Source of the DNA: Chloroflexota bacterium
Lineage (GTDB): Bacteria; Chloroflexota; UBA11872
Length of the DNA: 64,000 nt
Assembly (NCBI GenBank): GCA_022821905.1
Contig: JAJECS010000025.1
Location: 135,089-199,088 of the forward strand
Direction: 5' to 3'
Below, one piece after another: positions 1 through 64,000 of this stretch. The notes beneath the pieces are model-generated. The model was given only the letters and a program-made list of their open reading frames with translations, ran no database searches and was not told the origin of the DNA. The first letter of the stretch is position 1; each line of letters begins with the position of its first letter. The translations under genes were made by a program, and so were the position numbers.

Positions 1-1242
1 CAGCGGGCTGCGCGCGCCGCCCCCGGCGATCTTGACCCGGCGCGCCGGCAGGCCAAGCTCCTGGATGATTTCGAGTCCATCGCGCAGGCTGAAGGCCACG
101 CCTTCCAGCACGGCGCGGACCACGTCGCCGCGCCCGTGGGCCGTCGTGAGACCGAACAGCACGCCACGCGCAGTGGGGTCGAGGTGCGGCGTGCGCTCGC
201 CCTGGAGATAGGGCAGCCAGATCAGCCCGCGACTGCCGGCGGGCGAGGCGGAGGCTTCGCGGGTCAGCGCGTCGTACGGATCGCCACCCGAATCTCGCGC
301 GCCCAGCGTGTCGCGCACCCAGCGCAGCGAGATCCCCGCGCCCTGGGTGACGCCCATGACGTGCCAGGCGTTCGGCAGCGCATGGCAAAACGTATGCACG
401 CGCCCGCGGGGGTCGATCCGCGGCTGGTCGCCGGCCACAAACACCACGCCCGAAGACCCGATGGTCACGAGCGCGTCGCCCGCGGCGACGATTCCGGCGG
501 CGACGCCGCCGGAAGCCTGGTCGCCCGCGCCCCCGGCGACGGGCAAGCCCGCGGGAAGGCCCAGGGCTTCCGCCGCCGCGGCCGTGAGCGCGCCGGCGGT
601 TTCGGGAGACTCGACGACGCGCGGCAGCCACTCCAGGGAAATGTCCAGATCGCGCGCCATGGACTCGGACCATTCACGCTTGGCCACGTCGAAGAGGGCG
701 GTGCCCGAGGCGTCGGCAACGTCGGCGGCGGCTTCGCCGGTGAGACGCAGGCGAATGAAGTCCTTGGGCAGCAGCACGCGTCGAATCCGGTCGTAGGCTT
801 CCGGCTCGTGCTCGCGCACCCACAGCAGCTTGGGTGCGGTGAAGCCTTCCAGCGGCGGGTTGGCGGTGCGCGCGATGACCTCGGAAAGCCCGATGTGTCG
901 TTCGATGGCCTGACGCTGCGCGGAAGTGCGCTGGTCGCACCAGAGAATGGCCGGCCGGATGGACTGGTCGCGCTCATCCAGCAGCGTGGCGCCGTGCATC
1001 TGGCCGGTGAGCCCGATGCCGCGGATGGCCGAAGGGGCCGGCGCGGCCCGGACGCACGCGCTGAGAGCCTCGAACGCCGCCCGTTCCCAAGCGTCGGGAT
1101 CCTGCTCGGCCCATCCGGGCCGCGGCGTGTCCATCGGGTAGTCCGCCGCATGGGTGGCCAGGATGCGTCCGTCGCGAGCGGTCAGCACCGCCCGCGCGCT
1201 GGTGGTGCCGAGATCGAGTCCCAGCAGCAAGTCGTCGGTCAT
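1..1242 (-). CDS. xylB: Xylulokinase (FGGY family), 3' end outside window
   Basis: Phosphorylates D-xylulose to xylulose 5-phosphate in the cytosol. The reading frame is open from the ATG at 1242 to the window edge (414 codons), so about 80-90 C-terminal residues of a usual 490-500 are missing. Visible: the N-terminal ATPase motif GLDLGTTSARAVL, the substrate-loop GQMHGATLLD, WCDQRT, a GGAGDQASGGV segment and, near the edge, the second-domain motif GGGARSPL. This is the FGGY architecture with xylulokinase-like GQMHG. It is the last gene of a leftward set (alcohol dehydrogenase, SDR, kinase) that would oxidise a pentitol to a ketose and phosphorylate it. An ArsR-VOC cassette now separates it from the SDR. 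Exact sugar specificity is inferred. Confidence 0.9.
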   Translation of the reverse strand, partial: MTDDLLLGLDLGTTSARAVLTARDGRILATHAADYPMDTPRPGWAEQDPDAWERAAFEALSACVRAAPAPSAIRGIGLTGQMHGATLLDERDQSIRPAILWCDQRTSAQRQAIERHIGLSEVIARTANPPLEGFTAPKLLWVREHEPEAYDRIRRVLLPKDFIRLRLTGEAAADVADASGTALFDVAKREWSESMARDLDISLEWLPRVVESPETAGALTAAAAEALGLPAGLPVAGGAGDQASGGVAAGIVAAGDALVTIGSSGVVFVAGDQPRIDPRGRVHTFCHALPNAWHVMGVTQGAGISLRWVRDTLGARDSGGDPYDALTREASASPAGSRGLIWLPYLQGERTPHLDPTARGVLFGLTTAHGRGDVVRAVLEGVAFSLRDGLEIIQELGLPARRVKIAGGGARSPL

Positions 1243-1260
1243 TGGGCTGTCAGGGTGGGC

Positions 1261-1294
1261 GCGGACACTTCAGCCGGATCGGTCACCAGGCGGT
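1261..1294. repeat. 34-bp direct repeat, left copy
   Basis: Matches 2151-2184 at 31 of 34 positions in the same orientation. The right copy contains the 3' end and stop codon of the SDR gene; this copy lies between xylB and the VOC gene. The two copies exactly bracket the ArsR-VOC pair, which suggests that the pair was inserted with duplication of the SDR 3' end. Confidence 0.75.
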
Positions 1295-1302
1295 TGCGAG
1301 CG

Positions 1303-1698
1303 TCACGGTTGAGCCTTCTCCTCCATGATCTGGATCAGGTTGCCGCATGTATCGTCGAAGACTGCGGTAATGACAGTCCCCAGGTCGGTTGGCGGCTGCA
1401 CGAATCGCACACCCTTCGCCACGAGGCGCTCGTGCTCGGCTTCGACATCGTCGACCGCGAAGGAGGTATAGGGGATCCCGTCTTCCACGAGCGCCTTCCG
1501 GAACGGACCGACTGCGGGGTGTGCAGCAGGCTCAAGCAGAAACTCCGTCCCCTCCGGAGCTTCCTCGGATACCACGGTGATCCACGAGTGCTCTCCGAGA
1601 GGGATGTTGTGCTTGACACGAAAACCAAGTGTTTCCGTGTAGAAACGAAGTGCCTTCTGCTGATCGTCCACGAATGCGCCGGCCAGGGTGATTCTCAT
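1303..1698 (-). CDS. VOC-family glyoxalase/dioxygenase-like protein
   Basis: Small 131-residue protein of the vicinal-oxygen-chelate fold, one beta-alpha-beta-beta-beta module pair. The pattern fits: LAGAFVDDQQKALRFYTETL at the N terminus, FLLEPAAHP in the middle, and a C-terminal FDDTCGNLIQIME in which the last Glu is the usual metal ligand position. Many relatives are YCII/glyoxalase-like detoxification or resistance proteins; the substrate cannot be read from sequence. The ATG at 1698 overlaps the upstream ArsR stop (ATGA), so the two are translationally coupled and probably co-regulated. A longer open frame upstream is a shadow of the ArsR gene. Confidence 0.85.
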   Translation of the reverse strand: MRITLAGAFVDDQQKALRFYTETLGFRVKHNIPLGEHSWITVVSEEAPEGTEFLLEPAAHPAVGPFRKALVEDGIPYTSFAVDDVEAEHERLVAKGVRFVQPPTDLGTVITAVFDDTCGNLIQIMEEKAQP

Positions 1699-2015
1699 TT
1701 CTCGATGTCCTCCTCCGTTGAGTGTGAAGTGTCCTCGTCTGTTGAGTCCGGCCACCGCTGCCCGATTGCCTTCAGCGGCGCCCCCACGAACCAGTGGAGC
1801 TTCGACCTCCCCTCGCGCCTTGTGCGAACGAGCCCGGCGGCTTCCAGGACTTCCAGGTGTTGCGAGATCGCCTGCCGCGAGGAGCTGATGCCGTGTTTCA
1901 TGGTCAGGCGCCCACAAATCTCGAAGAGCGATTGCCCCGACCGGTCCACGAGCTCATCCAGGATGGCCCGCCTGGTTCGGTCAGCGATCGCGCGATAAAC
2001 GTCCACATGACGCAT
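1695..2015 (-). CDS. ArsR-family transcriptional regulator
   Basis: A 106-residue winged-helix repressor. It starts MRHVDVYRAIADRTRRAILD, the standard ArsR N-terminus, followed by a helix-turn-helix with SRQAISQHLEVLEAAGLV and the wing RTRREGRSKLHWF. No metal-binding ELCVCD box is present, so this belongs with the non-metal ArsR group that commonly pairs with VOC or SRPBCC proteins. A TTG further upstream lies inside the operator palindrome and is unlikely to be the start; the ATG at 2015 or the GTG three codons later are both possible. It overlaps the VOC gene by 4 bases and probably represses itself and that gene. Confidence 0.9.
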   Translation of the reverse strand: MRHVDVYRAIADRTRRAILDELVDRSGQSLFEICGRLTMKHGISSSRQAISQHLEVLEAAGLVRTRREGRSKLHWFVGAPLKAIGQRWPDSTDEDTSHSTEEDIEK

Positions 2016-2043
2016 GTTATGCAAGCATAGACTTGCATGTCAA
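2016..2043 (-). promoter_or_regulatory. Promoter with overlapping ArsR operator palindrome
   Basis: On the minus strand a perfect -35 TTGACA (2043-2038) is separated by 16 bp from CATAAC (2021-2016). A perfect inverted repeat, ATGCAAG-N6-CTTGCAT (2019-2038), fills the spacer and touches both boxes, exactly where an autorepressor would block RNA polymerase. The transcript would start at or just inside the ArsR start codon, so the mRNA may be leaderless. Confidence 0.6.
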
Positions 2044-2150
2044 CTCCTGCGGGTCGATGCGCGCCGCGAAGTGCTTCTCACGCCCGAGCAGATCGCGGCC
2101 GCAAGGATTCGACCTGTTCGGAGTGCCGCCGCTGATCCGTTTCGTACCGC

Positions 2151-2184
2151 GCGGACATTTCAGCCGGACTGGTCACCAGGCGGT
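2151..2184. repeat. 34-bp direct repeat, right copy
   Basis: Partner of 1261-1294 (31/34 matches). It covers the last codons and stop of the SDR gene plus about 20 bases downstream. Confidence 0.75.
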
Positions 2185-2943
2185 GACGCCGCCGTCGACG
2201 ACCAGGTCGTGGCCGGTCACGAAGGCCGCGGCGTCGCTGGCGAGGAACACCACCGCGCCCTGAATCTCCTCGATTTCCGCCATGCGGCCCATGGGCGTGT
2301 CGCGCGTCCAGATCGGACGCGCCGGGATCATGTGGGGCGCATTCACCATCTCGGTGCGGGTGTAGCCGGGGCTCACCGCGTTGACGCGCACGCCGTGCTC
2401 CGCCCATTCGGCGGCCAATGCGCGCGTGAGGTGGACGACGCCGGCCTTGGACGCGCTGTAGTGCGCCTGCTGCTGCGGGCGGTTGACGATCTGCGCCGAG
2501 ATCGAGGCCACGTTGACGATGGCGCCGCGACCCTGCGAAATCATCACGCGTCCGGCTTCCTGCGAGCACAGGAACACGCCCTTGAGATTGGTGTCGAGCA
2601 CGCGGTCCCAGTCGTCCTCGGGCATGTCCACGGCGTCGACCCAGGTGGTGATGCCGGCGTTGTTGACGGCGATGTCGAGGCCGCCCCATTCATCGACCAC
2701 GGCCCGAACGGCGGCGCGCACGTCGTCGCCGCGGGTCACGTCGGCGGATATCGCCCTGGCGCGCACGCCGAGCGATTCGATCTCGTCAACCGTGCGCTTC
2801 AGCGTGGCCTCGGTGCGCCCGCACACGGCGACGTCGGCGCCGGCCTCGGCCAGCGCGTGCGCCAGTCCCTTGCCGATGCCGGTGCCGCCGCCGGTCACGA
2901 GCGCGCGACGGCCGTCGAGCCGGAAGCGGTCGAGGACGCTCAC
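2173..2943 (-). CDS. SDR-family NAD(P)-dependent oxidoreductase
   Basis: Classical short-chain dehydrogenase, 256 residues. Cofactor motif TGGGTGIG at about 17-24, NNAG at 94-97, catalytic Ser149, Tyr162 and Lys166 (YSASK), and SPGY after the active site. Closest in style to gluconate 5-dehydrogenase or polyol/ketose reductases. The start is the GTG at 2943, whose bases overlap the stop of the upstream alcohol dehydrogenase (TAGTG), so the genes are coupled. With the zinc dehydrogenase and xylulokinase it suggests interconversion of a polyol or sugar acid. The substrate is not determinable from sequence. Confidence 0.9.
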   Translation of the reverse strand: MSVLDRFRLDGRRALVTGGGTGIGKGLAHALAEAGADVAVCGRTEATLKRTVDEIESLGVRARAISADVTRGDDVRAAVRAVVDEWGGLDIAVNNAGITTWVDAVDMPEDDWDRVLDTNLKGVFLCSQEAGRVMISQGRGAIVNVASISAQIVNRPQQQAHYSASKAGVVHLTRALAAEWAEHGVRVNAVSPGYTRTEMVNAPHMIPARPIWTRDTPMGRMAEIEEIQGAVVFLASDAAAFVTGHDLVVDGGVTAW

Positions 2944-3959
2944 TATGGCTCGACCATCACTTTGATGCACGCATCCTTGCGCGACCTTGCGAAATCCATG
3001 GCTTCCTGGACGTCGTCGAGGGGGTAGTGGGCCGACACGAGCGGCTCGAGGTCGACGCGCCCCGAGGCCACGAGCTCAATGGCCTTCGGCCAGGTGTGGG
3101 CGTAGCGGAAGACACCAACCACGTCGAGCCCCTTGTCGATGATGTGATTGGTGTCGATGGGCGCGGTGTCGTCGGGGCTGAGCCCCACCAGGACCACGCG
3201 ACCGCCGCGCGCGGCCAGGCGAATCGTCTGCACCACCGTGGCCGGGGCACCGGCGGTTTCGAAGACCACGTCGAAGCTGTCGGCCAGCTCGGAGTCCACG
3301 TCGACCTCGCGCGCATCCACGGTGCGCTCGGCGCCCAGCTCGTGGGCCTTTTGAAGGCGGAAGTCGACGACGTCGACGACGGTGACGGCGTCGATGCCCT
3401 GGCTCTTCAGGCTCAGCAACGTCACCAGCCCGATCGGCCCGGCCCCCAGCACCACCGCCCGATCGCCCAGGACGGCTCGACCGCGCTCCACTGCGTAGAG
3501 TCCAACCGAGAGCGGCTCGATCAGGGCCGCGGCGTCGTAGCTCATGCCGTCGGGGATCTTGAAGCAGCGCGCGGCCGGATGCACGACGTATTCGGCGAAG
3601 GCGCCATGCACGGGCGGCGTGGCCATAAACACCACGTCCGGGCAGAGGTTGTAGCGACCGGCCTGGCAGTGCGCGCACGCATGGCAGGGGACCCCGGGCT
3701 CTATCGACACCCGGTTGCCGGGCGCGAGGTGCGAGACATCCGCACCGACAGCAACGATTTCGCCGGACGGCTCGTGGCCCAGGATCAGCGGCTGCTCCAC
3801 GACAAACCGCCCGATGCGCCCGTGCTCGTAGTAGTGAATGTCGGACGCGCAGATGCCGACGGATCGAACGCGAACCAGCGCCTCATGAGCCGCCGGAGCC
3901 GGGACGGCGGCCTCGCGAACCCGAATGTCGGCGGTTCCTTCGAGATAGGCGGCCTTCAT
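2943..3959 (-). CDS. Zinc-dependent alcohol dehydrogenase, L-iditol/sorbitol dehydrogenase type
   Basis: Medium-chain dehydrogenase of 338 residues, cytosolic. Catalytic zinc ligands Cys37 and His62-Glu63 (GHE), structural zinc cysteines 92, 95, 98 and 106, Glu148 in IEPL, and the Rossmann motif GAGPIG at 172-177. The [12 protein letters not shown] segment and [13 protein letters not shown] are typical of sorbitol/xylitol dehydrogenases. The ATG at 3959 gives a family-length protein; an upstream extension is non-coding. First gene of the leftward operon with the SDR and xylulokinase; a polyol oxidation role is inferred from that company. Confidence 0.9.
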
Positions 3960-4107
3960 GCTCGGTCCCCACTCACCTGCGCCGGCCGGACTTCCTGCAC
4001 GATACCGCGCGGCGGCTTCACCGGGAGCATCGTGCAGCGAATGCGGCCTGCGGTTTAATGGACTCCGCGCCGATCGTGTCGTGCCGCATGCCAGCGCGGG
4101 AGAGCGT

Positions 4108-5790
4108 ATGAGCCCTTCGCAACCGCCGGACATTGAGATCGCGCAAGCCGCAAGGCTGCGTCCCATCGAGGAAATCGCGGCGCAGGTCGGTCTAGGCGGC
4201 GATGAGATCGAGCCGTACGGCCGCACCAAGGCCAAGGTCACGCAGGCGGCGATGGCGGCGCGGCAGGACCCGCCGGACGGCGACCTGGTGCTGGTGACGG
4301 CCATCACTCCCACTCCCGCGGGAGAAGGCAAGACCACCACGACGATCGGCCTGACGCAGGCGCTGCAGCGCCTGGGGCGCCGGGCCATCAGCGCCACGCG
4401 CGAGCCATCGCTGGGCCCGGTGTTCGGCGTCAAGGGCGGCGCGGCGGGCGGCGGCTACGCGCAGGTGGTGCCGATGGAGGACATCAACTTGCACTTCACC
4501 GGCGACTTCGCGGCGGTGAGCGCGGCGCACAACCTGCTCGCGGCCATGCTGGACAACCACCTGCACCAGGGCAACGCGCTCGACATCGACGCGCGGCGCG
4601 TGCTCTGGCGGAGGGTGATGGACATGAACGACCGCGCGCTGCACGACATCGTGATCGGCCTCGGCGGTCGGACGCGCGGGGTGCCGCGACAGACGGGATT
4701 CGACATCACGCCGGCATCCGAAGTGATGGCCATCCTGTGCCTGGCGCGGGACCTGGAAGACCTCAAGGCCCGCTTCGGGCGCATTGCGGTGGCCGACCTC
4801 GGACGCGGCGCCTACGTGACGGCCGCCGAGCTGGAAGCGCAGGGCGCCATGGCGGTGGTGATGCGCGACGCGGTGCTGCCCAACCTGGTGCAGAACCTCG
4901 AAGGCGGTCCGGCGCTGATTCACGGCGGACCGTTCGGCAACATCGCGCACGGCTGCAGCACGTTAATCGCGACCAAGCTGTCACTCAAGCTGGCGGATCT
5001 GGTGGTGACGGAGGCGGGATTCGGCGCCGATCTGGGCGCGGAAAAGTTTCTCAACATCAAGTGCCCGGCGGGCGGGCTGCGACCCCGGCTGGCGGTGCTG
5101 GTGGCCACGGTGCGTGCGCTCAAGCTGCACGGCGGGGCCAATCGCCGCGAGCTCGACAGCGAGGACCTGGAGGCGCTGCGTGCGGGTCTGCCCAACCTTG
5201 AAGCGCACGCGGCGAACATGGCCAAGTTCGGATTGCCGGTGGTGGTGGCGGTGAACCGCTTCCCCAGCGACACCGACGCCGAGGTGGATCTGGTCGCACA
5301 GGCGGCCAGCGCGATGGGTGTGCCAACAGCGGTCTCGACCGTGTTCGCCGACGGCGGCGCGGGCGGCGACGAGCTGGCGCGGCAGGTGCTGCGCACGCTG
5401 GCGGCCGGCGGTGACAACTTCGCGCCGCTATACGAGCCCGAGGCCGCACTCACCGAGAAGATCGAGACCGTCGCACGGGAAGTCTACGGCGCGGATGGGG
5501 TGGACTACGCCGCGGGGGTCGAGCGGCGGCTGCGGCGCATGGATCGCGGCGTGGCGCGCGGGTTTCCCGTGTGCATGGCCAAGACGCAGTATTCGCTGTC
5601 GGACAACGCGTCGCTGCGGGGGCGGCCCGAGGGCTTCCGCATCACGGTGCGCGACGTGCGGCTGTCGGCGGGCGCCGGGTTCGTGGTGCCGCTGACCGGC
5701 GACATCCTGACGATGCCCGGCCTGCCGCGTCGACCGTTTGCCGTGGGCATGGACGTGACGCCGGACGGGACGATTTCGGGGCTGGCGTAG
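4108..5790 (+). CDS. fhs: Formate-tetrahydrofolate ligase
   Basis: Makes 10-formyl-THF from formate, THF and ATP in one-carbon metabolism. The 560-residue length is normal. The P-loop TPTPAGEGKTTTTIGL lies at about 67-81, followed by the family signature EPSLGPVFGVKGGAAGGGYA and the segment HFTGD. C-terminal blocks (TMPGLPRRP) are intact. The ATG at 4108 follows a GGGAG ribosome site and begins the conserved N-terminal DIEIAQAARLRPI; the open frame to the left is not coding. It is divergent from the alcohol dehydrogenase operon and followed by a 160-bp gap, so it is probably monocistronic. Confidence 0.97.
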   Translation: MSPSQPPDIEIAQAARLRPIEEIAAQVGLGGDEIEPYGRTKAKVTQAAMAARQDPPDGDLVLVTAITPTPAGEGKTTTTIGLTQALQRLGRRAISATREPSLGPVFGVKGGAAGGGYAQVVPMEDINLHFTGDFAAVSAAHNLLAAMLDNHLHQGNALDIDARRVLWRRVMDMNDRALHDIVIGLGGRTRGVPRQTGFDITPASEVMAILCLARDLEDLKARFGRIAVADLGRGAYVTAAELEAQGAMAVVMRDAVLPNLVQNLEGGPALIHGGPFGNIAHGCSTLIATKLSLKLADLVVTEAGFGADLGAEKFLNIKCPAGGLRPRLAVLVATVRALKLHGGANRRELDSEDLEALRAGLPNLEAHAANMAKFGLPVVVAVNRFPSDTDAEVDLVAQAASAMGVPTAVSTVFADGGAGGDELARQVLRTLAAGGDNFAPLYEPEAALTEKIETVAREVYGADGVDYAAGVERRLRRMDRGVARGFPVCMAKTQYSLSDNASLRGRPEGFRITVRDVRLSAGAGFVVPLTGDILTMPGLPRRPFAVGMDVTPDGTISGLA

Positions 5791-5913
5791 GCGTTTCCAG
5801 CCGCCGCCGACCGCCGCGCCACTCCTTCAATCGAATAGCGGATCCGCATCCCATGGCACGATTCGGCGCGCGGCGACGAATTGAGGCATGGTAGGGCGCA
5901 GATGGGATTGGCC

Positions 5914-5925
5914 CGCGCTAGCGCG
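5914..5925. promoter_or_regulatory. 12-bp perfect palindrome upstream of sialidase cluster
   Basis: CGCGCTAGCGCG lies 25 bp before the first sialidase-like start codon and is the only obvious symmetric element in the 160-bp gap after fhs. It could be an operator, but GC-rich palindromes arise easily in this background. Confidence 0.25.
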
Positions 5926-5950
5926 CGGCGGCTGACTGGAGAGCGCGCCG

Positions 5951-7156
5951 ATGATCACCGAGGCCACCTACACCCGCGACGGGCGCACAGCGACGATCCG
6001 CGTCGAGCGCATCGACACCTGGGTCCAAGACACCGCGAGCATCGTGAACTTTCCGGGAATCCTGGAGTTGGACGGCAGGCTCATCCTCACGTTTGCGCGC
6101 TCGCGCCACGGCGCCGAGCACTCCCACCAAGAGGACCCCTCCCGCAGCATGGAGTCCTTCGACGACGGCGATACGTGGCAGCCCGGGCCGGACGAGAAGC
6201 CGCTCAACACCTATGACCCGATAACCGGCCACACGAACGACGGCTTTGGCGGCGGGTGCGGCCGTCTCCGCGACGGCACGATCGTCCACATGAGCCACAG
6301 CACGGTGATTCACCTCGACAACGGCTATGACCGCTCTCGGGGTCACATGCACGAGCAGTTCCAGCAGGACGACCCCACGTTCCGCTTTCAGCGGGCCTCG
6401 AGCGACGGTCAGCTGCTCGAGCGGTTTCCGTTCAAGGTTGCCGGCATGCCCTGGGGGCGCCGGTCATACCAGGTCTACTCGCCGATCCTCGAGATGGACG
6501 ACGGCGATCTGCTGGCGGCGATGGAGTGGGTCGAGTTGCTGCCCGAGGAGCGGTGGCGCCACGAGGCCCACGGCCGCGTTTGGAAATACCTCTTTGGCGT
6601 GTTCATCGTGCGCTCCGGCGATGGCGGGCGCAGCTGGGACTTCGTGACCCAGTTCGATCCCGGCGAGGTCAACCCGGTCTACGGCATCAGCGACCGGTCC
6701 GTCGACGAGGGCTTCGACGAAGCCCACATGGCCAAGCTGCCGAACGGCGACATCCTCTGCGTGATGCGCACCGGCTCGTATTCGCCACTGTGGCAAGCGC
6801 GATCGCGCGACGGCGGTCGGACCTGGGACACGCCCGAGTCCTTGGGGTGGCCCGGGGCCAAGCCGCAGCTGGAGGTGCTGCCGAACGGGGTGCTCGCGTG
6901 CGCCTCGGGACGCGGGTCCTACGGCCATCCCCAGGTGACGCACGTGATGATCAGCATCGACGGCACCGGGCATCAGTGGGAAGCGCCGTTCAACTTCCAC
7001 ACCGGTCCGGGCTGCTCCTACACCACGACCATGCAGCGCGACGGCAAGCTGCACGTGATCTACTCGGACTCCGACTTCACGCGCGACATGGGAACGCACG
7101 GGCTGCCGGTGCAACGCATTCGCCGCGCCGTCATCGACATCTCCACCGACGCATGA
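5951..7156 (+). CDS. Sialidase-like BNR/Asp-box protein, paralogue 1
   Basis: A 401-residue predicted six-bladed beta-propeller. Asp-boxes (S-x-D-x-G-x-x-W) are visible at 69-76 (SFDDGDTW), 222-229 (SGDGGRSW) and 285-292 (SRDGGRTW). Family members hydrolyse terminal sialic acids or are non-catalytic sugar-binding propellers. No signal peptide or membrane segment is visible, so the protein looks cytosolic, unlike classical secreted sialidases. First of four tandem paralogues; its last 97 residues are identical to those of paralogue 2. GGAGAG lies just before the ATG. Confidence 0.8.
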   Translation: MITEATYTRDGRTATIRVERIDTWVQDTASIVNFPGILELDGRLILTFARSRHGAEHSHQEDPSRSMESFDDGDTWQPGPDEKPLNTYDPITGHTNDGFGGGCGRLRDGTIVHMSHSTVIHLDNGYDRSRGHMHEQFQQDDPTFRFQRASSDGQLLERFPFKVAGMPWGRRSYQVYSPILEMDDGDLLAAMEWVELLPEERWRHEAHGRVWKYLFGVFIVRSGDGGRSWDFVTQFDPGEVNPVYGISDRSVDEGFDEAHMAKLPNGDILCVMRTGSYSPLWQARSRDGGRTWDTPESLGWPGAKPQLEVLPNGVLACASGRGSYGHPQVTHVMISIDGTGHQWEAPFNFHTGPGCSYTTTMQRDGKLHVIYSDSDFTRDMGTHGLPVQRIRRAVIDISTDA

Positions 7157-7190
7157 GCGCTGCTGGCCGCGTCCCTATCTGGGAGCACGC

Positions 7191-8399
7191 ATGATCCGCC
7201 AAGCCCGCTACAGCAACGGGACCCGCAGCGCCACCGTCACGCTCGAGCGCATCGACACTTGGGTCGAAGACGCCGAGAGCATCGTGAACTTCCCGGGAGT
7301 CCTGGAGCTGGACGATCGGCTGGTGCTGTACCACGCGCGCTCGCGCCACGGCGCCGAGGACTCCCACAAAGAGGACCCCAACCGCATCCTGGAGTCCTAT
7401 GACGACGGGGAGACCTGGCAGCCCAGACCGGACGACGACCCTCTCGTCACCTACGACCGTTTCAGCGGCCACAAGAATGACGACTTCGGCGTCGTCGGGT
7501 CCGGCCGTCTTCGCGACGGCACGATCGTCCACATGAGCCACAACACGATGATGCACTTCGAGAATGGCTATGACCGCGCGAAGGGTCACATGCACGAGCA
7601 GTTCCAGCAGGACGACCCCACGTTCCGCTTTCAGCGGGCCTCAAGCGATGGTCAGCTTCTCGAGAGGTTTCCGTTCAAGGTTGCCGGCATGCCCTGGGGG
7701 CGCCGGGCGTATCAGGTCTACTCGCCCATCCTCGAAATGGACGACGGCGATCTATTGGCGGCGATGGAGTGGGTCAAGCTGCTCCCGGAGGAACGCTGGC
7801 GCCACGAGGCCCACGGCCGCGTCTGGAAATATCTCATCGGCACATTTATCGTGCGCTCCGGCGACGGCGGGCGAACCTGGGATTACGTGACCCAATTCGA
7901 TCCCGAGGAGATCAGGCCGGTCTACGGGATCACCGACCGGCCGATCGACGATGGCATCGACGAAGCCCACATGGCCAAGCTGCCGAACGGCGACATCCTC
8001 TGCGTGATGCGCACCGGCGCGTATTCGCCCCTGTGTCAAGCTCGATCGCGCGACGGCGGTCGGACCTGGGACGCGCCCGAGTCCATGGGGTGGCCCGGGG
8101 TCAAGCCGCAGCTGGAGGTCCTGCCGAACGGCGTGCTCGCGTGCGCCTCGGGACGCGGGTCCTACGGCCACCCGCAGGTGACCCACGTGATGATCAGCAT
8201 CGACGGCACCGGGCATCAGTGGGAAGCGCCCTTCAACTTCCACACCGGGCCGGGCTGCTCCTACACCACGACCATGCAGCGCGACGGCAAGCTGCACGTG
8301 ATCTACTCGGACTCCGACTTCACGCGCGACATGGGGACGCACGGGCTGCCCGTGCAACGCATTCGCCGCGCCGTCATCGACATCTCCACCGACGCGTGA
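7191..8399 (+). CDS. Sialidase-like BNR/Asp-box protein, paralogue 2
   Basis: 402 residues, collinear with paralogue 1 and nearly identical over the C-terminal half; differences cluster in the N-terminal third, notably the loop at about 85-130. Asp-boxes SYDDGETW, SGDGGRTW and SRDGGRTW are kept. GGGAG precedes the ATG. The 34-nt linker before it matches, in length and partly in sequence, the linkers before paralogues 3 and 4, so the duplicated unit was gene plus linker. Exo-alpha-sialidase activity is a family inference only. Confidence 0.8.
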   Translation: MIRQARYSNGTRSATVTLERIDTWVEDAESIVNFPGVLELDDRLVLYHARSRHGAEDSHKEDPNRILESYDDGETWQPRPDDDPLVTYDRFSGHKNDDFGVVGSGRLRDGTIVHMSHNTMMHFENGYDRAKGHMHEQFQQDDPTFRFQRASSDGQLLERFPFKVAGMPWGRRAYQVYSPILEMDDGDLLAAMEWVKLLPEERWRHEAHGRVWKYLIGTFIVRSGDGGRTWDYVTQFDPEEIRPVYGITDRPIDDGIDEAHMAKLPNGDILCVMRTGAYSPLCQARSRDGGRTWDAPESMGWPGVKPQLEVLPNGVLACASGRGSYGHPQVTHVMISIDGTGHQWEAPFNFHTGPGCSYTTTMQRDGKLHVIYSDSDFTRDMGTHGLPVQRIRRAVIDISTDA

Positions 8400-8433
8400 G
8401 CGCCGCCCGCCACGTCCCACACAGGGAGCGCGC

Positions 8434-9636
8434 ATGATTCGCCAAGCCCGGTACAGCGACGGGACCCGCACCGCCACCGTCACGCTCGAGCGCATCGACA
8501 CCTGGGTCGAAGACACCGAGAGCATCGTGAACTTTCCGGGAATCCTGGAGCTGGACGACCGGCTGGTGCTCTACCACGCGCGCTCGCGCCACGGCGCCGA
8601 GCACACCGCCGACGAGGACCCCAACCGCATCCTGGAGTCCTATGACGACGGCGAGACCTGGCAGCCCGCCCCGGACGACTTCCCGCTCTCGTTCAAGGAT
8701 CCGATGACGGGCCGCCAGATCGACGCCTTCGGCGGATCCATCGGCTATCTCCGCGACGGAACCATCGTGCACATCGGCCACAACACGCAGTTGCAGCATG
8801 ACGTGGGCTACGAGGGGTCCCGCATGCACGACCGGTTCCAGCAGGACGACCCCACCTTTCGCTTTCAGCGGGCCTCGGGCGACGGCCAACTGCTCGAGAC
8901 GATCAAGTTCAAGGTTCCCGGCATGCCGTGGGGACGCAGGTCGTACCAGGTCTATTCGCCCATCGTCGAGCTCGACGACGGCGACCTGCTGGCGGCCATG
9001 GAGTGGGTCAAGATGCTGCCGGAGGAGCGGTGGCGCCATGAGGCGCACGGACGCGTCTGGAAATATCTCTTCGGCGTCTTCATCGTGCGCTCCGGCGACG
9101 GCGGCCGCACCTGGGACTACGTGACCCAGTTCGACCCCGACGAGGTCAAGCCGGTCTACGGGATCAGCGACAGGGGCGTCGACGAGGGGTTCGATGAAGC
9201 CCACATGACCAAGCTGCCCAACGGCGACATCCTCTGCATGCTCCGCACCGGCTCCTATTCGCCCCTGTGGCAGGCGCGGTCGCGCGATGGCGGCCGGACC
9301 TGGGACGCGCCCGAGTCGACCGGGTGGCAGGCGGTGAAGCCGCAGTTGCAGGTGTTGCCGAACGGCGTGCTGGCATGCTCCTCGGGGCGCGGGGCCTATG
9401 GCCATCCGCAGGTGACGCACGTGATGATCAGCATCGACGGCACAGGGAATCGCTGGGAGGCGCCGTTCTGCTTCCACACCGGCCCCGGCTGCTCGTACAC
9501 GACTACCATGCAGCGCGACGGCAAGCTGCACGTGATCTTCTCGGACTCCGACTTCACCCGCGACATGGGGACGCACGGGCTGCCCGTGCAACGCATTCGC
9601 CGGGCCGTCATCGATATCTCGACCGACGCCGCATGA
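8434..9636 (+). CDS. Sialidase-like BNR/Asp-box protein, paralogue 3
   Basis: 400 residues with the same Asp-box layout as paralogues 1 and 2. The region after residue 80 (SFKDPMTGRQIDAFGGSIGY) differs strongly from its siblings while the rest is conserved, including the C-terminal block GPGCSYTTTMQRDGKLHVIF. The variable segment sits between the first Asp-box and the second blade, a place where substrate loops often lie. GGGAG ribosome site before the ATG; 34-nt gap from the previous gene. Confidence 0.8.
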   Translation: MIRQARYSDGTRTATVTLERIDTWVEDTESIVNFPGILELDDRLVLYHARSRHGAEHTADEDPNRILESYDDGETWQPAPDDFPLSFKDPMTGRQIDAFGGSIGYLRDGTIVHIGHNTQLQHDVGYEGSRMHDRFQQDDPTFRFQRASGDGQLLETIKFKVPGMPWGRRSYQVYSPIVELDDGDLLAAMEWVKMLPEERWRHEAHGRVWKYLFGVFIVRSGDGGRTWDYVTQFDPDEVKPVYGISDRGVDEGFDEAHMTKLPNGDILCMLRTGSYSPLWQARSRDGGRTWDAPESTGWQAVKPQLQVLPNGVLACSSGRGAYGHPQVTHVMISIDGTGNRWEAPFCFHTGPGCSYTTTMQRDGKLHVIFSDSDFTRDMGTHGLPVQRIRRAVIDISTDAA

Positions 9637-9670
9637 GCACCGCTCATTCAGCCCCAGGCAAGGAGCACCC

Positions 9671-10882
9671 ATGATCAACCAGGCCAGCTACAGCGACGGG
9701 ACCCGCACGGCCACCGTCACCCTCGAGCGCATTGACACGTGGCTCGAAGAAGACCAGACGGTGATCAACTTTCCCGGCGTCGTCCCGCTCGACGGCGACC
9801 GGCTGTTCATGACGATCCACTGGTCGCGCCACGGCGACGAGGGCAAGTTTGGCGACCCCACTCGCGCCTACCTTTCCGATGACGCCGGCGAGACGTGGTC
9901 CGAAGCCCCGCGCGACTTCCCCATGGTCACCCGCGACCCCCGCACCGGTTGGATGACCGAGAACTGGGACTCGGGGGCGTGGGGCTTTCTGCGCGACGGC
10001 TCGATCGCCCGCGTCGATCACAACACCCACAAGCAGCACACGCTGGGCCACGACCGCTCGCAGGGACACATGCACGAGCGCTTCCAGCAGGAGGACCCGG
10101 AATTCCGCTGGCACCGCTACGCCCGCGACGGCTCGAAGCTGGAGCACTGGACGTTCAAGGTCCCCGAGTTGCCGCGCGAGCGGGCGTCGTACCAGTGCTA
10201 TTCCCGCATCCTGGAGCTGGATGACGGCGACATCCTGGTGGCGCTGGAGTGGGTCGACCAGCTGTCCGAGTCTGAGCAGCACATGGACGGGAGCGGGCGG
10301 GTGCGCAAGTTCCGTTTCGGAACGTTCATCGTGCGCTCCAGCGACCGCGGGAAGACGTGGAAGTCCGTCGCGACGTTCGATCCGGCGGTGGTCAACCCGG
10401 TCTACGGCATTTTCGACCGCGGGGTCGACGAGGGCCTGGACGAGGCCGACCTCGCCGTGCTGCCGAACGGCGACATCCTCTGCGTGATGCGAACGGACTC
10501 CTACGCGCCGATGTTTCAGGCACGCTCTCGCGACGGCGGCCACACCTGGAGCGAGCCGGAGTCGACCGGCTGGCAGGGCGTCAAGCCGCGGCTGGAAGTG
10601 CTGCCGAACGGTGTGCTGGCCTGCGCGGCAGGGCGTGGCGCCTACGGCAACCCCCAGGTGACCCACGTGATGCTGAGCCTCGACGGCACGGGCAACCATT
10701 GGGAAGCGCCGTTCTACTTCCACACCGGCCCCGGCTGCTCCTACACGACGACCATGCAGCGCGACAGCAAGCTGCACGTGATGTTCTCGCACTCCGACTT
10801 CACCCGAGAGATGGGCACTCACGCCCTGCCGAATCAGAAGATCCGGCGGGCGGTGCTGGACGTCCAGGTGAGCGATACGTAG
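9671..10882 (+). CDS. Sialidase-like BNR/Asp-box protein, paralogue 4 (most diverged)
   Basis: 403 residues, the most distant of the four. It keeps TLERIDTW near the N terminus, Asp-boxes SDDAGETW, SSDRGKTW and SRDGGHTW, and the C-terminal GPGCSYTTTMQRD block. Blade 3 has QLSESEQHMDGSGRVRK where the others have LPEERWRHEAHGRVWK. AAGGAG lies before the ATG. Last of the tandem array; a 144-bp gap follows before a restriction gene of different base composition. Substrate not known. Confidence 0.8.
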   Translation: MINQASYSDGTRTATVTLERIDTWLEEDQTVINFPGVVPLDGDRLFMTIHWSRHGDEGKFGDPTRAYLSDDAGETWSEAPRDFPMVTRDPRTGWMTENWDSGAWGFLRDGSIARVDHNTHKQHTLGHDRSQGHMHERFQQEDPEFRWHRYARDGSKLEHWTFKVPELPRERASYQCYSRILELDDGDILVALEWVDQLSESEQHMDGSGRVRKFRFGTFIVRSSDRGKTWKSVATFDPAVVNPVYGIFDRGVDEGLDEADLAVLPNGDILCVMRTDSYAPMFQARSRDGGHTWSEPESTGWQGVKPRLEVLPNGVLACAAGRGAYGNPQVTHVMLSLDGTGNHWEAPFYFHTGPGCSYTTTMQRDSKLHVMFSHSDFTREMGTHALPNQKIRRAVLDVQVSDT

Positions 10883-11026
10883 CCGGCGATCAACCCGGGC
10901 CAGAATGGAGCACTCCGGCGAGCTCGCACGATCCACGCCAGGCCATGGACATTCGGTCCTAGCTGTAACGCATCCCATGGCGGTGCTTCGATATCTTGAA
11001 TCCGTTGCCAGGACGTCCAAGATGCG

Positions 11027-11632
11027 ATGTCAATAACCCGGAATACAGTCGATCATGGTCAATTCAACAGCAGTCTCAGTCTGCCGTTTGAGTTGCGCCT
11101 ACAGGATTTTCAGATAGCTATTCAAGACGTCTACGACTTTTTCTTCGATGTTAATTCCCACCTTACAAGCCGAGGCCTCCAGCGGCTCGACGATATGCTG
11201 CGGCCCGCGATCATGTCCGGCGTCTTGTCGGACATGTTGACAGCAAGTCTGGCAAAGCACTCACGTACGCTTACCGAGAATCAATATCACAATGGGCATC
11301 CCGATCTAATCGTTCAAGGAATCTACCCTGACAACGCCGTCAAATCTGGCAGCGAAGGCGTCGAGGTCAAGACAACGCGAAAGGCTGGCGGAGCCGTCGA
11401 TACTCATGGCGCTCGCGACCAATGGATGTGCGTATTCGTGTATCAGGTGGATACTAAGTCCGAACCTGCGCGTGATCGGGCGCCGATGAGCTTCACCGAG
11501 GTCTACCTTGGTCAGGTCACACTTGCTGACTTTCGCAAGAACCCTCGTAGCGAGCTGGGCACACGCACCGCCACCCTGCACAAGGATGGAATCCGGAGAT
11601 TCCGCGAGAGCTGGGTCTACCGGCTCGCCTGA
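11027..11632 (+). CDS. Putative type II restriction endonuclease (PD-(D/E)XK-like)
   Basis: 201 residues. A candidate nuclease core is visible: Pro92-Asp93 in NGHPDLIV, then Glu113-Val-Lys115 in GVEVKTTRK, the spacing expected for a PD-(D/E)XK active site. The C-terminal part (DQWMCVFVYQVD, FTEVYLGQV) is well-formed but not recognised further. It runs tail-to-tail with a DNA methyltransferase and overlaps it by 16 bases, the classic arrangement of a restriction-modification pair. Codon use is visibly less GC-rich than in neighbouring genes, suggesting acquisition. The endonuclease call rests on motif plus partner. Confidence 0.65.
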   Translation: MSITRNTVDHGQFNSSLSLPFELRLQDFQIAIQDVYDFFFDVNSHLTSRGLQRLDDMLRPAIMSGVLSDMLTASLAKHSRTLTENQYHNGHPDLIVQGIYPDNAVKSGSEGVEVKTTRKAGGAVDTHGARDQWMCVFVYQVDTKSEPARDRAPMSFTEVYLGQVTLADFRKNPRSELGTRTATLHKDGIRRFRESWVYRLA

Positions 11633-12783
11633 TTTGCGTCAACGGGAAGTCGGGTCAGCTTCGGGATGGCGTCTTTGGCAATCTCGAAATACCGATCGTC
11701 CTTTTCTAGGCCAATGCTCTGATAGCCCAAGGACTCCGCGGCAGCCAGCGTCGAGCCGGCGCCCGCAAATGGATCGAGCACGACGCCCTCGCCAAGCGGT
11801 AACGCCGACCGCACAAGCTGCCGTAAGAATGCCTGAGGCTTGAGGCTCGGATGCGGCGCCAGGTCTCGCTCGGCTTTTCGTGTTGGCGACGACGGGATTA
11901 CATCGCCGAATGGCTTCTCCTCAATAGGGCGCCGGAATCCGCCGGTTTTCCACGCTCGCAGATTGTCCTGCACCCGTCCTTCAATGGGACTTCGGTAAAC
12001 AACCCAGGGTTCCCACATCGAGCGCGGCATGACGCTGACGGCGGGAAACTCGTCATGCGCGCCCTTGGGTCGGTCGCCGCCGCGCATGGTCATGGTCAGA
12101 CGCACGATCTCGCCGCGGCGCTCCAGTCCGGCGTCCGCCAGGGCCGCCGATACCAGGTAGGAAACCAACGGATTCGACGCCACGATCACATGGGCGCCCG
12201 GAACGAGTTTGGGAAGAAGCAGACGAGCCCACACGAAGAAAAACGAACGAAGTTGCTCGAGTTGCTCCGGCGTAAGCGTCGTGAAGCGGGGCAGCGGCGA
12301 CCGAAGATGTCCATCGAATGACGGGGGAATCCGCCAAACGCCGCCCCTCCCGCTGCGGAGCTTGGCCTGTTGCTCATGCGAGTACTCATGCAGGCCATAC
12401 GGCGGGTCCGTCACTACCGCATGAATGCTCATATCGTCCTGCTGCCGCAGCCAGTCGAAGCAGTCCGCGTGGTGAAGTGTGGCCCGGCCGAACGCAAAGG
12501 GCTCCCGCCACTGCTGGTCCATGAGGCCGTCGTGCTGGACGCCCGCCGAATTAGCCGAACGCAGGGCGTAAACGCCGCGCTCTTCGCGTGCGAATACGTT
12601 CGGCGTATTCAGCCGCAGGTAGGAGCGAACCGAGGACCCGGGCGTCGGTCCGATGACTTGGGCCACCCGGTCTTCAATTTCCTTGACTGGCAGGGCCTGC
12701 GAGGTCAGCGACATGACCTGCAAGATGCCGTCCCTCACCTGCCCTGGGGCGTAACGCACCTGCCGCTTTGCTGCACTCGCCAT
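11617..12783 (-). CDS. DNA (adenine-N6 or cytosine-N4) methyltransferase, beta class
   Basis: 388 residues. An N-terminal winged-helix segment (about 10-75, similar in style to the HARE-HTH domain of restriction proteins) precedes the catalytic domain. Motif IV DPPYG is at 126-130 and motif I DPFAGAGST at 337-345. The order IV, target-recognition region, I is that of beta-class amino-methyltransferases. It protects host DNA from the convergent nuclease at 11027-11632. The ATG at 12783 is chosen because the frame upstream reads as a shadow of the isomerase gene. Target base and sequence cannot be predicted. Confidence 0.9.
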   Translation of the reverse strand: MASAAKRQVRYAPGQVRDGILQVMSLTSQALPVKEIEDRVAQVIGPTPGSSVRSYLRLNTPNVFAREERGVYALRSANSAGVQHDGLMDQQWREPFAFGRATLHHADCFDWLRQQDDMSIHAVVTDPPYGLHEYSHEQQAKLRSGRGGVWRIPPSFDGHLRSPLPRFTTLTPEQLEQLRSFFFVWARLLLPKLVPGAHVIVASNPLVSYLVSAALADAGLERRGEIVRLTMTMRGGDRPKGAHDEFPAVSVMPRSMWEPWVVYRSPIEGRVQDNLRAWKTGGFRRPIEEKPFGDVIPSSPTRKAERDLAPHPSLKPQAFLRQLVRSALPLGEGVVLDPFAGAGSTLAAAESLGYQSIGLEKDDRYFEIAKDAIPKLTRLPVDANQASR

Positions 12784-12865
12784 GCTGGTGCAAAGGGTAG
12801 ACGTCCAGACGTCTATGGTCAAGAACTCACCGATCCGTAGCGGACGTTCGGCCTCGGGGCTTTGC

Positions 12866-13861
12866 CTAGTGCCCAACTCCGGCCAGCGCCGTCCCGAAGT
12901 ACCCCGGAAAGTACTCCGCGCAATTCTCCGCCAGCCATTCGATGCTGAGCCGCACCCATAGCTGCGGGTCGCGGTCGGGGAGGCAGGGTGGTTCCAGGCA
13001 GACGGGGATCGCGTGGGGATCCGGGGCGCCGGCTTGCAGGATCGCGAAGATCTCGGCGATCTCGACGCTGCCGTGGCCCACGGGGGCGTGGAAGAACTTG
13101 GGCTCGCCGGTGGTGGTGATGGATTGCACGCGCATGTCGCGCAGGTGCGCCATGGCGACGTAGGGCGCTGCGAGCCGGGCCGCCTCGACCTGATCCTCGA
13201 CGACCGCGAGGCTGTTGGAGAAGTCGTAGTTGATCCGCAGCCAGGGCGACGCAACGCCTTGGACCACCGGCACGATTTCGCTGATGCGGTAGTCCATGTG
13301 ATTCTCGAACGCCAGGACGATCCCCAGGTCCTCCGCGACGCGGACGAGGTCGCGCAGGTTCTCGATCATGCAGTCGATCTGGACGGCGATCGGCACTTCG
13401 CGGCTGAAGTGCCCGAAGCGCAACCCGCCGTTGGGCACCGGCTGGCCGGGCGGCCCCGGCGGATCGGCGTTGACGATCTCGGTGAGTCGACAGCCGCCGG
13501 CGTGCAGAATCTCGAGGCTGCGGACGGCCTCTGCGCGAACGGCCGGCCATTCGTGACTCTCGACCGCCCAGGCGCCGCTGACCGACCCGACCCACTCGAT
13601 TCCGAGCCCAGCCATGCGGCGGCCGGTGGCCGCGCTGGCCTCGGCGTCGGCAAACCAGCTGCTGCCCATGTGCAGCGCCTCGAACCGGTGCTCCACGCAG
13701 CGGTCGATCCACCAATCCACGTGGTCGTCGGGACCTTCCGGACCCAGCGTGGTGGTGCCGTAGGGATAGCGCATGCCGCGGAAGCCGAACTCGGGCCGGT
13801 CGATGCGCAGCCCCGGATAGGACACCCAGCGGTACGCGGCCTGCGACCCGCCGAGCCTCAC
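12866..13861 (-). CDS. Sugar phosphate isomerase/epimerase-like TIM-barrel protein
   Basis: About 331 residues from the GTG at 13861; an ATG at 13774 would give 302. The GTG is favoured because the codons between keep high GC at third positions and it lies 16 nt after the upstream stop. The xylose-isomerase-like barrel is suggested by VLAFENHMDYR (metal Glu and substrate His strand), LRINYDFSNS, and HLRDMRV. It follows a Gfo/Idh/MocA gene in the same orientation, a common pairing in inositol- or sugar-lactone catabolism, so it may act on the product of that enzyme. Confidence 0.8.
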   Translation of the reverse strand: MRLGGSQAAYRWVSYPGLRIDRPEFGFRGMRYPYGTTTLGPEGPDDHVDWWIDRCVEHRFEALHMGSSWFADAEASAATGRRMAGLGIEWVGSVSGAWAVESHEWPAVRAEAVRSLEILHAGGCRLTEIVNADPPGPPGQPVPNGGLRFGHFSREVPIAVQIDCMIENLRDLVRVAEDLGIVLAFENHMDYRISEIVPVVQGVASPWLRINYDFSNSLAVVEDQVEAARLAAPYVAMAHLRDMRVQSITTTGEPKFFHAPVGHGSVEIAEIFAILQAGAPDPHAIPVCLEPPCLPDRDPQLWVRLSIEWLAENCAEYFPGYFGTALAGVGH

Positions 13862-13877
13862 GGCGCCGCTGTCTTCG

Positions 13878-14924
13878 CTAGACCCACCCGTGGTCGGGGT
13901 GGATCGGCGTGCCGCTGGTTTGGTGGGTCCACTCCGTGCCGCCTTCCAGCAGGACCTCACGGCCCGTGATGGCCGACTGCTCCGCGGCGAACAGGATCTC
14001 CATGATGTGCCGCGCATACGGCCCGTGCGTCGGCGGTTCGATGTCGCGCGCAATGCTCTCGGCGAATGCGCGCCACTCGTCGGTGAACTCGGCCGGCGGT
14101 CGCGTGAACGGCACGTCCTCCCACACGTCGCCCTTGCCGACGCGGACGTATTCCTCGTAGTGGTGGCTGAATTTCAGCGTGCCGTTGGCGCAGATGACCT
14201 GGCCCGAGTAGTCCGACGCGCCGTCGGCGAAGCCCACGGCCACAGCCACGCCCGCGCGCCCGTTCTTGTAGCGCACGAAAATCACGTCCGAGTCGTCGCT
14301 GGCCTGGTAGTGCGCGTGGGTGCCGATGGCCGCCGAAACGGAGACGGCCTGTGAGCCCATCAGCCACGTCAGGCGGTCGACGACGTGCACGCCGTTGGCC
14401 AGCAACATGCCACCGCCGTGGAAGCGGCTGCGGTACTGCGGCCGCCGGTCCGCGTGATTCCAGTTCTTGGACATGTAGCAGACTGCCGTGATCACCGGGC
14501 CCAGCTCGCCCGAATCGAGGATCGACTTGGCGGTGATGCTGGTGGGGTAGAAGTGCTGCGTCAGCCCGACCATGAGCTTGCGGTTGTTGGCGTCGGCCGC
14601 GGCGATCATGGCGTCGCAATGCTCCAGGCTGAGCGCCATGGGCTTCTCGACCAGCACGTGCTTGCCGGCGTTGAGTGAGTCGATGGTGAGGCGATGGTGC
14701 AGTTGATGCCCCAGCACCACCGCGACGGCATCGACGTCGTCGTCCTGCAGCAGCTCGGTGTGTGAGGCGTAGCCGCGGGGGATGTCGTACTGGCGCATAT
14801 AGCGCTGCCGCGGCTCTTCCAGCAGGTCGGCCACGGCGAGAACCCGCACGTCGTCCAGCGTGGCGATCGCCTCACAGTGCGAGCGCGCAATGCCGCCCAG
14901 ACCGATGATCCCGACGTTCAGCAT
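13878..14924 (-). CDS. Gfo/Idh/MocA-family oxidoreductase
   Basis: 348-residue NAD(P)-dependent sugar or inositol dehydrogenase. N-terminal Rossmann motif VGIIGLGGIA, the cofactor/catalytic motif EKPMA near residue 95, and the C-terminal substrate domain with HGGGMLLANGVHVVD. Complete at both ends. It is first in a two-gene leftward unit with the TIM-barrel isomerase. Substrate not assignable. Confidence 0.9.
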   Translation of the reverse strand: MLNVGIIGLGGIARSHCEAIATLDDVRVLAVADLLEEPRQRYMRQYDIPRGYASHTELLQDDDVDAVAVVLGHQLHHRLTIDSLNAGKHVLVEKPMALSLEHCDAMIAAADANNRKLMVGLTQHFYPTSITAKSILDSGELGPVITAVCYMSKNWNHADRRPQYRSRFHGGGMLLANGVHVVDRLTWLMGSQAVSVSAAIGTHAHYQASDDSDVIFVRYKNGRAGVAVAVGFADGASDYSGQVICANGTLKFSHHYEEYVRVGKGDVWEDVPFTRPPAEFTDEWRAFAESIARDIEPPTHGPYARHIMEILFAAEQSAITGREVLLEGGTEWTHQTSGTPIHPDHGWV

Positions 14925-15017
14925 TGGGCCACCATTCCTAACCGCCCGGCCAACGTGCCGGACCGTTCAAGGATGCCCTCTCGCCCACTCCGCGTACCAC
15001 CCCGACCCGATACGTGC

Positions 15018-15152
15018 CTACTCGAACCTCACGAATCGACCTTGGACCCAGTTCCCGTCCTCAATCTCCCACCAGACCCCCAGGTTCGCGCCGGTCAGCT
15101 TGAGCCCCGATCCCTCGGGAGCGACGTAGGCAACCTCGGCATCGGAACGCGA
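15018..15152 (-). pseudogene. In-frame protein-like tail beyond the stop of the Cache-repeat gene
   Basis: Directly after the TAA of the 15153-16547 gene the same frame stays open for 44 sense codons to a TAG. The translation reads like a small beta-rich domain (AYVAPEGSG, LGVWWEIEDGNWVQGRFV) rather than random sequence. The TAA may therefore be a nonsense mutation that removed a C-terminal domain. It has no start codon or ribosome site of its own. Confidence 0.45.
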
Positions 15153-16547
15153 TTAGGTTCGCACGTTTGGCCCGCCTGCCGGCACGACCACCGCCGCAAA
15201 CTGGTCCTCGCCTGAGATCGGAAGCTGGTCCTCGCCTGAGACGGACTCGTACCACCCCGACCCGAAGAGGAGACCGTCGTGCCGCACGACCCAGGAGTGT
15301 TTGACCTGGGGCTGCCCGTTTGCTGGGTTCACGAATACGTAGCTCACCCAGATACCGTCCTCGTCGGCCTGCAGCATCTCGAGACCGAACACACGCCCCG
15401 TGATATCCGTTCCCAGCGGACCCTTCAAGTCGTCGCCGAGCAGACTCGGGTCGGGATGCGTGAGCAGTCGATCGGCTTCGTCGAAAATGAAGACGTACCA
15501 CTGGCCCTCGAGACTCTCGGGCGTGTTGTAGTGCGTCACGGTCGCGTCCAGTCCCTCCGCGTTGTAGCGGCTGACGGCACGGGCGACGAACGCTTGAGTG
15601 AACGTCGCGGGATCGTCCGCACGCGAGATGGGTTCGTACCAGCCGGAAGCGAAGGACAAGCCGTCGTGCTTGATGACCCAGGTGTGCTTTCGCTCCGGCT
15701 CGCCGGTCGCCGGGTTCACGAAGACGTAGTCCACCCAGCGCCCGTCTTCGTCCGCCGCCACCACCTCGAGTCCGTAGGGCTTGCCGGTGATGTCGGATCG
15801 CACGGCGGGCGTGGTGCCCACGAAGTCCGGGCGCGCGGGGTTCGCCAGCACGTAACCGTTCTCGTCGAGCAGGAAGACATACCACTGACCGTCGATGCTC
15901 TCCTCTGACTGCTGATAGGCAATCGACGCGTCGCGTCCTTCGGCCTCATAGCGGCTGATGGCGGAGGCCACCACGGCCTGCGTGTAGGTCGCGGGATCAT
16001 CCTCACGCGAGATGGGCTCGTACCAGCCCGAGGCGAACGACAGGCCGTCATGCTTGATGACCCAGGTGTGCTTGCGCTCGGGCTCGCCGGTCGCCGGGTT
16101 CACGAAGACGTAGTCCACCCAGCGCCCGTGCTCGTCCGCCGCCACCACCTCGAGTCCATAGGGCTTGCCGGTGATGTCGGATCGCACGGCGGGCGTGGTG
16201 CCCACGAAGTCCGGGCGCGCGGGGTTCGCCAGCACGAAGCCGTTTTCGTCGAGCAGGAAGACGTACCACTGGCCGTCGATGCTCTCCGTGGACTGGTGAT
16301 AGGCAATGGAGGCTTCACGCCCCTCGGCGTCGTACCGATCGATGGCCTCCTGCACCACTCGCTGGGTGTAGCCGGCCGGATCGGCCACGCGCACGACGGC
16401 GTCGTCGACCATCTCCTGGGCTTCCTCGCGCGTGACTCCCGTAGTTCCGGCGATCGCGATGATGAGCGCGATGATCGCGAGGATGCCGGCGACCGTCGCC
16501 ATGATTGAGTCGGCGTTTTTCTTGGTCCGTTCCCAAATCTCCTGCAT
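15153..16547 (-). CDS. Membrane-anchored protein with three Cache-like repeats
   Basis: 464 residues from the ATG at 16547, which has GAGGA upstream; a GTG at 16565 is an alternative without one. One transmembrane helix near residues 15-37 (ATVAGILAIIALIIAIAG) places the rest outside the membrane. Three units of about 128 residues follow, each with the small-ligand sensor hallmarks QWYVFLLDENG, DITGKPYGLE, YVFVNPATG and HTWVIKHDGL, resembling single Cache domains. Units 1 and 2 are almost identical, unit 3 diverged. No histidine kinase, HAMP or methyl-accepting domain is attached, so it may be a binding or scavenging protein, or need a partner. Confidence 0.75.
   Translation of the reverse strand: MQEIWERTKKNADSIMATVAGILAIIALIIAIAGTTGVTREEAQEMVDDAVVRVADPAGYTQRVVQEAIDRYDAEGREASIAYHQSTESIDGQWYVFLLDENGFVLANPARPDFVGTTPAVRSDITGKPYGLEVVAADEHGRWVDYVFVNPATGEPERKHTWVIKHDGLSFASGWYEPISREDDPATYTQAVVASAISRYEAEGRDASIAYQQSEESIDGQWYVFLLDENGYVLANPARPDFVGTTPAVRSDITGKPYGLEVVAADEDGRWVDYVFVNPATGEPERKHTWVIKHDGLSFASGWYEPISRADDPATFTQAFVARAVSRYNAEGLDATVTHYNTPESLEGQWYVFIFDEADRLLTHPDPSLLGDDLKGPLGTDITGRVFGLEMLQADEDGIWVSYVFVNPANGQPQVKHSWVVRHDGLLFGSGWYESVSGEDQLPISGEDQFAAVVVPAGGPNVRT
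15615..16382 (-). repeat. Two near-identical 384-bp tandem units inside the Cache-repeat gene
   Basis: Units at 15999-16382 and 15615-15998 line up at exactly 384 bp (128 codons) with only scattered substitutions. A third, diverged unit follows at about 15231-15614. The high nucleotide identity of the first two implies a recent internal duplication or gene conversion. Confidence 0.8.
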
Positions 16548-16565
16548 CGCCCGTTCCTCACTCAC

Positions 16566-16850
16566 TGGCCGGTCGCCGTCGACCGGAAGCCGAGTCGTTC
16601 CACCTATCTTGCCACCGATTGTCAGCAGGTAAACGGGTTGAAGATCGCGAAGCTTGCATCCGACGCGGAAACTCCAGTCGCTTCGACTCGTGGGCTATCG
16701 GGTTGAGCGGCCGCTGGATTGCCGCTCCGTATCGACGATGGGGCAGGCTCATCCCGGAAATGACGGATTTGAGTCCCAAGGGTCTCCGTAGGCGGGAGGT
16801 GGGAATCCCGTCCCAACTCGTTTGCCGACCCAGAGCCCCCGCCGCCGCGT
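16566..16850. other. 285-bp gap, no gene recognised
   Basis: No convincing reading frame. The right part (about 16748-16812) resembles, weakly and inverted, the REP-like element at 21751-21800, with TCATCCCGGAAATGACGG on one side and GGGAATCCCG on the other. Confidence 0.4.
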
Positions 16851-17447
16851 CTACGCCCAGCGGTGCTCGTCGGCGGGGGCTTCGATCACGCCCAGCGCCT
16901 GCAACATGCGGTCCACCAGCGCGTCCACGATGTCGCTGACGCTCGAGGGCCGCAGGTAGAACGCCGGTTCCGGCGGCAGCACCGCGGCGCCGGCCTCGGC
17001 CAACGTCAGCAGATTGCGCAGGTGGATGATCGAGAGCGGCGTCTCCCGCGGCACGACCACCAGGCGGCGCTTTTCCTTGAGCGTCACGTCGGCTGCCCGA
17101 TGGAGCAGATTCGTCCCGGCGCCGCTGGCCAGCGCGCCCAGCGTGGCCATGCTGCACGGGACGATGAGCATGCCGCGCACCGGATAGCTGCCGCTGGAAA
17201 TCGGCGCCGCCACGTCTTGCGGCCGATGCACCGTCACGTCGCCATGGGTCAACCAGCGCGCGGTCGCGTCCCGAAAACGCTCGTGCATCTCGTGGTGCCA
17301 CATCAGCTCGCCGTAGTCGCTGCACACCACGTCGAGCCGCTCGCCTCGGCGCAGCAGCGCCCTGGCCGCCGCGTCCGCCAGCACGGCGCCGGTCGCCCCG
17401 GAAATCCCCAGGATCAGACTGGGGCGCGCCCCTCCGTGCTCAGGCAA
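16851..17447 (-). CDS. ubiX: UbiX-family flavin prenyltransferase
   Basis: Makes prenylated FMN from FMN and dimethylallyl phosphate, the cofactor needed by UbiD-type decarboxylases. ISGATGAVLA forms the N-terminal FMN loop; SGSYPVRGMLIVPCSMATLG and the C-terminal LVVVPRETPLS are family signatures. About 198 residues. No ATG exists at the expected place; the TTG at 17447, inside the end of the UbiA gene, is chosen, with a second TTG at 17462 possible. It is co-transcribed with UbiA and lies near UbiD, which fits a decarboxylation step in quinone synthesis. Confidence 0.9.
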   Translation of the reverse strand: MPEHGGARPSLILGISGATGAVLADAAARALLRRGERLDVVCSDYGELMWHHEMHERFRDATARWLTHGDVTVHRPQDVAAPISSGSYPVRGMLIVPCSMATLGALASGAGTNLLHRAADVTLKEKRRLVVVPRETPLSIIHLRNLLTLAEAGAAVLPPEPAFYLRPSSVSDIVDALVDRMLQALGVIEAPADEHRWA

Positions 17448-18306
17448 CCCACACGCCGGCAATGGTGAACACCAGCGCGGTGATCGCCACGTAGCCGTTC
17501 ATGTTGAAGAAGGCCAGGTTGAGCCGCGACAGGTCGTTGCGCAGCAGCGCGTGCTCATAGATGAGCAGCGCGCCGATCAGGCCAACGCCCACCCAATAGG
17601 GCCACGACAGCGGTGCGATCAGACCCAAAACGATCAGCACGACCACCGTGAGCGCGTGTGACCCCCGCGCGATCTGCAGCGCGCGCCGCGTGCCGAATCG
17701 CGCCGGCACGGAATGCAGCCCCCGCTTGCGGTCGAACCCCAGGTCCTGGAGGGAGTACAGAACGTCGAATCCCGCAATCCAGAACATCACCACCAGCGCC
17801 AGCACGATGGCCTCCGCGCCGATGTCGCCGCGCACCGCAATCCAGCCGCCGACGGGCGCGATGCCGTCGGCCAGGCCCAACATCCAATGGCTCAGCCAGG
17901 TGAAGCGCTTCGTGAAGGAGTAGAGCGTGACCGTGACCATCGCCACCGGCGCCAGCGCCAGGGCCAGCAGGTTGAGCTGCCACGCGGCGATGTGCAGAAG
18001 GGCGAAACCCGCCGACGCCAGCCCGAGCATCTCGACGCGGGACATGCGCCCGGCGGGCAGCGCGCGCTCGGCGGTGCGCGGGTTCGCCGCGTCGATTTGT
18101 GCGTCGATCAGGCGGTTCGCCGCCATGGCGCCCGTGCGCGCACCGGCCATGGCGACCGTGATCCACAAGAATGTGCGCCACCCGGGCCAGCCGTCCTGCG
18201 CCAGCACCATCCCCAGAAAGGCGAACGGCAACGCGAAGATCGTGTGCTCGAACTTGATCGCGTCGAGATACAAGCGAAGACGCATCGCGGCGGCGGCCGG
18301 GTTCAT
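17440..18306 (-). CDS. UbiA-family prenyltransferase (quinone biosynthesis)
   Basis: Integral membrane enzyme that attaches a polyprenyl chain to an aromatic acceptor. 288 residues from the ATG at 18306. First aspartate-rich motif ANRLIDAQID and second DLGFDRKRGLHSVPARFG are present, with YSFTKRF between and seven to eight hydrophobic helices. In organisms using the futalosine pathway this family (MqnP) works with UbiD and UbiX homologues on 1,4-dihydroxy-6-naphthoate; the neighbouring genes make that assignment likely here, but a 4-hydroxybenzoate enzyme cannot be excluded. It overlaps UbiX by 8 bases. Confidence 0.9.
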   Translation of the reverse strand: MNPAAAAMRLRLYLDAIKFEHTIFALPFAFLGMVLAQDGWPGWRTFLWITVAMAGARTGAMAANRLIDAQIDAANPRTAERALPAGRMSRVEMLGLASAGFALLHIAAWQLNLLALALAPVAMVTVTLYSFTKRFTWLSHWMLGLADGIAPVGGWIAVRGDIGAEAIVLALVVMFWIAGFDVLYSLQDLGFDRKRGLHSVPARFGTRRALQIARGSHALTVVVLIVLGLIAPLSWPYWVGVGLIGALLIYEHALLRNDLSRLNLAFFNMNGYVAITALVFTIAGVWVA

Positions 18307-18381
18307 TCGCGGCTCGTGCAATCGGGTGCGGATTCCCAGAGCCTAGCGCGTCGCGCGACGATGCACATCCCAGTTTTCTTC

Positions 18382-19833
18382 CTAGATGCCAAAGCTGCTC
18401 CACCGTTCGTCGACCCGCCGCACGATGTCTTCGTCCATGACGATGTCCGGCGGCCACTCGCGCGGAAAGCCCTCCTCCGGCAGCTTGCGCGTGGCGTCGA
18501 TGCCGAGCTTGCCGCCCACGTTTGGCTGCGTGGTGGCGAATTCCAGCGCGTCCATCACGCCCTGGGCGTGCTCGGTGTCTCTCCCGGGTTCCGTGTTGGC
18601 CCCGACGCGCCAGAGGACCTCGCTCAGATCGTGCACGTCAACGTCGGCGTCGACCACAATCACGTACTTGGTGAACATGAGCTGACCCGTGCCCCATATG
18701 GCGTGCATCACCTTGCGCGCCTGTCCCGGATAGCGCTTGCGAATCGACACGATGGCGAAGTTGTGGAACACGCCGTGTACGGGCAGATTCATGTCCACGA
18801 TCTCGGGGATGACGAGCCGCACCAGTGGCAGGAACAGCCGCTCGGTGGCTTTCCCGATCCATCCGTCCTCCATGGGCGGTCGTCCGACGATGGTGGAAAC
18901 GAATATCGGATCGCGCCGCCGCGTCACCGCCGTCAGGTGGAACACCGGGTAGGGCTCGGCAAGCGAGTAGTAGCCGACGTGGTCGCCGAACGGGCCCTCC
19001 ATGCGACTCTCGGCCGGATCGACGTAGCCTTCCAGCACAATCTCGGCGCGCGCCGGGACCAGGATGTCCACCGTCTGTGCCGGTACCATCTCGACCGACG
19101 AACCCCGCAGGAATCCGGCGAACACGAGCTCATCCACGTCCGGCGGCAACGGGGCCGTTGCGGAGTAGAGCAGCACCGGGTCGGCGCCGATGGCGATGGC
19201 CACCTCCATGCGCGTGCTCGACTCGCCGCTGCGCCGCCAGTGCTCCGCCCCGCCTTTGTGCAGCTGCCAATGCATGCCCAGCGTCTGTGAGTCGTAGACC
19301 TGCAAGCGGTACATGCCCATGTTTCGCTTGCCGCTCGCCGGGTCGTGGGTGAATACGAGCGGCATGGTGATGTAGGGGCCGCCGTCGTCCGGCCAGCAGG
19401 TGGGTATGGGCAGGCCGTCCAGCGTCGGTGCCGCCGTCTCGACGATGTCTTGCACGGGGCCGCCGCGCACGGTCCGCGGGCCGATGCGGCCGATGTGCAC
19501 GATCTCACCCAGCGTCCGCAGCTTGCCCCAGATGCCGGCGGGCGGCGGGCTCATGGCGAGGTTCAGCAGGTGCTCGATGCGGGTTTCCAACTCGGACCAA
19601 TCGTCCACCCCCAGCGCCCAGGCCATCCGCTGCTGGGTGCCGAGCAGGTTGATCGCCAGCGGCACGTCGGAACCCTTCACGTTTTCGAACAGCAGCGCCG
19701 GGCCGTCCGCCTTCATCACCCGGTCGGCGATCTCGGTGATTTCGAGATGCGGGTCAACCTCGGGCTGGATCCGGCGCAGCTGCCCCTGTTGCTCGATGTG
19801 GGCGATGAAGGCGCGCAGGTCTTTGAAGGCCAT
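18382..19833 (-). CDS. UbiD-family decarboxylase
   Basis: 483 residues, the normal length for prenyl-FMN-dependent (de)carboxylases. MAFKDLRAFIAHIE at the start, the prFMN and Mg-binding block RMEGPFGDHVGYY with the catalytic Glu/Asp pair, and the C-terminal GGKLGIDATRK are all typical. It needs prenyl-FMN from UbiX, encoded two genes downstream. With UbiA between them this looks like a menaquinone (futalosine-type) module. No other mqn gene is in the window. Confidence 0.9.
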   Translation of the reverse strand: MAFKDLRAFIAHIEQQGQLRRIQPEVDPHLEITEIADRVMKADGPALLFENVKGSDVPLAINLLGTQQRMAWALGVDDWSELETRIEHLLNLAMSPPPAGIWGKLRTLGEIVHIGRIGPRTVRGGPVQDIVETAAPTLDGLPIPTCWPDDGGPYITMPLVFTHDPASGKRNMGMYRLQVYDSQTLGMHWQLHKGGAEHWRRSGESSTRMEVAIAIGADPVLLYSATAPLPPDVDELVFAGFLRGSSVEMVPAQTVDILVPARAEIVLEGYVDPAESRMEGPFGDHVGYYSLAEPYPVFHLTAVTRRRDPIFVSTIVGRPPMEDGWIGKATERLFLPLVRLVIPEIVDMNLPVHGVFHNFAIVSIRKRYPGQARKVMHAIWGTGQLMFTKYVIVVDADVDVHDLSEVLWRVGANTEPGRDTEHAQGVMDALEFATTQPNVGGKLGIDATRKLPEEGFPREWPPDIVMDEDIVRRVDERWSSFGI

Positions 19834-19839
19834 CGGTCT

Positions 19840-20694
19840 CTACGTCCCAACCAGCGCGGGCAGCGGCAGGTCGTAGAGCGATTCGATCACATGGTCCGGC
19901 CGCTGGTCGGCCGGTGCCGCCGCCGCCTCGGCGGCCGACGTGGTCCCGGTGAGGACTAGCACCGACTCGGCGCCGATGGCGCGCGCCCCGGCAATGTCCG
20001 CGGTCAGCATGTCGCCCAGCACCACCAAGTCGGCGGCGCCCACCCCCGCGCGCTCCATGATGACCTGAAACATGTGGGCGGAGGGCTTGCCCACGATAAC
20101 CGGATCCTGCCCGGTGACGGCCGCCACGGCGGCCGTCATTGCGCCGGCGCCCGGAATGGGACCGCTGGGCGTGGGGTATTGCGGGTCGGTGTTCACGGCC
20201 AGGTACTCAGCGCCGTCCAGCATGATGGCGCGGGTGGCGCGCCGCAGCCGGTCGTAGGTCAGCCCAAAATCCACGCCGACCACAACGACCTTCGGAACGT
20301 CGTCGCCGTCCCAGGTCGCCAGGTCGTAGCCGGCGGCCGCAATCTGCGTCGCCAGACTGTCGCCGCCCAGCACGAGCACTCGGCACGGCGTTGGATGGTG
20401 CGCCCGCAGGTAGGACACGCTGGCGACCACCGCCGACACAATGTTCTCGGGTCCGGCGTTGATGCCGAGCCCCTGCAGCTTGGCCGCCAGCTCCACCGGC
20501 GTCTGGCGCGAGTTGTTGGTGATGAAAAGCGTCGGGAGCCCCAGGTGCTGCACCGAGGCGACGGCTTCGGCCGCGCCCGGGATCAGCTCGGGGCCGCGGT
20601 AGATCACGCCGTCCATGTCGAACGCGAAGGCGCGCCGCCGGATCGGAACGAGCGCCGGCCCGTGATCGTGCCGGTGCGGCGCGGCCGATTGCAT
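19840..20694 (-). CDS. HAD-IIA family sugar/nucleotide phosphatase
   Basis: 284-residue phosphatase of the NagD/PGP type. Motif I DMDGVIYRG carries the nucleophile Asp and acid Asp, motif II is ITNNS, motif III Lys is in IVGKPS, and motif IV GDMLTADI supplies the metal aspartates. The ATG overlaps the stop of the upstream dehydrogenase (ATGA). Possible roles are hydrolysis of 2-phosphoglycolate, pyridoxal phosphate or sugar phosphates; the cap domain does not reveal which. Confidence 0.88.
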   Translation of the reverse strand: MQSAAPHRHDHGPALVPIRRRAFAFDMDGVIYRGPELIPGAAEAVASVQHLGLPTLFITNNSRQTPVELAAKLQGLGINAGPENIVSAVVASVSYLRAHHPTPCRVLVLGGDSLATQIAAAGYDLATWDGDDVPKVVVVGVDFGLTYDRLRRATRAIMLDGAEYLAVNTDPQYPTPSGPIPGAGAMTAAVAAVTGQDPVIVGKPSAHMFQVIMERAGVGAADLVVLGDMLTADIAGARAIGAESVLVLTGTTSAAEAAAAPADQRPDHVIESLYDLPLPALVGT

Positions 20695-21674
20695 CAGTCC
20701 GAGTACAGGCCGTTCACGACCATCTCGCGCCGCCACGACCCCTGCAGGACGTCGACGATGTTCTGCGCGGCCATGTCGGCCATGCGCACCACACAGTCGG
20801 TGGAAATGCCGGCCACGTGGGGCGTGGCGATCACGTTCGGCAGCTGCGCCAGCCGGTGGTCCGACGGCGGCTCTTGCGCGCGCACGTCCAGCGCCGCGCC
20901 CGCGATGACGCCCTGCGTCAACGCCGTGTAGAGCGCGTCCTCGTCCACCAGGCCGCCTCGCGCGGTATTCACGAGATAGGCCGACGGCTTCATCAGCCCC
21001 AGCCGTCGCTCGTTCACCAGCTTGGTCGTCTCCGGCGTCGTGTTCACGTGCAAGGTCACGTAGTCCGCGCGCCGGAATAGATCGTCGATCTCCACCAGCT
21101 CGATGCCGTACTGCTCCACGAATTCCAGGTCGGGATAGGGCTCTGCGGCGATGAGCACCGGATCGAAACCGGCCAGGCGCCGCACCACGCTCTTGCCGAT
21201 GCGGCCCAATCCCACCACGCCGATGGTCTTGTCGCGGATTTCGTTCATCAGGCCGCGCGACCAGTCGCCCTCGGCGGTGTTGGTGACGTAGGCGTACAGC
21301 TCGCGAGCCAGGGCCAGGATCATGGCCACCGCCGACTCGGCCACGGTGGTGTCGTTCGAGCCGGCCGCGATCATGGCCACAACGTCGTGATCGGCGGCAG
21401 CGGCGGCGTCGATGGCGTCGTAGCCCACGCCCACGCGCGAGACCACGCGCAGCTCGGGTGCGCTTTCGAATACCGCACGGGTATACGACTCGCTGCTCGC
21501 CACCGTGGCCGTGATGCCTTGCAGCAGGTCCTTGAGTTGATCCTCCCTGGGATACATCTGGTCCTGGGGAACCTGGGCGATGACCACTTCGTGGCCGGCC
21601 TGCTCCAGGATGTCGCGCCAGGTGGTGTCGGGAGATTTGACGGCGAGCCGAGAGGTCACGAGGACGCGGGCCAC
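20694..21674 (-). CDS. D-2-hydroxyacid dehydrogenase (phosphoglycerate dehydrogenase-like)
   Basis: 326 residues. Catalytic Arg region VNTARGGLVDEDAL, Rossmann motif GVVGLGRIGKSV, conserved VSRVGVGYDAID near 90 and the catalytic His in ATPHVAG. It lacks the ACT regulatory domain of full-length SerA, so it may be a short SerA or another 2-hydroxyacid dehydrogenase. It is coupled by a 4-base overlap to the HAD phosphatase. If the pair acts in serine synthesis the phosphatase would be serving as SerB; this is speculative. Confidence 0.85.
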   Translation of the reverse strand: MARVLVTSRLAVKSPDTTWRDILEQAGHEVVIAQVPQDQMYPREDQLKDLLQGITATVASSESYTRAVFESAPELRVVSRVGVGYDAIDAAAAADHDVVAMIAAGSNDTTVAESAVAMILALARELYAYVTNTAEGDWSRGLMNEIRDKTIGVVGLGRIGKSVVRRLAGFDPVLIAAEPYPDLEFVEQYGIELVEIDDLFRRADYVTLHVNTTPETTKLVNERRLGLMKPSAYLVNTARGGLVDEDALYTALTQGVIAGAALDVRAQEPPSDHRLAQLPNVIATPHVAGISTDCVVRMADMAAQNIVDVLQGSWRREMVVNGLYSD

Positions 21675-21750
21675 AGGGTGCTCCTAACGCAAGGGCGTGT
21701 GAGCGCCCATTCTAGCGGCGCACACGGCAAAAGACCCTTGCAGATTCAGT

Positions 21751-21800
21751 CCGTCATTCCCGCGAAGCCTGTCCCCGCGCAGGCGGGGAGCGGGAATCCG
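21751..21800. repeat. REP-like dispersed element, copy A
   Basis: A 50-bp imperfectly palindromic element beginning GTCATTCCCGCGAAGCCTG and ending GCGGGAATCCG. An inverted copy is at 42011-42060. It lies between convergent-free gene ends in a short gap. Confidence 0.7.
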
Positions 21801-21830
21801 TCCGGACCACGTCGCCGAAGCGCGCGGTCG

Positions 21831-22295
21831 CTATCGGCCAAACTCCGCGGGCCGGTCCACGATGGCGAAGCTGATCTCGCCCTCCGCGACGAGTTGATCG
21901 CCGATGGTCGCCCGCCCGCGTCCGCGCCCGAAGTTGGCCCGCACCCGCAGCAGCTCCGTCTCCAGCCGCACCTTGTCGCCCGGACGCGCCGGCGTGCGGA
22001 ACTTCCACTTGTCCAGCCCGGTGAGCATGGCGATCTTTTCGCTGTTATCGGGCAGCCCGAGCGCCGCCACCCCGCCCACCTGGGCCAAAGCCTCGACGAT
22101 GATCACGCCCGGCATCACCGGAAACCCCGGAAAGTGCCCCCGCAACACGTTGTCCTGCAGCGACCCAATGTCGTCGATGTACCCCACCGCGCGCCGCCCA
22201 TACTCGATCTCGACGATGCGGTCGACGAACAGAAACGGCTCCCGGTGGGGAATAACCGCCTCAATCGCGGCACGGTCCAGCGGCGGCTCGGTCAT
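21831..22295 (-). CDS. fabZ: 3-hydroxyacyl-ACP dehydratase FabZ
   Basis: Dehydrates beta-hydroxyacyl-ACP in type II fatty acid synthesis. 154 residues from the ATG at 22295 (an ATG three codons upstream is possible). Hot-dog fold motifs: IPHREPFLFVDRI at the N terminus and RGHFPGFPVMPG with the catalytic His, followed by VEALAQVGG containing the catalytic Glu. Alone in its orientation here, without other fab genes nearby. Confidence 0.92.
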   Translation of the reverse strand: MTEPPLDRAAIEAVIPHREPFLFVDRIVEIEYGRRAVGYIDDIGSLQDNVLRGHFPGFPVMPGVIIVEALAQVGGVAALGLPDNSEKIAMLTGLDKWKFRTPARPGDKVRLETELLRVRANFGRGRGRATIGDQLVAEGEISFAIVDRPAEFGR

Positions 22296-22420
22296 AAAGA
22301 GCATCTCGGCGATTTGGCCGGCGGCATTGTGGCATGTGCCCGGCGTCTGGATCCCTGTACGCGACAAATCGCCCGCATCCAGAGAACCTGTGAACAAGGG
22401 CGAAACTACTGCCTGTACGC

Positions 22421-22472
22421 CCTCGATCCGTTCGCCCTGAGCTTGTCGAAGGGTCCATCGAACGGATCGAGG
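22421..22472. repeat. Inverted-repeat element with 14-bp perfect arms
   Basis: CCTCGATCCGTTCG (22421-22434) and its exact reverse complement (22459-22472) flank a core containing CTGAGCTTGTCGAAGGG, a sequence found in dispersed bacterial intergenic repeats. A second, shorter inverted pair (TCTGGAT at 22346-22352, ATCCAGA at 22377-22383) lies to the left. The 300-bp gap between fabZ and the ATPase gene holds these elements and no gene. Confidence 0.7.
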
Positions 22473-22594
22473 CACAGCCTACGGACGTATTCGGAGCACA
22501 CCCAGGTCTCGGCTAACCTGGGACCGGCGCGAATCCATCGGGACGCAACGCGCCTGAAGAGGCTGTGCAGAGGTCGCTGGCGACGGGAGGCGGC

Positions 22595-25168
22595 ATGGCG
22601 GACAGCATCGTAGACCTCGTTCTCGAGCGCATCGAAAGGGACAAGCTTGAGAAGAAGGTGGCTGACTACGTTCTGGAGGCGCTGGAAGGCTCGCTCGACC
22701 AGTTCATCGATGGCGAGTCCGAACGAGAATCACCCGAGCGGCCGGCGGCCGAATCCGCGGCACCCGCTAAGGCGTTTCTGAAGCGCTTATCTGTCACGGG
22801 ATTCCGAGGCATTGGCCCGCAAGCGGATATGGAGGTCGTTCCTGGCCCTGGGTTGACCCTGGTCGTTGGCGCGAACGGGACGGGGAAGTCCAGCTTTGCC
22901 GAGGGGTTGGAGTTCCTGCTCACCGGGGAGAACTCACGCTGGAAAGGCAGGGACAGGGAGTGGCAAAAGGGCTGGCGCAATCTGCACAGTGAGGAGGCGC
23001 CCCGGCTGCAGGCCCAATTCGCCGTTGAGGGCGAGTCTGGACCCGCCGCAGTCTCGCGCCGTTGGCTTCCCAATGCCACCGAGCCGGACGAAGACTCGAC
23101 GGAAGTTGCGATTGCTGGTGAGTGCCGGGAAGGCCTAACGGATCTGGGCTGGAAATCGGCGCTCGACACGCACCGTCCTTTCCTCTCCTACAACCAGCTC
23201 AGCGAGGTCGTGGAGAATCGCCCGACGGCGCGGTTCGACGCGATGGCAGCCGGGCTAGGCCTCGAAAGGCTTACTGATGCCCGCGAGCAACTGCGGCGGC
23301 GGCGTCTCGACGACGAACGCACGCTGAGGGCGGCGCGCGACGAGCGTGATTTCCTTTTTGGCGAGTCGGAATCATTAGACGACGAGCGCGCGCACGCGGT
23401 CCACGCGGCGCTGGCGAACGAGCCCTGGGACCTCAACGCGATCCGTCTGATCCTCGAAGGCGTGCTCGACGACGACGCTGATCGTCCTCTCGATCTGCTG
23501 CAGCGAATGGCCGCGATCGAGTTCCCATCGGCTGAGGAGGTCAAAGACTGCCACGACGAGTTGCACGACGCCTACGCGTGGCTGGACGCAATTGAGGGCA
23601 GCAATGCGGCGCGCGCCGCGCGCTTGGCTCAGGTGATGCAGGCCATGCTGGGCGTTCACGAACACGATGGAGACCAGACTTGTCCCGTGTGCGAGACAGG
23701 GCAGATTGACGGCCGATGGAGGGCCACTGCCCTAGAGCGCCTAGAGAGCCTCATGGAAGAGGCTGAGGAAGCGAACCGAGCCACTGCGCTCTTGCACGAC
23801 TTAATTGAGAAGTGCGAGATGCTCATACGGGAACCGCCGGACTGGCTCGCGGACGCCGGGAGGGTCGGCATTGATGCGTCGGAGGTTCGTCGAGCCTGGG
23901 ATTGGTGGGAACGCTCACTCGATGATGAGCCGCGGCTGCCAGACCCCGACAAGCTATGGCAAGCCGTTGAGCCTCCGTCCAATCAAGACCACGCGATACC
24001 AGTGCTCTATGGGACTGCGAGCAGCCCTACGCCAAGCGAATCAACACTCACGCTGAGCGCTCAGGGGCTGCTCGAAGTCGCCGGACGGCCGATTGAGCGC
24101 GGGGCGGGCGTGCGCGCCGCCTTGGAGCCGCTGCGCGAGCAGGCGCAGGCGGAGTTTGACCGCCGGGAGGACCTGTGGCGCCCACTATCGCGGCGGTTGC
24201 GGGATTGGCTGCAGTCCGGAAGGCGCGGGCAACAGGCGGCGAAGCGAGTTGACGCGGTCCAGGCGGCTGAGAACTGGCTTGCTCGCGAAGAAGTCGATAT
24301 CCGCGCCGAGCGCTTCCGGCCAATCGCGCAGCGGGCGCGGGGCAACTGGTCGCTGCTCGGCCGGGGTAGCAGTGTCTCGCTAGACGACCTGGAGTTGACG
24401 GGCCGGGCGAATTCCCGCCGCCTCAACCTTGCCACGAGCATCGACGGCCAGGACGGCGCAGCCCTTGCGGTGATGAGCCAGGGGGAGTTGAACGCGCTCT
24501 CGCTCAGTTTGTTCTTGGCGCGGGCGGTGCTGCCGGAGAGCCCGTTCGGCTTCCTGGTGATCGACGACCCGGTGCAGGCGATGGATCCGGTGAAGGTGGA
24601 AGGGCTGGCGTGTGTGCTTGCGGAAGCCGCACGCGAACGCCAGGTGATCGTCTTTACTCACGACCAACGCCTGCCCGATACGGTGCGCCGGCTGCGCATC
24701 GAGCACCGGGTGCTCGCGGTACGACGGCGCGAGCGCTCCGTGGTCACCTGCACGCCCGAAGTGGAGCCTGTGCGGCAGCATCTCGACAACGCCCGCGCCG
24801 TGTTGCAGACCGACGACCTCGACGAGACGACACGCCGCAGGGTGCTCCCCAACTTCTGTCGGCAGGCCATTGAGGCCGCCTGTATCGAGGCTGTTTGGCG
24901 TCGTCGTGCGGAGGCGGGGTGCGACCAGGCCGAGACGGAGCGAGACGTCAGCCGCGCCCGGACGTTGAACCAAAAGCTCATTCTCGCGCTGCTTGACGAT
25001 GTGGAAGGCCGCTACGAGGACATGCAGGAGGCACTCTTCCAGAGATTCGGGACGCGCGCTCGCAACGCGGTCGCGGACTGCAACCGGGGTGCACACGAAC
25101 TCGTCGAAGGCGACCTAAACGTGCTGATCCATGATGCTGAGAATCTGGCGAATTGGTTGCGGGACTAG
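22595..25168 (+). CDS. Rad50/SMC-like ABC ATPase with CxxC hook motif
   Basis: 857 residues. Walker A GANGTGKSS at 92-100, an ABC-signature-like MSQGELNALSLS at 627-638, Walker B FLVIDDP at 653-659 and an H-loop FTHDQRL shortly after. Between the ATPase halves are charged, helix-rich stretches with TCPVC (Cys363, Cys366), reminiscent of the Rad50 zinc hook. A helical C-terminal extension (about 760-857) follows the ATPase core. GGGAGG precedes the ATG. It is followed 7 nt later by a small helical gene and lies next to three toxin-antitoxin modules, so a role in DNA repair or antiphage defence is plausible but unproven. Confidence 0.8.
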   Translation: MADSIVDLVLERIERDKLEKKVADYVLEALEGSLDQFIDGESERESPERPAAESAAPAKAFLKRLSVTGFRGIGPQADMEVVPGPGLTLVVGANGTGKSSFAEGLEFLLTGENSRWKGRDREWQKGWRNLHSEEAPRLQAQFAVEGESGPAAVSRRWLPNATEPDEDSTEVAIAGECREGLTDLGWKSALDTHRPFLSYNQLSEVVENRPTARFDAMAAGLGLERLTDAREQLRRRRLDDERTLRAARDERDFLFGESESLDDERAHAVHAALANEPWDLNAIRLILEGVLDDDADRPLDLLQRMAAIEFPSAEEVKDCHDELHDAYAWLDAIEGSNAARAARLAQVMQAMLGVHEHDGDQTCPVCETGQIDGRWRATALERLESLMEEAEEANRATALLHDLIEKCEMLIREPPDWLADAGRVGIDASEVRRAWDWWERSLDDEPRLPDPDKLWQAVEPPSNQDHAIPVLYGTASSPTPSESTLTLSAQGLLEVAGRPIERGAGVRAALEPLREQAQAEFDRREDLWRPLSRRLRDWLQSGRRGQQAAKRVDAVQAAENWLAREEVDIRAERFRPIAQRARGNWSLLGRGSSVSLDDLELTGRANSRRLNLATSIDGQDGAALAVMSQGELNALSLSLFLARAVLPESPFGFLVIDDPVQAMDPVKVEGLACVLAEAARERQVIVFTHDQRLPDTVRRLRIEHRVLAVRRRERSVVTCTPEVEPVRQHLDNARAVLQTDDLDETTRRRVLPNFCRQAIEAACIEAVWRRRAEAGCDQAETERDVSRARTLNQKLILALLDDVEGRYEDMQEALFQRFGTRARNAVADCNRGAHELVEGDLNVLIHDAENLANWLRD

Positions 25169-25175
25169 AGACCAG

Positions 25176-25577
25176 ATGACGGCGAACTTGCTTTGCGACG
25201 CGCGCGCCCTGCTCGAACAGCCGCCGTCGTCGGCGCCAGATCTCTGGGAGCGGGCCGCCGTGTTGCTGGCGCGCCAGGCGCTTGAGGAAGCGCTGGACCG
25301 CTTTTGGGATAGCCGCTCGCCCGATCTGTTACCAGCCTCAATGCGGGCGCAGCTGCTCTGCCTGGGAGTCCTCATGAACAACGAGCGCGACGCCGCCGAC
25401 GTGGATCAACTCTGGGGTGCGCTCTCGGACGCCTGCCACTTCGATGCCTGCGCTCCCGCGCCGAGCGCCGCGGAGATTCACGTTTGGCTTGATGAGGCCG
25501 CGCGGCTCTGTGCCATTCTCGAGCGCCGGGCCGGGCGTCCATCAGCCGGAGCGAACGCCACGCGGGCTGGGCCCTGA
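25176..25577 (+). CDS. Small helical partner of the ATPase, unknown function
   Basis: 133 residues starting MTANLLCDARALLEQPP, 7 nt after the ATPase stop, so surely co-transcribed. The sequence is mostly alpha-helical, with LWERAAVLLARQALEEALD and LSDACHFDACAPAPSAAEI as its most distinctive stretches. The repeated helical amphipathic pattern resembles HEPN-type domains, but no clear RX4-6H motif is present, so that is a guess. No membrane segment. It likely forms a two-component system with the ATPase. Confidence 0.6.
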   Translation: MTANLLCDARALLEQPPSSAPDLWERAAVLLARQALEEALDRFWDSRSPDLLPASMRAQLLCLGVLMNNERDAADVDQLWGALSDACHFDACAPAPSAAEIHVWLDEAARLCAILERRAGRPSAGANATRAGP

Positions 25578-25631
25578 TCACACGTCCGCCACGATCAGTC
25601 GTTTCACGCGGTGTTCAGAGTGCGGCGCGCG

Positions 25632-26012
25632 TCAAACCTGAAAGCCGAGCGCCGCGGCCGCTGCCTGCTGTCGCTCGTCGCGTGTGACGAACGCGATCTG
25701 GCCGGGCTCCGGCGCGGCATATAGGGCTATCGCGACGTGCCACAGGTCGGCGCCGTGCAATTGACCGGATTCGAGGACGGCTGACATCTCGGGAGCCAGC
25801 GGCCGGTCCGGCAGGACCCAGTCGATGCCGGCGACCAGATTGGTCGCGAAGTCGAGGCGCTCGCGCGCGAACACCGCGCGCAGCTCGGCCTCGAGCAGAT
25901 TAGAGGCGAGTAGGCGCGAGCACTCATCGAGACGCCCGGCGATCGCCGATCCGGACCGATCGTCGAATGCGACGGCGACCAGTGCCGACGTGTCGACGTA
26001 GGCGACGCTCAC
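25632..26012 (-). CDS. PIN-domain toxin (VapC-like)
   Basis: 126-residue PIN ribonuclease. Acidic residues are in place: Asp7 in YVDTSALV, Glu43 in LEAELRAV, and the Asp of GADLWHVAIAL, with FVTRDE at the C terminus. The start codon overlaps the stop of the Phd-like antitoxin by one base. Toxins of this type cleave tRNA or rRNA and are neutralised by the upstream antitoxin. Confidence 0.88.
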   Translation of the reverse strand: MSVAYVDTSALVAVAFDDRSGSAIAGRLDECSRLLASNLLEAELRAVFARERLDFATNLVAGIDWVLPDRPLAPEMSAVLESGQLHGADLWHVAIALYAAPEPGQIAFVTRDERQQAAAAALGFQV

Positions 26013-26284
26013 TAGTCGCGCTCGGTGAGGAATCGCTCCACGGCGCCGGCGCGACGCTCCACCACTTGGAGCGGTCGACGCGCCAGGCTCGATCGAACCA
26101 GGACGCCACGCCGCTCCAGGTCTTCCAGCCGTTCGTCGATCGTGGCCGGTTCCGGCTGGAGCGGCCGGATCTCGGCTACCGGCTCGTCGCGATAGGACAC
26201 CGTGACGGTCTTCCCCTCGCGCACCTGACGCATGACCTCGGCGAAGCGCGCCTTCGCTTCATAGGTTGAATAGGTGATGCCCAT
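26012..26284 (-). CDS. Phd/YefM-family antitoxin
   Basis: 90 residues beginning MGITYSTYEAKARFAEVMRQ, the N-terminal DNA-binding domain of the Phd/YefM fold, with VSYRDEPVAEIRPL next and a toxin-binding C-terminal tail. Coupled to the PIN toxin. There is no ribosome site, and a -10 box sits 7 nt upstream of the ATG, so the transcript is probably leaderless. Confidence 0.88.
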   Translation of the reverse strand: MGITYSTYEAKARFAEVMRQVREGKTVTVSYRDEPVAEIRPLQPEPATIDERLEDLERRGVLVRSSLARRPLQVVERRAGAVERFLTERD

Positions 26285-26291
26285 GCGCGGC

Positions 26292-26313
26292 AGTATAACC
26301 AGTCAGACTAGTC
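26292..26313 (-). promoter_or_regulatory. -10 box and palindrome upstream of Phd-PIN operon
   Basis: On the minus strand TATACT (26297-26292) lies 7 nt before the ATG. GACTAGTC (26306-26313), a perfect 8-bp palindrome with a partial repeat TGACTGG beside it, lies just upstream, a fitting site for antitoxin autoregulation. No good -35 at 17 bp was found. Confidence 0.4.
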
Positions 26314-26467
26314 AAATACCAATACGAGCCGCGAACTGATAGGAGGCATGCGGTCGTAATCTCGGCCACCGACCGAGGCGTCGGCCTGCACGATTAGCAC
26401 GGGACGCGGGAGTCCGGGTCCTATGCCTCGGCTAGGTCGGCCCGCCAAGCCTCGCCTCGCTCGACGA

Positions 26468-26791
26468 CTACTTGTCAGCGGCGAGACTGCGGCCTTGGGC
26501 CTGTCTGAGCTCGGACGCGAGCCCGCTCGGCTGCTCGCTGAGGACCCGATTTAGGCGCGACGTAATGTGTTCGTCCCAATGCTTGGTGAACTCCCCGCGC
26601 GTCAGACCGGCATCGGGGATCAGCGCCCGCAGCAAGCCTCGACCCAGCTCCCGGTGTCGGGGGACCGTGAGGCGGCGACCGGCCGGGCCGATGAGAATCA
26701 TGTGGCTGCCGCGCGTACGGTCCCGAGTAAAGCCGATCTGGGCCACTGCCTTGACAAACTCGTCGCCTGAGATGACGGGAAGACGCGCCAC
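26468..26791 (-). CDS. hicA: HicA-family mRNA interferase toxin
   Basis: 107 residues. The dsRBD-like HicA core is complete: SGDEFVKAVAQIGFTRDRT, the catalytic His in RGSHMIL, VPRHRELGRGLLRAL, and the terminal GLTRGEF. About 30 residues follow the usual HicA end, an unusual tail. The GTG start overlaps the stop of the hicB-like gene (TAGTG). The gene order antitoxin-toxin is a known variant of hicAB. Confidence 0.85.
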   Translation of the reverse strand: MARLPVISGDEFVKAVAQIGFTRDRTRGSHMILIGPAGRRLTVPRHRELGRGLLRALIPDAGLTRGEFTKHWDEHITSRLNRVLSEQPSGLASELRQAQGRSLAADK

Positions 26792-27366
26792 TACGCCGGG
26801 ACTTGCAAGACCTGAAACTCCGACGATGAAGGCAGGGGGTCCCCATGCTCACGCATGCTTGCCAGGTAGCCGCGAATGGCCTCTCGAATGTTGGTCAGCG
26901 CCTCGTCCCTCGTTCGCCCCTGGCTGTGGCATCCCGGGAGCGTGGGACAGCTGGCCACCACCCAGCCATCCTCGTCGCGATCGAACACCACCAGCAGATT
27001 CAGGATGTCCTGGCCGTCCGTCGGAGCGTCTAGCGGGGCTATGGTCGCTTCCGGCGACGGCTCGGCCGCATAAACCGCGGCATTCCGCCCCGGTGCCGGG
27101 ACGCCATAGATCACTTCATCCCGACGACGCTCTGATATCTCGAATCCCAACTTGCTGAGAATTCGGAAGGCGTCCTGTGAAGTGAATCCTGGAGAGGTCA
27201 GCCCGGTGACCAGCTGCAGCACTTGCCTGATCGGAAACTGACGCCCGTGAAGATCGATGAAGTATTTGTGGCGCCCGTCGGCAGCGTTGGGCTCCACGCC
27301 CCGCGTGACATCCTGGACGCTCTCCGGCGTGATCGCATAGAGCGCGCCACGAATCCGAAAATCCAT
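26791..27366 (-). CDS. hicB: HicB-family antitoxin with extra N-terminal domain
   Basis: 191 residues, far longer than usual HicB (about 70-130). The HicB core occupies about 123-179: LLVVFDRDEDGWVVASCPTL, PGCHSQGRTRDEALTNIREA. Residues 1-82 form a separate domain with YFIDLHGRQFPIRQVLQLVTG and FTSQDAFRILSKLGF, a pattern I associate with N-terminal domains of some modification-dependent restriction proteins (ScoMcrA-like); that likeness is from memory. A proline-rich linker joins them. The usual C-terminal HTH of HicB is absent, so the N-terminal domain may serve for DNA binding instead. Confidence 0.75.
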   Translation of the reverse strand: MDFRIRGALYAITPESVQDVTRGVEPNAADGRHKYFIDLHGRQFPIRQVLQLVTGLTSPGFTSQDAFRILSKLGFEISERRRDEVIYGVPAPGRNAAVYAAEPSPEATIAPLDAPTDGQDILNLLVVFDRDEDGWVVASCPTLPGCHSQGRTRDEALTNIREAIRGYLASMREHGDPLPSSSEFQVLQVPA

Positions 27367-27528
27367 TCAGTACCCTTGGGGTTCTTTCTTCTTTCTCTTA
27401 CTTCCCCGACCATAGCAGGCCCGGCCGGGGGTGTAGGGCCATCGCAATTCAGTCCGTCGCGCTAAACGTTGGCGCGAGGCAATCGCCCGGACTCTGGGGC
27501 ATGCGTCAAAAGAGGGCCTGCGACGTGT

Positions 27529-27555
27529 GGTAGAAATGCGCTCCATGTTTCTACC
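27529..27555 (+). promoter_or_regulatory. VapBC operator: inverted repeat with 8-bp perfect arms
   Basis: GGTAGAAA (27529-27536) and TTTCTACC (27548-27555) are exact reverse complements spaced by 11 bp, 12 bp before the vapB start codon. Position and symmetry fit binding of a VapB dimer pair for autorepression. It stands out as an AT-richer island in the GC-rich gap. Confidence 0.65.
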
Positions 27556-27567
27556 CCGAGGATGCCG

Positions 27568-27825
27568 ATGAGCCTCAACATCAAGAACGAGGAAACCTGC
27601 CGGCTGGCGCGCGAGTTGGCGCAGTTGACCGGCGAGACCATGACCGGGGCAGTCACCATTGCGCTAGAGGAGCGCTTGGAGCGGGAGCGGCGTCAGCGCA
27701 GCGTGGACGAGCGCCTGCGGGATATGCGGGCTATCTCCGAGCGCTGCGCCAAGCTGCTTGGCCCAGGCCCTTCCGCCGCCGACCACGGCGATCTGCTCTA
27801 TGACGAGCGAGGCCTGCCGAAGTGA
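27568..27825 (+). CDS. vapB: VapB-family antitoxin
   Basis: 85 residues starting MSLNIKNEETCRLARELAQL, the hallmark of Rv0623-type VapB antitoxins (ribbon-helix-helix N terminus, GETMTGAVTIALEERL), with a charged helix and the C-terminal DLLYDERGLPK that wraps the toxin. GAGG lies in front of this ATG; an ATG two codons earlier is possible. Coupled by a GTGA overlap to vapC. Confidence 0.9.
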   Translation: MSLNIKNEETCRLARELAQLTGETMTGAVTIALEERLERERRQRSVDERLRDMRAISERCAKLLGPGPSAADHGDLLYDERGLPK

Positions 27826-28208
27826 TCGTGGACTCCTCCGCGTTGCTGGCGGTGCTTTTTGGTGAGCCGGACGCGGACCAATTCGACGAGGCAATGGCCA
27901 AGTCCCTGCGCTGCCGCATGTCGGCCGTGAGTTTCTTAGAGGCCGCCATCGTCTTGGAGAGTCGTAGCGGCCCCGCGGCCGGGCATCAACTCGATGCGTT
28001 CTTGGAAGCGGCGGAGATTGAGTTGGCGCCGGTCACGCCCGACCAGGCGCGGGCCGCCCGACAGGCCTGGCGGCGGTTCGGCAAGGGCAACCACCCGGCG
28101 GGACTGAACTTCGGCGACTGCTTCAGCTATGCGCTGGCGGAATCCGCGCGCGAGCCGCTGCTATTCAAGGGCGAGGACTTTGCTCGAACCGACATCGAGG
28201 CGGCCTGA
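27822..28208 (+). CDS. vapC: VapC-family PIN ribonuclease toxin
   Basis: 128 residues. PIN acidic residues: Asp4 in MIVDSSALLAVLF, Glu40 in SFLEAAIVLE, Asp in GLNFGDCFSYALA and the late Asp of KGEDFARTD. The GTG start overlaps the vapB stop. This is the group whose members cleave the anticodon loop of specific tRNAs or the sarcin-ricin loop. Confidence 0.92.
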   Translation: MIVDSSALLAVLFGEPDADQFDEAMAKSLRCRMSAVSFLEAAIVLESRSGPAAGHQLDAFLEAAEIELAPVTPDQARAARQAWRRFGKGNHPAGLNFGDCFSYALAESAREPLLFKGEDFARTDIEAA

Positions 28209-28210
28209 CC

Positions 28211-28226
28211 GGACCCTGTAGGGTCC
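28211..28226 (+). terminator. Hairpin just after vapC
   Basis: GGACCC-TGTA-GGGTCC, a 6-bp perfect stem with a tetraloop, starts 3 nt after the vapC stop. There is no T-run, so it is either a weak or Rho-assisted terminator, or an mRNA 3' stabiliser. Confidence 0.35.
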
Positions 28227-28560
28227 GCGCCGTCAGCAAGTGAGGGGACCGGACCTCTCCGCAGTGCGGAGATCAAGTTCCGTCTTTCTTGGACTTGACC
28301 CGGGGCCCAATCACACCCGCCGTGACCGCATCGCCAGCCTGGAGCAAATCCTCTCGCTCTTTCTCTAGCAGGACTGGGCCGGGAATCGCCACAGGGCATG
28401 CCGATCTCCAATATTCCTCACCATCCGGCCCTTTCGTGTTGTGTGAAATTGTCAGATGCCGTATAACAAAAACGTCACGGCCCGAAGGCCGTATACACAA
28501 TCCCCGCGCGCGACCATGCGATAGCTACGCGCCGGTGCACCAAAGGAGAGACCTGCGGGT
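28227..28560. other. Gap between vapC and the MarR gene: possible promoter and operator
   Basis: AT-richer than its surroundings. TATAAC at 28462-28467 could be a -10 for the MarR gene (the -35 is poor). Just downstream, ACGGCC-CGAA-GGCCGT (28477-28492) is a perfect 6-bp inverted repeat, where a MarR autorepressor might bind; read on the minus strand it is a UUCG-type hairpin followed four bases later by TTTTT, so it could instead end leftward transcription from the PafA side. A minus-strand frame of 75 codons (28273-28500, TTG start) is not convincing. Confidence 0.35.
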
Positions 28561-29019
28561 ATGAGCACGCCAAGCCAAAGCAACGGAAAAACGGACCTCG
28601 TCATCCACCGGGTATTGATTGGGTCCCACCAGGTTTCCGAGTACCTCAACTCGGCCTGCGAGCGGGCGGGCGTGTCGCTGCCGCTGGCGCGTGCATTGCA
28701 GTTTCTGGCCGAGGCCGAAGGCCCGGTCACGCCCACCGAGCTCTCGCGCGAGCTCGGTCGCAGCCCGGCGGCCACCTCCGAGCTGGTGAAGCGGCTCGTG
28801 AACAGCGAGCAGATCACCGCGGACATCGATCCCAACGACCGCCGCTCGTTTCAGCTGGTGCTCACGAGCCGAGGGCACTCCAAGTGGCAGGGCGTGCGCG
28901 CGGAGCTTGAGGCCGCGGAGGCGTACATTACTCGCCGCTATGGCAAACGACAGTTGACCGAGCTTGCCGGTGCCATCGACGACCTGGCCGCCGCGCTCAA
29001 CGGCGCTGCCGCAGGCTAG
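28561..29019 (+). CDS. MarR-family transcriptional regulator
   Basis: 152-residue winged-helix regulator. Recognition helix region SRELGRSPAATSELVKRLVN and wing IDPNDRRSFQLVLTSRG are classic MarR. GGAGAG upstream of the ATG. Its 3' end overlaps the convergent PafA gene by 4 bases, so read-through in either direction would give antisense RNA. Target genes are not evident; autoregulation is likely. Confidence 0.88.
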   Translation: MSTPSQSNGKTDLVIHRVLIGSHQVSEYLNSACERAGVSLPLARALQFLAEAEGPVTPTELSRELGRSPAATSELVKRLVNSEQITADIDPNDRRSFQLVLTSRGHSKWQGVRAELEAAEAYITRRYGKRQLTELAGAIDDLAAALNGAAAG

Positions 29020-30509
29020 GGGCGCAGATACCCGCCGAGCTTGTCGGCGAACTCCTCGGCGACGGCGGTATAGCTCTCAAACGGATTGGGCAACTCGCAG
29101 AGCTTTCCGCGTACCCCGACGCCGGTCCAGTCGATCAGGTAGGGGATGACGTCCCAGCCGCCGTAGGCGTCGAGTTCATGCCAGTCCTCGATGTACTGGT
29201 AGACGAGGAAGAGCTGATCGTTCCAGTTCGTCAGCGCGCCGAGGTTCCGGTGGACGTCTTTCCAGTCGATCAGCGAGTCGGCCTGCGCTTCGACCAGCGC
29301 CCGCACGATGCGGCCCCGGGCGCGCGCCCGCGTGCCGGAGGGCACGGCCAGCGGATTCACATCCCCCTGCGTGCGGCGCGGGGCTACGCCCCGCCGCTGC
29401 AGCTCGGCAAAGATGCTCACCGTGGGGTCGATGTGGTGGTAGGCCAGATCCACTTTCACGAGCTCGGAGTCTGCCCAGCCATCCGGTGAGTCCTCGGCGA
29501 ATCGGCGCAACTGCTCGAGCTTGGTGATCCAGTCGACCTTGCCGACCAATACCGTCGGATCGCGCTCGAGGCCGTCCAGACACTCCGTCCACGCGTCCAG
29601 GGTCCAGTCGGTGTCACTGTCGCGGCCGCGGAAGGCGCGCTCGGCGGCATCCCAATACATGCGCTGGACGTCGAGAGCCGGCAGGGTTCGGCCGTTCGCC
29701 AGCTCGACCGACCAGGGGCCGGCCGGATTGCTTGAAATCTCCTTGAGCGTCTGCACCGGCGCCCGCAGCACCAGGTCCGGACTCCAGCCGCTCTCCAAGA
29801 GCTGCGCCACCAGCGCGGTGGAGCCGATCTTGAGTGCGGTGGCGAACTCGCTTCGGTTGGCGTCGCCCACGATCACGTGCAGCCGTCGCAGCCCGGCGTC
29901 CTCGGCCAGCGGCTCGTCGCGCAGATTGACGATCGGTCGACCGCCAAAGCGCACGCGCTGGCTCATATCGATGCTCACGAACGCCGCGCGCTGCGAGATG
30001 TGGAACGGCAGGCCGCCGTCGTCCCGGTCGCTGATCGTCATCCCGGCGCCGGCGTAGAGCTGCCGCGTGGTCAGGAAGGGCATCAGGCCGGCGGCCATGT
30101 CGAGACTGCGGGGACTGCGCCGCACGGCATAGTTCTCGTGGTAGCCGAAGGTGTTTCCCAGGTAGTCGGTGTTGTTCTTGATGAAGAACAGGCGACGATT
30201 CAGCTCCTGGCTCTCCACCGCGTCCAGCAGCACGGCGTCCGCCGCGTTCTCCTGCTCCACGATGTCGTCCAGCGTGCGGCACTCGGCCGTGGCGTATTCG
30301 ACGTGGCCGGAATCGAGGTAGAGCCGCGCGCCGTTGAACAGGAAGCCGCCATTCCCCGGCGCTTCGTCCCACTCCCGGGGCGCCGGGTCGATGATGCCGA
30401 AGCGGCGCTCGGCGAAGATCACGTTCTTGACCAGCGTTGCGGCCCGCGCCGGCGGAAACTCACCGGCGCTGGCGTACTCGATCTCCGTGCCGAACAGCGC
30501 GTCCTTCAT
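29016..30509 (-). CDS. pafA: PafA-like Pup ligase
   Basis: 497 residues of the carboxylate-amine ligase fold shared with glutamine synthetase. GTEIEYASA holds the Mg-binding glutamates, FLFNGARLYLDSG the conserved Asp base, YATAEC and FFIKNNTDYLGNTFGYHENY the nucleotide site, LRDEPLAEDAGLRRLHVIVG the Arg loop. The direct NGARLYLD continuation and absence of a long insertion before it resemble PafA rather than Dop. It would join the C-terminal Glu of the Pup-like protein (next gene upstream, 12 nt away) to substrate lysines. Which of the two paralogues is ligase is inferred from these motifs only. Confidence 0.85.
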   Translation of the reverse strand: MKDALFGTEIEYASAGEFPPARAATLVKNVIFAERRFGIIDPAPREWDEAPGNGGFLFNGARLYLDSGHVEYATAECRTLDDIVEQENAADAVLLDAVESQELNRRLFFIKNNTDYLGNTFGYHENYAVRRSPRSLDMAAGLMPFLTTRQLYAGAGMTISDRDDGGLPFHISQRAAFVSIDMSQRVRFGGRPIVNLRDEPLAEDAGLRRLHVIVGDANRSEFATALKIGSTALVAQLLESGWSPDLVLRAPVQTLKEISSNPAGPWSVELANGRTLPALDVQRMYWDAAERAFRGRDSDTDWTLDAWTECLDGLERDPTVLVGKVDWITKLEQLRRFAEDSPDGWADSELVKVDLAYHHIDPTVSIFAELQRRGVAPRRTQGDVNPLAVPSGTRARARGRIVRALVEAQADSLIDWKDVHRNLGALTNWNDQLFLVYQYIEDWHELDAYGGWDVIPYLIDWTGVGVRGKLCELPNPFESYTAVAEEFADKLGGYLRP

Positions 30510-30521
30510 CGGCCGCGGGGG

Positions 30522-30695
30522 CTACTCCCCGCCGGGCTGCGGCGTCGGATCCGGGATTTCACGAATGATCCGCCGGACGTGCTCACCCAGGTCGTCGTCC
30601 TCGGCCGGCGCGGTTTCTTCGTCCGGTGCCGTCTTGGCCGGTTCGGGCGGCGCCTCGACCTCGCCCGCCGGCACAGCCCGCCACGTGATGCTCAT
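30522..30695 (-). CDS. pup: Pup-like (UBact-like) protein modifier
   Basis: 57 codons, between the Dop-like and PafA-like genes. GGAGG stands 7 nt before the ATG at 30695. The protein starts MSITWRAV, is rich in Glu, Asp and Pro (EETAPAEDDDLGEHV), has one Lys at position 21, and ends IPDPTPQPGGE. A short, acidic, mostly disordered chain ending Gly-Gly-Glu is what Pup ligase needs; with Glu already encoded, no deamidation by Dop is required. Canonical actinobacterial Pup is about 64 residues ending GGQ or GGE and has a clear coiled-coil half, which is not evident here, so this is a diverged relative, perhaps of the group named UBact. Genuineness rests on context, ribosome site and terminus. 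Confidence 0.85.
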   Translation of the reverse strand: MSITWRAVPAGEVEAPPEPAKTAPDEETAPAEDDDLGEHVRRIIREIPDPTPQPGGE

Positions 30696-30698
30696 CGC

Positions 30699-32183
30699 TC
30701 ATCCTCCTCTGGCGCTAAGCGCGGCTACTACATCATCGATGGTTACAGATTGCTCAACCAGGGTTTGGAGTCGGTCGATGTCGGGTCCCGCCACCTCGTC
30801 CAACCGCAGAGTGACGTCCACGCCGTTGTGGCGCAGGTGGACGCGGTCCCACTCCATGGCGGTGATCGACGGTCCAAACCTGGCCAGCAACGTGCCCCGC
30901 ACGGCGGCCCTGGTGCCTGACGGCGGCGTCGTGCGCGCTCCCTCAACCTGCTCCGGCGTCACCAGCGTGCGCATGCGTCCCCGATCCGTGAGCCACTGGT
31001 GCACGCTGAGGTTCGGGTCCAGCAGGTGATAGGCGAAGTCGAGGCGTCGCGCCGCCTCCGGCGCCGGGCCGAGCTCCCGCAGCAGCGACAGCTTGGCCGC
31101 CCAGTCGACTCGGTCCGCCACGGATGCCGCATCGCTCCGCAAATCGGCCAGCACCTGCCCCCACTCGTCCAGCACCCAATCCGTCTCGGCGTCGCGTCCG
31201 CGGAAGCGTTCGCAGGCACTCAGCCACCACCGTTGGATGTCGAGCGGCGAAACATTGAGACCGTCGTCGAGTTCGATGCTCTCGCTCAGCGTGAGGTCGT
31301 GGGAGACCTGCTGGACCGCAGCCACGGGATCGCGCAGCCGGATAGGCGCCCGCCATCCGCCCTCGACCGCATCGAGCACCAGCGCGGTTGTCGCCGCCTT
31401 CATCCCCGTCGCCCACTCGCTGCGGTTGGCGTCGCCGGCGATCACGTGCAGCCGCCGGTAGCGGGTCCGATCGGCGTGCGGCTCGTCGCGCGTGTTGAAG
31501 ATGGGCCGGCGCGCCGTCGTGTTGATTCCCACCACCGTTTCGAAGAAGTCGGCGCGCTGGGATAGTTGCAACGCGCCGGAATCGCCGCCCTCGATGCCCA
31601 CGCGACCCGCGCCGGCGAAAACCTGGCGCGTCGCCAGGAAGGGCACCAGCGCGTCAACGAGATCGTCGAGCGGCACCTCGCGCAGCGTCAGGAAGTTCTC
31701 GTGGCAGCCGTAGCTGCGCCCGTGATAGTCCGTGTTGTTCTTGACCAGCCGCACCCGGCCGCCGTCCAGGCGGGCGTTATGCGCCTGCTCGGCCTCGTGC
31801 ATCAGCGCCTCGCCGGCGCGGTCCTGCGCCACCAAGTCGAGCACCGTGCGGCAGGCGTCGGTGCAGTACTCGGGGTGATTGTGGTCGTTGTAGAGCCGCG
31901 CGCCGTTCAGCAGCACCGTGTCGGCCAGCAGCTCCTCCCGCGTCATGCGGGAGCTCTGTTCGGTCGAGCCCAGATGGTCGTTGGCGTCGCGCGCCAGCGC
32001 GTCGACCCGCGTGCCGCGCAGGTCGCGCCGCGGGTCCTCGTCGGTGTAGTCCCAACCGCGAAACGCGACCGGCAGCGGCGCCGCGTGAATCAACATCGCC
32101 GACTCGAAGGCGAAGTCGGGCGGTCCCGCAAACCCTTCGCAATTGAGGCCGTATTCCGTCTCGATTCCGACCGGGCGATTCAT
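30699..32183 (-). CDS. dop: Dop-like Pup deamidase/depupylase
   Basis: 494-residue paralogue of the PafA-like protein. GIETEYGLNCEG at the N terminus, then a long insertion (about 40-85, DYTDEDPRRDLRG onward) before LLNGARLYNDHNHPEYCTD, which corresponds to the Dop loop; LVKNNTDYHGRSYGCHENF and FNTRDEPHADRTRYRRLHVI are core motifs and strongly Dop-like. It would remove Pup from substrates (deamidation should be unneeded with the GGE end). Its TGA lies 3 nt before the Pup-like start; the GGAGG used by that gene is in its last codons. No proteasome alpha/beta or Mpa/ARC gene is present in the window. Confidence 0.85.
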   Translation of the reverse strand: MNRPVGIETEYGLNCEGFAGPPDFAFESAMLIHAAPLPVAFRGWDYTDEDPRRDLRGTRVDALARDANDHLGSTEQSSRMTREELLADTVLLNGARLYNDHNHPEYCTDACRTVLDLVAQDRAGEALMHEAEQAHNARLDGGRVRLVKNNTDYHGRSYGCHENFLTLREVPLDDLVDALVPFLATRQVFAGAGRVGIEGGDSGALQLSQRADFFETVVGINTTARRPIFNTRDEPHADRTRYRRLHVIAGDANRSEWATGMKAATTALVLDAVEGGWRAPIRLRDPVAAVQQVSHDLTLSESIELDDGLNVSPLDIQRWWLSACERFRGRDAETDWVLDEWGQVLADLRSDAASVADRVDWAAKLSLLRELGPAPEAARRLDFAYHLLDPNLSVHQWLTDRGRMRTLVTPEQVEGARTTPPSGTRAAVRGTLLARFGPSITAMEWDRVHLRHNGVDVTLRLDEVAGPDIDRLQTLVEQSVTIDDVVAALSARGG

Positions 32184-32202
32184 ACGGCGGCTCCGCTGTG
32201 CG

Positions 32203-33159
32203 CTATTCCCCGATGGGGATTCCGATGTCCGCGGTCACGGCGCCTTCGAGCACGACCTTCCCCAGTGCGATGTCCCACAGCGCGATGCCCTGCGACTCGA
32301 ACAGGGTGATCTCGTCCGGGCTGGTGCGACCGGGCGCGCGACCGGCCACGACCTGGCCGAACTCGACCGCCTCGCCCCATTGGAAGGCCCCATCCTCGAC
32401 GGCGCAGATCAGGTCGCCGCACTCAATCATCGCGCCTTCCAGATCGTCCACGAAGACCCGGTCGGCGCGGGCAACCGCGGCGCTGTCGAGCTCTCGATGC
32501 TGCGGGTGGTTGGTGCCCATGGCGACGACGTGGGCGCCGCGCTCGATCCAGTCGGCCTCGACGACGGGATCGGCGGCATTGGTGGCCGTGATCACGACCT
32601 GCGCGCCGCGCACCGCCGCCTCGGCCGTGGCCGCGGGTTCCAGGTCGGCATCCAGCTGAGGCGACATCTCGTCCACGAAATGTTGGACGTTCTCCGGGTT
32701 GCGCGAGAACACCCGCACCCGCGCCGACGGCCGCACGGCGCAGACGGCCTCTAGCTGCGTTCGCGCCTGCCGGCCTGTGCCGATGATCCCAATGGCGTCA
32801 ACTTCCGGCTGCGCCAGGTATTTCACCGAGACCCCGCTCGCGGCGCCGGTGCGAAGACCGCTGAGGCGCCCGGCTTCGATGACGGCGCTCAGGGCCCCGC
32901 TGGCCGCGTCGAACAGCACAACGACGAAGCTGATGCGCCCGCCGGGAACGCTCGGATAGAGCTTGGCGCCCATGACGCCCACGCCGGGATCGGCCGCGCC
33001 CATGAGCTGCAGCGCGCCCTTTGCCGTGCGCGCCCGGCGCCGCCCCACGTTCGCCGACACTCCGAATCCCTGCCGCTCGAAGGACCCCTCGACGACGCGC
33101 AGCGCCAGGTCCATGTCGGCCAGGCGGTCCACGTCCGCTTCGGTCAAATATCGGGCCAT
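32203..33159 (-). CDS. Ornithine cyclodeaminase / mu-crystallin family protein
   Basis: 318 residues. The dehydrogenase-like NAD-binding motif GIIGTGRQARTQLEAV, the preceding RTGAASGVSVKYLA with the catalytic-region Lys, and FVDDLEGAM are family hallmarks. Members catalyse ornithine to proline, or act as alanine or imine dehydrogenases/ketimine reductases. First gene of the leftward operon with dop, pup and pafA (19-nt gap to dop), an odd companion that may only share the promoter. Divergent from the EamA transporter. Confidence 0.88.
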   Translation of the reverse strand: MARYLTEADVDRLADMDLALRVVEGSFERQGFGVSANVGRRRARTAKGALQLMGAADPGVGVMGAKLYPSVPGGRISFVVVLFDAASGALSAVIEAGRLSGLRTGAASGVSVKYLAQPEVDAIGIIGTGRQARTQLEAVCAVRPSARVRVFSRNPENVQHFVDEMSPQLDADLEPAATAEAAVRGAQVVITATNAADPVVEADWIERGAHVVAMGTNHPQHRELDSAAVARADRVFVDDLEGAMIECGDLICAVEDGAFQWGEAVEFGQVVAGRAPGRTSPDEITLFESQGIALWDIALGKVVLEGAVTADIGIPIGE

Positions 33160-33225
33160 GTCACTCCGTTCGTCTCACATGGGTTTGCCACCCGCGGTGC
33201 CGCAGCCGACCATGCCGCGAACGCC

Positions 33226-34125
33226 ATGGGCTTTCTCGTCGCGCACATTCTATTCGTGGTGGGCTTTGCGCTCGCCCTGCGCCGGGCGCAGACCCGCGGC
33301 TACGACTTCTTCCTCATGACCGGGACGAACTACGCCACCGGCTTGGTCATCGGCGTCGTCTGGCTCGCCGTGGCCGGCACCGCGACCGTGGACGCCCCGA
33401 CCGTTCTGCTGGGGATCGTGCAGGGCGCGCGCTTCTCGCTGGCCGTCGTGGCCATTTACCTCTTGCTGGTGCGCACGGGCGTCGGCATCACCTTCGTGCT
33501 ATTGCGCATGTCCGTCATCGTGCCCACCGTGGCCTCGATCGTGTGGTTCAACGAACGCCCGGACCCACCCACGCTGATCGGCATTGCGCTGCTGCTCGCC
33601 GCGCTGCCGTTGCTCACGCGCAGCGGCCGCAGCGAGGACGCCCAGCTGCGGGTGTGGTGGTATTGGCCGGTGGTCATCGGCACGCTCGCCGTCACGGGAG
33701 CGGGCCTGATTGCCGCCAAGGCGTTCGTCGAGGTCGCTCCGATCGAGAATCTGCCGCTCTACGCCACGTCGACCTTCGCCGCGGCGACGGCGATTGCGCT
33801 GGCGACCTACGTCATGCGGCGGCGCATCCAGCCGGCGCCGCGTCCTGCGGTCGACGATTCCATGTCATTGGGATTCGGGCGCGGCTTCTTCCGCGAACCG
33901 CTGGCCCTTGGGGTAGTCACCGGCGTCGTCAACATGGGCCAGCTGGTCCTCATCCTGTTTGCGCTGCGCGACGTGCCCGGCACGATCGTGTTCCCCGCGC
34001 AAAGCGCCGGGTCGGCGCTCTTGACCATCGCCGCGGGCTACCTGCTGTGGCACGAGCGCCACAGCCGTGGGACGTTGGCGGGAGCTGGGTTGGCGGCGGC
34101 CGGACTGGTGCTCGTCAGCATCTGA
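33226..34125 (+). CDS. EamA/DMT-superfamily transporter
   Basis: 299 residues with about ten hydrophobic helices in two five-helix halves; MGFLVAHILFVVGFALAL opens the first and PLALGVVTGVVNMGQLVLIL belongs to the second, and the terminal GAGLAAAGLVLVSI ends it. Drug/metabolite transporters of this kind export amino acids or other small metabolites. Start ATG at 33226 follows a short divergent promoter region shared with the ornithine-cyclodeaminase homologue. Confidence 0.8.
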   Translation: MGFLVAHILFVVGFALALRRAQTRGYDFFLMTGTNYATGLVIGVVWLAVAGTATVDAPTVLLGIVQGARFSLAVVAIYLLLVRTGVGITFVLLRMSVIVPTVASIVWFNERPDPPTLIGIALLLAALPLLTRSGRSEDAQLRVWWYWPVVIGTLAVTGAGLIAAKAFVEVAPIENLPLYATSTFAAATAIALATYVMRRRIQPAPRPAVDDSMSLGFGRGFFREPLALGVVTGVVNMGQLVLILFALRDVPGTIVFPAQSAGSALLTIAAGYLLWHERHSRGTLAGAGLAAAGLVLVSI

Positions 34126-34197
34126 GTCCCGCCGGGTCTGGCCGCCGTGCGGTTCGGGCGGCTAGCCTACGCCCATCGGCACTCCGGGAAGCAGCGC

Positions 34198-35340
<1,143 letters not shown>

Positions 35341-35406
35341 GCCGGGGGCCAACTTGCTGGTGTTGAGGCTCGATAGCCTGTCTGCGACCTAGACGAGTGC
35401 ACTCAT

Positions 35407-36273
35407 TCAAGCCCCAACTCTCACGCTGTAATCAAGCGTCGAGAATTCTTCGGACTCGAAAGCCGGCGAATTGGGCGACCACGTCAGGCGTCGGGTAGTC
35501 CGTGCCAGTGTCGGCGCGCTTACGACATATCGCTCATCATAGCGTCGGTACATGGTTGTGAAGAAACTCTCGAAATTGGTGGGTTTGCCACTAGCCGGAA
35601 AGCTTGTCATCAGCTGCCCGATTCGGTCGGGCTGCATGTCTATGAGCGCCATCGACACTGCCTCATAGCGGCTCACGTCATCGCGAATCCCGAGCCTGCC
35701 TGTCATTTCGCTCAACGCGGCGTGAAAGCGAACGATTGCCTCGACTGGTTCACCGCAGGCGCTGATTGCAACATCGTTAGTCTTTACGCCCTTAGATTCT
35801 TGATTTGCACGAATGACGAACAAATACCCAAATACAAGTGTTGGATAGCTGATGTGAATGTTGGTGCATTCGCCGATGGTCTCTTCGAGCCTATTGGTTA
35901 GATTTCGGACTGCACCGGTCATGCCCTTGCAGGAAACTGCTAGAACGGGTCCGATTCCTTCTTTTGTGGCAACGATGTCGACACTCTTGGTCTTCAAACC
36001 CCCGAGAACAGTCGCTTCGTTGTCGGTCGCTGTCTTTGGTTCGTAGACTAGTAGGCTTTCGGTGCCACTGCGCCTGACCGTGAACGGAGGTCGCGGCACA
36101 AGATCATCGGGATGGAATCCACCCTCGATGACAAGTCGGGAAGTTACATATTTGTGAAGTGGCCGAATGTGCTTCTGAGTCTGTGTGCGTCCTTCAAACT
36201 CTGCGAAATGCCTGAATGCATATAGCCTGTTTGACCAGCTTGCTTCTAGGTGCGGCCTATTGCGTCGAGGCAT
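35407..36273 (-). CDS. Putative restriction endonuclease partner of the adjacent methyltransferase
   Basis: 288 residues, no family confidently recognised. A nuclease-like core is suggested by Asp99 in KSVDIVAT and Ser-Cys-Lys116 in VLAVSCKGM, a D-...-(E/S)xK variant where Ser replaces the usual Glu. Clearly lower GC than the flanks. Its ATG lies inside the last codons of the methyltransferase gene (17-base overlap), so the pair is co-translated. Function as the R subunit is inferred from this coupling. Confidence 0.6.
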   Translation of the reverse strand: MPRRNRPHLEASWSNRLYAFRHFAEFEGRTQTQKHIRPLHKYVTSRLVIEGGFHPDDLVPRPPFTVRRSGTESLLVYEPKTATDNEATVLGGLKTKSVDIVATKEGIGPVLAVSCKGMTGAVRNLTNRLEETIGECTNIHISYPTLVFGYLFVIRANQESKGVKTNDVAISACGEPVEAIVRFHAALSEMTGRLGIRDDVSRYEAVSMALIDMQPDRIGQLMTSFPASGKPTNFESFFTTMYRRYDERYVVSAPTLARTTRRLTWSPNSPAFESEEFSTLDYSVRVGA

Positions 36274-37741
36274 AATGTCTCCAATTTCGCATGGTTGATA
36301 TCGCGCTTTCGATCTCTGAATCAGGTAGGCAACTGACGACGTGTGGCGATGGGAGCACGAGTTGGGCCGCTTCGCGTAGTTCGAGTTTCAGTAGTCCACC
36401 GCCCAGTGCATGGCCCTCTAGCTCACAGCTAAGCTGAACGAAGCGCGATTGCCACACGCCCAAAAGGCTGCTGGCGCGATGCCGGTCGCGGACACGCACG
36501 ACGTGCAATGCGTTTGTACAGGTCGCCGACGCCAAGTTCTTTACCAAGCTTGGCGAACGCCCTGCCATGTACGTCAGAAAGAAGTCAGGCACACGTACGT
36601 CCGGCACGGAGTACCAAGGATTGCGCATTCGGCACTTGTACGCTTCGCGGGCCTCCTGACCTGCATACGTGCTGAGGTACTTCGACACGCTGGTTGGTAG
36701 GTGCCCATTCTTGGGAAGGCGGAGCAGCATCATCGGCTCGTCGGAGCGCCGCCATGAGTCGACTGTCTGCGTCGTCAGTTCTTTACTTGGCAGCACGCGG
36801 CTGTTGCGCACGGTCGGGTGAAGGAGGCCACTTGGAATATCCATATCAGTCGCCTCGGACGGTCTGAGATGAAAAAAGTCGTTTGCGCCACTTACGTAGC
36901 CGAGGCCGATGGAGGCGACAGCACCAAGATGCACCGAATCCTGGTGCTTTGCGACGGCGCGATAGAGTGATCGGGCGCTATCGCTCAGGAGGTAGGGACG
37001 CAGGCGTCGCTTCCACACGTCCCGCCATTCACAAACCGGAATCCCAATTGAATTGAGCGGTGGAACGTCGGAGTTGCCAAGCTGCTCCACGGGTGTGAAG
37101 CGGATCTCATCTGTTGAGCCGCCGAACCCTTCAGCGAATAACAACCAGCAATCCTCGGAGAGACGCGGGAAGAGCTTTTCACGAATCGCGACGATCCTTA
37201 AGGTGTCGAAGTGTTCGACCAAGTAATCGAGGAGCGGCGCGGAGTAAGGCGCGTGGCCGATGGCCGCAGGCACGATGAACGCCATCCGCCCGCCTGTGCG
37301 CAAGAGGCCGGTGGTTGCGACCAAAAACGGCGCCCATGAAGCTGTGAGTCCTGAAAACTTGACGCCGAGATTGGCGCAGAATTCCAGGGCCCGCTTCCGC
37401 ACCTGGCCCTTGAAGCTCTGATAGCGAATGAATGGCGGATTGCCGGCCGCACAGTCGAAACTCTCGTGGGTTTGTTCGGCCCAGGTAAAGAAGTCGCCCT
37501 GGTGAATCGTCGTCCACGGCGCACGTCGCTTAGCCTTGGCAGCGGCTATGGCGTCCTGTTCCACACCCCAACTATTGCGATGGGCGGCGACGAAGCGACC
37601 ATCGCCGCATGACGGGTCGATGAGGCGGTCGGTGCTGTTTCGCACGGCCCAGCGAACCAGTTGCGAAGCGATCCGTTCCGGCGTGTAATACGCGCCGCGG
37701 GCCTTTTGCGAGGGGTAGGTCGCTGGCGAAAGTTGGGTCAC
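36257..37741 (-). CDS. DNA adenine-N6 methyltransferase, gamma class (TaqI/Eco57I-like)
   Basis: 494 residues. N-terminal GAYYTPERIASQLV is typical of type II gamma-class enzymes; motif I DPSCGDGRF at 42-50 comes first and motif IV NPPFIRYQ at 101-108 after it. A target-recognition region makes up the C-terminal half. The GTG at 37741 is used as start. Codon usage is less GC-biased than that of neighbouring genes, pointing to transfer together with the downstream nuclease-like gene. Second restriction-modification system in the window. Confidence 0.88.
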   Translation of the reverse strand: MTQLSPATYPSQKARGAYYTPERIASQLVRWAVRNSTDRLIDPSCGDGRFVAAHRNSWGVEQDAIAAAKAKRRAPWTTIHQGDFFTWAEQTHESFDCAAGNPPFIRYQSFKGQVRKRALEFCANLGVKFSGLTASWAPFLVATTGLLRTGGRMAFIVPAAIGHAPYSAPLLDYLVEHFDTLRIVAIREKLFPRLSEDCWLLFAEGFGGSTDEIRFTPVEQLGNSDVPPLNSIGIPVCEWRDVWKRRLRPYLLSDSARSLYRAVAKHQDSVHLGAVASIGLGYVSGANDFFHLRPSEATDMDIPSGLLHPTVRNSRVLPSKELTTQTVDSWRRSDEPMMLLRLPKNGHLPTSVSKYLSTYAGQEAREAYKCRMRNPWYSVPDVRVPDFFLTYMAGRSPSLVKNLASATCTNALHVVRVRDRHRASSLLGVWQSRFVQLSCELEGHALGGGLLKLELREAAQLVLPSPHVVSCLPDSEIESAISTMRNWRHYASTQ

Positions 37742-37876
37742 GTGGGTGAAGTACGAACCTCAAAGCGTGTGGCAAACGTTCGGTAGTGGATTATATGCGC
37801 GGCACACGGAGCGCGGCTGCGGGGTAGGTTCCAGTAGCCTGCATGACCCATACGTCCAATCGAAGGGCCGTTGCGT

Positions 37877-39055
37877 CTAGGACGCCACGGCCTCCCGCAA
37901 CAGCCCGCCAATCCGCCGCAGCGTCTCCGGCCGCAGCAGCCCGAAGTTGTAGACCGCCACGCGGTCCACGTTCAATTGCGCGATGCGGTCGAGGCGCGCG
38001 GCGAACTCGGGGCTGCCCGGATCCAGCTCATCGGAGCCCCACTGGCTGATCAGCAACTCGATGTCGCGACGGGCCGACCGCGCCAGCGCGACCTGCCGTG
38101 TGGCCTCGTCGGCTTCGTCGGTGGCGTCCGGCAACATCAGACCGTCGATTCGCTCCAGCAGATCGGCCAGACGCAGACCGCGGGGGCTCCAGCCGGCGGA
38201 TGAGTCGGTGAGACTCAGCTTCGTGTCAGTCCCGCGCAGCGCGCGCTTCACGCCTTCCACCAGGCGCGTCGCCGTTTGCTCGCGGGCCTCCAGGTAGCCC
38301 CGGAACTCCTCGTCCGCCTCGCAGCGCGCCGCGACGACAGCTTCGAGGTCTCCATCCGCTTGTTTGCTCGACAGGCGGTCGCGCAGCTCGTTGGCGACGG
38401 ACTCCCGCACCTCCTCGGCATCCACGCCGTGCGTCCGCGCCGCGGTGAGGCAGTTTTCGCAAAAGCACATCCCCGCCAGGAACCGGGTCCACGGATCGAG
38501 GTCGATCAGGATGCGCTCGCGCACCCATCCGTAGGCGAACTCCGCGTGCCCCGGCCGTTCCAACAGCGCGCTGTGCACCGGGTACTGCTCGCAGAGATCG
38601 GCCACGAGCGCGGCCAGATACTCCTGCACGTCGGGGCTCGCCGGGCAGGTTGTGGCATAGCTGCGCGCGCCCAGGGCGTTCTCCACCGCCGTATCCGGGT
38701 AGGCGCGGGCGATCCACGGCTGGAACATGCCGATGACCCAGGCGTTGAGCTGAATCCCGCGCGCCGGGGCGTGCTCGGCGGCCTGCGCGTAGGCGCCCAG
38801 CACCTCCGGCTCGTCGAAGACGCGGGGCTTGATGCGTCCGTATCGCACCGCGCGCGCCGGAAAGTACACGGCGCCCTGCTCGGAGTAATGAATCGACCGC
38901 CCCAGGTTGCGCGGCGCGAACGTGGAGATGGCGTGGTAGTTGGGGCACAGCTCGATCGCGTCGAATCCCGCGTCCCGCAGCCAGTCAAGCGCCGCCGCCA
39001 CGCCCTCGTCGGCGAGATCCCACGGATAGGCCCACACGGATAGTCGCGTGCGCAT
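37877..39055 (-). CDS. TIM-barrel protein of unknown specificity (glycoside-hydrolase-like)
   Basis: 392 residues beginning MRTRLSVWAYPWDLADEGV. The pattern of strand-helix repeats (GFDAIELCPNYHA, IQLNAWVIGMFQPW, CFCENCLTAARTHGVD, LISQWGSDELD) suggests a (beta-alpha)8 barrel such as in family-less glycoside hydrolases or sugar isomerases. CFCENC could bind zinc. No signal peptide. The local context (restriction genes and toxin modules) gives no hint. I do not recognise the family with certainty. Confidence 0.7.
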   Translation of the reverse strand: MRTRLSVWAYPWDLADEGVAAALDWLRDAGFDAIELCPNYHAISTFAPRNLGRSIHYSEQGAVYFPARAVRYGRIKPRVFDEPEVLGAYAQAAEHAPARGIQLNAWVIGMFQPWIARAYPDTAVENALGARSYATTCPASPDVQEYLAALVADLCEQYPVHSALLERPGHAEFAYGWVRERILIDLDPWTRFLAGMCFCENCLTAARTHGVDAEEVRESVANELRDRLSSKQADGDLEAVVAARCEADEEFRGYLEAREQTATRLVEGVKRALRGTDTKLSLTDSSAGWSPRGLRLADLLERIDGLMLPDATDEADEATRQVALARSARRDIELLISQWGSDELDPGSPEFAARLDRIAQLNVDRVAVYNFGLLRPETLRRIGGLLREAVAS

Positions 39056-39129
39056 GGAGGTCTCCGTATAAACCGTGGATCAATCCTAAGGTGCCAAGAG
39101 CGGAACAGTGCCGAACGATTTGCCTCTTC

Positions 39130-39145
39130 GTATCCCTTGGGATAC
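39130..39145 (+). promoter_or_regulatory. 16-bp palindrome upstream of the RelE/HigA-type pair
   Basis: GTATCCC-TT-GGGATAC, a perfect 7-bp inverted repeat spaced by two bases, ends 9 bp before the toxin start codon. Size and position fit the operator of a helix-turn-helix antitoxin. Confidence 0.6.
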
Positions 39146-39154
39146 ACTCCGGTT

Positions 39155-39448
39155 GTGCTGATCGAGGTTCGCCAGACCGACGCGTACACGCGCTGGTTCA
39201 GGAGGCTGCAAGATCGGCAGGCGCGGGCGCGCATTGACTTGCGAATCCGGCGACTGTCATTGGGCAATCCGGGGGATGTCCGGCCTGTTGGCGCAGGCGT
39301 CTCGGAGTTGCGCATCGACTATGGACCTGGCTACCGCGTGTACTTCGTCCGACGCGGAGCGGATTTGGTGATCTTGCTTGCAGGCGGAGACAAGAGCAGC
39401 CAGCAGCGGGATATCGCAAGGGCGCGCAGCCTGGCGCGAGGGCTATAG
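39155..39448 (+). CDS. RelE/ParE-superfamily toxin (HigB-like)
   Basis: 97 residues from the GTG at 39155 (a TTG upstream lies in the operator). VRQTDAYTRWFRRLQDRQAR, LSLGNPGDVRPVGAGVSELR and YRVYFVRRGADLVILLAGGDK form the fold of the phage Gp49/HigB-type toxins, ribosome-dependent mRNA cleavers. Followed 12 nt later by its antitoxin, the toxin-first order typical of higBA. Confidence 0.88.
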   Translation: MLIEVRQTDAYTRWFRRLQDRQARARIDLRIRRLSLGNPGDVRPVGAGVSELRIDYGPGYRVYFVRRGADLVILLAGGDKSSQQRDIARARSLARGL

Positions 39449-39460
39449 GAGGAACGAGGC

Positions 39461-39766
39461 ATGGCAACCACAGCAACGCGTCCCTGGGACCCAGCGGATC
39501 ACTTGGAGACCGACGGAGACATCGTCGCCTACCTGGAAGCGGCCTTCGAGGACGGTGACCCGGCGCTCATTGCTGCCGCCCTGGGCGACGTCGCCAGGGC
39601 CCGGGGCATGACAAAGGTCGCCACGGATGCCGGGCTGGGCCGGGAAAGCCTCTACAAGGCGCTCTCACCGAACGGCAACCCGGAATTCGCCACCGTGCTC
39701 AAGGTCATGCAGGCCCTTGGTCTCCGGCTGCATGCGTCTTCCGGGTCTGCCGCTCGGGCCGAATAG
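39461..39766 (+). CDS. Addiction-module antidote protein, HigA-like
   Basis: 101 residues. WDPADHLETDGDIVAYLEAA begins the antidote family, and VARARGMTKVATDAGLGRESLYKAL is its helix-turn-helix. A strong ribosome site AGGAGG is 8 nt before the ATG, as expected for antitoxin excess. Probably binds the palindrome at 39130-39145. Confidence 0.9.
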   Translation: MATTATRPWDPADHLETDGDIVAYLEAAFEDGDPALIAAALGDVARARGMTKVATDAGLGRESLYKALSPNGNPEFATVLKVMQALGLRLHASSGSAARAE

Positions 39767-39858
39767 TGGCCGCGGGCGACCAGCCGCAGGGGCTGCAATC
39801 CGTAGGTATTGGACCGCAACGCGTCGCCGCCTTTCCTCACATTGCCGGGGTGTATCAA

Positions 39859-39892
39859 TTTAGGTGCACTCCGATGCGGTCGTGGACCTAAA
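39859..39892 (+). promoter_or_regulatory. Inverted repeat TTTAGGT...ACCTAAA
   Basis: Exact 7-bp arms (39859-39865 and 39886-39892) separated by 20 bp, about two helical turns, 21 bp before the XRE-like gene. A likely operator for that protein. Confidence 0.45.
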
Positions 39893-39913
39893 GCGCGCCT
39901 GGGAGGACGCATC

Positions 39914-40216
39914 GTGACCAACGCGACCAACCCACACCTCGGTTCCTCGCTGGATGACCTACTGGATGCGGACGGCACGCTTGCCGAAGCCGAGGCCGTT
40001 GCGGTCAAGCGCGTCATTGCCTGGCAGATCGACCAGGCGATGACCACGGAACGCCTTGGCAAGGCCGAGATGGCGCGGCGGATGAATACGAGCCGGGCTT
40101 CCCTGGACCGCCTGCTCGATCCCGACAACGTCTCGGTGACGCTGCGGACGCTGCACAAGGCCGCTGCCGCCCTCGACAAGCGACTCGCGATCGAACTGGT
40201 CGACTCCCGCACGTAG
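39914..40216 (+). CDS. XRE/HigA-like helix-turn-helix antitoxin without visible toxin
   Basis: 100 residues from the GTG at 39914, preceded by GGGAGG. ERLGKAEMARRMNTSRASLD is the helix-turn-helix, and DPDNVSVTLRTLHKAAAALD the following helices, as in antitoxins that pair with Gp49-type toxins. The 147 bp upstream are too short for a toxin gene and none follows, so this appears to be an orphan or solitary regulator, perhaps derived from the neighbouring pair by duplication and loss. Confidence 0.8.
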   Translation: MTNATNPHLGSSLDDLLDADGTLAEAEAVAVKRVIAWQIDQAMTTERLGKAEMARRMNTSRASLDRLLDPDNVSVTLRTLHKAAAALDKRLAIELVDSRT

Positions 40217-40359
40217 CCAGACTCGAGGTTTCGCTCGTGCTAGCGGATCTTGGGCCTGGCGCCCTCGGCACGCGGGCTTGAAACGTGTTGCCGAGCATTG
40301 CCCCGGTCGAAGTCCATAATGGACCGTCGCGCGGCCACCCATTTCAAGGATTCATGCCG

Positions 40360-41298
40360 ATGAACAACGGTCGAACCGTCTACATGAACGGCCAATTCGT
40401 GCCCGAAACCGACGCGCGCGTGTCGGTCTTCGACTCGGCGCTGGTGTGGGGCGACATGGTATTCGAGACTACGCGCTCGTTCGGGCACCGGCCCTTCAAG
40501 CTGCGCGAGCACCTGGAGCGGCTCGGGGCGTCCATGGCGGCCAGCGACATCGACTGCGGCATGACGCTGGACGAGCTGGAGAAGGCCACCGACGAACTCG
40601 TGCGCCGCAACGCGCCGCTCTATCCGCCCGATGTCGACTTCACCATCGTGCACAACATGTCGCCGGGCGTCTTTTCGCTCTACGCGGACGTTGCGCCCGA
40701 GGCTGGTCAACCGACCGTGGCGATCCACACCTGGCCGCTGATTCCCTACATCGGTCCGATGGCGGACTGGTTCGACACCGGTGTGCACGCGTACGTGCCG
40801 CGGCAGCATGCGATCCCCGGGCGCCTGCTCGATCCCAAGGTCAAGAGCCGCTCGCGGATGCACTACCGGATGGCGCTCAACGAAGCCCAGCGGCACGGCG
40901 CGGACACCTGGGCCGTGCTGATCGACGAGGACGGCTACTTGACCGAGGGCACCGGATCCAACTTCTTCGTCGTTCGCGACGGCGAACTGCTCACGCCCGA
41001 GCCGCGGCACATTCTGCGCGGGGTGACGCGGCAGAGCATCCTGGACCTGGCCGACGAAATCGGCGTGCCGGTCCGTGAGGTCAACCTCGAGCCCTACGAC
41101 GTCATCGTGGCGCAGGAGGCCTTCTTCGCCTCGACGCCGTTCGTCATCATGCCGGCCACGCGCTTCAACGACCGTCCCGTCGGCGACGGCGCCGTGGGGC
41201 CGATCACCTTGCGCCTGCTCGACGCCTTCAGCGAGACCGTAGGCGTGGACATCGTGGCGCAGGCCAAGGCCTACGGCGAGCGTCTCCGCGCCGGCTAG
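40360..41298 (+). CDS. Class IV (branched-chain/D-amino-acid type) aminotransferase
   Basis: 312-residue PLP enzyme. VYMNGQFVPETDARVSVFDS at the N terminus, the PLP lysine in DPKVKSRSRMHYRMA, and the cofactor-phosphate loop TEGTGSNFFVV are conserved. Homologues are branched-chain aminotransferase, D-alanine aminotransferase and 4-amino-4-deoxychorismate lyase; the sequence does not settle which. An ATG at 40354 is possible, but the ribosome site AAGGA fits the one at 40360. Convergent with the aquaporin gene, ends touching. Confidence 0.88.
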   Translation: MNNGRTVYMNGQFVPETDARVSVFDSALVWGDMVFETTRSFGHRPFKLREHLERLGASMAASDIDCGMTLDELEKATDELVRRNAPLYPPDVDFTIVHNMSPGVFSLYADVAPEAGQPTVAIHTWPLIPYIGPMADWFDTGVHAYVPRQHAIPGRLLDPKVKSRSRMHYRMALNEAQRHGADTWAVLIDEDGYLTEGTGSNFFVVRDGELLTPEPRHILRGVTRQSILDLADEIGVPVREVNLEPYDVIVAQEAFFASTPFVIMPATRFNDRPVGDGAVGPITLRLLDAFSETVGVDIVAQAKAYGERLRAG

Positions 41299-41994
41299 CT
41301 AATCGTCGTCGGAGCCGCTCCGCAGATTGTGCGTGAGCACGCCGACGACGCCCGCGGCGAGTCCGCCGGCGATCGGTCCGAGCCAGTAGATCCAGTGCGA
41401 CTCAAAATGCCAGTTCACGACGGCCGGTCCCAGGCTGCGCGCCGGGTTCATCGAGGCGCCGGTGGTCGGGCCGCCGACGAGGATCAGGGCTCCCAGCGTG
41501 GCGCCGAGGGCGGCGCCCGCCGCGGCCGCCGGCACCTTGCCGCTCACAGCCACCCCGATGACCACGGACACCAGAATGAACGTCAGCACGGCTTCGAGCA
41601 GGAAGGCCTGCCCCGCCCCCACGTCAGCCGCCGGCAGTGTCAGCGCCGTGCCGGGTCCCATCGGCCAGGTCCAGGCGTGCAGCAGCGCGCCCATCAGGCC
41701 GCCGGCAATCTGCGCAGCCAGGTATGGCGGAACCTGGCGCAGCGGAAATCTGCCAATCGACGCCAGACTCAGCGTCACGGCGGGATTGATGTGGCAGCCG
41801 GATACGTGGCCGATGGCATACACCAGTCCCGCCAGGATGCAGGCGTGGCCGAAGGCCGGAATGAGCAGGTCTCCGGCCGCAATGCCGCCGAACCCGACTT
41901 GCGCCATGGACGTCGTCATCATGGCGACGAACACGAGCAGCGTCGTGCCCACAAACTCGGCCAGCAAGACTCGCGGCCGCAGCGACACGATCAT
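41299..41994 (-). CDS. Aquaporin / MIP-family channel
   Basis: 231 residues, six membrane helices and both NPA half-helices: GCHINPAVTLS and GASMNPARSLGP. The residue set around the second NPA (R after it) is that of water-selective channels, so AqpZ-like is more likely than a glycerol facilitator. The ATG at 41994 begins MIVSLRPRVLLAEFVGT; the frame further upstream crosses a REP element and is not coding. Confidence 0.9.
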   Translation of the reverse strand: MIVSLRPRVLLAEFVGTTLLVFVAMMTTSMAQVGFGGIAAGDLLIPAFGHACILAGLVYAIGHVSGCHINPAVTLSLASIGRFPLRQVPPYLAAQIAGGLMGALLHAWTWPMGPGTALTLPAADVGAGQAFLLEAVLTFILVSVVIGVAVSGKVPAAAAGAALGATLGALILVGGPTTGASMNPARSLGPAVVNWHFESHWIYWLGPIAGGLAAGVVGVLTHNLRSGSDDD

Positions 41995-42010
41995 GGGCAA
42001 TTCCAGGTTC

Positions 42011-42060
42011 TGGATTCCCGTTCCCCGTCTGCCCGGGGACTGGCTTTGCGGGAATGGCGA
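42011..42060. repeat. REP-like dispersed element, copy B (inverted)
   Basis: On the minus strand it reads GCCATTCCCGCAAAGCCAG ... GGAACGGGAATCC, matching copy A at 21751-21800 over its whole 50 bp with scattered changes. It lies in the leader region of the aquaporin gene. Confidence 0.7.
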
Positions 42061-42210
42061 CATTGTGGCGGCGCGTTGATGATTCCAGTCCCGCCGACGC
42101 GGCGCCAACGATGACCGCTTATTGAGATATGATCGCAATAGAGATTTGGCAATTGTTGACAATAGGCGCGATGGGCCGGCGTCCATCGCGCCTGACGCTT
42201 CTGGAGGTCT

Positions 42211-43542
42211 ATGCCTGAACCACCGGCTCCAACGCACTCCCACTCCCACTCGCACTCGCACTCACACTCGCGTTTGTGGCGGCCCGGCCAGCCCATCAAC
42301 CGCCGCGCGCTTCTTGGGGCATCGCTCCTCGGCGCGGCGGCAGTGGCCACGACCCCGCTGCTCGCGCAATCGGTGACCGAGGAAGAGATCGAGGCCACCG
42401 AGCAGGAAGTGGAGCGCGTTGACAGCGAGCGGCGCGCCGCCGAAGCGCTGGTGGCCGCGTCGATCGCGCGCGAGAGCACGCTGCAGCGGCAACTGGCGGT
42501 GATCGACCGCGACCGCTACCTGGCCGCCCAGCGGCTGCTCGCCGTCAAGCGCGAGCTCGAGACCGTGGAGCTCGAGGTCTTCGATATCAACCAGTCGATC
42601 GGGGATCTCAACGTCGCCTTGGCGAGCGAGACCTCCGTGCTCGAGCGCAAGGCGCGGTCGCTGTATAAGGCGGGCCGCACGACGCTGCTGGAAACGGTAC
42701 TCGCGGCGGACTCATTCGCCACCGCGCTCGACCGCGCGGCGTCGCTCGAGCGGTTGCTGGCGCGCGGCGTCGCCGACATCGGGCAGCTCCGGTTGCGGCG
42801 CGGCGAGATTCAGCTGCGCACGGCCGATCTGACGGCGCGCTTGGACCGGCAGCAGGAGCTGCAAGAGGAAGCCCAGTCGATCGAGGCCGAGCTGGCGCGT
42901 CGGTCCGAGGAGCAGAAAGACCTCATCTACAGCGTGCAGCAGGAACAGACGGAGCGCCAGGAGGATGTGCGGGCCTTTGAACGCGAGTCGGAAGCCATCG
43001 CCTACCGCGTTCGGCTTTTGCGCGACATTCGCGAGCGGGAGCTCGTCGAGCTGGAGCGGCGGCGGCGCGCGGCCGAGGCGCTGGAGCAGGCGCAACGGCT
43101 CGCCAGAGACGTCATCAGCCAGCAGGGCACCGGCGCGGCGGGCCCCTATATCTGGCCGCTGCTGGGTCTCATCACCACCGAGTACGGCGGATGCACCTTC
43201 GGGCAGTGTCCCCACCTAGGCATGGACATTGCCGCCTCGTCGGGCACGCCCATCGTGGCGGCCAACGACGGCGTGGTGCTGGCCGCGGGGTTGGTGGTGC
43301 CGGGCGACCGCCGGGCGTCATACGGGATGATCGTGATCATCGCCCACAGCGAGACCGAAGAAACCCTCTACGCCCACCTGGATGACCTCACGTGGCCGCC
43401 GCCCGTGGCTCCAGGGCAGTTTGTGAGCCGCGGTCAAACGATCGGCTTCGTCGGCCTCACCGGTTGGACCACCGGCCCTCACCTGCATCTCGAATATCGC
43501 GTCGGCGGGGCCGCGAGCGATCCGCGGCAGGTGCTCGTCTAG
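42211..43542 (+). CDS. Exported murein hydrolase activator / M23 (LytM) peptidase, EnvC-like
   Basis: 443 residues. A twin-arginine-type signal (INRRALLGASLLGAAAVATT) follows an unusual N-terminal stretch of six His-Ser repeats. Residues of about 55-320 are long coiled coils, and the C-terminal LytM domain carries zinc ligands His335 and Asp339 (HLGMD) and the HLHLEY motif with His424 and His426. EnvC/NlpD-like proteins regulate amidases or cut peptidoglycan crosslinks. All zinc ligands of an active M23 enzyme are present. GGAGG precedes the ATG. Confidence 0.88.
   Translation: MPEPPAPTHSHSHSHSHSHSRLWRPGQPINRRALLGASLLGAAAVATTPLLAQSVTEEEIEATEQEVERVDSERRAAEALVAASIARESTLQRQLAVIDRDRYLAAQRLLAVKRELETVELEVFDINQSIGDLNVALASETSVLERKARSLYKAGRTTLLETVLAADSFATALDRAASLERLLARGVADIGQLRLRRGEIQLRTADLTARLDRQQELQEEAQSIEAELARRSEEQKDLIYSVQQEQTERQEDVRAFERESEAIAYRVRLLRDIRERELVELERRRRAAEALEQAQRLARDVISQQGTGAAGPYIWPLLGLITTEYGGCTFGQCPHLGMDIAASSGTPIVAANDGVVLAAGLVVPGDRRASYGMIVIIAHSETEETLYAHLDDLTWPPPVAPGQFVSRGQTIGFVGLTGWTTGPHLHLEYRVGGAASDPRQVLV
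42235..42270 (+). repeat. Hexameric microsatellite encoding His-Ser repeats
   Basis: Six consecutive 6-bp units CACTC(C/G/A), codons 9-20 of the LytM gene. Replication slippage here changes length by whole His-Ser pairs without breaking the frame. Confidence 0.8.
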
Positions 43543-43561
43543 CGCCGACCCCTACGCGAGT

Positions 43562-43768
43562 TCAATCCAGGCGTCGGTAGAAGCACGTCCGTTCGCCGGT
43601 GTGACAGGCGCGACCGACCGGGCGGACCTTCACCACCAGAGCGTCGGCGTCGCAGTCGATGTGGATCGACTCCACCGTCAGTGCGTTGCCCGACGTGGCG
43701 CCCTTGTGCCACAGCTCTTGCCGGCTGCGGCTCCAGAACCACGCCTCGGCCGACGCCCGCGTTGACAT
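43562..43768 (-). pseudogene. hisI: 5'-truncated phosphoribosyl-AMP cyclohydrolase (hisI fragment)
   Basis: 68 residues aligning with the C-terminal two thirds of His[21 protein letters not shown], then [14 protein letters not shown] with the metal aspartates, then [12 protein letters not shown] with the zinc cysteines. The usual N-terminal 40 or so residues (the first strand pair and the LMLAYMN-type helix) are missing; no such sequence occurs in any frame upstream, where the DUF169 gene begins. The metal site is complete, so a short active form is not excluded, but the simplest reading is a gene remnant. An ATG at 43768 has only a weak ribosome site. Confidence 0.75.
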
Positions 43769-43806
43769 CCGATCGATCCTCTCAGGCGGGCTCGCGTGCC
43801 GCCGGG

Positions 43807-44517
43807 CTAGACGGCCGCTTTCATCTCCTGGTACTGGGCTTCCATCGTCCCGTTCACTGCCAGGGTCGCGTCGAGGCCATCCGCCAGCGTCGCCAGCGCG
43901 CTGCCGGGTACGGCGGCCAGCACGTAGGCGTCGGGGATTTCGGTGAACGTGCGCATACCGATGCAACCGAGCGAAATTGACGCCGCGTCGCGCGTCGCGG
44001 CCGTCGGCAGCACGCCGCAGGCGGGCCGCCCGAACACGCCGTCTTGCGGACCGGTCCACAGCGTGCCGCCCAGGCTCTCTTCGAGAAACATCGTCTGCTT
44101 GGGCGTCAGCCACAGGATCACGTTGTCGGGCTCGAGCGGAAACGTCGCCAGCGGACCGTAGACGGCGCCCCTCGGACCGGCATCGAAGTGGGGAATGTGC
44201 GGAATCTCCTCTTCGCGGATGTAGGCCAGCGAGCACATGTCGCCGACCAGACCCATCAGCTCTTCCTGCTTTGCCGCCGGCAGCTCGAATCCCATCACCA
44301 TTGCCCCAATGGGACAGCCCATGTGCGCCGCGTCGTCGGCGAAGAACACCTGCTCCTCGGCGCGGCGCCAAAACGTGCACGCCGACGGCACCGCGTCGGT
44401 CCACGCCGCGACCCCTGACGGGCGCGCGTCGACCCGCGCCACCGCCACCGGCGGATACGCGAGGTCAAGGGCGGTCTGAAGTCGGGTGGCCAGATCGGCA
44501 TGGGGCGTGGACGTCAT
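43807..44517 (-). CDS. DUF169-family protein
   Basis: 236 residues of an uncharacterised family common in archaea and some bacteria. Conserved features seen: PPVAVARV near the N terminus, [28 protein letters not shown] with Cys, [10 protein letters not shown], and [12 protein letters not shown]. The conserved cysteines suggest a cofactor, but function is unknown. Followed leftward by the hisI remnant. Confidence 0.85.
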
Positions 44518-44667
44518 GCGTGCTCCAAAGGCGCGGCAGGTCCGCCGGCGTCAGCAGGTAGGCACTGCCGGATTCATAAGCGGGTCACTCGATGGTGACA
44601 CAACGTGGCGGGTTTGGTCTCGAGTATGTCGACCGCGGGCTGGGACGGGCGCGACCGGATCCGTCCG

Positions 44668-45105
44668 CTAGGACGCGGCGCTATGGCATGGCCCGCACAG
44701 CCCAAACACTTCCAGGCTGTGGCCGGTCACGGCGAATCCGGTCTGCAACTCCACGTCGTCGGTGATCGCGTCGAAGGTGCACCGTTCAATGATGTCGACC
44801 GTGCCGCATGTCTGGCACACGACGTGATGCTGATCGGGTGTCCGGCGCGCCAGATAGCGGTGCTGCTCCGGTGAGGGGTGCACCGTTTCCACGGCATCGA
44901 TGTCCCGCAGCAGGTCCAGCGTGCGGTACACGGTGCTCCGTGACGCGTCGGCATTGGTCTGCTCCAGGGCGCTGACCAACTCTTCGGCCGAAATGCCTGC
45001 CGGCGCCGCATCGATGGCCGCCAGGATGACACGCCGTTGTTCGGTGACGCGGCCGCCCGCGTTCCGCAGGGCGGCGAGGGTGCGGTCGATCCAGGCAGAC
45101 TTCAT
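44668..45105 (-). CDS. Fur-family transcriptional regulator
   Basis: 145 residues. N-terminal winged helix GGRVTEQRRVILAAIDAA and SRSTVYRTLDLLRDID, then the dimerisation domain with HHVVCQTCG and CGPCHSAAS, whose four cysteines form the structural zinc site. The regulatory metal site (His/Glu/Asp) is not enough to tell Fur, Zur or PerR. It is divergent from the cyclopropane synthase gene, across a 229-bp gap in which I saw no clear Fur box. Confidence 0.9.
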   Translation of the reverse strand: MKSAWIDRTLAALRNAGGRVTEQRRVILAAIDAAPAGISAEELVSALEQTNADASRSTVYRTLDLLRDIDAVETVHPSPEQHRYLARRTPDQHHVVCQTCGTVDIIERCTFDAITDDVELQTGFAVTGHSLEVFGLCGPCHSAAS

Positions 45106-45334
45106 GGCAGGCGCATCGGCAGTGACGCGTGAAATCGAGCGGCGCGCCTCAATTGTACGGCCTTTGCCATCTGCACAGGACTCCGATCGTTACCGAAGTC
45201 ACCGGTGGGCCGGTCAAGGCCTTCCTGGCGCCAGTTTTGCGGTGTGGGTGCTCTTGCCTATCCATGCCTGGCCCCGGCGGCCGGCGTGGCACAATTTCCA
45301 CTGCGCTTCCGACGGCTGAGCCTCACCGCTCGAG

Positions 45335-46579
45335 ATGATCAATCCCATCCACGCTGCGGCGGGCGCCCTCATCCGCAGTCGCCTCCAGCGGTGGTCCGGC
45401 AGCACGCTGCGGCTCAAGCTCCCCGACGGCTCGCGGCGCGTCTTCGGACCCAGCAAGGCACCTCGCCGGGTGGACGCGGAGGTCCATGACGCGCGCTTCT
45501 TCACGCGCCTGCTCCTGGGCGGTACGACCGGCGCGGGCGAGTCCTACATGGCCGGCGAATGGTCTAGCACCGACCTGACAGCCTTGCTGCATGAGGCGCT
45601 GCGCAACGGTCCGCGCCTGGGGCTGGAGTCGCACGCCAGCATGCTCGCGCGCCTGCTGAACGCCTGGCGCCACCGGCGGCGGGCCAACACCAAGGCCGGC
45701 AGCGAGCGAAATATCCATGCGCACTACGACCTCGGCAACGAGTTTTACCGCCAATTCCTCGACGAGACGCTTACCTACTCCTGCGCGCGCTGGCCGGAAG
45801 GATGTGACGACCTCGCAACGGCCCAGCGAACCAAGATGCAGGACATCTGCGACAAGCTGGATCTGGGCCCCGACCACCACGTCCTTGAAATCGGCAGCGG
45901 ATGGGGTGGCTTCGCGCTTCACGCCGCCCAAGCGACCGGGTGCCGCGTGACCGGCATCACGATTTCGCAGGAGCAGCTTGAGCTCTCACGACGGCGCGTC
46001 GCCGACGCGGGCTTGGGCGATCGGGTGGATATCCAGTACTGCGACTATCGCGACCTTGACGGGCAATATGACCGCGTAGTCTCCATCGAGATGTTCGAGG
46101 CCGTCGGGCGCGCGTACTGGCGTTGCTTTTTCGAGGTCTGCGAACGGGTCTTGCGCCCGGGCGGGCGGATGCTCCTGCAGACCATCGCCATTCCCGACGC
46201 CGACGTTGGCGTGCCCTATCGCGGCGCGGGTTGGATCAGCCGCTACATCTTCCCTGGCGGTCTGCTGCCGGCCATGTGCGAGATCGCCGAGGCCGCGACG
46301 ACGCCGCGCGGTGACCTCGCCGTCCGGAACGTGGATGAGATCGGTCCTCACTATGTCCGCACCCTGGATACGTGGCGCTCGCGCTTCTGGAGCCGCATCG
46401 ACGAGGTGCGGCGACTGGGCTTCGACGAGACCTTCGTGCGGATGTGGGACTTCTACCTGGCTACGTGCTCGGCGGCGTTTGCCGCCGGGCACACTCGCGA
46501 CGTCCAGGTGCTGCTCGAGCACGTGGGGGAAGCCACGACGCCATCCGACCAGGTCATCGCCGCCGGCGCGGTCTTCTAG
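45335..46579 (+). CDS. cfa: Cyclopropane-fatty-acyl-phospholipid synthase
   Basis: 414 residues. N-terminal lipid-binding domain, then the SAM domain with NIHAHYDLGNEFYRQFLD, LEIGSGWGGFALHAA and VSIEMFEAVG. The enzyme methylenates double bonds of membrane phospholipid chains at the cytosolic face. Its neighbour downstream is a delta-9-type desaturase, which could supply the unsaturated substrates. The start ATG at 45335 begins MINPIHAAAGALI. Confidence 0.93.
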   Translation: MINPIHAAAGALIRSRLQRWSGSTLRLKLPDGSRRVFGPSKAPRRVDAEVHDARFFTRLLLGGTTGAGESYMAGEWSSTDLTALLHEALRNGPRLGLESHASMLARLLNAWRHRRRANTKAGSERNIHAHYDLGNEFYRQFLDETLTYSCARWPEGCDDLATAQRTKMQDICDKLDLGPDHHVLEIGSGWGGFALHAAQATGCRVTGITISQEQLELSRRRVADAGLGDRVDIQYCDYRDLDGQYDRVVSIEMFEAVGRAYWRCFFEVCERVLRPGGRMLLQTIAIPDADVGVPYRGAGWISRYIFPGGLLPAMCEIAEAATTPRGDLAVRNVDEIGPHYVRTLDTWRSRFWSRIDEVRRLGFDETFVRMWDFYLATCSAAFAAGHTRDVQVLLEHVGEATTPSDQVIAAGAVF

Positions 46580-46701
46580 CGGACTCGTCCCAATATTGAG
46601 TTGAATGCGGCGCGGCAATCTCTCACCCTTTCTAACGAAGGGCGCGTCCTGACGCGCCACACCACAAAGGTTGTCGAGACTGCCCATGGTGGAGGCCCTT
46701 C

Positions 46702-47607
46702 GTGACCTCTGACGCCGTGCCCGCCGTCCGGCGGAACGTTCCCGAGGCCGACGCACCCTCACGCTGGTCGCCCGTGACGCGCAATCTCCCATTCGCCACG
46801 GTTCATGCCCTGGCGCTTGCGGCGATTTGGACAGGCGTGAGCTGGCCGGCGGTGGTGGTGTGCCTGGGGTTCTACTGGATGCGAGTGCTCTTCATCACCG
46901 GCTTCTATCACCGCTATTTCTCCCATCGGAGCTTTCGCACCTCACGCGTGTTTCAGGCGGTGATTGCCTTCCTTGGCACGACGGCCATTCAGAAGGGCCC
47001 GCTCTGGTGGGCCGGTCACCACCGATTTCACCACCGGCACTCGGACGAGGAGGAAGACGTTCATTCGCCGCTGCACGGGGGCTTCTGGTGGGCGCATGTC
47101 GGCTGGCTCATCCGCGTCAGCCGTGACGATACCCGCTGGGAGGAGGTCAAGGACCTGGCGCGCTATCCCGAGTTGCGCTTCCTGGAGTCGCACTACCGCC
47201 TCGGCATTCTTTCGTTTGTGGGCGGTGTGATCGGCCTTGGATTCTGGCTGGAGCATTCATTCCCGAGCACGGGCGTCACCTGGGGACAGGTGCTCGTGTG
47301 GGGCTTTGTCATCAGCACGGTGATGCTGTGGCACACCACCTATCTCATCAATTCCGGCGCCCACATGTGGGGTAGCCGCCGTTTCGACACGAAGGACACG
47401 AGCCGCAACAACTTTTGGCTGGCGTTGGTCACCATGGGCGAGGGATGGCACAACAACCACCACCGCTACCCAGGGTCCGAGCGCAACGGGTTCTATTGGT
47501 ACGAAATCGACATGACGCACTGGTTCCTCACCATGCTGAGCTGGTTTGGTCTCATTTGGGACCTGCGCCGCCCGCCGCGCCACATCTACGAGAGCGCGAC
47601 GAAGTAG
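46702..47607 (+). CDS. Acyl-CoA/acyl-lipid delta-9-type fatty acid desaturase
   Basis: 301-residue membrane diiron enzyme. Three histidine boxes: HRYFSH at 70-75, HHRFHH at about 106-111, and HNNHH near 250, with four hydrophobic segments between. GTG start with GGTGGAGG upstream. It introduces a cis double bond into saturated acyl chains, aerobically. Adjacent to cfa, so the two probably tune membrane fluidity together. Confidence 0.92.
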   Translation: MTSDAVPAVRRNVPEADAPSRWSPVTRNLPFATVHALALAAIWTGVSWPAVVVCLGFYWMRVLFITGFYHRYFSHRSFRTSRVFQAVIAFLGTTAIQKGPLWWAGHHRFHHRHSDEEEDVHSPLHGGFWWAHVGWLIRVSRDDTRWEEVKDLARYPELRFLESHYRLGILSFVGGVIGLGFWLEHSFPSTGVTWGQVLVWGFVISTVMLWHTTYLINSGAHMWGSRRFDTKDTSRNNFWLALVTMGEGWHNNHHRYPGSERNGFYWYEIDMTHWFLTMLSWFGLIWDLRRPPRHIYESATK

Positions 47608-47612
47608 CGGCG

Positions 47613-47641
47613 GCCGCACGTCTCCCTCGCAGGCGTGCGGC
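47613..47641 (+). terminator. Putative terminator hairpin after the desaturase gene
   Basis: GCCGCACG and CGTGCGGC form a perfect 8-bp stem with a 13-nt loop, starting 5 nt after the stop. A T-run (CCCTTTTTC) follows about 25 nt later, too far for a standard intrinsic terminator. Confidence 0.4.
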
Positions 47642-47757
47642 GCAGGGGCGATTCGCGAGCCACCCTTTTTCAGAGGTCGCTCGATACGGTGAGTTTTGCC
47701 TCTTGCCCGCCGGCTGCGATCAGCTAACACTGTGAGAACGGCGATCGGAGGGGCACC

Positions 47758-48666
47758 TTGCGCGTAGCGCTCACCGGCGGCAGCGGGCTGATCGGCACTG
47801 CGGTCACCGCCGCGCTCCAGGCCGAGGGGCATGAGGTGCTGCAACTGGTCCGGCCGCCGCGGCGTGCCGGCGCCGGACAGATTGCCTGGGACCCCGTGGC
47901 GGGCACCATCGACGCGAGCGGCCTCGAGGACCTCGATGCCGTCGTGCACCTGGCCGGTGAGCCGACCACCGCCTGGCGTTGGACGGCTGCCAGGAAGCGC
48001 CGCATCTACGCCAGCCGGGTGGACGGAACGCGGCTGCTGGCGGAGACGCTGGCCGTGTTGCAGTCGCGCCCGCGCGTCTTCGTGTCCTATTCCGCCGTGG
48101 GCTATTACGGTGACCGCGGCGACGAGGTCCTGCGTGAGGACAGTCCGCCTGGGTCGGGCTTTCTGGCGAAGGTCGCGACCGATTGGGAGGCCGCCGCTCA
48201 CTCCGCCGCCGGCCGCGAAATCCGGGTAGTGCATCTCCGCGGCGCGCCCGTGGTGGCGGGCCACTCCGCGTTTCTGACGCGTCAGGCGCCTGCGTTCAAG
48301 CTTGGGCTCGGCGGCCCCCTGGGTAGCGGTAGCCAGTGGTGGCCGTGGGTGGCGCTGGAGGATGTCGTGGGCGTCGTGCGGCACGTGCTCGCGCGCGACG
48401 ACCTGCGCGGGCCCATCAACCTCGTGGCCCCGGAGCTGTGCACCAATCTCGAGTTCGCGCGCGCCTTGGGTCGCGTGCTAGGCCGACCGGCGCTACTGCC
48501 GGCGCCGTCGCCGGTCCTGCGCGCCATGATGGGTGAGATCGCCGACGAGATGCTGCTGGCCAGCCAGCGAGTCGAGCCGGCTCGACTCGTCGCCTCTGGG
48601 TACCACTTCCACTTCCCGATGCTGGAGCCCGCCCTGCGCCATGCGCTCGGGCGTCCGACTGCCTGA
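47758..48666 (+). CDS. TIGR01777-type NAD-dependent epimerase/dehydratase family protein
   Basis: 302 residues. The start MRVALTGGSGLIGTAVTAAL is the NAD site, then VHLAGEPTTAWRWT, SYSAVGYYGDRG with the Tyr, and the C-terminal DUF1731-like stretch LPAPSPVLRAMMGEIADEML. Homologous to SulA/YfcH proteins of unknown substrate. The start is a TTG at 47758 with GGAGGGG in front; no ATG is available at the conserved N terminus. Confidence 0.87.
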   Translation: MRVALTGGSGLIGTAVTAALQAEGHEVLQLVRPPRRAGAGQIAWDPVAGTIDASGLEDLDAVVHLAGEPTTAWRWTAARKRRIYASRVDGTRLLAETLAVLQSRPRVFVSYSAVGYYGDRGDEVLREDSPPGSGFLAKVATDWEAAAHSAAGREIRVVHLRGAPVVAGHSAFLTRQAPAFKLGLGGPLGSGSQWWPWVALEDVVGVVRHVLARDDLRGPINLVAPELCTNLEFARALGRVLGRPALLPAPSPVLRAMMGEIADEMLLASQRVEPARLVASGYHFHFPMLEPALRHALGRPTA

Positions 48667-48735
48667 GGCTCGACCGCCGCGCGACGGTGCGCGAGACTGC
48701 CGGCGTCCGGCGCCGCTCGACGGGTGAGGAAAGCC

Positions 48736-49851
48736 ATGCTCAGCACTGAGGGATGCCGCGCGCGCACGCGCCGCTTGCTCGAATGCGTCGACGCCGATGT
48801 GGAGGCGCTCGTCGTGACGCGGCCCGAGCATGTCTTCTATCTGGCCAACTACATGCCGTCGCCCAACGACATCCACCACCGGGCCCCGCAATACCTGATC
48901 ATCGAGCGAGGCGGCCCCGCGACCCTCATCCTTGACGGGTTCGCCAAGCTCGACGTCCAGCCGGCCGTTGACGAGGTTATACACGGACCGTGGGGCGTGG
49001 CGGAGCCGGACCTGACCCGCGCCAACTGCACCGCCCAGGCGGCGATCGACTTGCTCGGGAGACTTGGAAGCCAGGTGATCGGCGCCGAGGTTTCCGCGCT
49101 GCCGGCTTCCGTTGCCGCTGCCGTCCGAGAAGTGCGGGACATCGAGCCCCACCTGGGCCGCATGCGCCAGGTCAAGGATCCCGACGAGTTGGCCCTGATC
49201 CGCGCCGCCGTGCGGGTTGGCGAGGCCATGCACGCAGCCTCGTGGGAATGCCTGGCGCCCGGCATGCGCGAGATCGACGCCTACGCTGCCATCGTGACCG
49301 CCGGTTTGGAAGTGGCCGAAGGCCCGTTCGTGATGATGTGTGAGTTCATCTCCGGTCCCCGGGTCGTGCCGCGCCGCGGCGACCCCGGCCCGCGCGTCAT
49401 GGAATCCGGCGACAACGTCGTCATGGACCTGTTCCCTTACGTCAACGGCTACCGCTGCGACCTCACCAACACCATCACCCTCGGCGGGCGGCCCACACCG
49501 GAGCAGCAGGACGCCTTCGATGCCGTCCACGAGGCGTTGACGGCCTCCGAGGCCATGATTCGGCCCGGCGTTCGCGCGCAGGAAATCTACGCCGTGCAGG
49601 ACACCGTGCTGCGCCGCGCCAACCCGGACTGGGGCCTTCCGGGCCACGCCGGGCACTCGCTCGGTCTGGAGCACCCCGAGGCCCCCGATTTCGTACCCGG
49701 CGTCGAAGGCGAGATCCTGGAGGGCATGGTCATCGCCCTCGAACCCGGTGCCTACGGCATGCCCTTCCACGGCGTGCGCCTGGAGCACAACTACCTGGTC
49801 ACCGCCGAGGGATTGAAGCGGCTGTCGAATCACCGCCTGGGGCTGGTTTAG
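48736..49851 (+). CDS. M24-family metallopeptidase (Xaa-Pro dipeptidase-like)
   Basis: 371 residues of the pita-bread fold. Metal ligands: Asp in VVMDLFPYVNG and Asp in RCDLTNT, His in GHAGHSLGLEHP, Glu in IALEPGAYG and Glu in VRLEHNYLV. Creatinase/prolidase N-terminal domain precedes it. GAGGAAAG lies before the ATG at 48736; a GTG at 48724 is in the same frame. Substrate unassigned. Confidence 0.88.
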   Translation: MLSTEGCRARTRRLLECVDADVEALVVTRPEHVFYLANYMPSPNDIHHRAPQYLIIERGGPATLILDGFAKLDVQPAVDEVIHGPWGVAEPDLTRANCTAQAAIDLLGRLGSQVIGAEVSALPASVAAAVREVRDIEPHLGRMRQVKDPDELALIRAAVRVGEAMHAASWECLAPGMREIDAYAAIVTAGLEVAEGPFVMMCEFISGPRVVPRRGDPGPRVMESGDNVVMDLFPYVNGYRCDLTNTITLGGRPTPEQQDAFDAVHEALTASEAMIRPGVRAQEIYAVQDTVLRRANPDWGLPGHAGHSLGLEHPEAPDFVPGVEGEILEGMVIALEPGAYGMPFHGVRLEHNYLVTAEGLKRLSNHRLGLV

Positions 49852-49953
49852 CCCGAACCGCCCAACCGCTGCCCGTCGGGGGACGCGGTTGACCGTTGAC
49901 AGCGCATGCGGGAAGGTCAATGCACCACCGACAAACCTGTGACGGAGGCGGCG

Positions 49954-50805
49954 ATGGCCGTTGAGGCGGCGACGCGGCGGATTGACGATCGGGACTGGGC
50001 GGCGCTGACCCTTGGCGAGCGCATCCGGCAGATCGAGGTCGAGGGCTACCTGGTCCTCCCCGACTTGCTCACGCCGGAGCGGGTGGCCGAGCTCAAGGCC
50101 GTGACGGCCACCTGGGAGACGATCGCCACCGACTACAGCAAGAGCCAGCAGGTCCGTCCCGGCGTGGAGTTCGCCGGTGGGCTGATCAACGATCTCATCG
50201 CGAATCCGCCGACGCTGGAGTTCCTGCGCGCGCTTTGTGGACCGGAGATCATCCTGATGTCGGTGGCCTATGCGCGTTCAGAGCCCGGCCATCCCGGCAT
50301 CAGCCTGCACACGGACGGCCAGCCGTACGGATCCAAGATCTTCGGCTATGGCGGCAGCGCCCCGTTCCTGGTGCGGGTGCTCTACTACCTCGACGACCTG
50401 ACCCCGGAAGTGTCGCCATTCCGGGTCGTGCCGCGGTCCCATCTCTCCTTTCACTCCGACGCGAATCCCTACCTGCGGTTCGAGGGTCATCCCGAGGAAG
50501 TCATGGTGCCGGCCAGGGCGGGATCCGCCGTGCTGATCAATCACCGGGTATTCCACGGAAACTTCCCCAACACGGGGGATCGGGCGCGCGAGATGATCGC
50601 CATTGCCTACCGGCCTGCCTGGGCGGGACCGCAGGGCGACGTGCCGGCCTGGGACCCCGACGCCGTGGCGGCGCTGCCCGACCACGTGCGCCCGCTATTC
50701 GCCGATCGCAACACCCGGCACTGGATTCCCGAGGGCGGAAACAAGCCGGAGGGGATGAAGTCCGAGGCGCCGGGAATGAACCCCAGCCGCTGGGAGCTGG
50801 CTTAG
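49954..50805 (+). CDS. Phytanoyl-CoA dioxygenase (PhyH) family protein
   Basis: 283 residues, an Fe(II)/2-oxoglutarate oxygenase. His119-x-Asp121 (LHTDGQ) and His201 (NHRVFHGNFPN) would bind iron, and Arg210 could bind 2-oxoglutarate. GGAGG sits 6 nt before the ATG at 49954, so the longer frame is not used. Members hydroxylate diverse small molecules, so the substrate is unknown. It ends 10 bp from the convergent Gfo/Idh/MocA gene. Confidence 0.88.
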   Translation: MAVEAATRRIDDRDWAALTLGERIRQIEVEGYLVLPDLLTPERVAELKAVTATWETIATDYSKSQQVRPGVEFAGGLINDLIANPPTLEFLRALCGPEIILMSVAYARSEPGHPGISLHTDGQPYGSKIFGYGGSAPFLVRVLYYLDDLTPEVSPFRVVPRSHLSFHSDANPYLRFEGHPEEVMVPARAGSAVLINHRVFHGNFPNTGDRAREMIAIAYRPAWAGPQGDVPAWDPDAVAALPDHVRPLFADRNTRHWIPEGGNKPEGMKSEAPGMNPSRWELA

Positions 50806-50815
50806 CGGTTCGGCG

Positions 50816-51895
50816 CTACTCCGAGGCCGGCGCCTCGTTGCCCCACTCGTAGGACGGCACGCGCACGTTGCGCTCCTGCAGCGGCAGCGCCACACGCGCG
50901 CCGCCCTGGAGATGCGACTCGTGGAAGGCGAAGCCGAGCTCGGTCACCAGGCGCGCGCGGTCCAGCCCGCAGATCGAGGGCCGGCCGTCGCGAATCGCGG
51001 CCACAAGGTCCCCGACGGCCACGCGGCCCGCATCGGCCAGACCGCCTCGGTCGGGCAGCTCCAGCGGCTCGGCCGCCAGGCCCTCACGACCCATATAGCC
51101 GAACCCCTCGCGCACGCGCCACACCAGGGCGTCGCTGGCGTCGTTGGTCACCAGCAGCCGACCTTCGGTCCCCAGGACTTCGTAGGCGTGACTCGGCGCG
51201 CCGTCCCGCATGACGTGCGCAAACTTGCCGTCGCCCCAGCCGAACATGCCACGGCCCGGCGGGTCCAGCCGGTCCCGATGATCCGCCGGTAAACCGGACA
51301 GATCGTTCACATAGCCGGCGGCCCAGGTTGGCTCCGGATGCCCCGCGAGCGTGAGCATCACGTCCAGCCAGTGGCAGCCGTGATTGAGCAGTTGCGCCAG
51401 GCCAAACCCGAACACCGCCTGAACCTCGCCGATCAGTCCGTCCGCCAGCAGCTTGGCCAGGTGCACGTAAGGCGGCCACCAGGCGCGGTCCAGGCCATAG
51501 ACCACGCCCACGCCGTGGCTCTCGCACGCGTTGACGATGCGATCGACCTCGTCCATCGTCGTGCACAGCGGCTTCTCGAAGAACACGCCGCGCGCTCCGG
51601 CGGCCACGGCCTGCTCGCATTGATCCGCGTGCATGGTCTGCCGCGTGGCGATGCAAACGATGTCGGGATCGACCGCTTCCAGCATGCGCGGGTAGTCGTC
51701 GAAATCGGGGATGTGGTCGCCCCAGACCGCCTTGAACGCTTGGCGCGTCTCGTCGCCGTAGTCGAACACGCCCACGATCTCGGTGTTGGGCACCGCGTCG
51801 AACGCTGCCGCCCAGTTGTGGCTCTGTCCAATGCGATCGAGCATGCGGTGGCAGCCGGCAATCGCCACCCGCAGCGGACGACCCGAGGCACTCAT
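50816..51895 (-). CDS. Gfo/Idh/MocA-family oxidoreductase
   Basis: 359 residues. Rossmann start LRVAIAGCHRMLD differs from the usual GxGxxG (GCHRML), a notable deviation of the nucleotide loop. FFEKPLCTTMDE supplies the EKP motif, and LLNHGCHWLDVMLTLAG the substrate domain. It overlaps the GNAT gene by 4 bases (ATGA). Sugar dehydrogenase role is a family inference. Confidence 0.85.
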   Translation of the reverse strand: MSASGRPLRVAIAGCHRMLDRIGQSHNWAAAFDAVPNTEIVGVFDYGDETRQAFKAVWGDHIPDFDDYPRMLEAVDPDIVCIATRQTMHADQCEQAVAAGARGVFFEKPLCTTMDEVDRIVNACESHGVGVVYGLDRAWWPPYVHLAKLLADGLIGEVQAVFGFGLAQLLNHGCHWLDVMLTLAGHPEPTWAAGYVNDLSGLPADHRDRLDPPGRGMFGWGDGKFAHVMRDGAPSHAYEVLGTEGRLLVTNDASDALVWRVREGFGYMGREGLAAEPLELPDRGGLADAGRVAVGDLVAAIRDGRPSICGLDRARLVTELGFAFHESHLQGGARVALPLQERNVRVPSYEWGNEAPASE

Positions 51896-52728
51896 CCGGG
51901 AGCCGCCTGATCTTCCTTGGGCTTGATGTCGTGGTTCATGGCCCATTCGGGGTAGTACTGGCGCATTTCGGCGCCGGGAGCCGGCGCCCCCAGCGGCTGC
52001 GGCGGCATGCGGAACGGCCCGGGCACCGCGATCATCTCGCTCCAGACGTGGACTAGTCCCAGCGCGTGTGAGAGCCGCGACGAGGGCACGTTCCAGGTCG
52101 AGGTCGTCCACCACACCAGCTTGCCCTGCTCCAGGATCCAGCGCCCCGCCGCCGCCGCCACGGCCCGTCCCATGCCGCGCAGTTGCTGGTCGGGCGCCGA
52201 GTCGATGCCGATTTCGAGCAGCTCGTCGCTCTCAACGCGAATCGCCGCCAACGAGACTAGCTGGCCCTCGTTGAAGATGCCGAATCCCCCGATCGCCTCG
52301 TCCACGAAGCAGTGCCAGTAGACCTTGGGATCGGCCAACGATCGAATCTCCTCGCTGCTGAGATAGACCGGACGCGGGTCGTCCGCTTGGCAAAAGCTCT
52401 CCTCGTCGGCCGCCATGCAGAAGTAGGGCCCCCAGCCGGTGAGTCCGTGGGGAAGCGTGGCGCGGCTGATCTCGTAGGCGCCGTAGATCGAAAAGAGCAG
52501 GTCGTACGTCAGGCCGCCAACGGCTGCTTCCAGTGCCGGCGCCCAGTCTGGTCGGACCGTCACCACGCCGCGGCCGCCGAGCCCCACGGCCAACACCGGG
52601 GGATCGAGCTTCAGGCGGGCGTCCAGCGCAACGACCGGCACTTCGGGCGTCGCCAGCGCCTCCGGCGATGCCCCCAGCCGCCCTTCCAGCCAGGGCATCA
52701 GGCGGCGGCGCAATCGCTCAACGGCCAT
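51892..52728 (-). CDS. GNAT-family N-acetyltransferase-like protein
   Basis: 278 residues. The C-terminal acetyl-CoA site reads GIDSAPDQQLRGMGRAVAAA (a Q/RxxGxG/A loop), then VWWTTSTWNVPSSRLSHALG, the beta-bulge region. The N-terminal half (AVGLGGRGVVTVRPDWAPAL) is longer than in simple GNATs. Translationally coupled to the Gfo/Idh/MocA gene. Substrate unknown. Confidence 0.75.
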   Translation of the reverse strand: MAVERLRRRLMPWLEGRLGASPEALATPEVPVVALDARLKLDPPVLAVGLGGRGVVTVRPDWAPALEAAVGGLTYDLLFSIYGAYEISRATLPHGLTGWGPYFCMAADEESFCQADDPRPVYLSSEEIRSLADPKVYWHCFVDEAIGGFGIFNEGQLVSLAAIRVESDELLEIGIDSAPDQQLRGMGRAVAAAAGRWILEQGKLVWWTTSTWNVPSSRLSHALGLVHVWSEMIAVPGPFRMPPQPLGAPAPGAEMRQYYPEWAMNHDIKPKEDQAAPG

Positions 52729-52878
52729 CGAAGCGGTCCCCCCGACGTCAACGGATCCTTGCCGCGGAGCGATTCGCCCCGCGGCCCACATTCACGCCGG
52801 GATCGTAGCAGCCATTTGCGACCGCGCCCCTGATCGCGGTGTAACCTTGCGACAGTCGTCGATGTCCAAGGATCGCCG

Positions 52879-53739
52879 GTGAACTACCAGGGGCCGCAGG
52901 GGCACAACCAGGGGCCGCGGCGGAGCAACCTCAAGTTCTTGCTTCTCGCCGCCGGCATCGTGCTGTTCTTCGTGGCGATCAGCGCCATGATGTTCTGGGG
53001 GGCGGCTACCTGCGGCGAGGCCATGCGGAGGGAAGCGGAAGCTACGCCGGAGGCCACGCCCGCCCTGCCGCCGGCGGGATCGCAAGCCGTCGACGAGGGC
53101 TTCGGTCCGGTGCAGCTCATTGGCGTGCTGCTGCTCGGCGGCGGCCTCTACTACTTCTGGCGCCGCCAGCGGTCGCTCTATGAGTCCATCAAGGCCCGCG
53201 AGGGACCGACGCTCAACACCCGCGTGCGCAGTTCGATCGCCCAGCTCAACGTCTCCCACGAAGGCGAACCGGTGATCGAGGAGCGAATCCGGGGCATCGA
53301 GGAGCTCGGGAAAATCGTGAACGAGTCGCCGCAGGACTACTGGCCGGTGATGGGCGTGCTGAGCCTCTACGTGCGCCAGAACGCTCGGCTCGACGCGGAA
53401 CGCACGGACGATCCCGAGATCGTGCGCCCGGACGTGCAGATGGCCATGGCCACGATCGGGGCTCACCGCCACACGCGGCGTGGCAGCGACCGGCTGGACC
53501 TCTCCGACACGGACCTCCGCGGCGTCCATTTGCCGGGCGCCCACCTCGAGCGCGTGAACCTCTCAGGGGCGCGACTGGACGGCGCCGTGCTGATCAACGT
53601 CCATCTCGGAGAGGCCGACCTCACCGGGGTCAACCTCACGCGCGCGGATCTGCGCGGCGCTCAGGGTCTCACGAGCGCCCAGTTGGACGCGGCCATCACC
53701 GCCAGCTCGACCCAGCTTCCGGAGGACGTAGCGCCTTAG
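52879..53739 (+). CDS. Membrane protein with C-terminal pentapeptide repeats
   Basis: 286 residues. Two hydrophobic segments (about 18-42 and 78-96) flank a short Pro/Ala-rich loop, after which a soluble region carries pentapeptide repeats at about 205-275: LDLSDTDLRGVHL, ERVNLSGARLDGA, ADLTGVNLTRADLRGA. The repeats form a right-handed quadrilateral helix. The overall layout recalls bacterial pentapeptide membrane proteins whose role is unknown. GTG start at 52879. Confidence 0.8.
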   Translation: MNYQGPQGHNQGPRRSNLKFLLLAAGIVLFFVAISAMMFWGAATCGEAMRREAEATPEATPALPPAGSQAVDEGFGPVQLIGVLLLGGGLYYFWRRQRSLYESIKAREGPTLNTRVRSSIAQLNVSHEGEPVIEERIRGIEELGKIVNESPQDYWPVMGVLSLYVRQNARLDAERTDDPEIVRPDVQMAMATIGAHRHTRRGSDRLDLSDTDLRGVHLPGAHLERVNLSGARLDGAVLINVHLGEADLTGVNLTRADLRGAQGLTSAQLDAAITASSTQLPEDVAP

Positions 53740-53854
53740 GAGCCTCCAAAGTTACCTGGGCATTCTCGACGGACGCCACCGAACGTCAACATAGTCAGCG
53801 AACCCCGGGTCGGACAAAGTCTCCTAGGCTCAAGGATTTGTCGTTCGACTCAGT

Positions 53855-55960
53855 CTATTGGGAGTTCTGCTCGATAAAGCTGAGAGTCTCCTCAGCGTCA
53901 AGTGAACGTGTTGTGTTGCCCACCCTGACGTAGAACTCGCGCCCCCTTTGACCCGACATGAATGCCGGTTCAGCCGACCTTGAAGTGTCGACGACACAGA
54001 CCGGCTTCCCATCCACCGAGTCAATCCTACTGACTACATAAGGGCTGTACAGGATTCCTAACCTGTCCACCACGAGCGAATTCAGTTGCTGGAGAAACCG
54101 GTCTTGCGACTCGCCGACGAGACTCAAGTCTCTTTCAATCCCGAATACTTGTCCGCTGTCTTCGACTCCGATCAGCAAAGTGCCGCCTTCCGTATTCATG
54201 AAGGCCACTATCGTCTTGAGAACAGCATCCCTAAGGCCCTTGTTCTGTCGACCAGCTACGACATCCCACTGCAAAGTGCTCTTGAACTCGAGGCCCATTC
54301 CCTCGCCCATGTCAATTAGCTCGCTCAAGGGTCGGGAGTGTGATGGGCCCTCTTCACTGGCTAGATTCTCAAGCATTTGATTTACACCGGTAGCGAGCAA
54401 CTCCCTCCGGACGCGGAGAAAGTCCCGGTATCGTTCCAGCTTCCAAAGTTCACTATCCATCGGTATGAACTGACTCTCGAGGGACCCAGGAAACCTCTCT
54501 TCGACTTCTGGAATATACTCTTCCGGTATTCGGCTTCCGATACTTAAGTTAGTTGGACCGCTCAGAAAGGCTCTATTCGCTATGGCGTTCACCAGTTTCC
54601 GGTCGACATGGCTGTCCGGGCTAAAGCCATTCTTGTAAAGCTCACTCTGGGGGAAGATGTGGTGGCTGTGGATGCCAAACGTGTCGTCCACCGGTGAAGT
54701 CAGCGATAAGCCATTGAACCAGTCCACGGCACGATTGGCCTTTACCAACACGAGACTCATTCGATAGAGCGGGTGCGCGGCACCGCGTCCCTCGAAATCG
54801 TCCGGCAACACCTCCAAGCGGCCGCGTTGGTCTACGATCTGGTTCAACAGGGTCTCCCACGGGGCATCTTCCCTATTCACGACCGTGACATCGTGCTCCA
54901 AACGCGTGTTGGTCTGGCTTGTATATCTTTGATGTACTAGAGCGAGGTAAAGCCAGTGCAAGGCCCGCCGCAGGGATGATTCCGACTGAAACTTGCAGTC
55001 GTGAAGTGTTAAGAATCGAACGATCGGGATAAGCGGGTTAGTTGAGCTCATTTCACGTGTCGAATGAATGTAGGCTCGGCCGGGAAGGACATGGGTTAGA
55101 TAAGCAAGTATATTGGAGAGCTTTGACCACCCATCTTCTAGTCGGACTCGCTCCGCCGAATGAATGTGTTCAAAGAGGGCGTGACCAGTGACCGTACACA
55201 CCAACGCTCGTGTCATAAAGGTCAAGTCATATTCGAATCTCTGTTGTCGCAAATCATCCATTCTGGCCTTCAGAGTCCTTCTGGCCTGAGACCACTTGCC
55301 AGTTATATGAGTGAGGGCGAGTTCAGCTTCAGTCAGCTGAGTTCCCTGGCTGTTGAGTCTGTCGAACACGTCGATCGCGTCGTCGAGAGAGGCTTCGTCA
55401 GGTACGATTTGGACTGGTAGATCTGCGTCCCTGATGTTTCGGAGTTTGCTCAGATGGAGTTCGTATAGTTTCGCCTGCTGAAATGCGGACTCATCCTCGC
55501 CCACTGTTTCTTGGGCAACTCGGAACACATCCACAGCGTCCCCGCGAAAACAGTCAACCACTCGGACCCATCGGGGGTTATCTCTCATTCGTACTGGCTG
55601 AAAGTATTGAAAATCTCCGTCGGATAGGTTATAGAATAGATCCCTAATATCGTTGGTTATATCCTGGCTAAGGTAGTATGGAGGGATTTCTCCCGAAATA
55701 AGCAAATAAAGCGTCGTCAGTCGTTGCTGGCCGTCCAGAATGACCTGGACGGTCCCTAGGCGCTCCGGCATGGTGTCGACGTTCTTGAGCTCCGGCGGTT
55801 CTTGGGTCTTCCAAAAGAGGAGGCCCCCGACCGGGTATTTGCGCGTCAACGAAACCAGAAGCTGCTTTGCCTGTTCCCTTGACCACACGTACTCACGCTG
55901 AAACTCAGGGAGGACGAGATTCTGGTTTCTTATGTCGGAGACGGCTTCGTTGATCTTCAT
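53855..55960 (-). CDS. DUF262-HNH protein fused to an AlbA_2 (Schlafen-like) domain
   Basis: 701 residues. DUF262/ParB-like N terminus with VLPEFQREYVWS and the DGQQR motif at 76-80, an HNH nuclease-like segment HSHHIFPQSE near 431-440, and a C-terminal AlbA_2 domain (EFKSTL at 558-563, FMNTEGGTLLIGVED at 587-601). DUF262 and HNH together recall GmrSD-type enzymes that cut modified DNA; AlbA_2 binds nucleic acid in Schlafen-like proteins. The combination suggests defence. Its base composition is far less GC-rich than the flanks and it sits 4 bp from dxs, as if newly inserted. Confidence 0.85.
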   Translation of the reverse strand: MKINEAVSDIRNQNLVLPEFQREYVWSREQAKQLLVSLTRKYPVGGLLFWKTQEPPELKNVDTMPERLGTVQVILDGQQRLTTLYLLISGEIPPYYLSQDITNDIRDLFYNLSDGDFQYFQPVRMRDNPRWVRVVDCFRGDAVDVFRVAQETVGEDESAFQQAKLYELHLSKLRNIRDADLPVQIVPDEASLDDAIDVFDRLNSQGTQLTEAELALTHITGKWSQARRTLKARMDDLRQQRFEYDLTFMTRALVCTVTGHALFEHIHSAERVRLEDGWSKLSNILAYLTHVLPGRAYIHSTREMSSTNPLIPIVRFLTLHDCKFQSESSLRRALHWLYLALVHQRYTSQTNTRLEHDVTVVNREDAPWETLLNQIVDQRGRLEVLPDDFEGRGAAHPLYRMSLVLVKANRAVDWFNGLSLTSPVDDTFGIHSHHIFPQSELYKNGFSPDSHVDRKLVNAIANRAFLSGPTNLSIGSRIPEEYIPEVEERFPGSLESQFIPMDSELWKLERYRDFLRVRRELLATGVNQMLENLASEEGPSHSRPLSELIDMGEGMGLEFKSTLQWDVVAGRQNKGLRDAVLKTIVAFMNTEGGTLLIGVEDSGQVFGIERDLSLVGESQDRFLQQLNSLVVDRLGILYSPYVVSRIDSVDGKPVCVVDTSRSAEPAFMSGQRGREFYVRVGNTTRSLDAEETLSFIEQNSQ

Positions 55961-55964
55961 CGCC

Positions 55965-57851
55965 CTAGGACGTCGTGGTCCGCCCTTCGGCCGTCATCGG
56001 CCAGTCGGCCGTGGATGACTCCTCGCCCATGCGCTGATCCACCAGCCCACGCGCCGCGTCCACGATGCCGTCGACGCTCAGCCCATGCGCCGCGCGCAGG
56101 CTGTCCGCGGGTCCATGATCCAGGAAGCGATCCGGCAGGCCCAGACGGCTCACCGTGATATCGCGCCGGCCGTGGTCGGCCAGCAACTCGAGCACGGAGC
56201 TGCCGAAGCCGCCCATGCGGTTATGGTCCTCGATCGTCACCACGCGTCCGGTCCGCTCGGCGGCTTCCACGATCAGTGGCGCGTCAAGCGGCTTGACAAA
56301 GCGCGCATTGACGACCGCGGCCTGAATGCCGTGGTCGGCGGCCAGGATTCCCGCGGCTTGCAGCGCCGGATGCACGCCCCACCCGATCGGCAGCAGGGCG
56401 ATGTCGTCGCCTTGGCGGAGCACCTCGCCGCGGCCGATGGGCAGTTGGCGCAGGGGCTCGTCGCAGGGCACCCCGCGGCCCGCCCCGCGCGAATACCGAA
56501 TCGCGAATGGCCGATCCGATGCGATGGCGGTCGCCAGCAGGTGCCGCAGCTCGTTTTCGTCCTTGGGCGCCGCTACCACGAGATTGGGAATGGCTCGCAG
56601 ATAGGCCAGATCGAGCACCCCGTGATGGGTGCGACCGTCGTCACCCACGATGCCGGCGCGATCGACGCCCAGCACGATTGGCAACTCCTGAATCGCGATG
56701 TCGTGCACGATCTGGTCGAAGGCGCGCTGCAGGAAGGTGGAGTAGATGCACACAACCGGCCGCAGACCCTGGGTGGCCAGGCCGGCGGCCAGCGCCAGGG
56801 CGTGACTTTCGGCGATGCCCACGTCGTGCACGCGTCCCGGCAGCGCCTCTTGCAGGTCGGCGAGCGCGGTGCCTTCGAGCATGGCCGCGCTCACCGCGAC
56901 GATTCGCGGGTCATCGAGCGCCAGCTCGGCCAGGGTTCGTGCCAAGACTTTGCTGTAGCTCGGCGCGGCGCTGGCTCCGACCGCCTGAGCCGTGCCCGGC
57001 TGATGCAGCGTCACAGGATCGACTTCCGCCTCTGGCAGGCCGCGTCCCTTTTGCGTGAACACATGCACGGCAACCGGCCGGCGGCGCTCCTTTGCTTCGT
57101 GCAACACCTCTTCAAGGCTGCCGAGGTCGTGGCCGTCCATGGGACCCAGGTAGTCGAAGCCAAACGCCGCAAAGAACTCCTGGGCGGAGCCCGAAGGCGA
57201 GGTGGGCGCGGTTTCGCGCTGGGCCGGAGTGAAGCGGCTGTCAGGTGCGGGCGGCGTCCAGTCATAGTGCCGACCCTGGCCCAGGTTGCGGCCCAGCGCC
57301 CCGACATTGGGCGAGATCGACATGCCGTTGTCATTCAAAATGAGCACCAGCGGCAGGCCGAGATCGCCCGCATGGTTGAGCGCCTCGAAGACGACCCCGG
57401 AGGTGAAGGCGCCGTCGCCGATCACCGTGACGACCGAGGCGTCGTCGCCGTGGACCCGGCTGGCCAGGGCCACACCCGCGCCGGCCGACACGCCCGTGCC
57501 CGCGTGCCCGGCGCCCATGACGTCGTGCGGGCTCTCCTCGCGCGCCGCAAACCCCGAAAGGCCGCCCGGTTGGCGTAAGGTCTTGAAGTCGTCGGCGCGT
57601 CCGGTGACAAGCTTATGCGCGTAGGCTTGGTTGCTCGTGTCCCAGATAATCGGGTCCCGGGGGCTCTCGAAGACCCGGTGGAGGGCCAGCGTCAACTCGA
57701 CCACGCCGAGATTCGAGGCGAGATGACCGCCGTTGGCCTGAACCGTGTCGATGATCTCGGCGCGAATCTCGTCGGCCAGCGTCGCCAGCTCGTCGGCGGC
57801 AAGCTGGCGCAAATCGGCCGGCTCACGAATGCGATCGAGAACTCGGTTCAC
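55965..57851 (-). CDS. dxs: 1-deoxy-D-xylulose-5-phosphate synthase
   Basis: First enzyme of the MEP isoprenoid pathway, thiamine-dependent. 628 residues from the GTG at 57851, which has GAGGGGG nearby; a frame to the left starting with a TTG is longer by 9 codons. GDGAFTSGVVFEALN with ILNDN binds the cofactor metal, and DRAGIVGDDGRTHHGVLD is the signature of the second half. IVTIEDHNRMGGFGS-like C-terminal block is present. It is divergent from a dehydrogenase operon at 57899. Its products could feed the polyprenyl chain used by the UbiA homologue. Confidence 0.96.
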   Translation of the reverse strand: MNRVLDRIREPADLRQLAADELATLADEIRAEIIDTVQANGGHLASNLGVVELTLALHRVFESPRDPIIWDTSNQAYAHKLVTGRADDFKTLRQPGGLSGFAAREESPHDVMGAGHAGTGVSAGAGVALASRVHGDDASVVTVIGDGAFTSGVVFEALNHAGDLGLPLVLILNDNGMSISPNVGALGRNLGQGRHYDWTPPAPDSRFTPAQRETAPTSPSGSAQEFFAAFGFDYLGPMDGHDLGSLEEVLHEAKERRRPVAVHVFTQKGRGLPEAEVDPVTLHQPGTAQAVGASAAPSYSKVLARTLAELALDDPRIVAVSAAMLEGTALADLQEALPGRVHDVGIAESHALALAAGLATQGLRPVVCIYSTFLQRAFDQIVHDIAIQELPIVLGVDRAGIVGDDGRTHHGVLDLAYLRAIPNLVVAAPKDENELRHLLATAIASDRPFAIRYSRGAGRGVPCDEPLRQLPIGRGEVLRQGDDIALLPIGWGVHPALQAAGILAADHGIQAAVVNARFVKPLDAPLIVEAAERTGRVVTIEDHNRMGGFGSSVLELLADHGRRDITVSRLGLPDRFLDHGPADSLRAAHGLSVDGIVDAARGLVDQRMGEESSTADWPMTAEGRTTTS

Positions 57852-57898
57852 AATGCCCCCTCGGCCAAGACCGGCCAACTCCCGATGGTGCCTGCTTT

Positions 57899-58918
57899 AT
57901 GACCAACGTGCAAAACCGTGAACGCCGTCGCCCGCGGGTGCTCAGCCTGGTCGAGTTGGCCGGCCCGGCAGTGGACCGCCTGCGGCGTGTGGCGGACCTC
58001 ACGCTGCGCCCGTGGACCGAGACCCACGAGCTGGTGGACCCGATCGAGCTTGCGGCGGAGATCGAGCAGCACGGCTATGGCGCCCTGTTCATCGAGGCGG
58101 ACTTCGTACTGGAGGAAACGTTCACAAACGCGCCGACGTTGCGGTTCGTCGGGGTGTGCCGCGTTGACCATAGGCACGTGGACCTTGACGCGGCCGCGGC
58201 TGCCGGCGTGGTCGTCGCCAATACCCCGGGTCGCAACTCACAGGCGGTTGCCGAGCTCACGCTGACGCTCATGCTCAACCTGATGCGCCCGGTGATCGAG
58301 GCCTCTCACTTCGTTGGGGAAGGCGCCTGGGCCGATCCCACCGCCGGATACTTCGAGTTTCGGGGCACCGAACTCTGCGACCAGACCATTGGGATCATTG
58401 GCCTCGGCGCCATTGGGCGGCGCACGGCCGCGTTGCTGCGGCCCTTTGGTTGCCGGATTCTGGCCAGCGATCCGGCGGTCACGCCGGAAGAAATGCAGGC
58501 GCTCGGCTGCACCGCCGCATCGCTCGATGATCTGCTCGCCGCCTCAACCCTGGTCGCGGTGCACTGCCCGGCGCTCCCACAGACGCAGGGCCTCATCGAC
58601 GCCGCCGCCCTGGCCAAGCTGCCGGCCGGGGCGCGCCTGGTCGCCACCACCGGCGAGGGGGTGGTGGATACCATGGCACTGGCCGCCGCTCTCGCGGGCG
58701 GCCGGCTTGCCGGCGCCGCCCTGGACGTGTTCGAGACGCATCCGCTGCCCCCCGATCACCCGCTGCTTTCGGCGCCGAATGTGATCCTCCTGCCGCACAT
58801 CGGCGGCGCGACGGATGTCACCATTGCGCGGCACTCGGACATGATCGTGGACGACTATCTGCGCTTCCTGGCCGGTGAGCCGCTCCGCCATCCGGTTCCG
58901 CCGGACGTGCCTTCATGA
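57899..58918 (+). CDS. D-2-hydroxyacid dehydrogenase family protein
   Basis: 339 residues. Rossmann motif GIIGLGAIGRRTA near 170, CRVDHRHVDLDAA, and the C-terminal LLPHIGGATDVT with the catalytic His. At the usual Arg/Glu site, ATTGEGVVDTMAL replaces the common NxxRGxxxxxxAL, so the catalytic Arg is missing there, which is unusual. First gene of a rightward operon with the kinase and aldolase; the ATG lies 48 nt from the dxs start. Confidence 0.82.
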   Translation: MTNVQNRERRRPRVLSLVELAGPAVDRLRRVADLTLRPWTETHELVDPIELAAEIEQHGYGALFIEADFVLEETFTNAPTLRFVGVCRVDHRHVDLDAAAAAGVVVANTPGRNSQAVAELTLTLMLNLMRPVIEASHFVGEGAWADPTAGYFEFRGTELCDQTIGIIGLGAIGRRTAALLRPFGCRILASDPAVTPEEMQALGCTAASLDDLLAASTLVAVHCPALPQTQGLIDAAALAKLPAGARLVATTGEGVVDTMALAAALAGGRLAGAALDVFETHPLPPDHPLLSAPNVILLPHIGGATDVTIARHSDMIVDDYLRFLAGEPLRHPVPPDVPS

Positions 58919-60378
58919 CGAGTGCGGCCGCCCATCTCGGCGTCGACATCGGCTCGTCGGGAACGCGGGTGGTGGCGCTTGATTCGACGGGCAAGATTCG
59001 CGCCGTTGCCCGGCGGGCGCGGCCGCGAAAGCCCATGGTCATCACCGACCTCGAGCGACACCTCGACATCGAGCGCATTTGGTCCGAGGTGGAGTCGTGT
59101 CTGGCTGAAGTCGCCGCTCAATGCGGCGAGGTCCGCTCGCTCGGGGTGTGCGCCCTGCGCCAGACGCTGGTCCTACTGGACGACGAGGACGCGGTGCTCT
59201 TCGCCTCGGGCAACGACGACCTGCGAGCGTCGCTGTACGGCGCCGCCGTCGACGCCGCCCACGGGGACGCGCTGATGCGGCAGGCGGGCCGCGCGCTTTC
59301 CGTGATCTGTTGGCCGGGCAAGCTCGCCTGGCTCGCGGCCGAAGCGCCCGAGGTCACGGCGGAAGCCCGCGCATTGACGACGCTGGAAGGCTGGATCGTC
59401 CGGCGACTCACTGGCGCTGAGTCACTCGGATCGGTGAGCGCCGGCGAGACCGGCGCGCGGTCGATCCCCGGGCAGCGCTGGCTGGAGTCCGTGTTGCCGG
59501 AATGGACCCGATCGCTGCTCCCGCCGGTCGCGGGCGACGCGGCGACCGCGCGGCTCTCGGCCGGGCGCGCCCGGCACCTCGGGCTTCCCAAGGGTCTGCC
59601 CGTGGCGATGGGCGTGCCGGACACGCATTCGGCTGAGCTGGGCTCGCGGAGATCCGATCTGTCCGACGGCGACTGCGTGACCGCCGGCTGGAGCCTCACG
59701 ACCCTCCGGCCCCAGGCGGCCTGGGACGCCGAGGCCGCCGCGTGGCGCGGCCGGCGCCTCGGCGGCGGCTGCCTGGCCGAGAGCAACGCCGGCGACGTGG
59801 CCAGCGGGTATGCCTGGCTCGGCCAGGGCGGCGAGGGCGAGTTGACCGACCTGGCGAGCCCGACCGACTCCGCCGCCGAGCGCGGGATCTTCGCCACGAC
59901 CGGCGCTCGCGTCATGGACGCGGCGACCGCGGGTCTCGGGGCCGCCGGCGTGGTGTCGCCCCTTCCCTTTGCCGACGGCGTGCCCACGCGTGAGCTGCTG
60001 GCCACGGCGGTGCTGGAAGACATTGCCTTTGCCGTGCGGGGCAACCGCGAGCGCCTGCCGCCGCCAATCGTGGACGACGCGCCGGTGCGCTTGACCGGCG
60101 GATTCGCCGCTGCTTCCGCCGCCGGACCGATTCTGGCCAATGTGCTCGGTACTCCGGTGGCGGCATTCCCCGGCCTTCCGGTCGCGGCCATCGGCGCGGC
60201 AATGTGCGGGGCGGCCGCCGCCGGTGATCTCACGCTGGACGAGGCCGCGGCCCAGCTGGCGCCCGCGCCGCGGCTGCACCAACCGGACCCGTCGTCCGCA
60301 CGCGCGTACGATGGTCACTACGCGTGTTGGATGGACCTGCGAAGCCGGTTGGAGGCTTTTGTGCAAGAGACGCTATGA
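58915..60378 (+). CDS. FGGY-family carbohydrate kinase
   Basis: 487 residues, ATP-dependent sugar kinase. GVDIGSSGTRVVAL at the start is the ATPase phosphate loop, DTHSAELGSR lies in the sugar site, and LTGGFAAASAAGPILA is the second-domain nucleotide motif. Overlaps the dehydrogenase by 4 bases (ATGA), and is itself overlapped by the aldolase. Which sugar it phosphorylates is unknown; the neighbours suggest a ketose or sugar acid that is later split. Confidence 0.88.
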   Translation: MTSAAAHLGVDIGSSGTRVVALDSTGKIRAVARRARPRKPMVITDLERHLDIERIWSEVESCLAEVAAQCGEVRSLGVCALRQTLVLLDDEDAVLFASGNDDLRASLYGAAVDAAHGDALMRQAGRALSVICWPGKLAWLAAEAPEVTAEARALTTLEGWIVRRLTGAESLGSVSAGETGARSIPGQRWLESVLPEWTRSLLPPVAGDAATARLSAGRARHLGLPKGLPVAMGVPDTHSAELGSRRSDLSDGDCVTAGWSLTTLRPQAAWDAEAAAWRGRRLGGGCLAESNAGDVASGYAWLGQGGEGELTDLASPTDSAAERGIFATTGARVMDAATAGLGAAGVVSPLPFADGVPTRELLATAVLEDIAFAVRGNRERLPPPIVDDAPVRLTGGFAAASAAGPILANVLGTPVAAFPGLPVAAIGAAMCGAAAAGDLTLDEAAAQLAPAPRLHQPDPSSARAYDGHYACWMDLRSRLEAFVQETL

Positions 60379-61040
60379 ACGCCCGAGCCGCGCGCGCCGC
60401 CGTGCTCGAGGCCAGGCAAGCCATGTACCGCGAGGGATTGGTCGTGGGCACGGCGGGCAACGTCAGCGTCCGCGCCGATGGTCACACCGAGGCCATGCAC
60501 ATCACGCCCAGCCGCATGCCGTCCGACGAGACGACGGTCGACGACATCGTGACGGTGACCTTTGACGGCGACCCTGTCGAGGGCGACCGCATCCCGTCCG
60601 TCGAGTGCCTGATGCACGGGGCGGTCTATCGGGCGCGGGAGGACGTTCGCGCGGTGGTCCACGCGCACCCCGTCTTCTCCAGCGTGCTGGCCGTGCGCCA
60701 TGAGGCAATCCCGCCCATTCTCGACGAGCAGGTGGTGTACGTCGGCGGTGAGGTGGCCGTCAGCGACTACGCCCCGTCCGCCACCGAGGAGCTGGCGGAG
60801 GCGACCGTGGCCGCCCTGGGTCCGCGGATGGCCGTTCTGCTGGCCAATCACGGCACCCTCGCGGTGGGATCCGACCCCGAGCACGCGCTCGAGGTCACCC
60901 GGCTCGTCGAGCGTCTGGCCCAAATCTGGTACTTCGCCGACGCCCGACCGGGGAGCCGGATGCTGCCCGACGACGTGGCGGCCGCTGAACGCGATATCTT
61001 TCACATGCAACGACAGGTCGAGGTCGATCAATGGCGCTGA
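60375..61040 (+). CDS. Class II aldolase/adducin family protein
   Basis: 221 residues. GTAGNVSVR is the phosphate loop, PSVECLMHGAVY holds the catalytic Glu, and VVHAHPVFSS and LANHGTLAVG supply zinc histidines, as in fuculose- and rhamnulose-1-phosphate aldolases or ribulose-phosphate epimerases. The ATG at 60375 overlaps the kinase stop. It probably cleaves the phosphorylated product of the FGGY kinase to DHAP or a related triose plus an aldehyde. Confidence 0.9.
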   Translation: MNARAARAAVLEARQAMYREGLVVGTAGNVSVRADGHTEAMHITPSRMPSDETTVDDIVTVTFDGDPVEGDRIPSVECLMHGAVYRAREDVRAVVHAHPVFSSVLAVRHEAIPPILDEQVVYVGGEVAVSDYAPSATEELAEATVAALGPRMAVLLANHGTLAVGSDPEHALEVTRLVERLAQIWYFADARPGSRMLPDDVAAAERDIFHMQRQVEVDQWR

Positions 61041-61399
61041 AGGTTCCGGGATTCCTGCTGCGACGGCTCTATGTGAAGGGCAGTCTGCGCGCCACGGACG
61101 ACGGGTTCGCGCTGGATTTCATGAACACGCTCGGTTCGGGATACGCCCGACGCCTGCTGCCGGTGGTGGTCAACGGCGCCCAATTGGACTTGGCGAACTG
61201 CTACTTCGTGGTTGACGGCGTCGAGCACGGGTTTGCCGACGTGACGCCCGAAACGCCGTTCAGCCTGGCGATGAACCGAACGTCGACGCTGGGCGTGCGT
61301 GGCGTCGCCTTGCCCGACGGCCCGGTCACGCTGCGTCTCGGCTTCGAAGTGCAGGGACTTGGAGACCTGTCTTTCGAGATCACCGACGAGGCCGCCTAG
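61031..61399 (+). CDS. Small conserved protein of unknown function
   Basis: 122 residues, beginning MALKVPGFLLRRLYVKGSLR and overlapping the aldolase by 10 bases. Predominantly beta-strand, with LDFMNTLGSGYARRL and DGPVTLRLGFEVQGLGDLSF. No membrane segment or metal motif. Translation coupled to the operon implies a shared role. I do not recognise the family. Confidence 0.75.
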   Translation: MALKVPGFLLRRLYVKGSLRATDDGFALDFMNTLGSGYARRLLPVVVNGAQLDLANCYFVVDGVEHGFADVTPETPFSLAMNRTSTLGVRGVALPDGPVTLRLGFEVQGLGDLSFEITDEAA

Positions 61400-61440
61400 C
61401 CGGCAGCGCGCCGCGGTGAGCGGCTCGCGCCCGGACTAAG

Positions 61441-62424
61441 ATGCGCTGCTTCGTCACCGGAGCCACCGGCCAGCTCGGGAGCGCGCTCGTCCGCGAGCTT
61501 GTCGCCGCCCGCCACCACGTCACGGCGCTGGTATTGCCCGACGACCCGTGGGCCGCGCCGGCGTTCGAGGGCCTTGCGGTCCGCGAGACGGCCGGGGACG
61601 TGCGAGATCCCACGTCGTTTCCCGACGAGACCTTCGACTGGGTCTTCCACCTGGCCGCCAACCAGTCGTTTCGCCAGCGCGATCATCGACTCCAATGGGC
61701 CGTCAACGTCGACGGGGTGGCCAACCTGCTCGCCTGGCTGGGAGAGCACCGGCCGTCGCGATTCGTCCACGTCAGCTCGCTCGCGGCGGTGGGGCTCGCG
61801 GAACGGCTCGAAACGCCGATGGACGAGATGACACCGTTCAATGCCGAGGAGCACGGGCTGCTGTACGCCATGTCCAAGCAAGCCGGAGAACGGCTGGTGC
61901 TCGAGGCGGCATCGCGGGGACTCCCCGCCGTGGTGGCCAATCCGGGCACGGTGCTGGGTCCCTGGGACCGGAGCGGTCACGCCTGGCGCATGCTGCGCCC
62001 ACTCGTTCGCCGACGGGTGCGCGCGGTTCCGCCGGGCGGCAACAGCCTGGTCGACGTGCGTGACGCGGCGCGCGGACTGGTGGCCATGGCCGCCGACGGA
62101 CGGGTTGGTCAACGCTACCTGCTCACCGGTCACAACCTCACCTACCGACACCTCGCGAAGCGGGTGGGAGGCATCGCCGGCGTCACCGGGCTGATCATCA
62201 CCCTGCCGCGTTGGCTTCTCACGGTGATCGGCGTCACGGTCGAGCCGCTCGCGGACCTTGTCGGCATCGATCCGCCGATTGCCCGCGATGAAGCTTTCAC
62301 CGGGACGAGCTACCTGTACTTCAATGCCAGCAAGGCCCATCGGGAACTGGAATTCCGGGTGCGGCCACTCGACGACACGATCCACGACTCCCTGGAGTGG
62401 TACGCCGCCGCCGGCTTCAGTTAA
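61441..62424 (+). CDS. NAD-dependent epimerase/dehydratase (extended SDR)
   Basis: 327 residues. NAD motif TGATGQLGSALV, VFHLAANQS, VHVSSLAAVGLAE and the catalytic Tyr-x3-Lys in YAMSKQAGE. The C-terminal PRWLLTVIGVTVEPLAD is hydrophobic, as in dihydroflavonol reductase-like or sterol-dehydrogenase-like members. Starts ATG at 61441, 41 nt after the previous gene, so possibly the last of the operon. Confidence 0.87.
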   Translation: MRCFVTGATGQLGSALVRELVAARHHVTALVLPDDPWAAPAFEGLAVRETAGDVRDPTSFPDETFDWVFHLAANQSFRQRDHRLQWAVNVDGVANLLAWLGEHRPSRFVHVSSLAAVGLAERLETPMDEMTPFNAEEHGLLYAMSKQAGERLVLEAASRGLPAVVANPGTVLGPWDRSGHAWRMLRPLVRRRVRAVPPGGNSLVDVRDAARGLVAMAADGRVGQRYLLTGHNLTYRHLAKRVGGIAGVTGLIITLPRWLLTVIGVTVEPLADLVGIDPPIARDEAFTGTSYLYFNASKAHRELEFRVRPLDDTIHDSLEWYAAAGFS

Positions 62425-62486
62425 GCCCCAGGCGCGCCCGCTAGGTCTGCTCCCTCTCCGCGCTGTGACCGAGCGTCCGCGTTTGC

Positions 62487-62521
62487 TGCCTCTCCCACGG
62501 GGCGAGGGTTGGGGTGAGGGG
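62487..62521. repeat. Intergenic repeat with CTCTCCC/GGGTGAGGGG
   Basis: TGCCTCTCCCACGGGGCGAG followed by GGTTGGGGTGAGGGG, a partly self-complementary sequence of a kind dispersed in many high-GC genomes. It lies in the 139-bp gap between the convergent epimerase and cupin genes and may work as a bidirectional hairpin. Confidence 0.5.
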
Positions 62522-62563
62522 CTCCGGCCGGCACAGACCCATCAGGCTGTCCGCTCCGATGCC

Positions 62564-62947
62564 CTACCGTTCGGCGTCGTCCAGGAAAACCGTCTGCCGC
62601 GCTTCGCTCGAAAACGCCACCAGCAGCGTCGCCGTGTCCTCGCCAACGTTGCGCGCCCGGTGCCGCACACCCTGGGGCACGTGCAACAGCGATCCCGCGG
62701 ACAGCGTGACCGTCTGAGACCCAAGTGTGTGCTCGATCGTGCCCTCGGCGACGAACACTAGCTCGTGGCAGTTGGGGTGGTAGTGCTCCGGATTCGATGA
62801 ACCCGGCTCGAACTGGGCACGCCCAAGCGTCATCCCGCTGCCGGGCGTCAGGTTCGCGTCCGCCAGCCACTCCAGCGCCACGCCCGGCACGTAGTCCTGC
62901 CGGCCACTGCCCACCGTCACCACGCGCGGGTCTTCCGCCTCGTTCAT
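62564..62947 (-). CDS. Cupin-domain protein
   Basis: 127 residues, single conserved-barrel cupin. Metal histidines and Glu in PEHYHPNCHELVFV and the second motif LHVPQGVRHRARNV. No attached regulatory domain. Single cupins of this size include isomerases, lyases and oxygenases. Confidence 0.85.
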   Translation of the reverse strand: MNEAEDPRVVTVGSGRQDYVPGVALEWLADANLTPGSGMTLGRAQFEPGSSNPEHYHPNCHELVFVAEGTIEHTLGSQTVTLSAGSLLHVPQGVRHRARNVGEDTATLLVAFSSEARQTVFLDDAER

Positions 62948-63073
62948 CGACTCCGCCTCCCACGTCCGGGCATGCTCACGCGCCGTATCAGCCTACGTCA
63001 CCTCACCCGCTCGTGGTCCAGACGTCGCTGCTACCCTGACGACCACCTGATCCCCCCATCCCAGGCGACAACC

Positions 63074-63937
63074 ATGGCGGCACAGGCATCCCCCGAACCA
63101 CCCAGACTCCTTCAGTTGGCCGCGATCAACAGCTTCATGGGCCACCCCAGCCCGGACAGCGAATGGAGCTTCGAACGCAAGATCGCGGAGGTGGCCGGGG
63201 CCGGGTTCGACGGGTTCACGGGACGCACGCCGCCCATCACCCGCCAAATGGTGGAAGACTCGGGCCTGCTGTTCTGGTGCACCGCCGACATCGAAACCGC
63301 GCGCGACGTCCGACCGGCGCTCACGGCGGCGCAGGAAGCCGGCGCGTCGACGGTGAACGTGCAGATGGGCAACCACGACACGCCCACGCGCTCGGCGGTG
63401 GCGCTGGCCCGCCGGACGCTCGCCGCGGCGGAAGAGATTGGGATCGAGGCGGCGATCGAGGTGCATCGCGACACGTGTACCGAGACGCCGGAGAAGGCCT
63501 ACGCCCTGGCGGATGGCTTCGCCAAGGCCGAAGGCCGGCTGCTGCCCATGGTGTGGGACCACTCCCATCCGGCCGTCATCAAGCACCTGCCACCGCCGTT
63601 CGCCGGCCGCCTGCTGGACCGGCCGGAGCTGGTCCAAAACTCGAATTGGTTTCACCTGCGCGCCTTCAATGGGCATCACGCCCAGGTGCCGGTCATCGAC
63701 TCTGACGGCAATCCCACGCCCGAGTTTCACGACTGGATAGAGTTTGTCGACGAGCTCATCAAGCTGTGGCTGGAGGCGGCGGCCCCCGGCGCCACGCTGT
63801 GGACCTGCCCCGAGATGATCGCCAGCGGCTACCGGCTATCGGTCTTCACGGATAACTGGAGCCAGTCGCTGTTCATTCGCGACGCCGTCGACAAGGTCTG
63901 GCGCCGCCGCCTGCCCGACTGGTCGCCGCCGGCCTAG
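63074..63937 (+). CDS. Sugar phosphate isomerase/epimerase-like TIM-barrel protein
   Basis: 287 residues from the ATG at 63074. Xylose-isomerase-like barrel: AAIEVHRDTCTETPEKAY with the metal Glu, and MVWDHSHPAVIKHL holding Asp and His ligands. Stands alone near the right edge of the window, so no pathway can be assigned. Confidence 0.8.
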   Translation: MAAQASPEPPRLLQLAAINSFMGHPSPDSEWSFERKIAEVAGAGFDGFTGRTPPITRQMVEDSGLLFWCTADIETARDVRPALTAAQEAGASTVNVQMGNHDTPTRSAVALARRTLAAAEEIGIEAAIEVHRDTCTETPEKAYALADGFAKAEGRLLPMVWDHSHPAVIKHLPPPFAGRLLDRPELVQNSNWFHLRAFNGHHAQVPVIDSDGNPTPEFHDWIEFVDELIKLWLEAAAPGATLWTCPEMIASGYRLSVFTDNWSQSLFIRDAVDKVWRRRLPDWSPPA

Positions 63938-63973
63938 CGGCAGGCCCGAAGCTCGGGCAAATCGCCCCTTTCT

Positions 63974-64000
63974 GTCATTCCGAGCGCAGCGAGGAATCTA
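63974..64000. repeat. REP-like dispersed sequence, runs to the window edge
   Basis: GTCATTCCGAGCGCAGCGAG continues into GAATCTA, a motif that belongs to a widely dispersed bacterial intergenic repeat. Shares its GTCATTCC head with copies A and B but not the rest. Confidence 0.5.

What the first reader, a model, noticed from the sequence alone, without database searches (positions are those of the whole stretch)
29016..32183. Pup-ligase module with an unannotated 57-codon Pup-like modifier
Between two full-length Dop/PafA paralogues lies a 57-codon gene with a textbook ribosome site (GGAGG, 7 nt before ATG), an acidic Pro/Glu-rich body, a single Lys and a Gly-Gly-Glu end. The C-terminal Gly-Gly-Glu is what a Pup ligase uses; a clear coiled-coil half like that of actinobacterial Pup is not evident. 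Pup-type systems were first described in Actinobacteria, with Pup-like UBact proteins reported in other phyla; the rest of this window does not look actinobacterial. The gene is below ordinary ORF length cut-offs and so easily missed.
Basis: partly seen in the sequence, partly recalled or inferred. Interest (0 to 1): 0.88.

Follow-up and report, generated by a model that had tools for sequence, protein, structure and literature searches.

The report
Proteasome-less Pup-like tagging system in Chloroflexota
In one class of Chloroflexota bacteria a tiny gene with an almost unchanging tail sits between the two enzymes of the Pup pathway (the bacterial counterpart of ubiquitin tagging) and likely encodes a new family of protein tag, in genomes where searches found no complete proteasome to read such a tag.

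Summary
Confirmed and strengthened. The 57-codon gene (30522-30695, minus strand) starts 3 nt after a Dop-type gene and ends 12 nt before a PafA-type gene. Sought through the enzymes alone, the same small gene lies between them in 21 of 21 readable loci of the order, this one included (a 22nd has an assembly gap there). A motif scan, partly over the same genomes, gave 30 loci, all Dop-modifier-PafA. In the class, 38 of 41 genomes carry exactly one copy; two of the other three show no such enzymes, the third has the gap. Of 160 listed homologues, 158 end Gly-Gly-Glu or Gly-Gly-Gln, nearly all after PDPTPQP. The family matches neither Pup nor UBact models (0 of 41 genomes over either cut-off). 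None of the 41 genomes shows a complete 20S proteasome or passes the ARC/Mpa cut-off. Best reading: a Pup-type, reversible lysine tag with a new modifier family and an unknown, probably non-proteasomal reader. Conjugation is inferred from enzyme homology, conserved catalytic positions and the E/Q end; AlphaFold2 models did not place the modifier confidently. New variant of a known kind.

The parts
30522..30695 (-). 57-codon modifier gene (Pup-like small protein), stop TAG included
   Evidence: present in 21 of 21 readable order loci and 38 of 41 class genomes; no Pfam or NCBIfam match listed at E<=10 (HMMER's filters drop most matches above about 0.1)
30525..30572 (-). conserved tail RIIREIPDPTPQPGGE: end of the predicted helix, Pro-rich linker, Gly-Gly-Glu end
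   Evidence: 19 invariant columns over 21 sequences; pN/pS 0.174 over the last 20 codons of 31 sequences; 8 of these residues, PDPTPQPG, were fixed by the scan motif
30703..30707 (-). GGAGG ribosome site, inside the last codons of the Dop gene, 7 nt before the modifier ATG
   Evidence: read directly
30699..32183 (-). Dop-type depupylase/deamidase, 494 aa, with Dop-loop (GWDYTDEDPRRDLRG from residue 43)
   Evidence: PF03136 471.2 bits; TIGR03688 403 bits, under its 492.3 cut-off; PDB Dop 5lrt/4b0r E 5e-99; Dop-loop residues invariant in 19 sequences
29016..30509 (-). PafA-type Pup ligase, 497 aa, no Dop-loop
   Evidence: PF03136 352.9 bits; TIGR03686 283.9 bits, under its 551.3 cut-off; PDB PafA 4b0t E 4e-62; D66 and R191 align with PafA D64 and R201 and are the same in 25 of 25 aligned PafA rows

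Best explanation
The 57-codon gene lies between a Dop-type and a PafA-type gene and encodes a small acidic protein that is likely the tag of this pair: PafA would join its terminal glutamate to lysines of target proteins, Dop would deamidate and remove it, and no complete 20S proteasome or ARC was found to read it. Shown: the three-gene module, its co-occurrence, the fixed tail with E or Q at the end, the conserved catalytic positions, the lack of a Pup or UBact match, and the lack of an ARC match over the cut-off and of a complete 20S proteasome in the searched genomes. Inferred from the Pup pathway: ATP-dependent phosphorylation of the terminal Glu side chain by PafA, attack by a lysine, deamidation of GGQ forms by Dop, and depupylation. 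Inferred with less certainty: the short helix (DLGEHVRRIIREI) docks in the groove that takes Pup helix 1, the Pro-rich PDPTPQP stretch replaces Pup helix 2 and threads the tail into the active site, and the tag works without a proteasome, either as a reversible mark or as a handle for another AAA+ machine.
For: Gene order Dop-modifier-PafA in 30 of 30 loci that were found by the modifier motif alone (in L058 and L072 one enzyme is cut by the contig end). Enzymes and modifier co-occur in a 301-genome phylum sample: 35 genomes with PF03136, all of one class, 34 of them with a strong modifier match, the 35th (G008) with an N gap at that spot; by subtraction 264 sampled genomes lie outside the class and none has PF03136. 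One copy per genome in 38 of 41 class genomes. Only E or Q at the last position in the 30 rows of the PafA tree, which needs 3 E/Q changes (2 forced by well-supported branches), as expected if Dop can deamidate Q; the 120 listed Pups also are encoded with GGE (61) or GGQ (59). PafA D66 and R191 align with C. glutamicum D64 and R201 and are unchanged in 25 of 25 rows; PMC8599861 (passages) gives R201 as a contact of the Pup C-terminus and D64N as the mutant of 4BJR. The enzyme models match Dop and PafA structures best. pN/pS 0.174 (partly fixed by the scan motif).
Against: No sequence homology to Pup or UBact could be shown (hhalign 1% and 2.9%). AlphaFold2 did not dock the modifier: in the PafA chain its pLDDT is about 29-42; in the Dop chain the helix block reaches 83 but the last residues 27, and the alignments to Dop and PafA structures do not cover the modifier. 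Both enzymes score under the curated equivalog cut-offs of TIGR03686 and TIGR03688, so the activities are by homology only. Five of the 120 homologues listed have no Lys, so tag-on-tag chains cannot be general. In one lineage a metabolic gene (mandelate-racemase type) is a constant neighbour, which a carrier role could also explain.
Confidence: 0.8

Rival explanations
1. It is a true Pup or UBact ortholog that has merely drifted beyond recognition, and it still feeds a proteasome or proteasome-like complex that the searches missed.
For: Same gene order as dop-pup-prcBA-pafA (locus numbers in the Figure 2 legend of PMC8223512) minus prcBA; the helix DDLGEHVRRIIREI falls in the region of Pup helix 1 in the best, non-significant hhalign alignment. 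One genome, G295, has a 96-aa stretch matching bacterial 20S alpha (TIGR03691, 130.7 bits) at the very end of a contig; two others, G011 and G013, have a weak proteasome-like domain (38 and 41 bits).
Against: 0 of 41 genomes pass the Pup or UBact cut-off (below the cut-offs 2 and 7 genomes had weak matches at E 0.007 to 0.09, none at the modifier), 0 of 41 pass ARC, 38 of 41 have no PF00227 match at E<=0.001, G000 included. G295 is rated 6% contaminated, has no beta subunit match, its Dop/PafA lie on another contig and none was seen beside the fragment.
Confidence: 0.12
2. The small protein is not a protein tag but a carrier: the GS-fold ligase loads its terminal glutamate with a small amine, as LysW does in lysine and arginine biosynthesis (LysW comparison recalled).
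For: Small acidic protein with a terminal Glu beside a glutamate-amine ligase of the GS fold; YbdK and glutamate-cysteine ligases are the next structural neighbours. In 9 of the 30 loci, exactly one 9-row clade of the PafA tree, an enolase-superfamily (mandelate-racemase type) gene of 68-100% identity lies just before Dop on the opposite strand.
Confidence: 0.07
3. The ORF is a non-coding or regulatory leader (for example for translational coupling of PafA) and its peptide has no role.
For: Very short gap to PafA (12 nt) and in-frame arrangement in this genus.
Against: Protein-level conservation with synonymous change; the gap to PafA grows to 245-549 nt in five loci (L050-L052, L054, L056) while the peptide end stays fixed.
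Confidence: 0.01

Closest known systems
Pup-Dop-PafA system of Actinobacteria (Pup PF05639/TIGR03687)
   Same: Dop and PafA homologues with the same catalytic positions; small modifier between them in the same relative order; GGE or GGQ end
   Different: Modifier not related by profile; one short predicted helix and a Pro-rich tail where Pup has two helices; ARC and complete 20S not found; another phylum
Corynebacterium glutamicum-type pupylation without 20S
   Same: Pup-type module without proteasome core subunits
   Different: C. glutamicum keeps ARC, which disassembles pupylated ferritin (PMC12288473 and PMC8223512, passages); no ARC passes the cut-off here
UBact (NF033388)
   Same: Small modifier with a terminal Glu or Gln beside Dop/PafA homologues (recalled from its description)
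   Different: 0 of 41 genomes pass the UBact cut-off; the typed UBact-like control ends in RSGE, not PGGE; described together with proteasome genes (recalled)
Pup ligases of Plesiocystis and Rhodopirellula (Iyer et al. 2008, PMC2588565, passages)
   Same: Pup-type module with no proteasome genes beside it
   Different: Those ligases carry an insert of four membrane segments and sit by a membrane protein gene; the window's PafA shows no strongly hydrophobic stretch (highest 19-residue Kyte-Doolittle mean 1.03; 1.03-1.71 over 25 rows); no membrane-helix predictor was run

Membership tests
Pup (PF05639 / TIGR03687) | sequence match to the family profile | tested here: not met
   no family listed at E<=10 for the window protein; PF05639 over the cut-off in 0 of 41 genomes (two weak matches elsewhere, E 0.007), control C. 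glutamicum rings; hhalign 1%; typed Streptomyces Pup control 73.4 bits
Pup (PF05639 / TIGR03687) | 50-90 residues with a G[EQ] C-terminus (Iyer et al. 2008) | tested here: met
   57 aa, GGE; 158 of 160 listed homologues end GG[EQ]; their lengths run 43-146, median 71.5, so some fall outside 50-90
Pup (PF05639 / TIGR03687) | gene next to a PafA homologue | tested here: met
Pup (PF05639 / TIGR03687) | two-helix C-terminal core on the ligase or depupylase | tested here: inconclusive
   Models show one helix (H35-45 and H532-542) at low to moderate confidence and no confident docking
Pup (PF05639 / TIGR03687) | isopeptide to lysine through the terminal glutamate | not testable with these tools
   needs enzyme assay or mass spectrometry
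UBact (NF033388) | sequence match to the family profile | tested here: not met
   no family listed at E<=10 for the window protein; 0 of 41 genomes over the 35-bit cut-off (seven with weak matches elsewhere, E 0.03-0.09); typed UBact-like control 77 bits
Dop | Pup_ligase domain | tested here: met
   PF03136 471.2 bits, cut-off 25
Dop | Dop-loop before strand 2 (PMC8599861, passages) | tested here: met
   GWDYTDEDPRRDLRG at residue 43; R42-Y46, E49, P51, D54-G57 invariant in 19 sequences
Dop | NCBIfam equivalog TIGR03688 over its cut-off | tested here: not met
   403 bits against 492.3
PafA | Pup_ligase domain without a Dop-loop | tested here: met
   352.9 bits; GWDY in 0 of 25 PafA rows, 19 of 19 Dop rows
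PafA | Asp64 and Arg201 equivalents | tested here: met
   D66 and R191 by alignment to 4b0t, same in 25 of 25 rows
PafA | NCBIfam equivalog TIGR03686 over its cut-off | tested here: not met
   283.9 bits against 551.3
Bacterial Pup-proteasome system | 20S core subunits | tested here: not met
   none in G000 (genome 93% complete); 38 of 41 class genomes without a match at E<=0.001; three weak or partial ones
Bacterial Pup-proteasome system | ARC/Mpa ATPase | tested here: not met
   TIGR03689 over its cut-off in 0 of 41 genomes, in 1 of 14 controls; all 41 have sub-cut-off AAA matches

The most novel reading that the evidence does not exclude
A third family of Pup-type modifiers, not related by sequence to Pup or UBact, runs a proteasome-free and ARC-free protein-tagging system across a class of Chloroflexota; the tag is read by an unknown receptor, so Pup-type conjugation would not need the proteasome at all and may have been coupled to it secondarily in Actinobacteria.
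Probability: 0.45. Interest if true: 0.85.

Novelty: new variant of a known kind. Interest (0 to 1): 0.74.

Why it matters
Pup-type tagging is known as a feeder of the bacterial proteasome, with C. glutamicum (no 20S, ARC kept) as the best-studied exception. Here is a single-copy module in 38 of 41 genomes of a class (modifier count), with both enzymes and a tag but no complete 20S and no recognised ARC, which makes the question 'what is Pup-type tagging for without a proteasome?' directly testable. It also gives annotators a family that sources name only 'hypothetical' or 'uncharacterised' protein. The fixed tail predicts a tryptic remnant, EIPDPTPQPGGE (+1217.556 Da on lysine), that can be searched for in existing metaproteomes.

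Tried and rejected
A first PafA alignment misplaced N-termini and was replaced. A first locus scan ignored the strand and was replaced. In one search locus L121 was mis-parsed (clipped contig); its modifier is (G288). Candidate reader: a 414-aa PAN/CDC48-like ATPase in G000 (L003) was dropped because its best matches are far under the cut-offs and, in the capped list, frames of about that size with such a match were seen only in G000 and G014 besides shorter or longer ones elsewhere. Flanking genes: over 12 loci, no family besides the enzymes recurs in more than 5; seven flanking proteins were scanned by Pfam. While checking this report I found that I had understated one: the mandelate-racemase-type gene lies before Dop in 9 of 30 loci, one whole clade. 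That raised the carrier rival from 0.05 to 0.07 and lowered the best explanation from 0.82 to 0.80. The two weak phylum hits outside the class (E about 0.009, inside 539- and 294-aa frames) were dropped as chance. Two clusters bear names from other phyla, 'Actinobacteria bacterium' (P0042) and 'Gammaproteobacteria bacterium' (P0045); I take them for mislabelled MAGs, untested. A tree of Dop/PafA against other phyla was not made for lack of fetched sequences. P0280 (146 aa with a Pup_ligase domain tag) looks like a stretch overlapping the Dop end joined to the modifier; no weight given.

Literature: searches (open-licence PMC only) listed no paper whose title or abstract start treats pupylation in Chloroflexota; the two hits with both words (PMC10693628, PMC10991733) mention that phylum in other contexts (passages). 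PMC7947786 names Actinobacteria, Nitrospirae and, sporadically, NC10, Armatimonadetes, Verrucomicrobia, Nitrospinae, Firmicutes, Proteobacteria and Planctomycetes; the word Chloroflexi does not occur in it, nor in PMC2588565. Only the first 300,000 characters of PMC7203096 are held. The UBact paper was not seen; what is said of UBact beyond its model is recalled.
Full report
What is there. On the minus strand of the window lie, in this order, a 494-aa Dop-type gene (30699-32183), a 57-codon gene (30522-30695) and a 497-aa PafA-type gene (29016-30509). The small gene starts 3 nt after the Dop stop; its GGAGG site lies within the last Dop codons, 7 nt before the ATG; it ends 12 nt before the PafA start. 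Both large proteins match Pfam Pup_ligase (471.2 and 352.9 bits); by NCBIfam the first is nearer Dop (403 bits) and the second nearer PafA (283.9), each under its curated equivalog cut-off. The first carries the Dop-loop, the second does not. D66 and R191 of the PafA-type protein align with D64 and R201 of C. glutamicum PafA and are unchanged in 25 of 25 aligned rows; PMC8599861 gives R201 as a contact of the Pup C-terminus and D64N as the mutant of structure 4BJR (passages). Models of both enzymes match Dop and PafA structures best.

The small gene is real. In the order, 22 of 24 genomes have the enzyme pair, the window's own included. In 21 of these 22 the same small ORF lies between, ending PTPQPGGE or PTPQPGGQ; in the 22nd, G008, the assembly has a run of N across the spot. 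Eleven further class loci found by Dop were examined: ten show it; the eleventh, L121, was mis-parsed by my script and its modifier appears. A separate scan of GTDB contigs for the peptide PDPTPQPG, which partly covers the same genomes, matched 175 stretches, of which 30 encode a relative, and all 30 have Dop before and PafA after (one enzyme cut by the contig end in L058 and in L072). At codon level the tail is kept while synonymous sites vary: pN/pS 0.174 over the last 20 codons of 31 sequences; eight of those residues were fixed by the scan motif, so the order loci are the unbiased evidence.

The family. Two profile searches of 5.8 billion proteins reported 159 and 161 homologues with E up to 10, of which 120 each are listed; the lists hold 160 distinct proteins. 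Of these, 123 end GGE and 35 GGQ; the two others, P0090 and P0281, lose the tail. No listed one carries a Pfam domain except P0280, whose Pup_ligase tag belongs to a Dop stretch; where a source names one it is hypothetical or uncharacterised protein. The N-terminal part is variable, Pro/Thr/Glu-rich and likely disordered; then come a short charged helix (predicted), a Pro-rich stretch and Gly-Gly-Glu/Gln. On a PafA tree of 30 rows the last residue is E in 18 and Q in 12, with 3 changes needed, 2 forced by well-supported branches. In Pup the same choice exists, and Dop turns GGQ into GGE (PMC8599861 and PMC7947786, passages).

Distribution. In an even sample of 301 Chloroflexota genomes, 35 have PF03136 and all belong to one class; 34 of the 35 have a strong modifier match (the 35th is G008 with its gap). 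By subtraction 264 sampled genomes lie outside the class and none has PF03136. Two further modifier matches outside the class, at E about 0.009 inside long frames, are taken as chance. In the class as held, 38 of 41 genomes have exactly one modifier; G006 (76% complete) and G019 lack it and the order search found no enzymes in them either. The 30 records named are MAGs; some isolate codes suggest sponge projects, which is my guess. One is UBA2235, which I recall as the name of a GTDB class.

Not Pup, not UBact. The NCBIfam library holds both models: a Streptomyces Pup and a UBact-like control, both typed from recall, hit them at 73.4 and 77 bits. The window protein and eight family members show no match to either (HMMER's filters drop most matches above E 0.1). 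Searched over 41 class genomes, Pup and UBact pass the cut-off in none; weak matches under the cut-offs were reported in 2 and 7 genomes, at other places than the modifier. Profile comparison gives 1% for Pup and 2.9% for the UBact-like sequence; a profile of the family scores 120 Pups at E 0.04 or worse in a 120-sequence set. So homology to either cannot be shown; common descent with loss of signal cannot be excluded.

No known reader. G000 has no PF00227 match. In the class, 38 of 41 genomes have none at E<=0.001; G013 and G011 have one weak match each (41 and 38 bits, nearest archaeal beta/HslV models far under their cut-offs), and G295 has 96 aa of a 20S alpha subunit at the very end of a contig. 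G295 is rated 6% contaminated and has no beta subunit match; contamination is possible and a real subunit is not excluded. ARC (TIGR03689) is over its cut-off in 0 of 41 genomes and in 1 of 14 controls. C. glutamicum, by contrast, lacks 20S but keeps ARC (PMC12288473, PMC8223512, passages), and Plesiocystis and Rhodopirellula have Pup ligases with membrane inserts and no proteasome genes nearby (PMC2588565, passages). Outside the three genes the neighbourhood varies between lineages, with one constant feature inside one clade: a mandelate-racemase-type gene before Dop, on the opposite strand, in 9 of 30 loci (in L048 and L057 cut by the contig end). Its meaning is open; it gives some room to the carrier rival.

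Mechanism. Shown here: the module, its conservation, the fixed end, the conserved enzyme positions, the missing reader. From established Pup biochemistry: PafA phosphorylates the side chain of the terminal Glu and a lysine attacks; Dop deamidates GGQ and hydrolyses the isopeptide. Inferred: that these enzymes do this with this protein. Docking of the modifier was tried with two single-chain models and is unresolved.

Verdict. The finding is confirmed and grows: a class-wide Pup-type system with its own modifier family and no complete proteasome found. It works like pupylation with high likelihood; it is not a member of the Pup or UBact sequence families as now defined.

Noticed in passing
window 29016-32183: Dop, modifier and PafA share one reading frame here (Dop TGA, one codon, modifier ATG; modifier TAG, four codons, PafA ATG). 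Modifier and PafA are in frame also in many relatives; Dop and modifier in frame in L043-L045 of the same genus.
   Followed up: partly
L055 6971-8158 and the same place in L047, L048, L049, L053, L057, L060, L061, L062: A mandelate-racemase-type (enolase superfamily) gene lies before Dop on the opposite strand in one whole clade of 9 loci (68-100% identity); L043-L045 of the window's genus have only a distant relative (28%) about 2 kb away.
   Followed up: partly
L127 (G295:C256, last 300 bases); L105: A 96-aa stretch of a bacterial 20S proteasome alpha subunit at the end of a contig in one class genome (TIGR03691, 130.7 bits); contamination or a real lone case.
   Followed up: partly
L103 and L104 (G013, G011): A 247-aa open frame with a weak proteasome-family domain, nearest the archaeal beta and HslV models but far under their cut-offs.
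   Followed up: partly
window 25632-28208: A run of small overlapping ORFs that by their translations look like three toxin-antitoxin pairs (PIN-type and HicA/HicB-like); not scanned against families.
   Followed up: no
window 35407-37741: Two adjacent minus-strand ORFs that look like a DNA methyltransferase and its restriction partner by their translations; not scanned.
   Followed up: no
L003 916-2160 (G000 contig C17): A 414-aa single-ring AAA ATPase nearest proteasome-activating nucleotidase/CDC48 models but far under their cut-offs, in a genome without a proteasome match; a possible tag reader, no link shown.
   Followed up: partly
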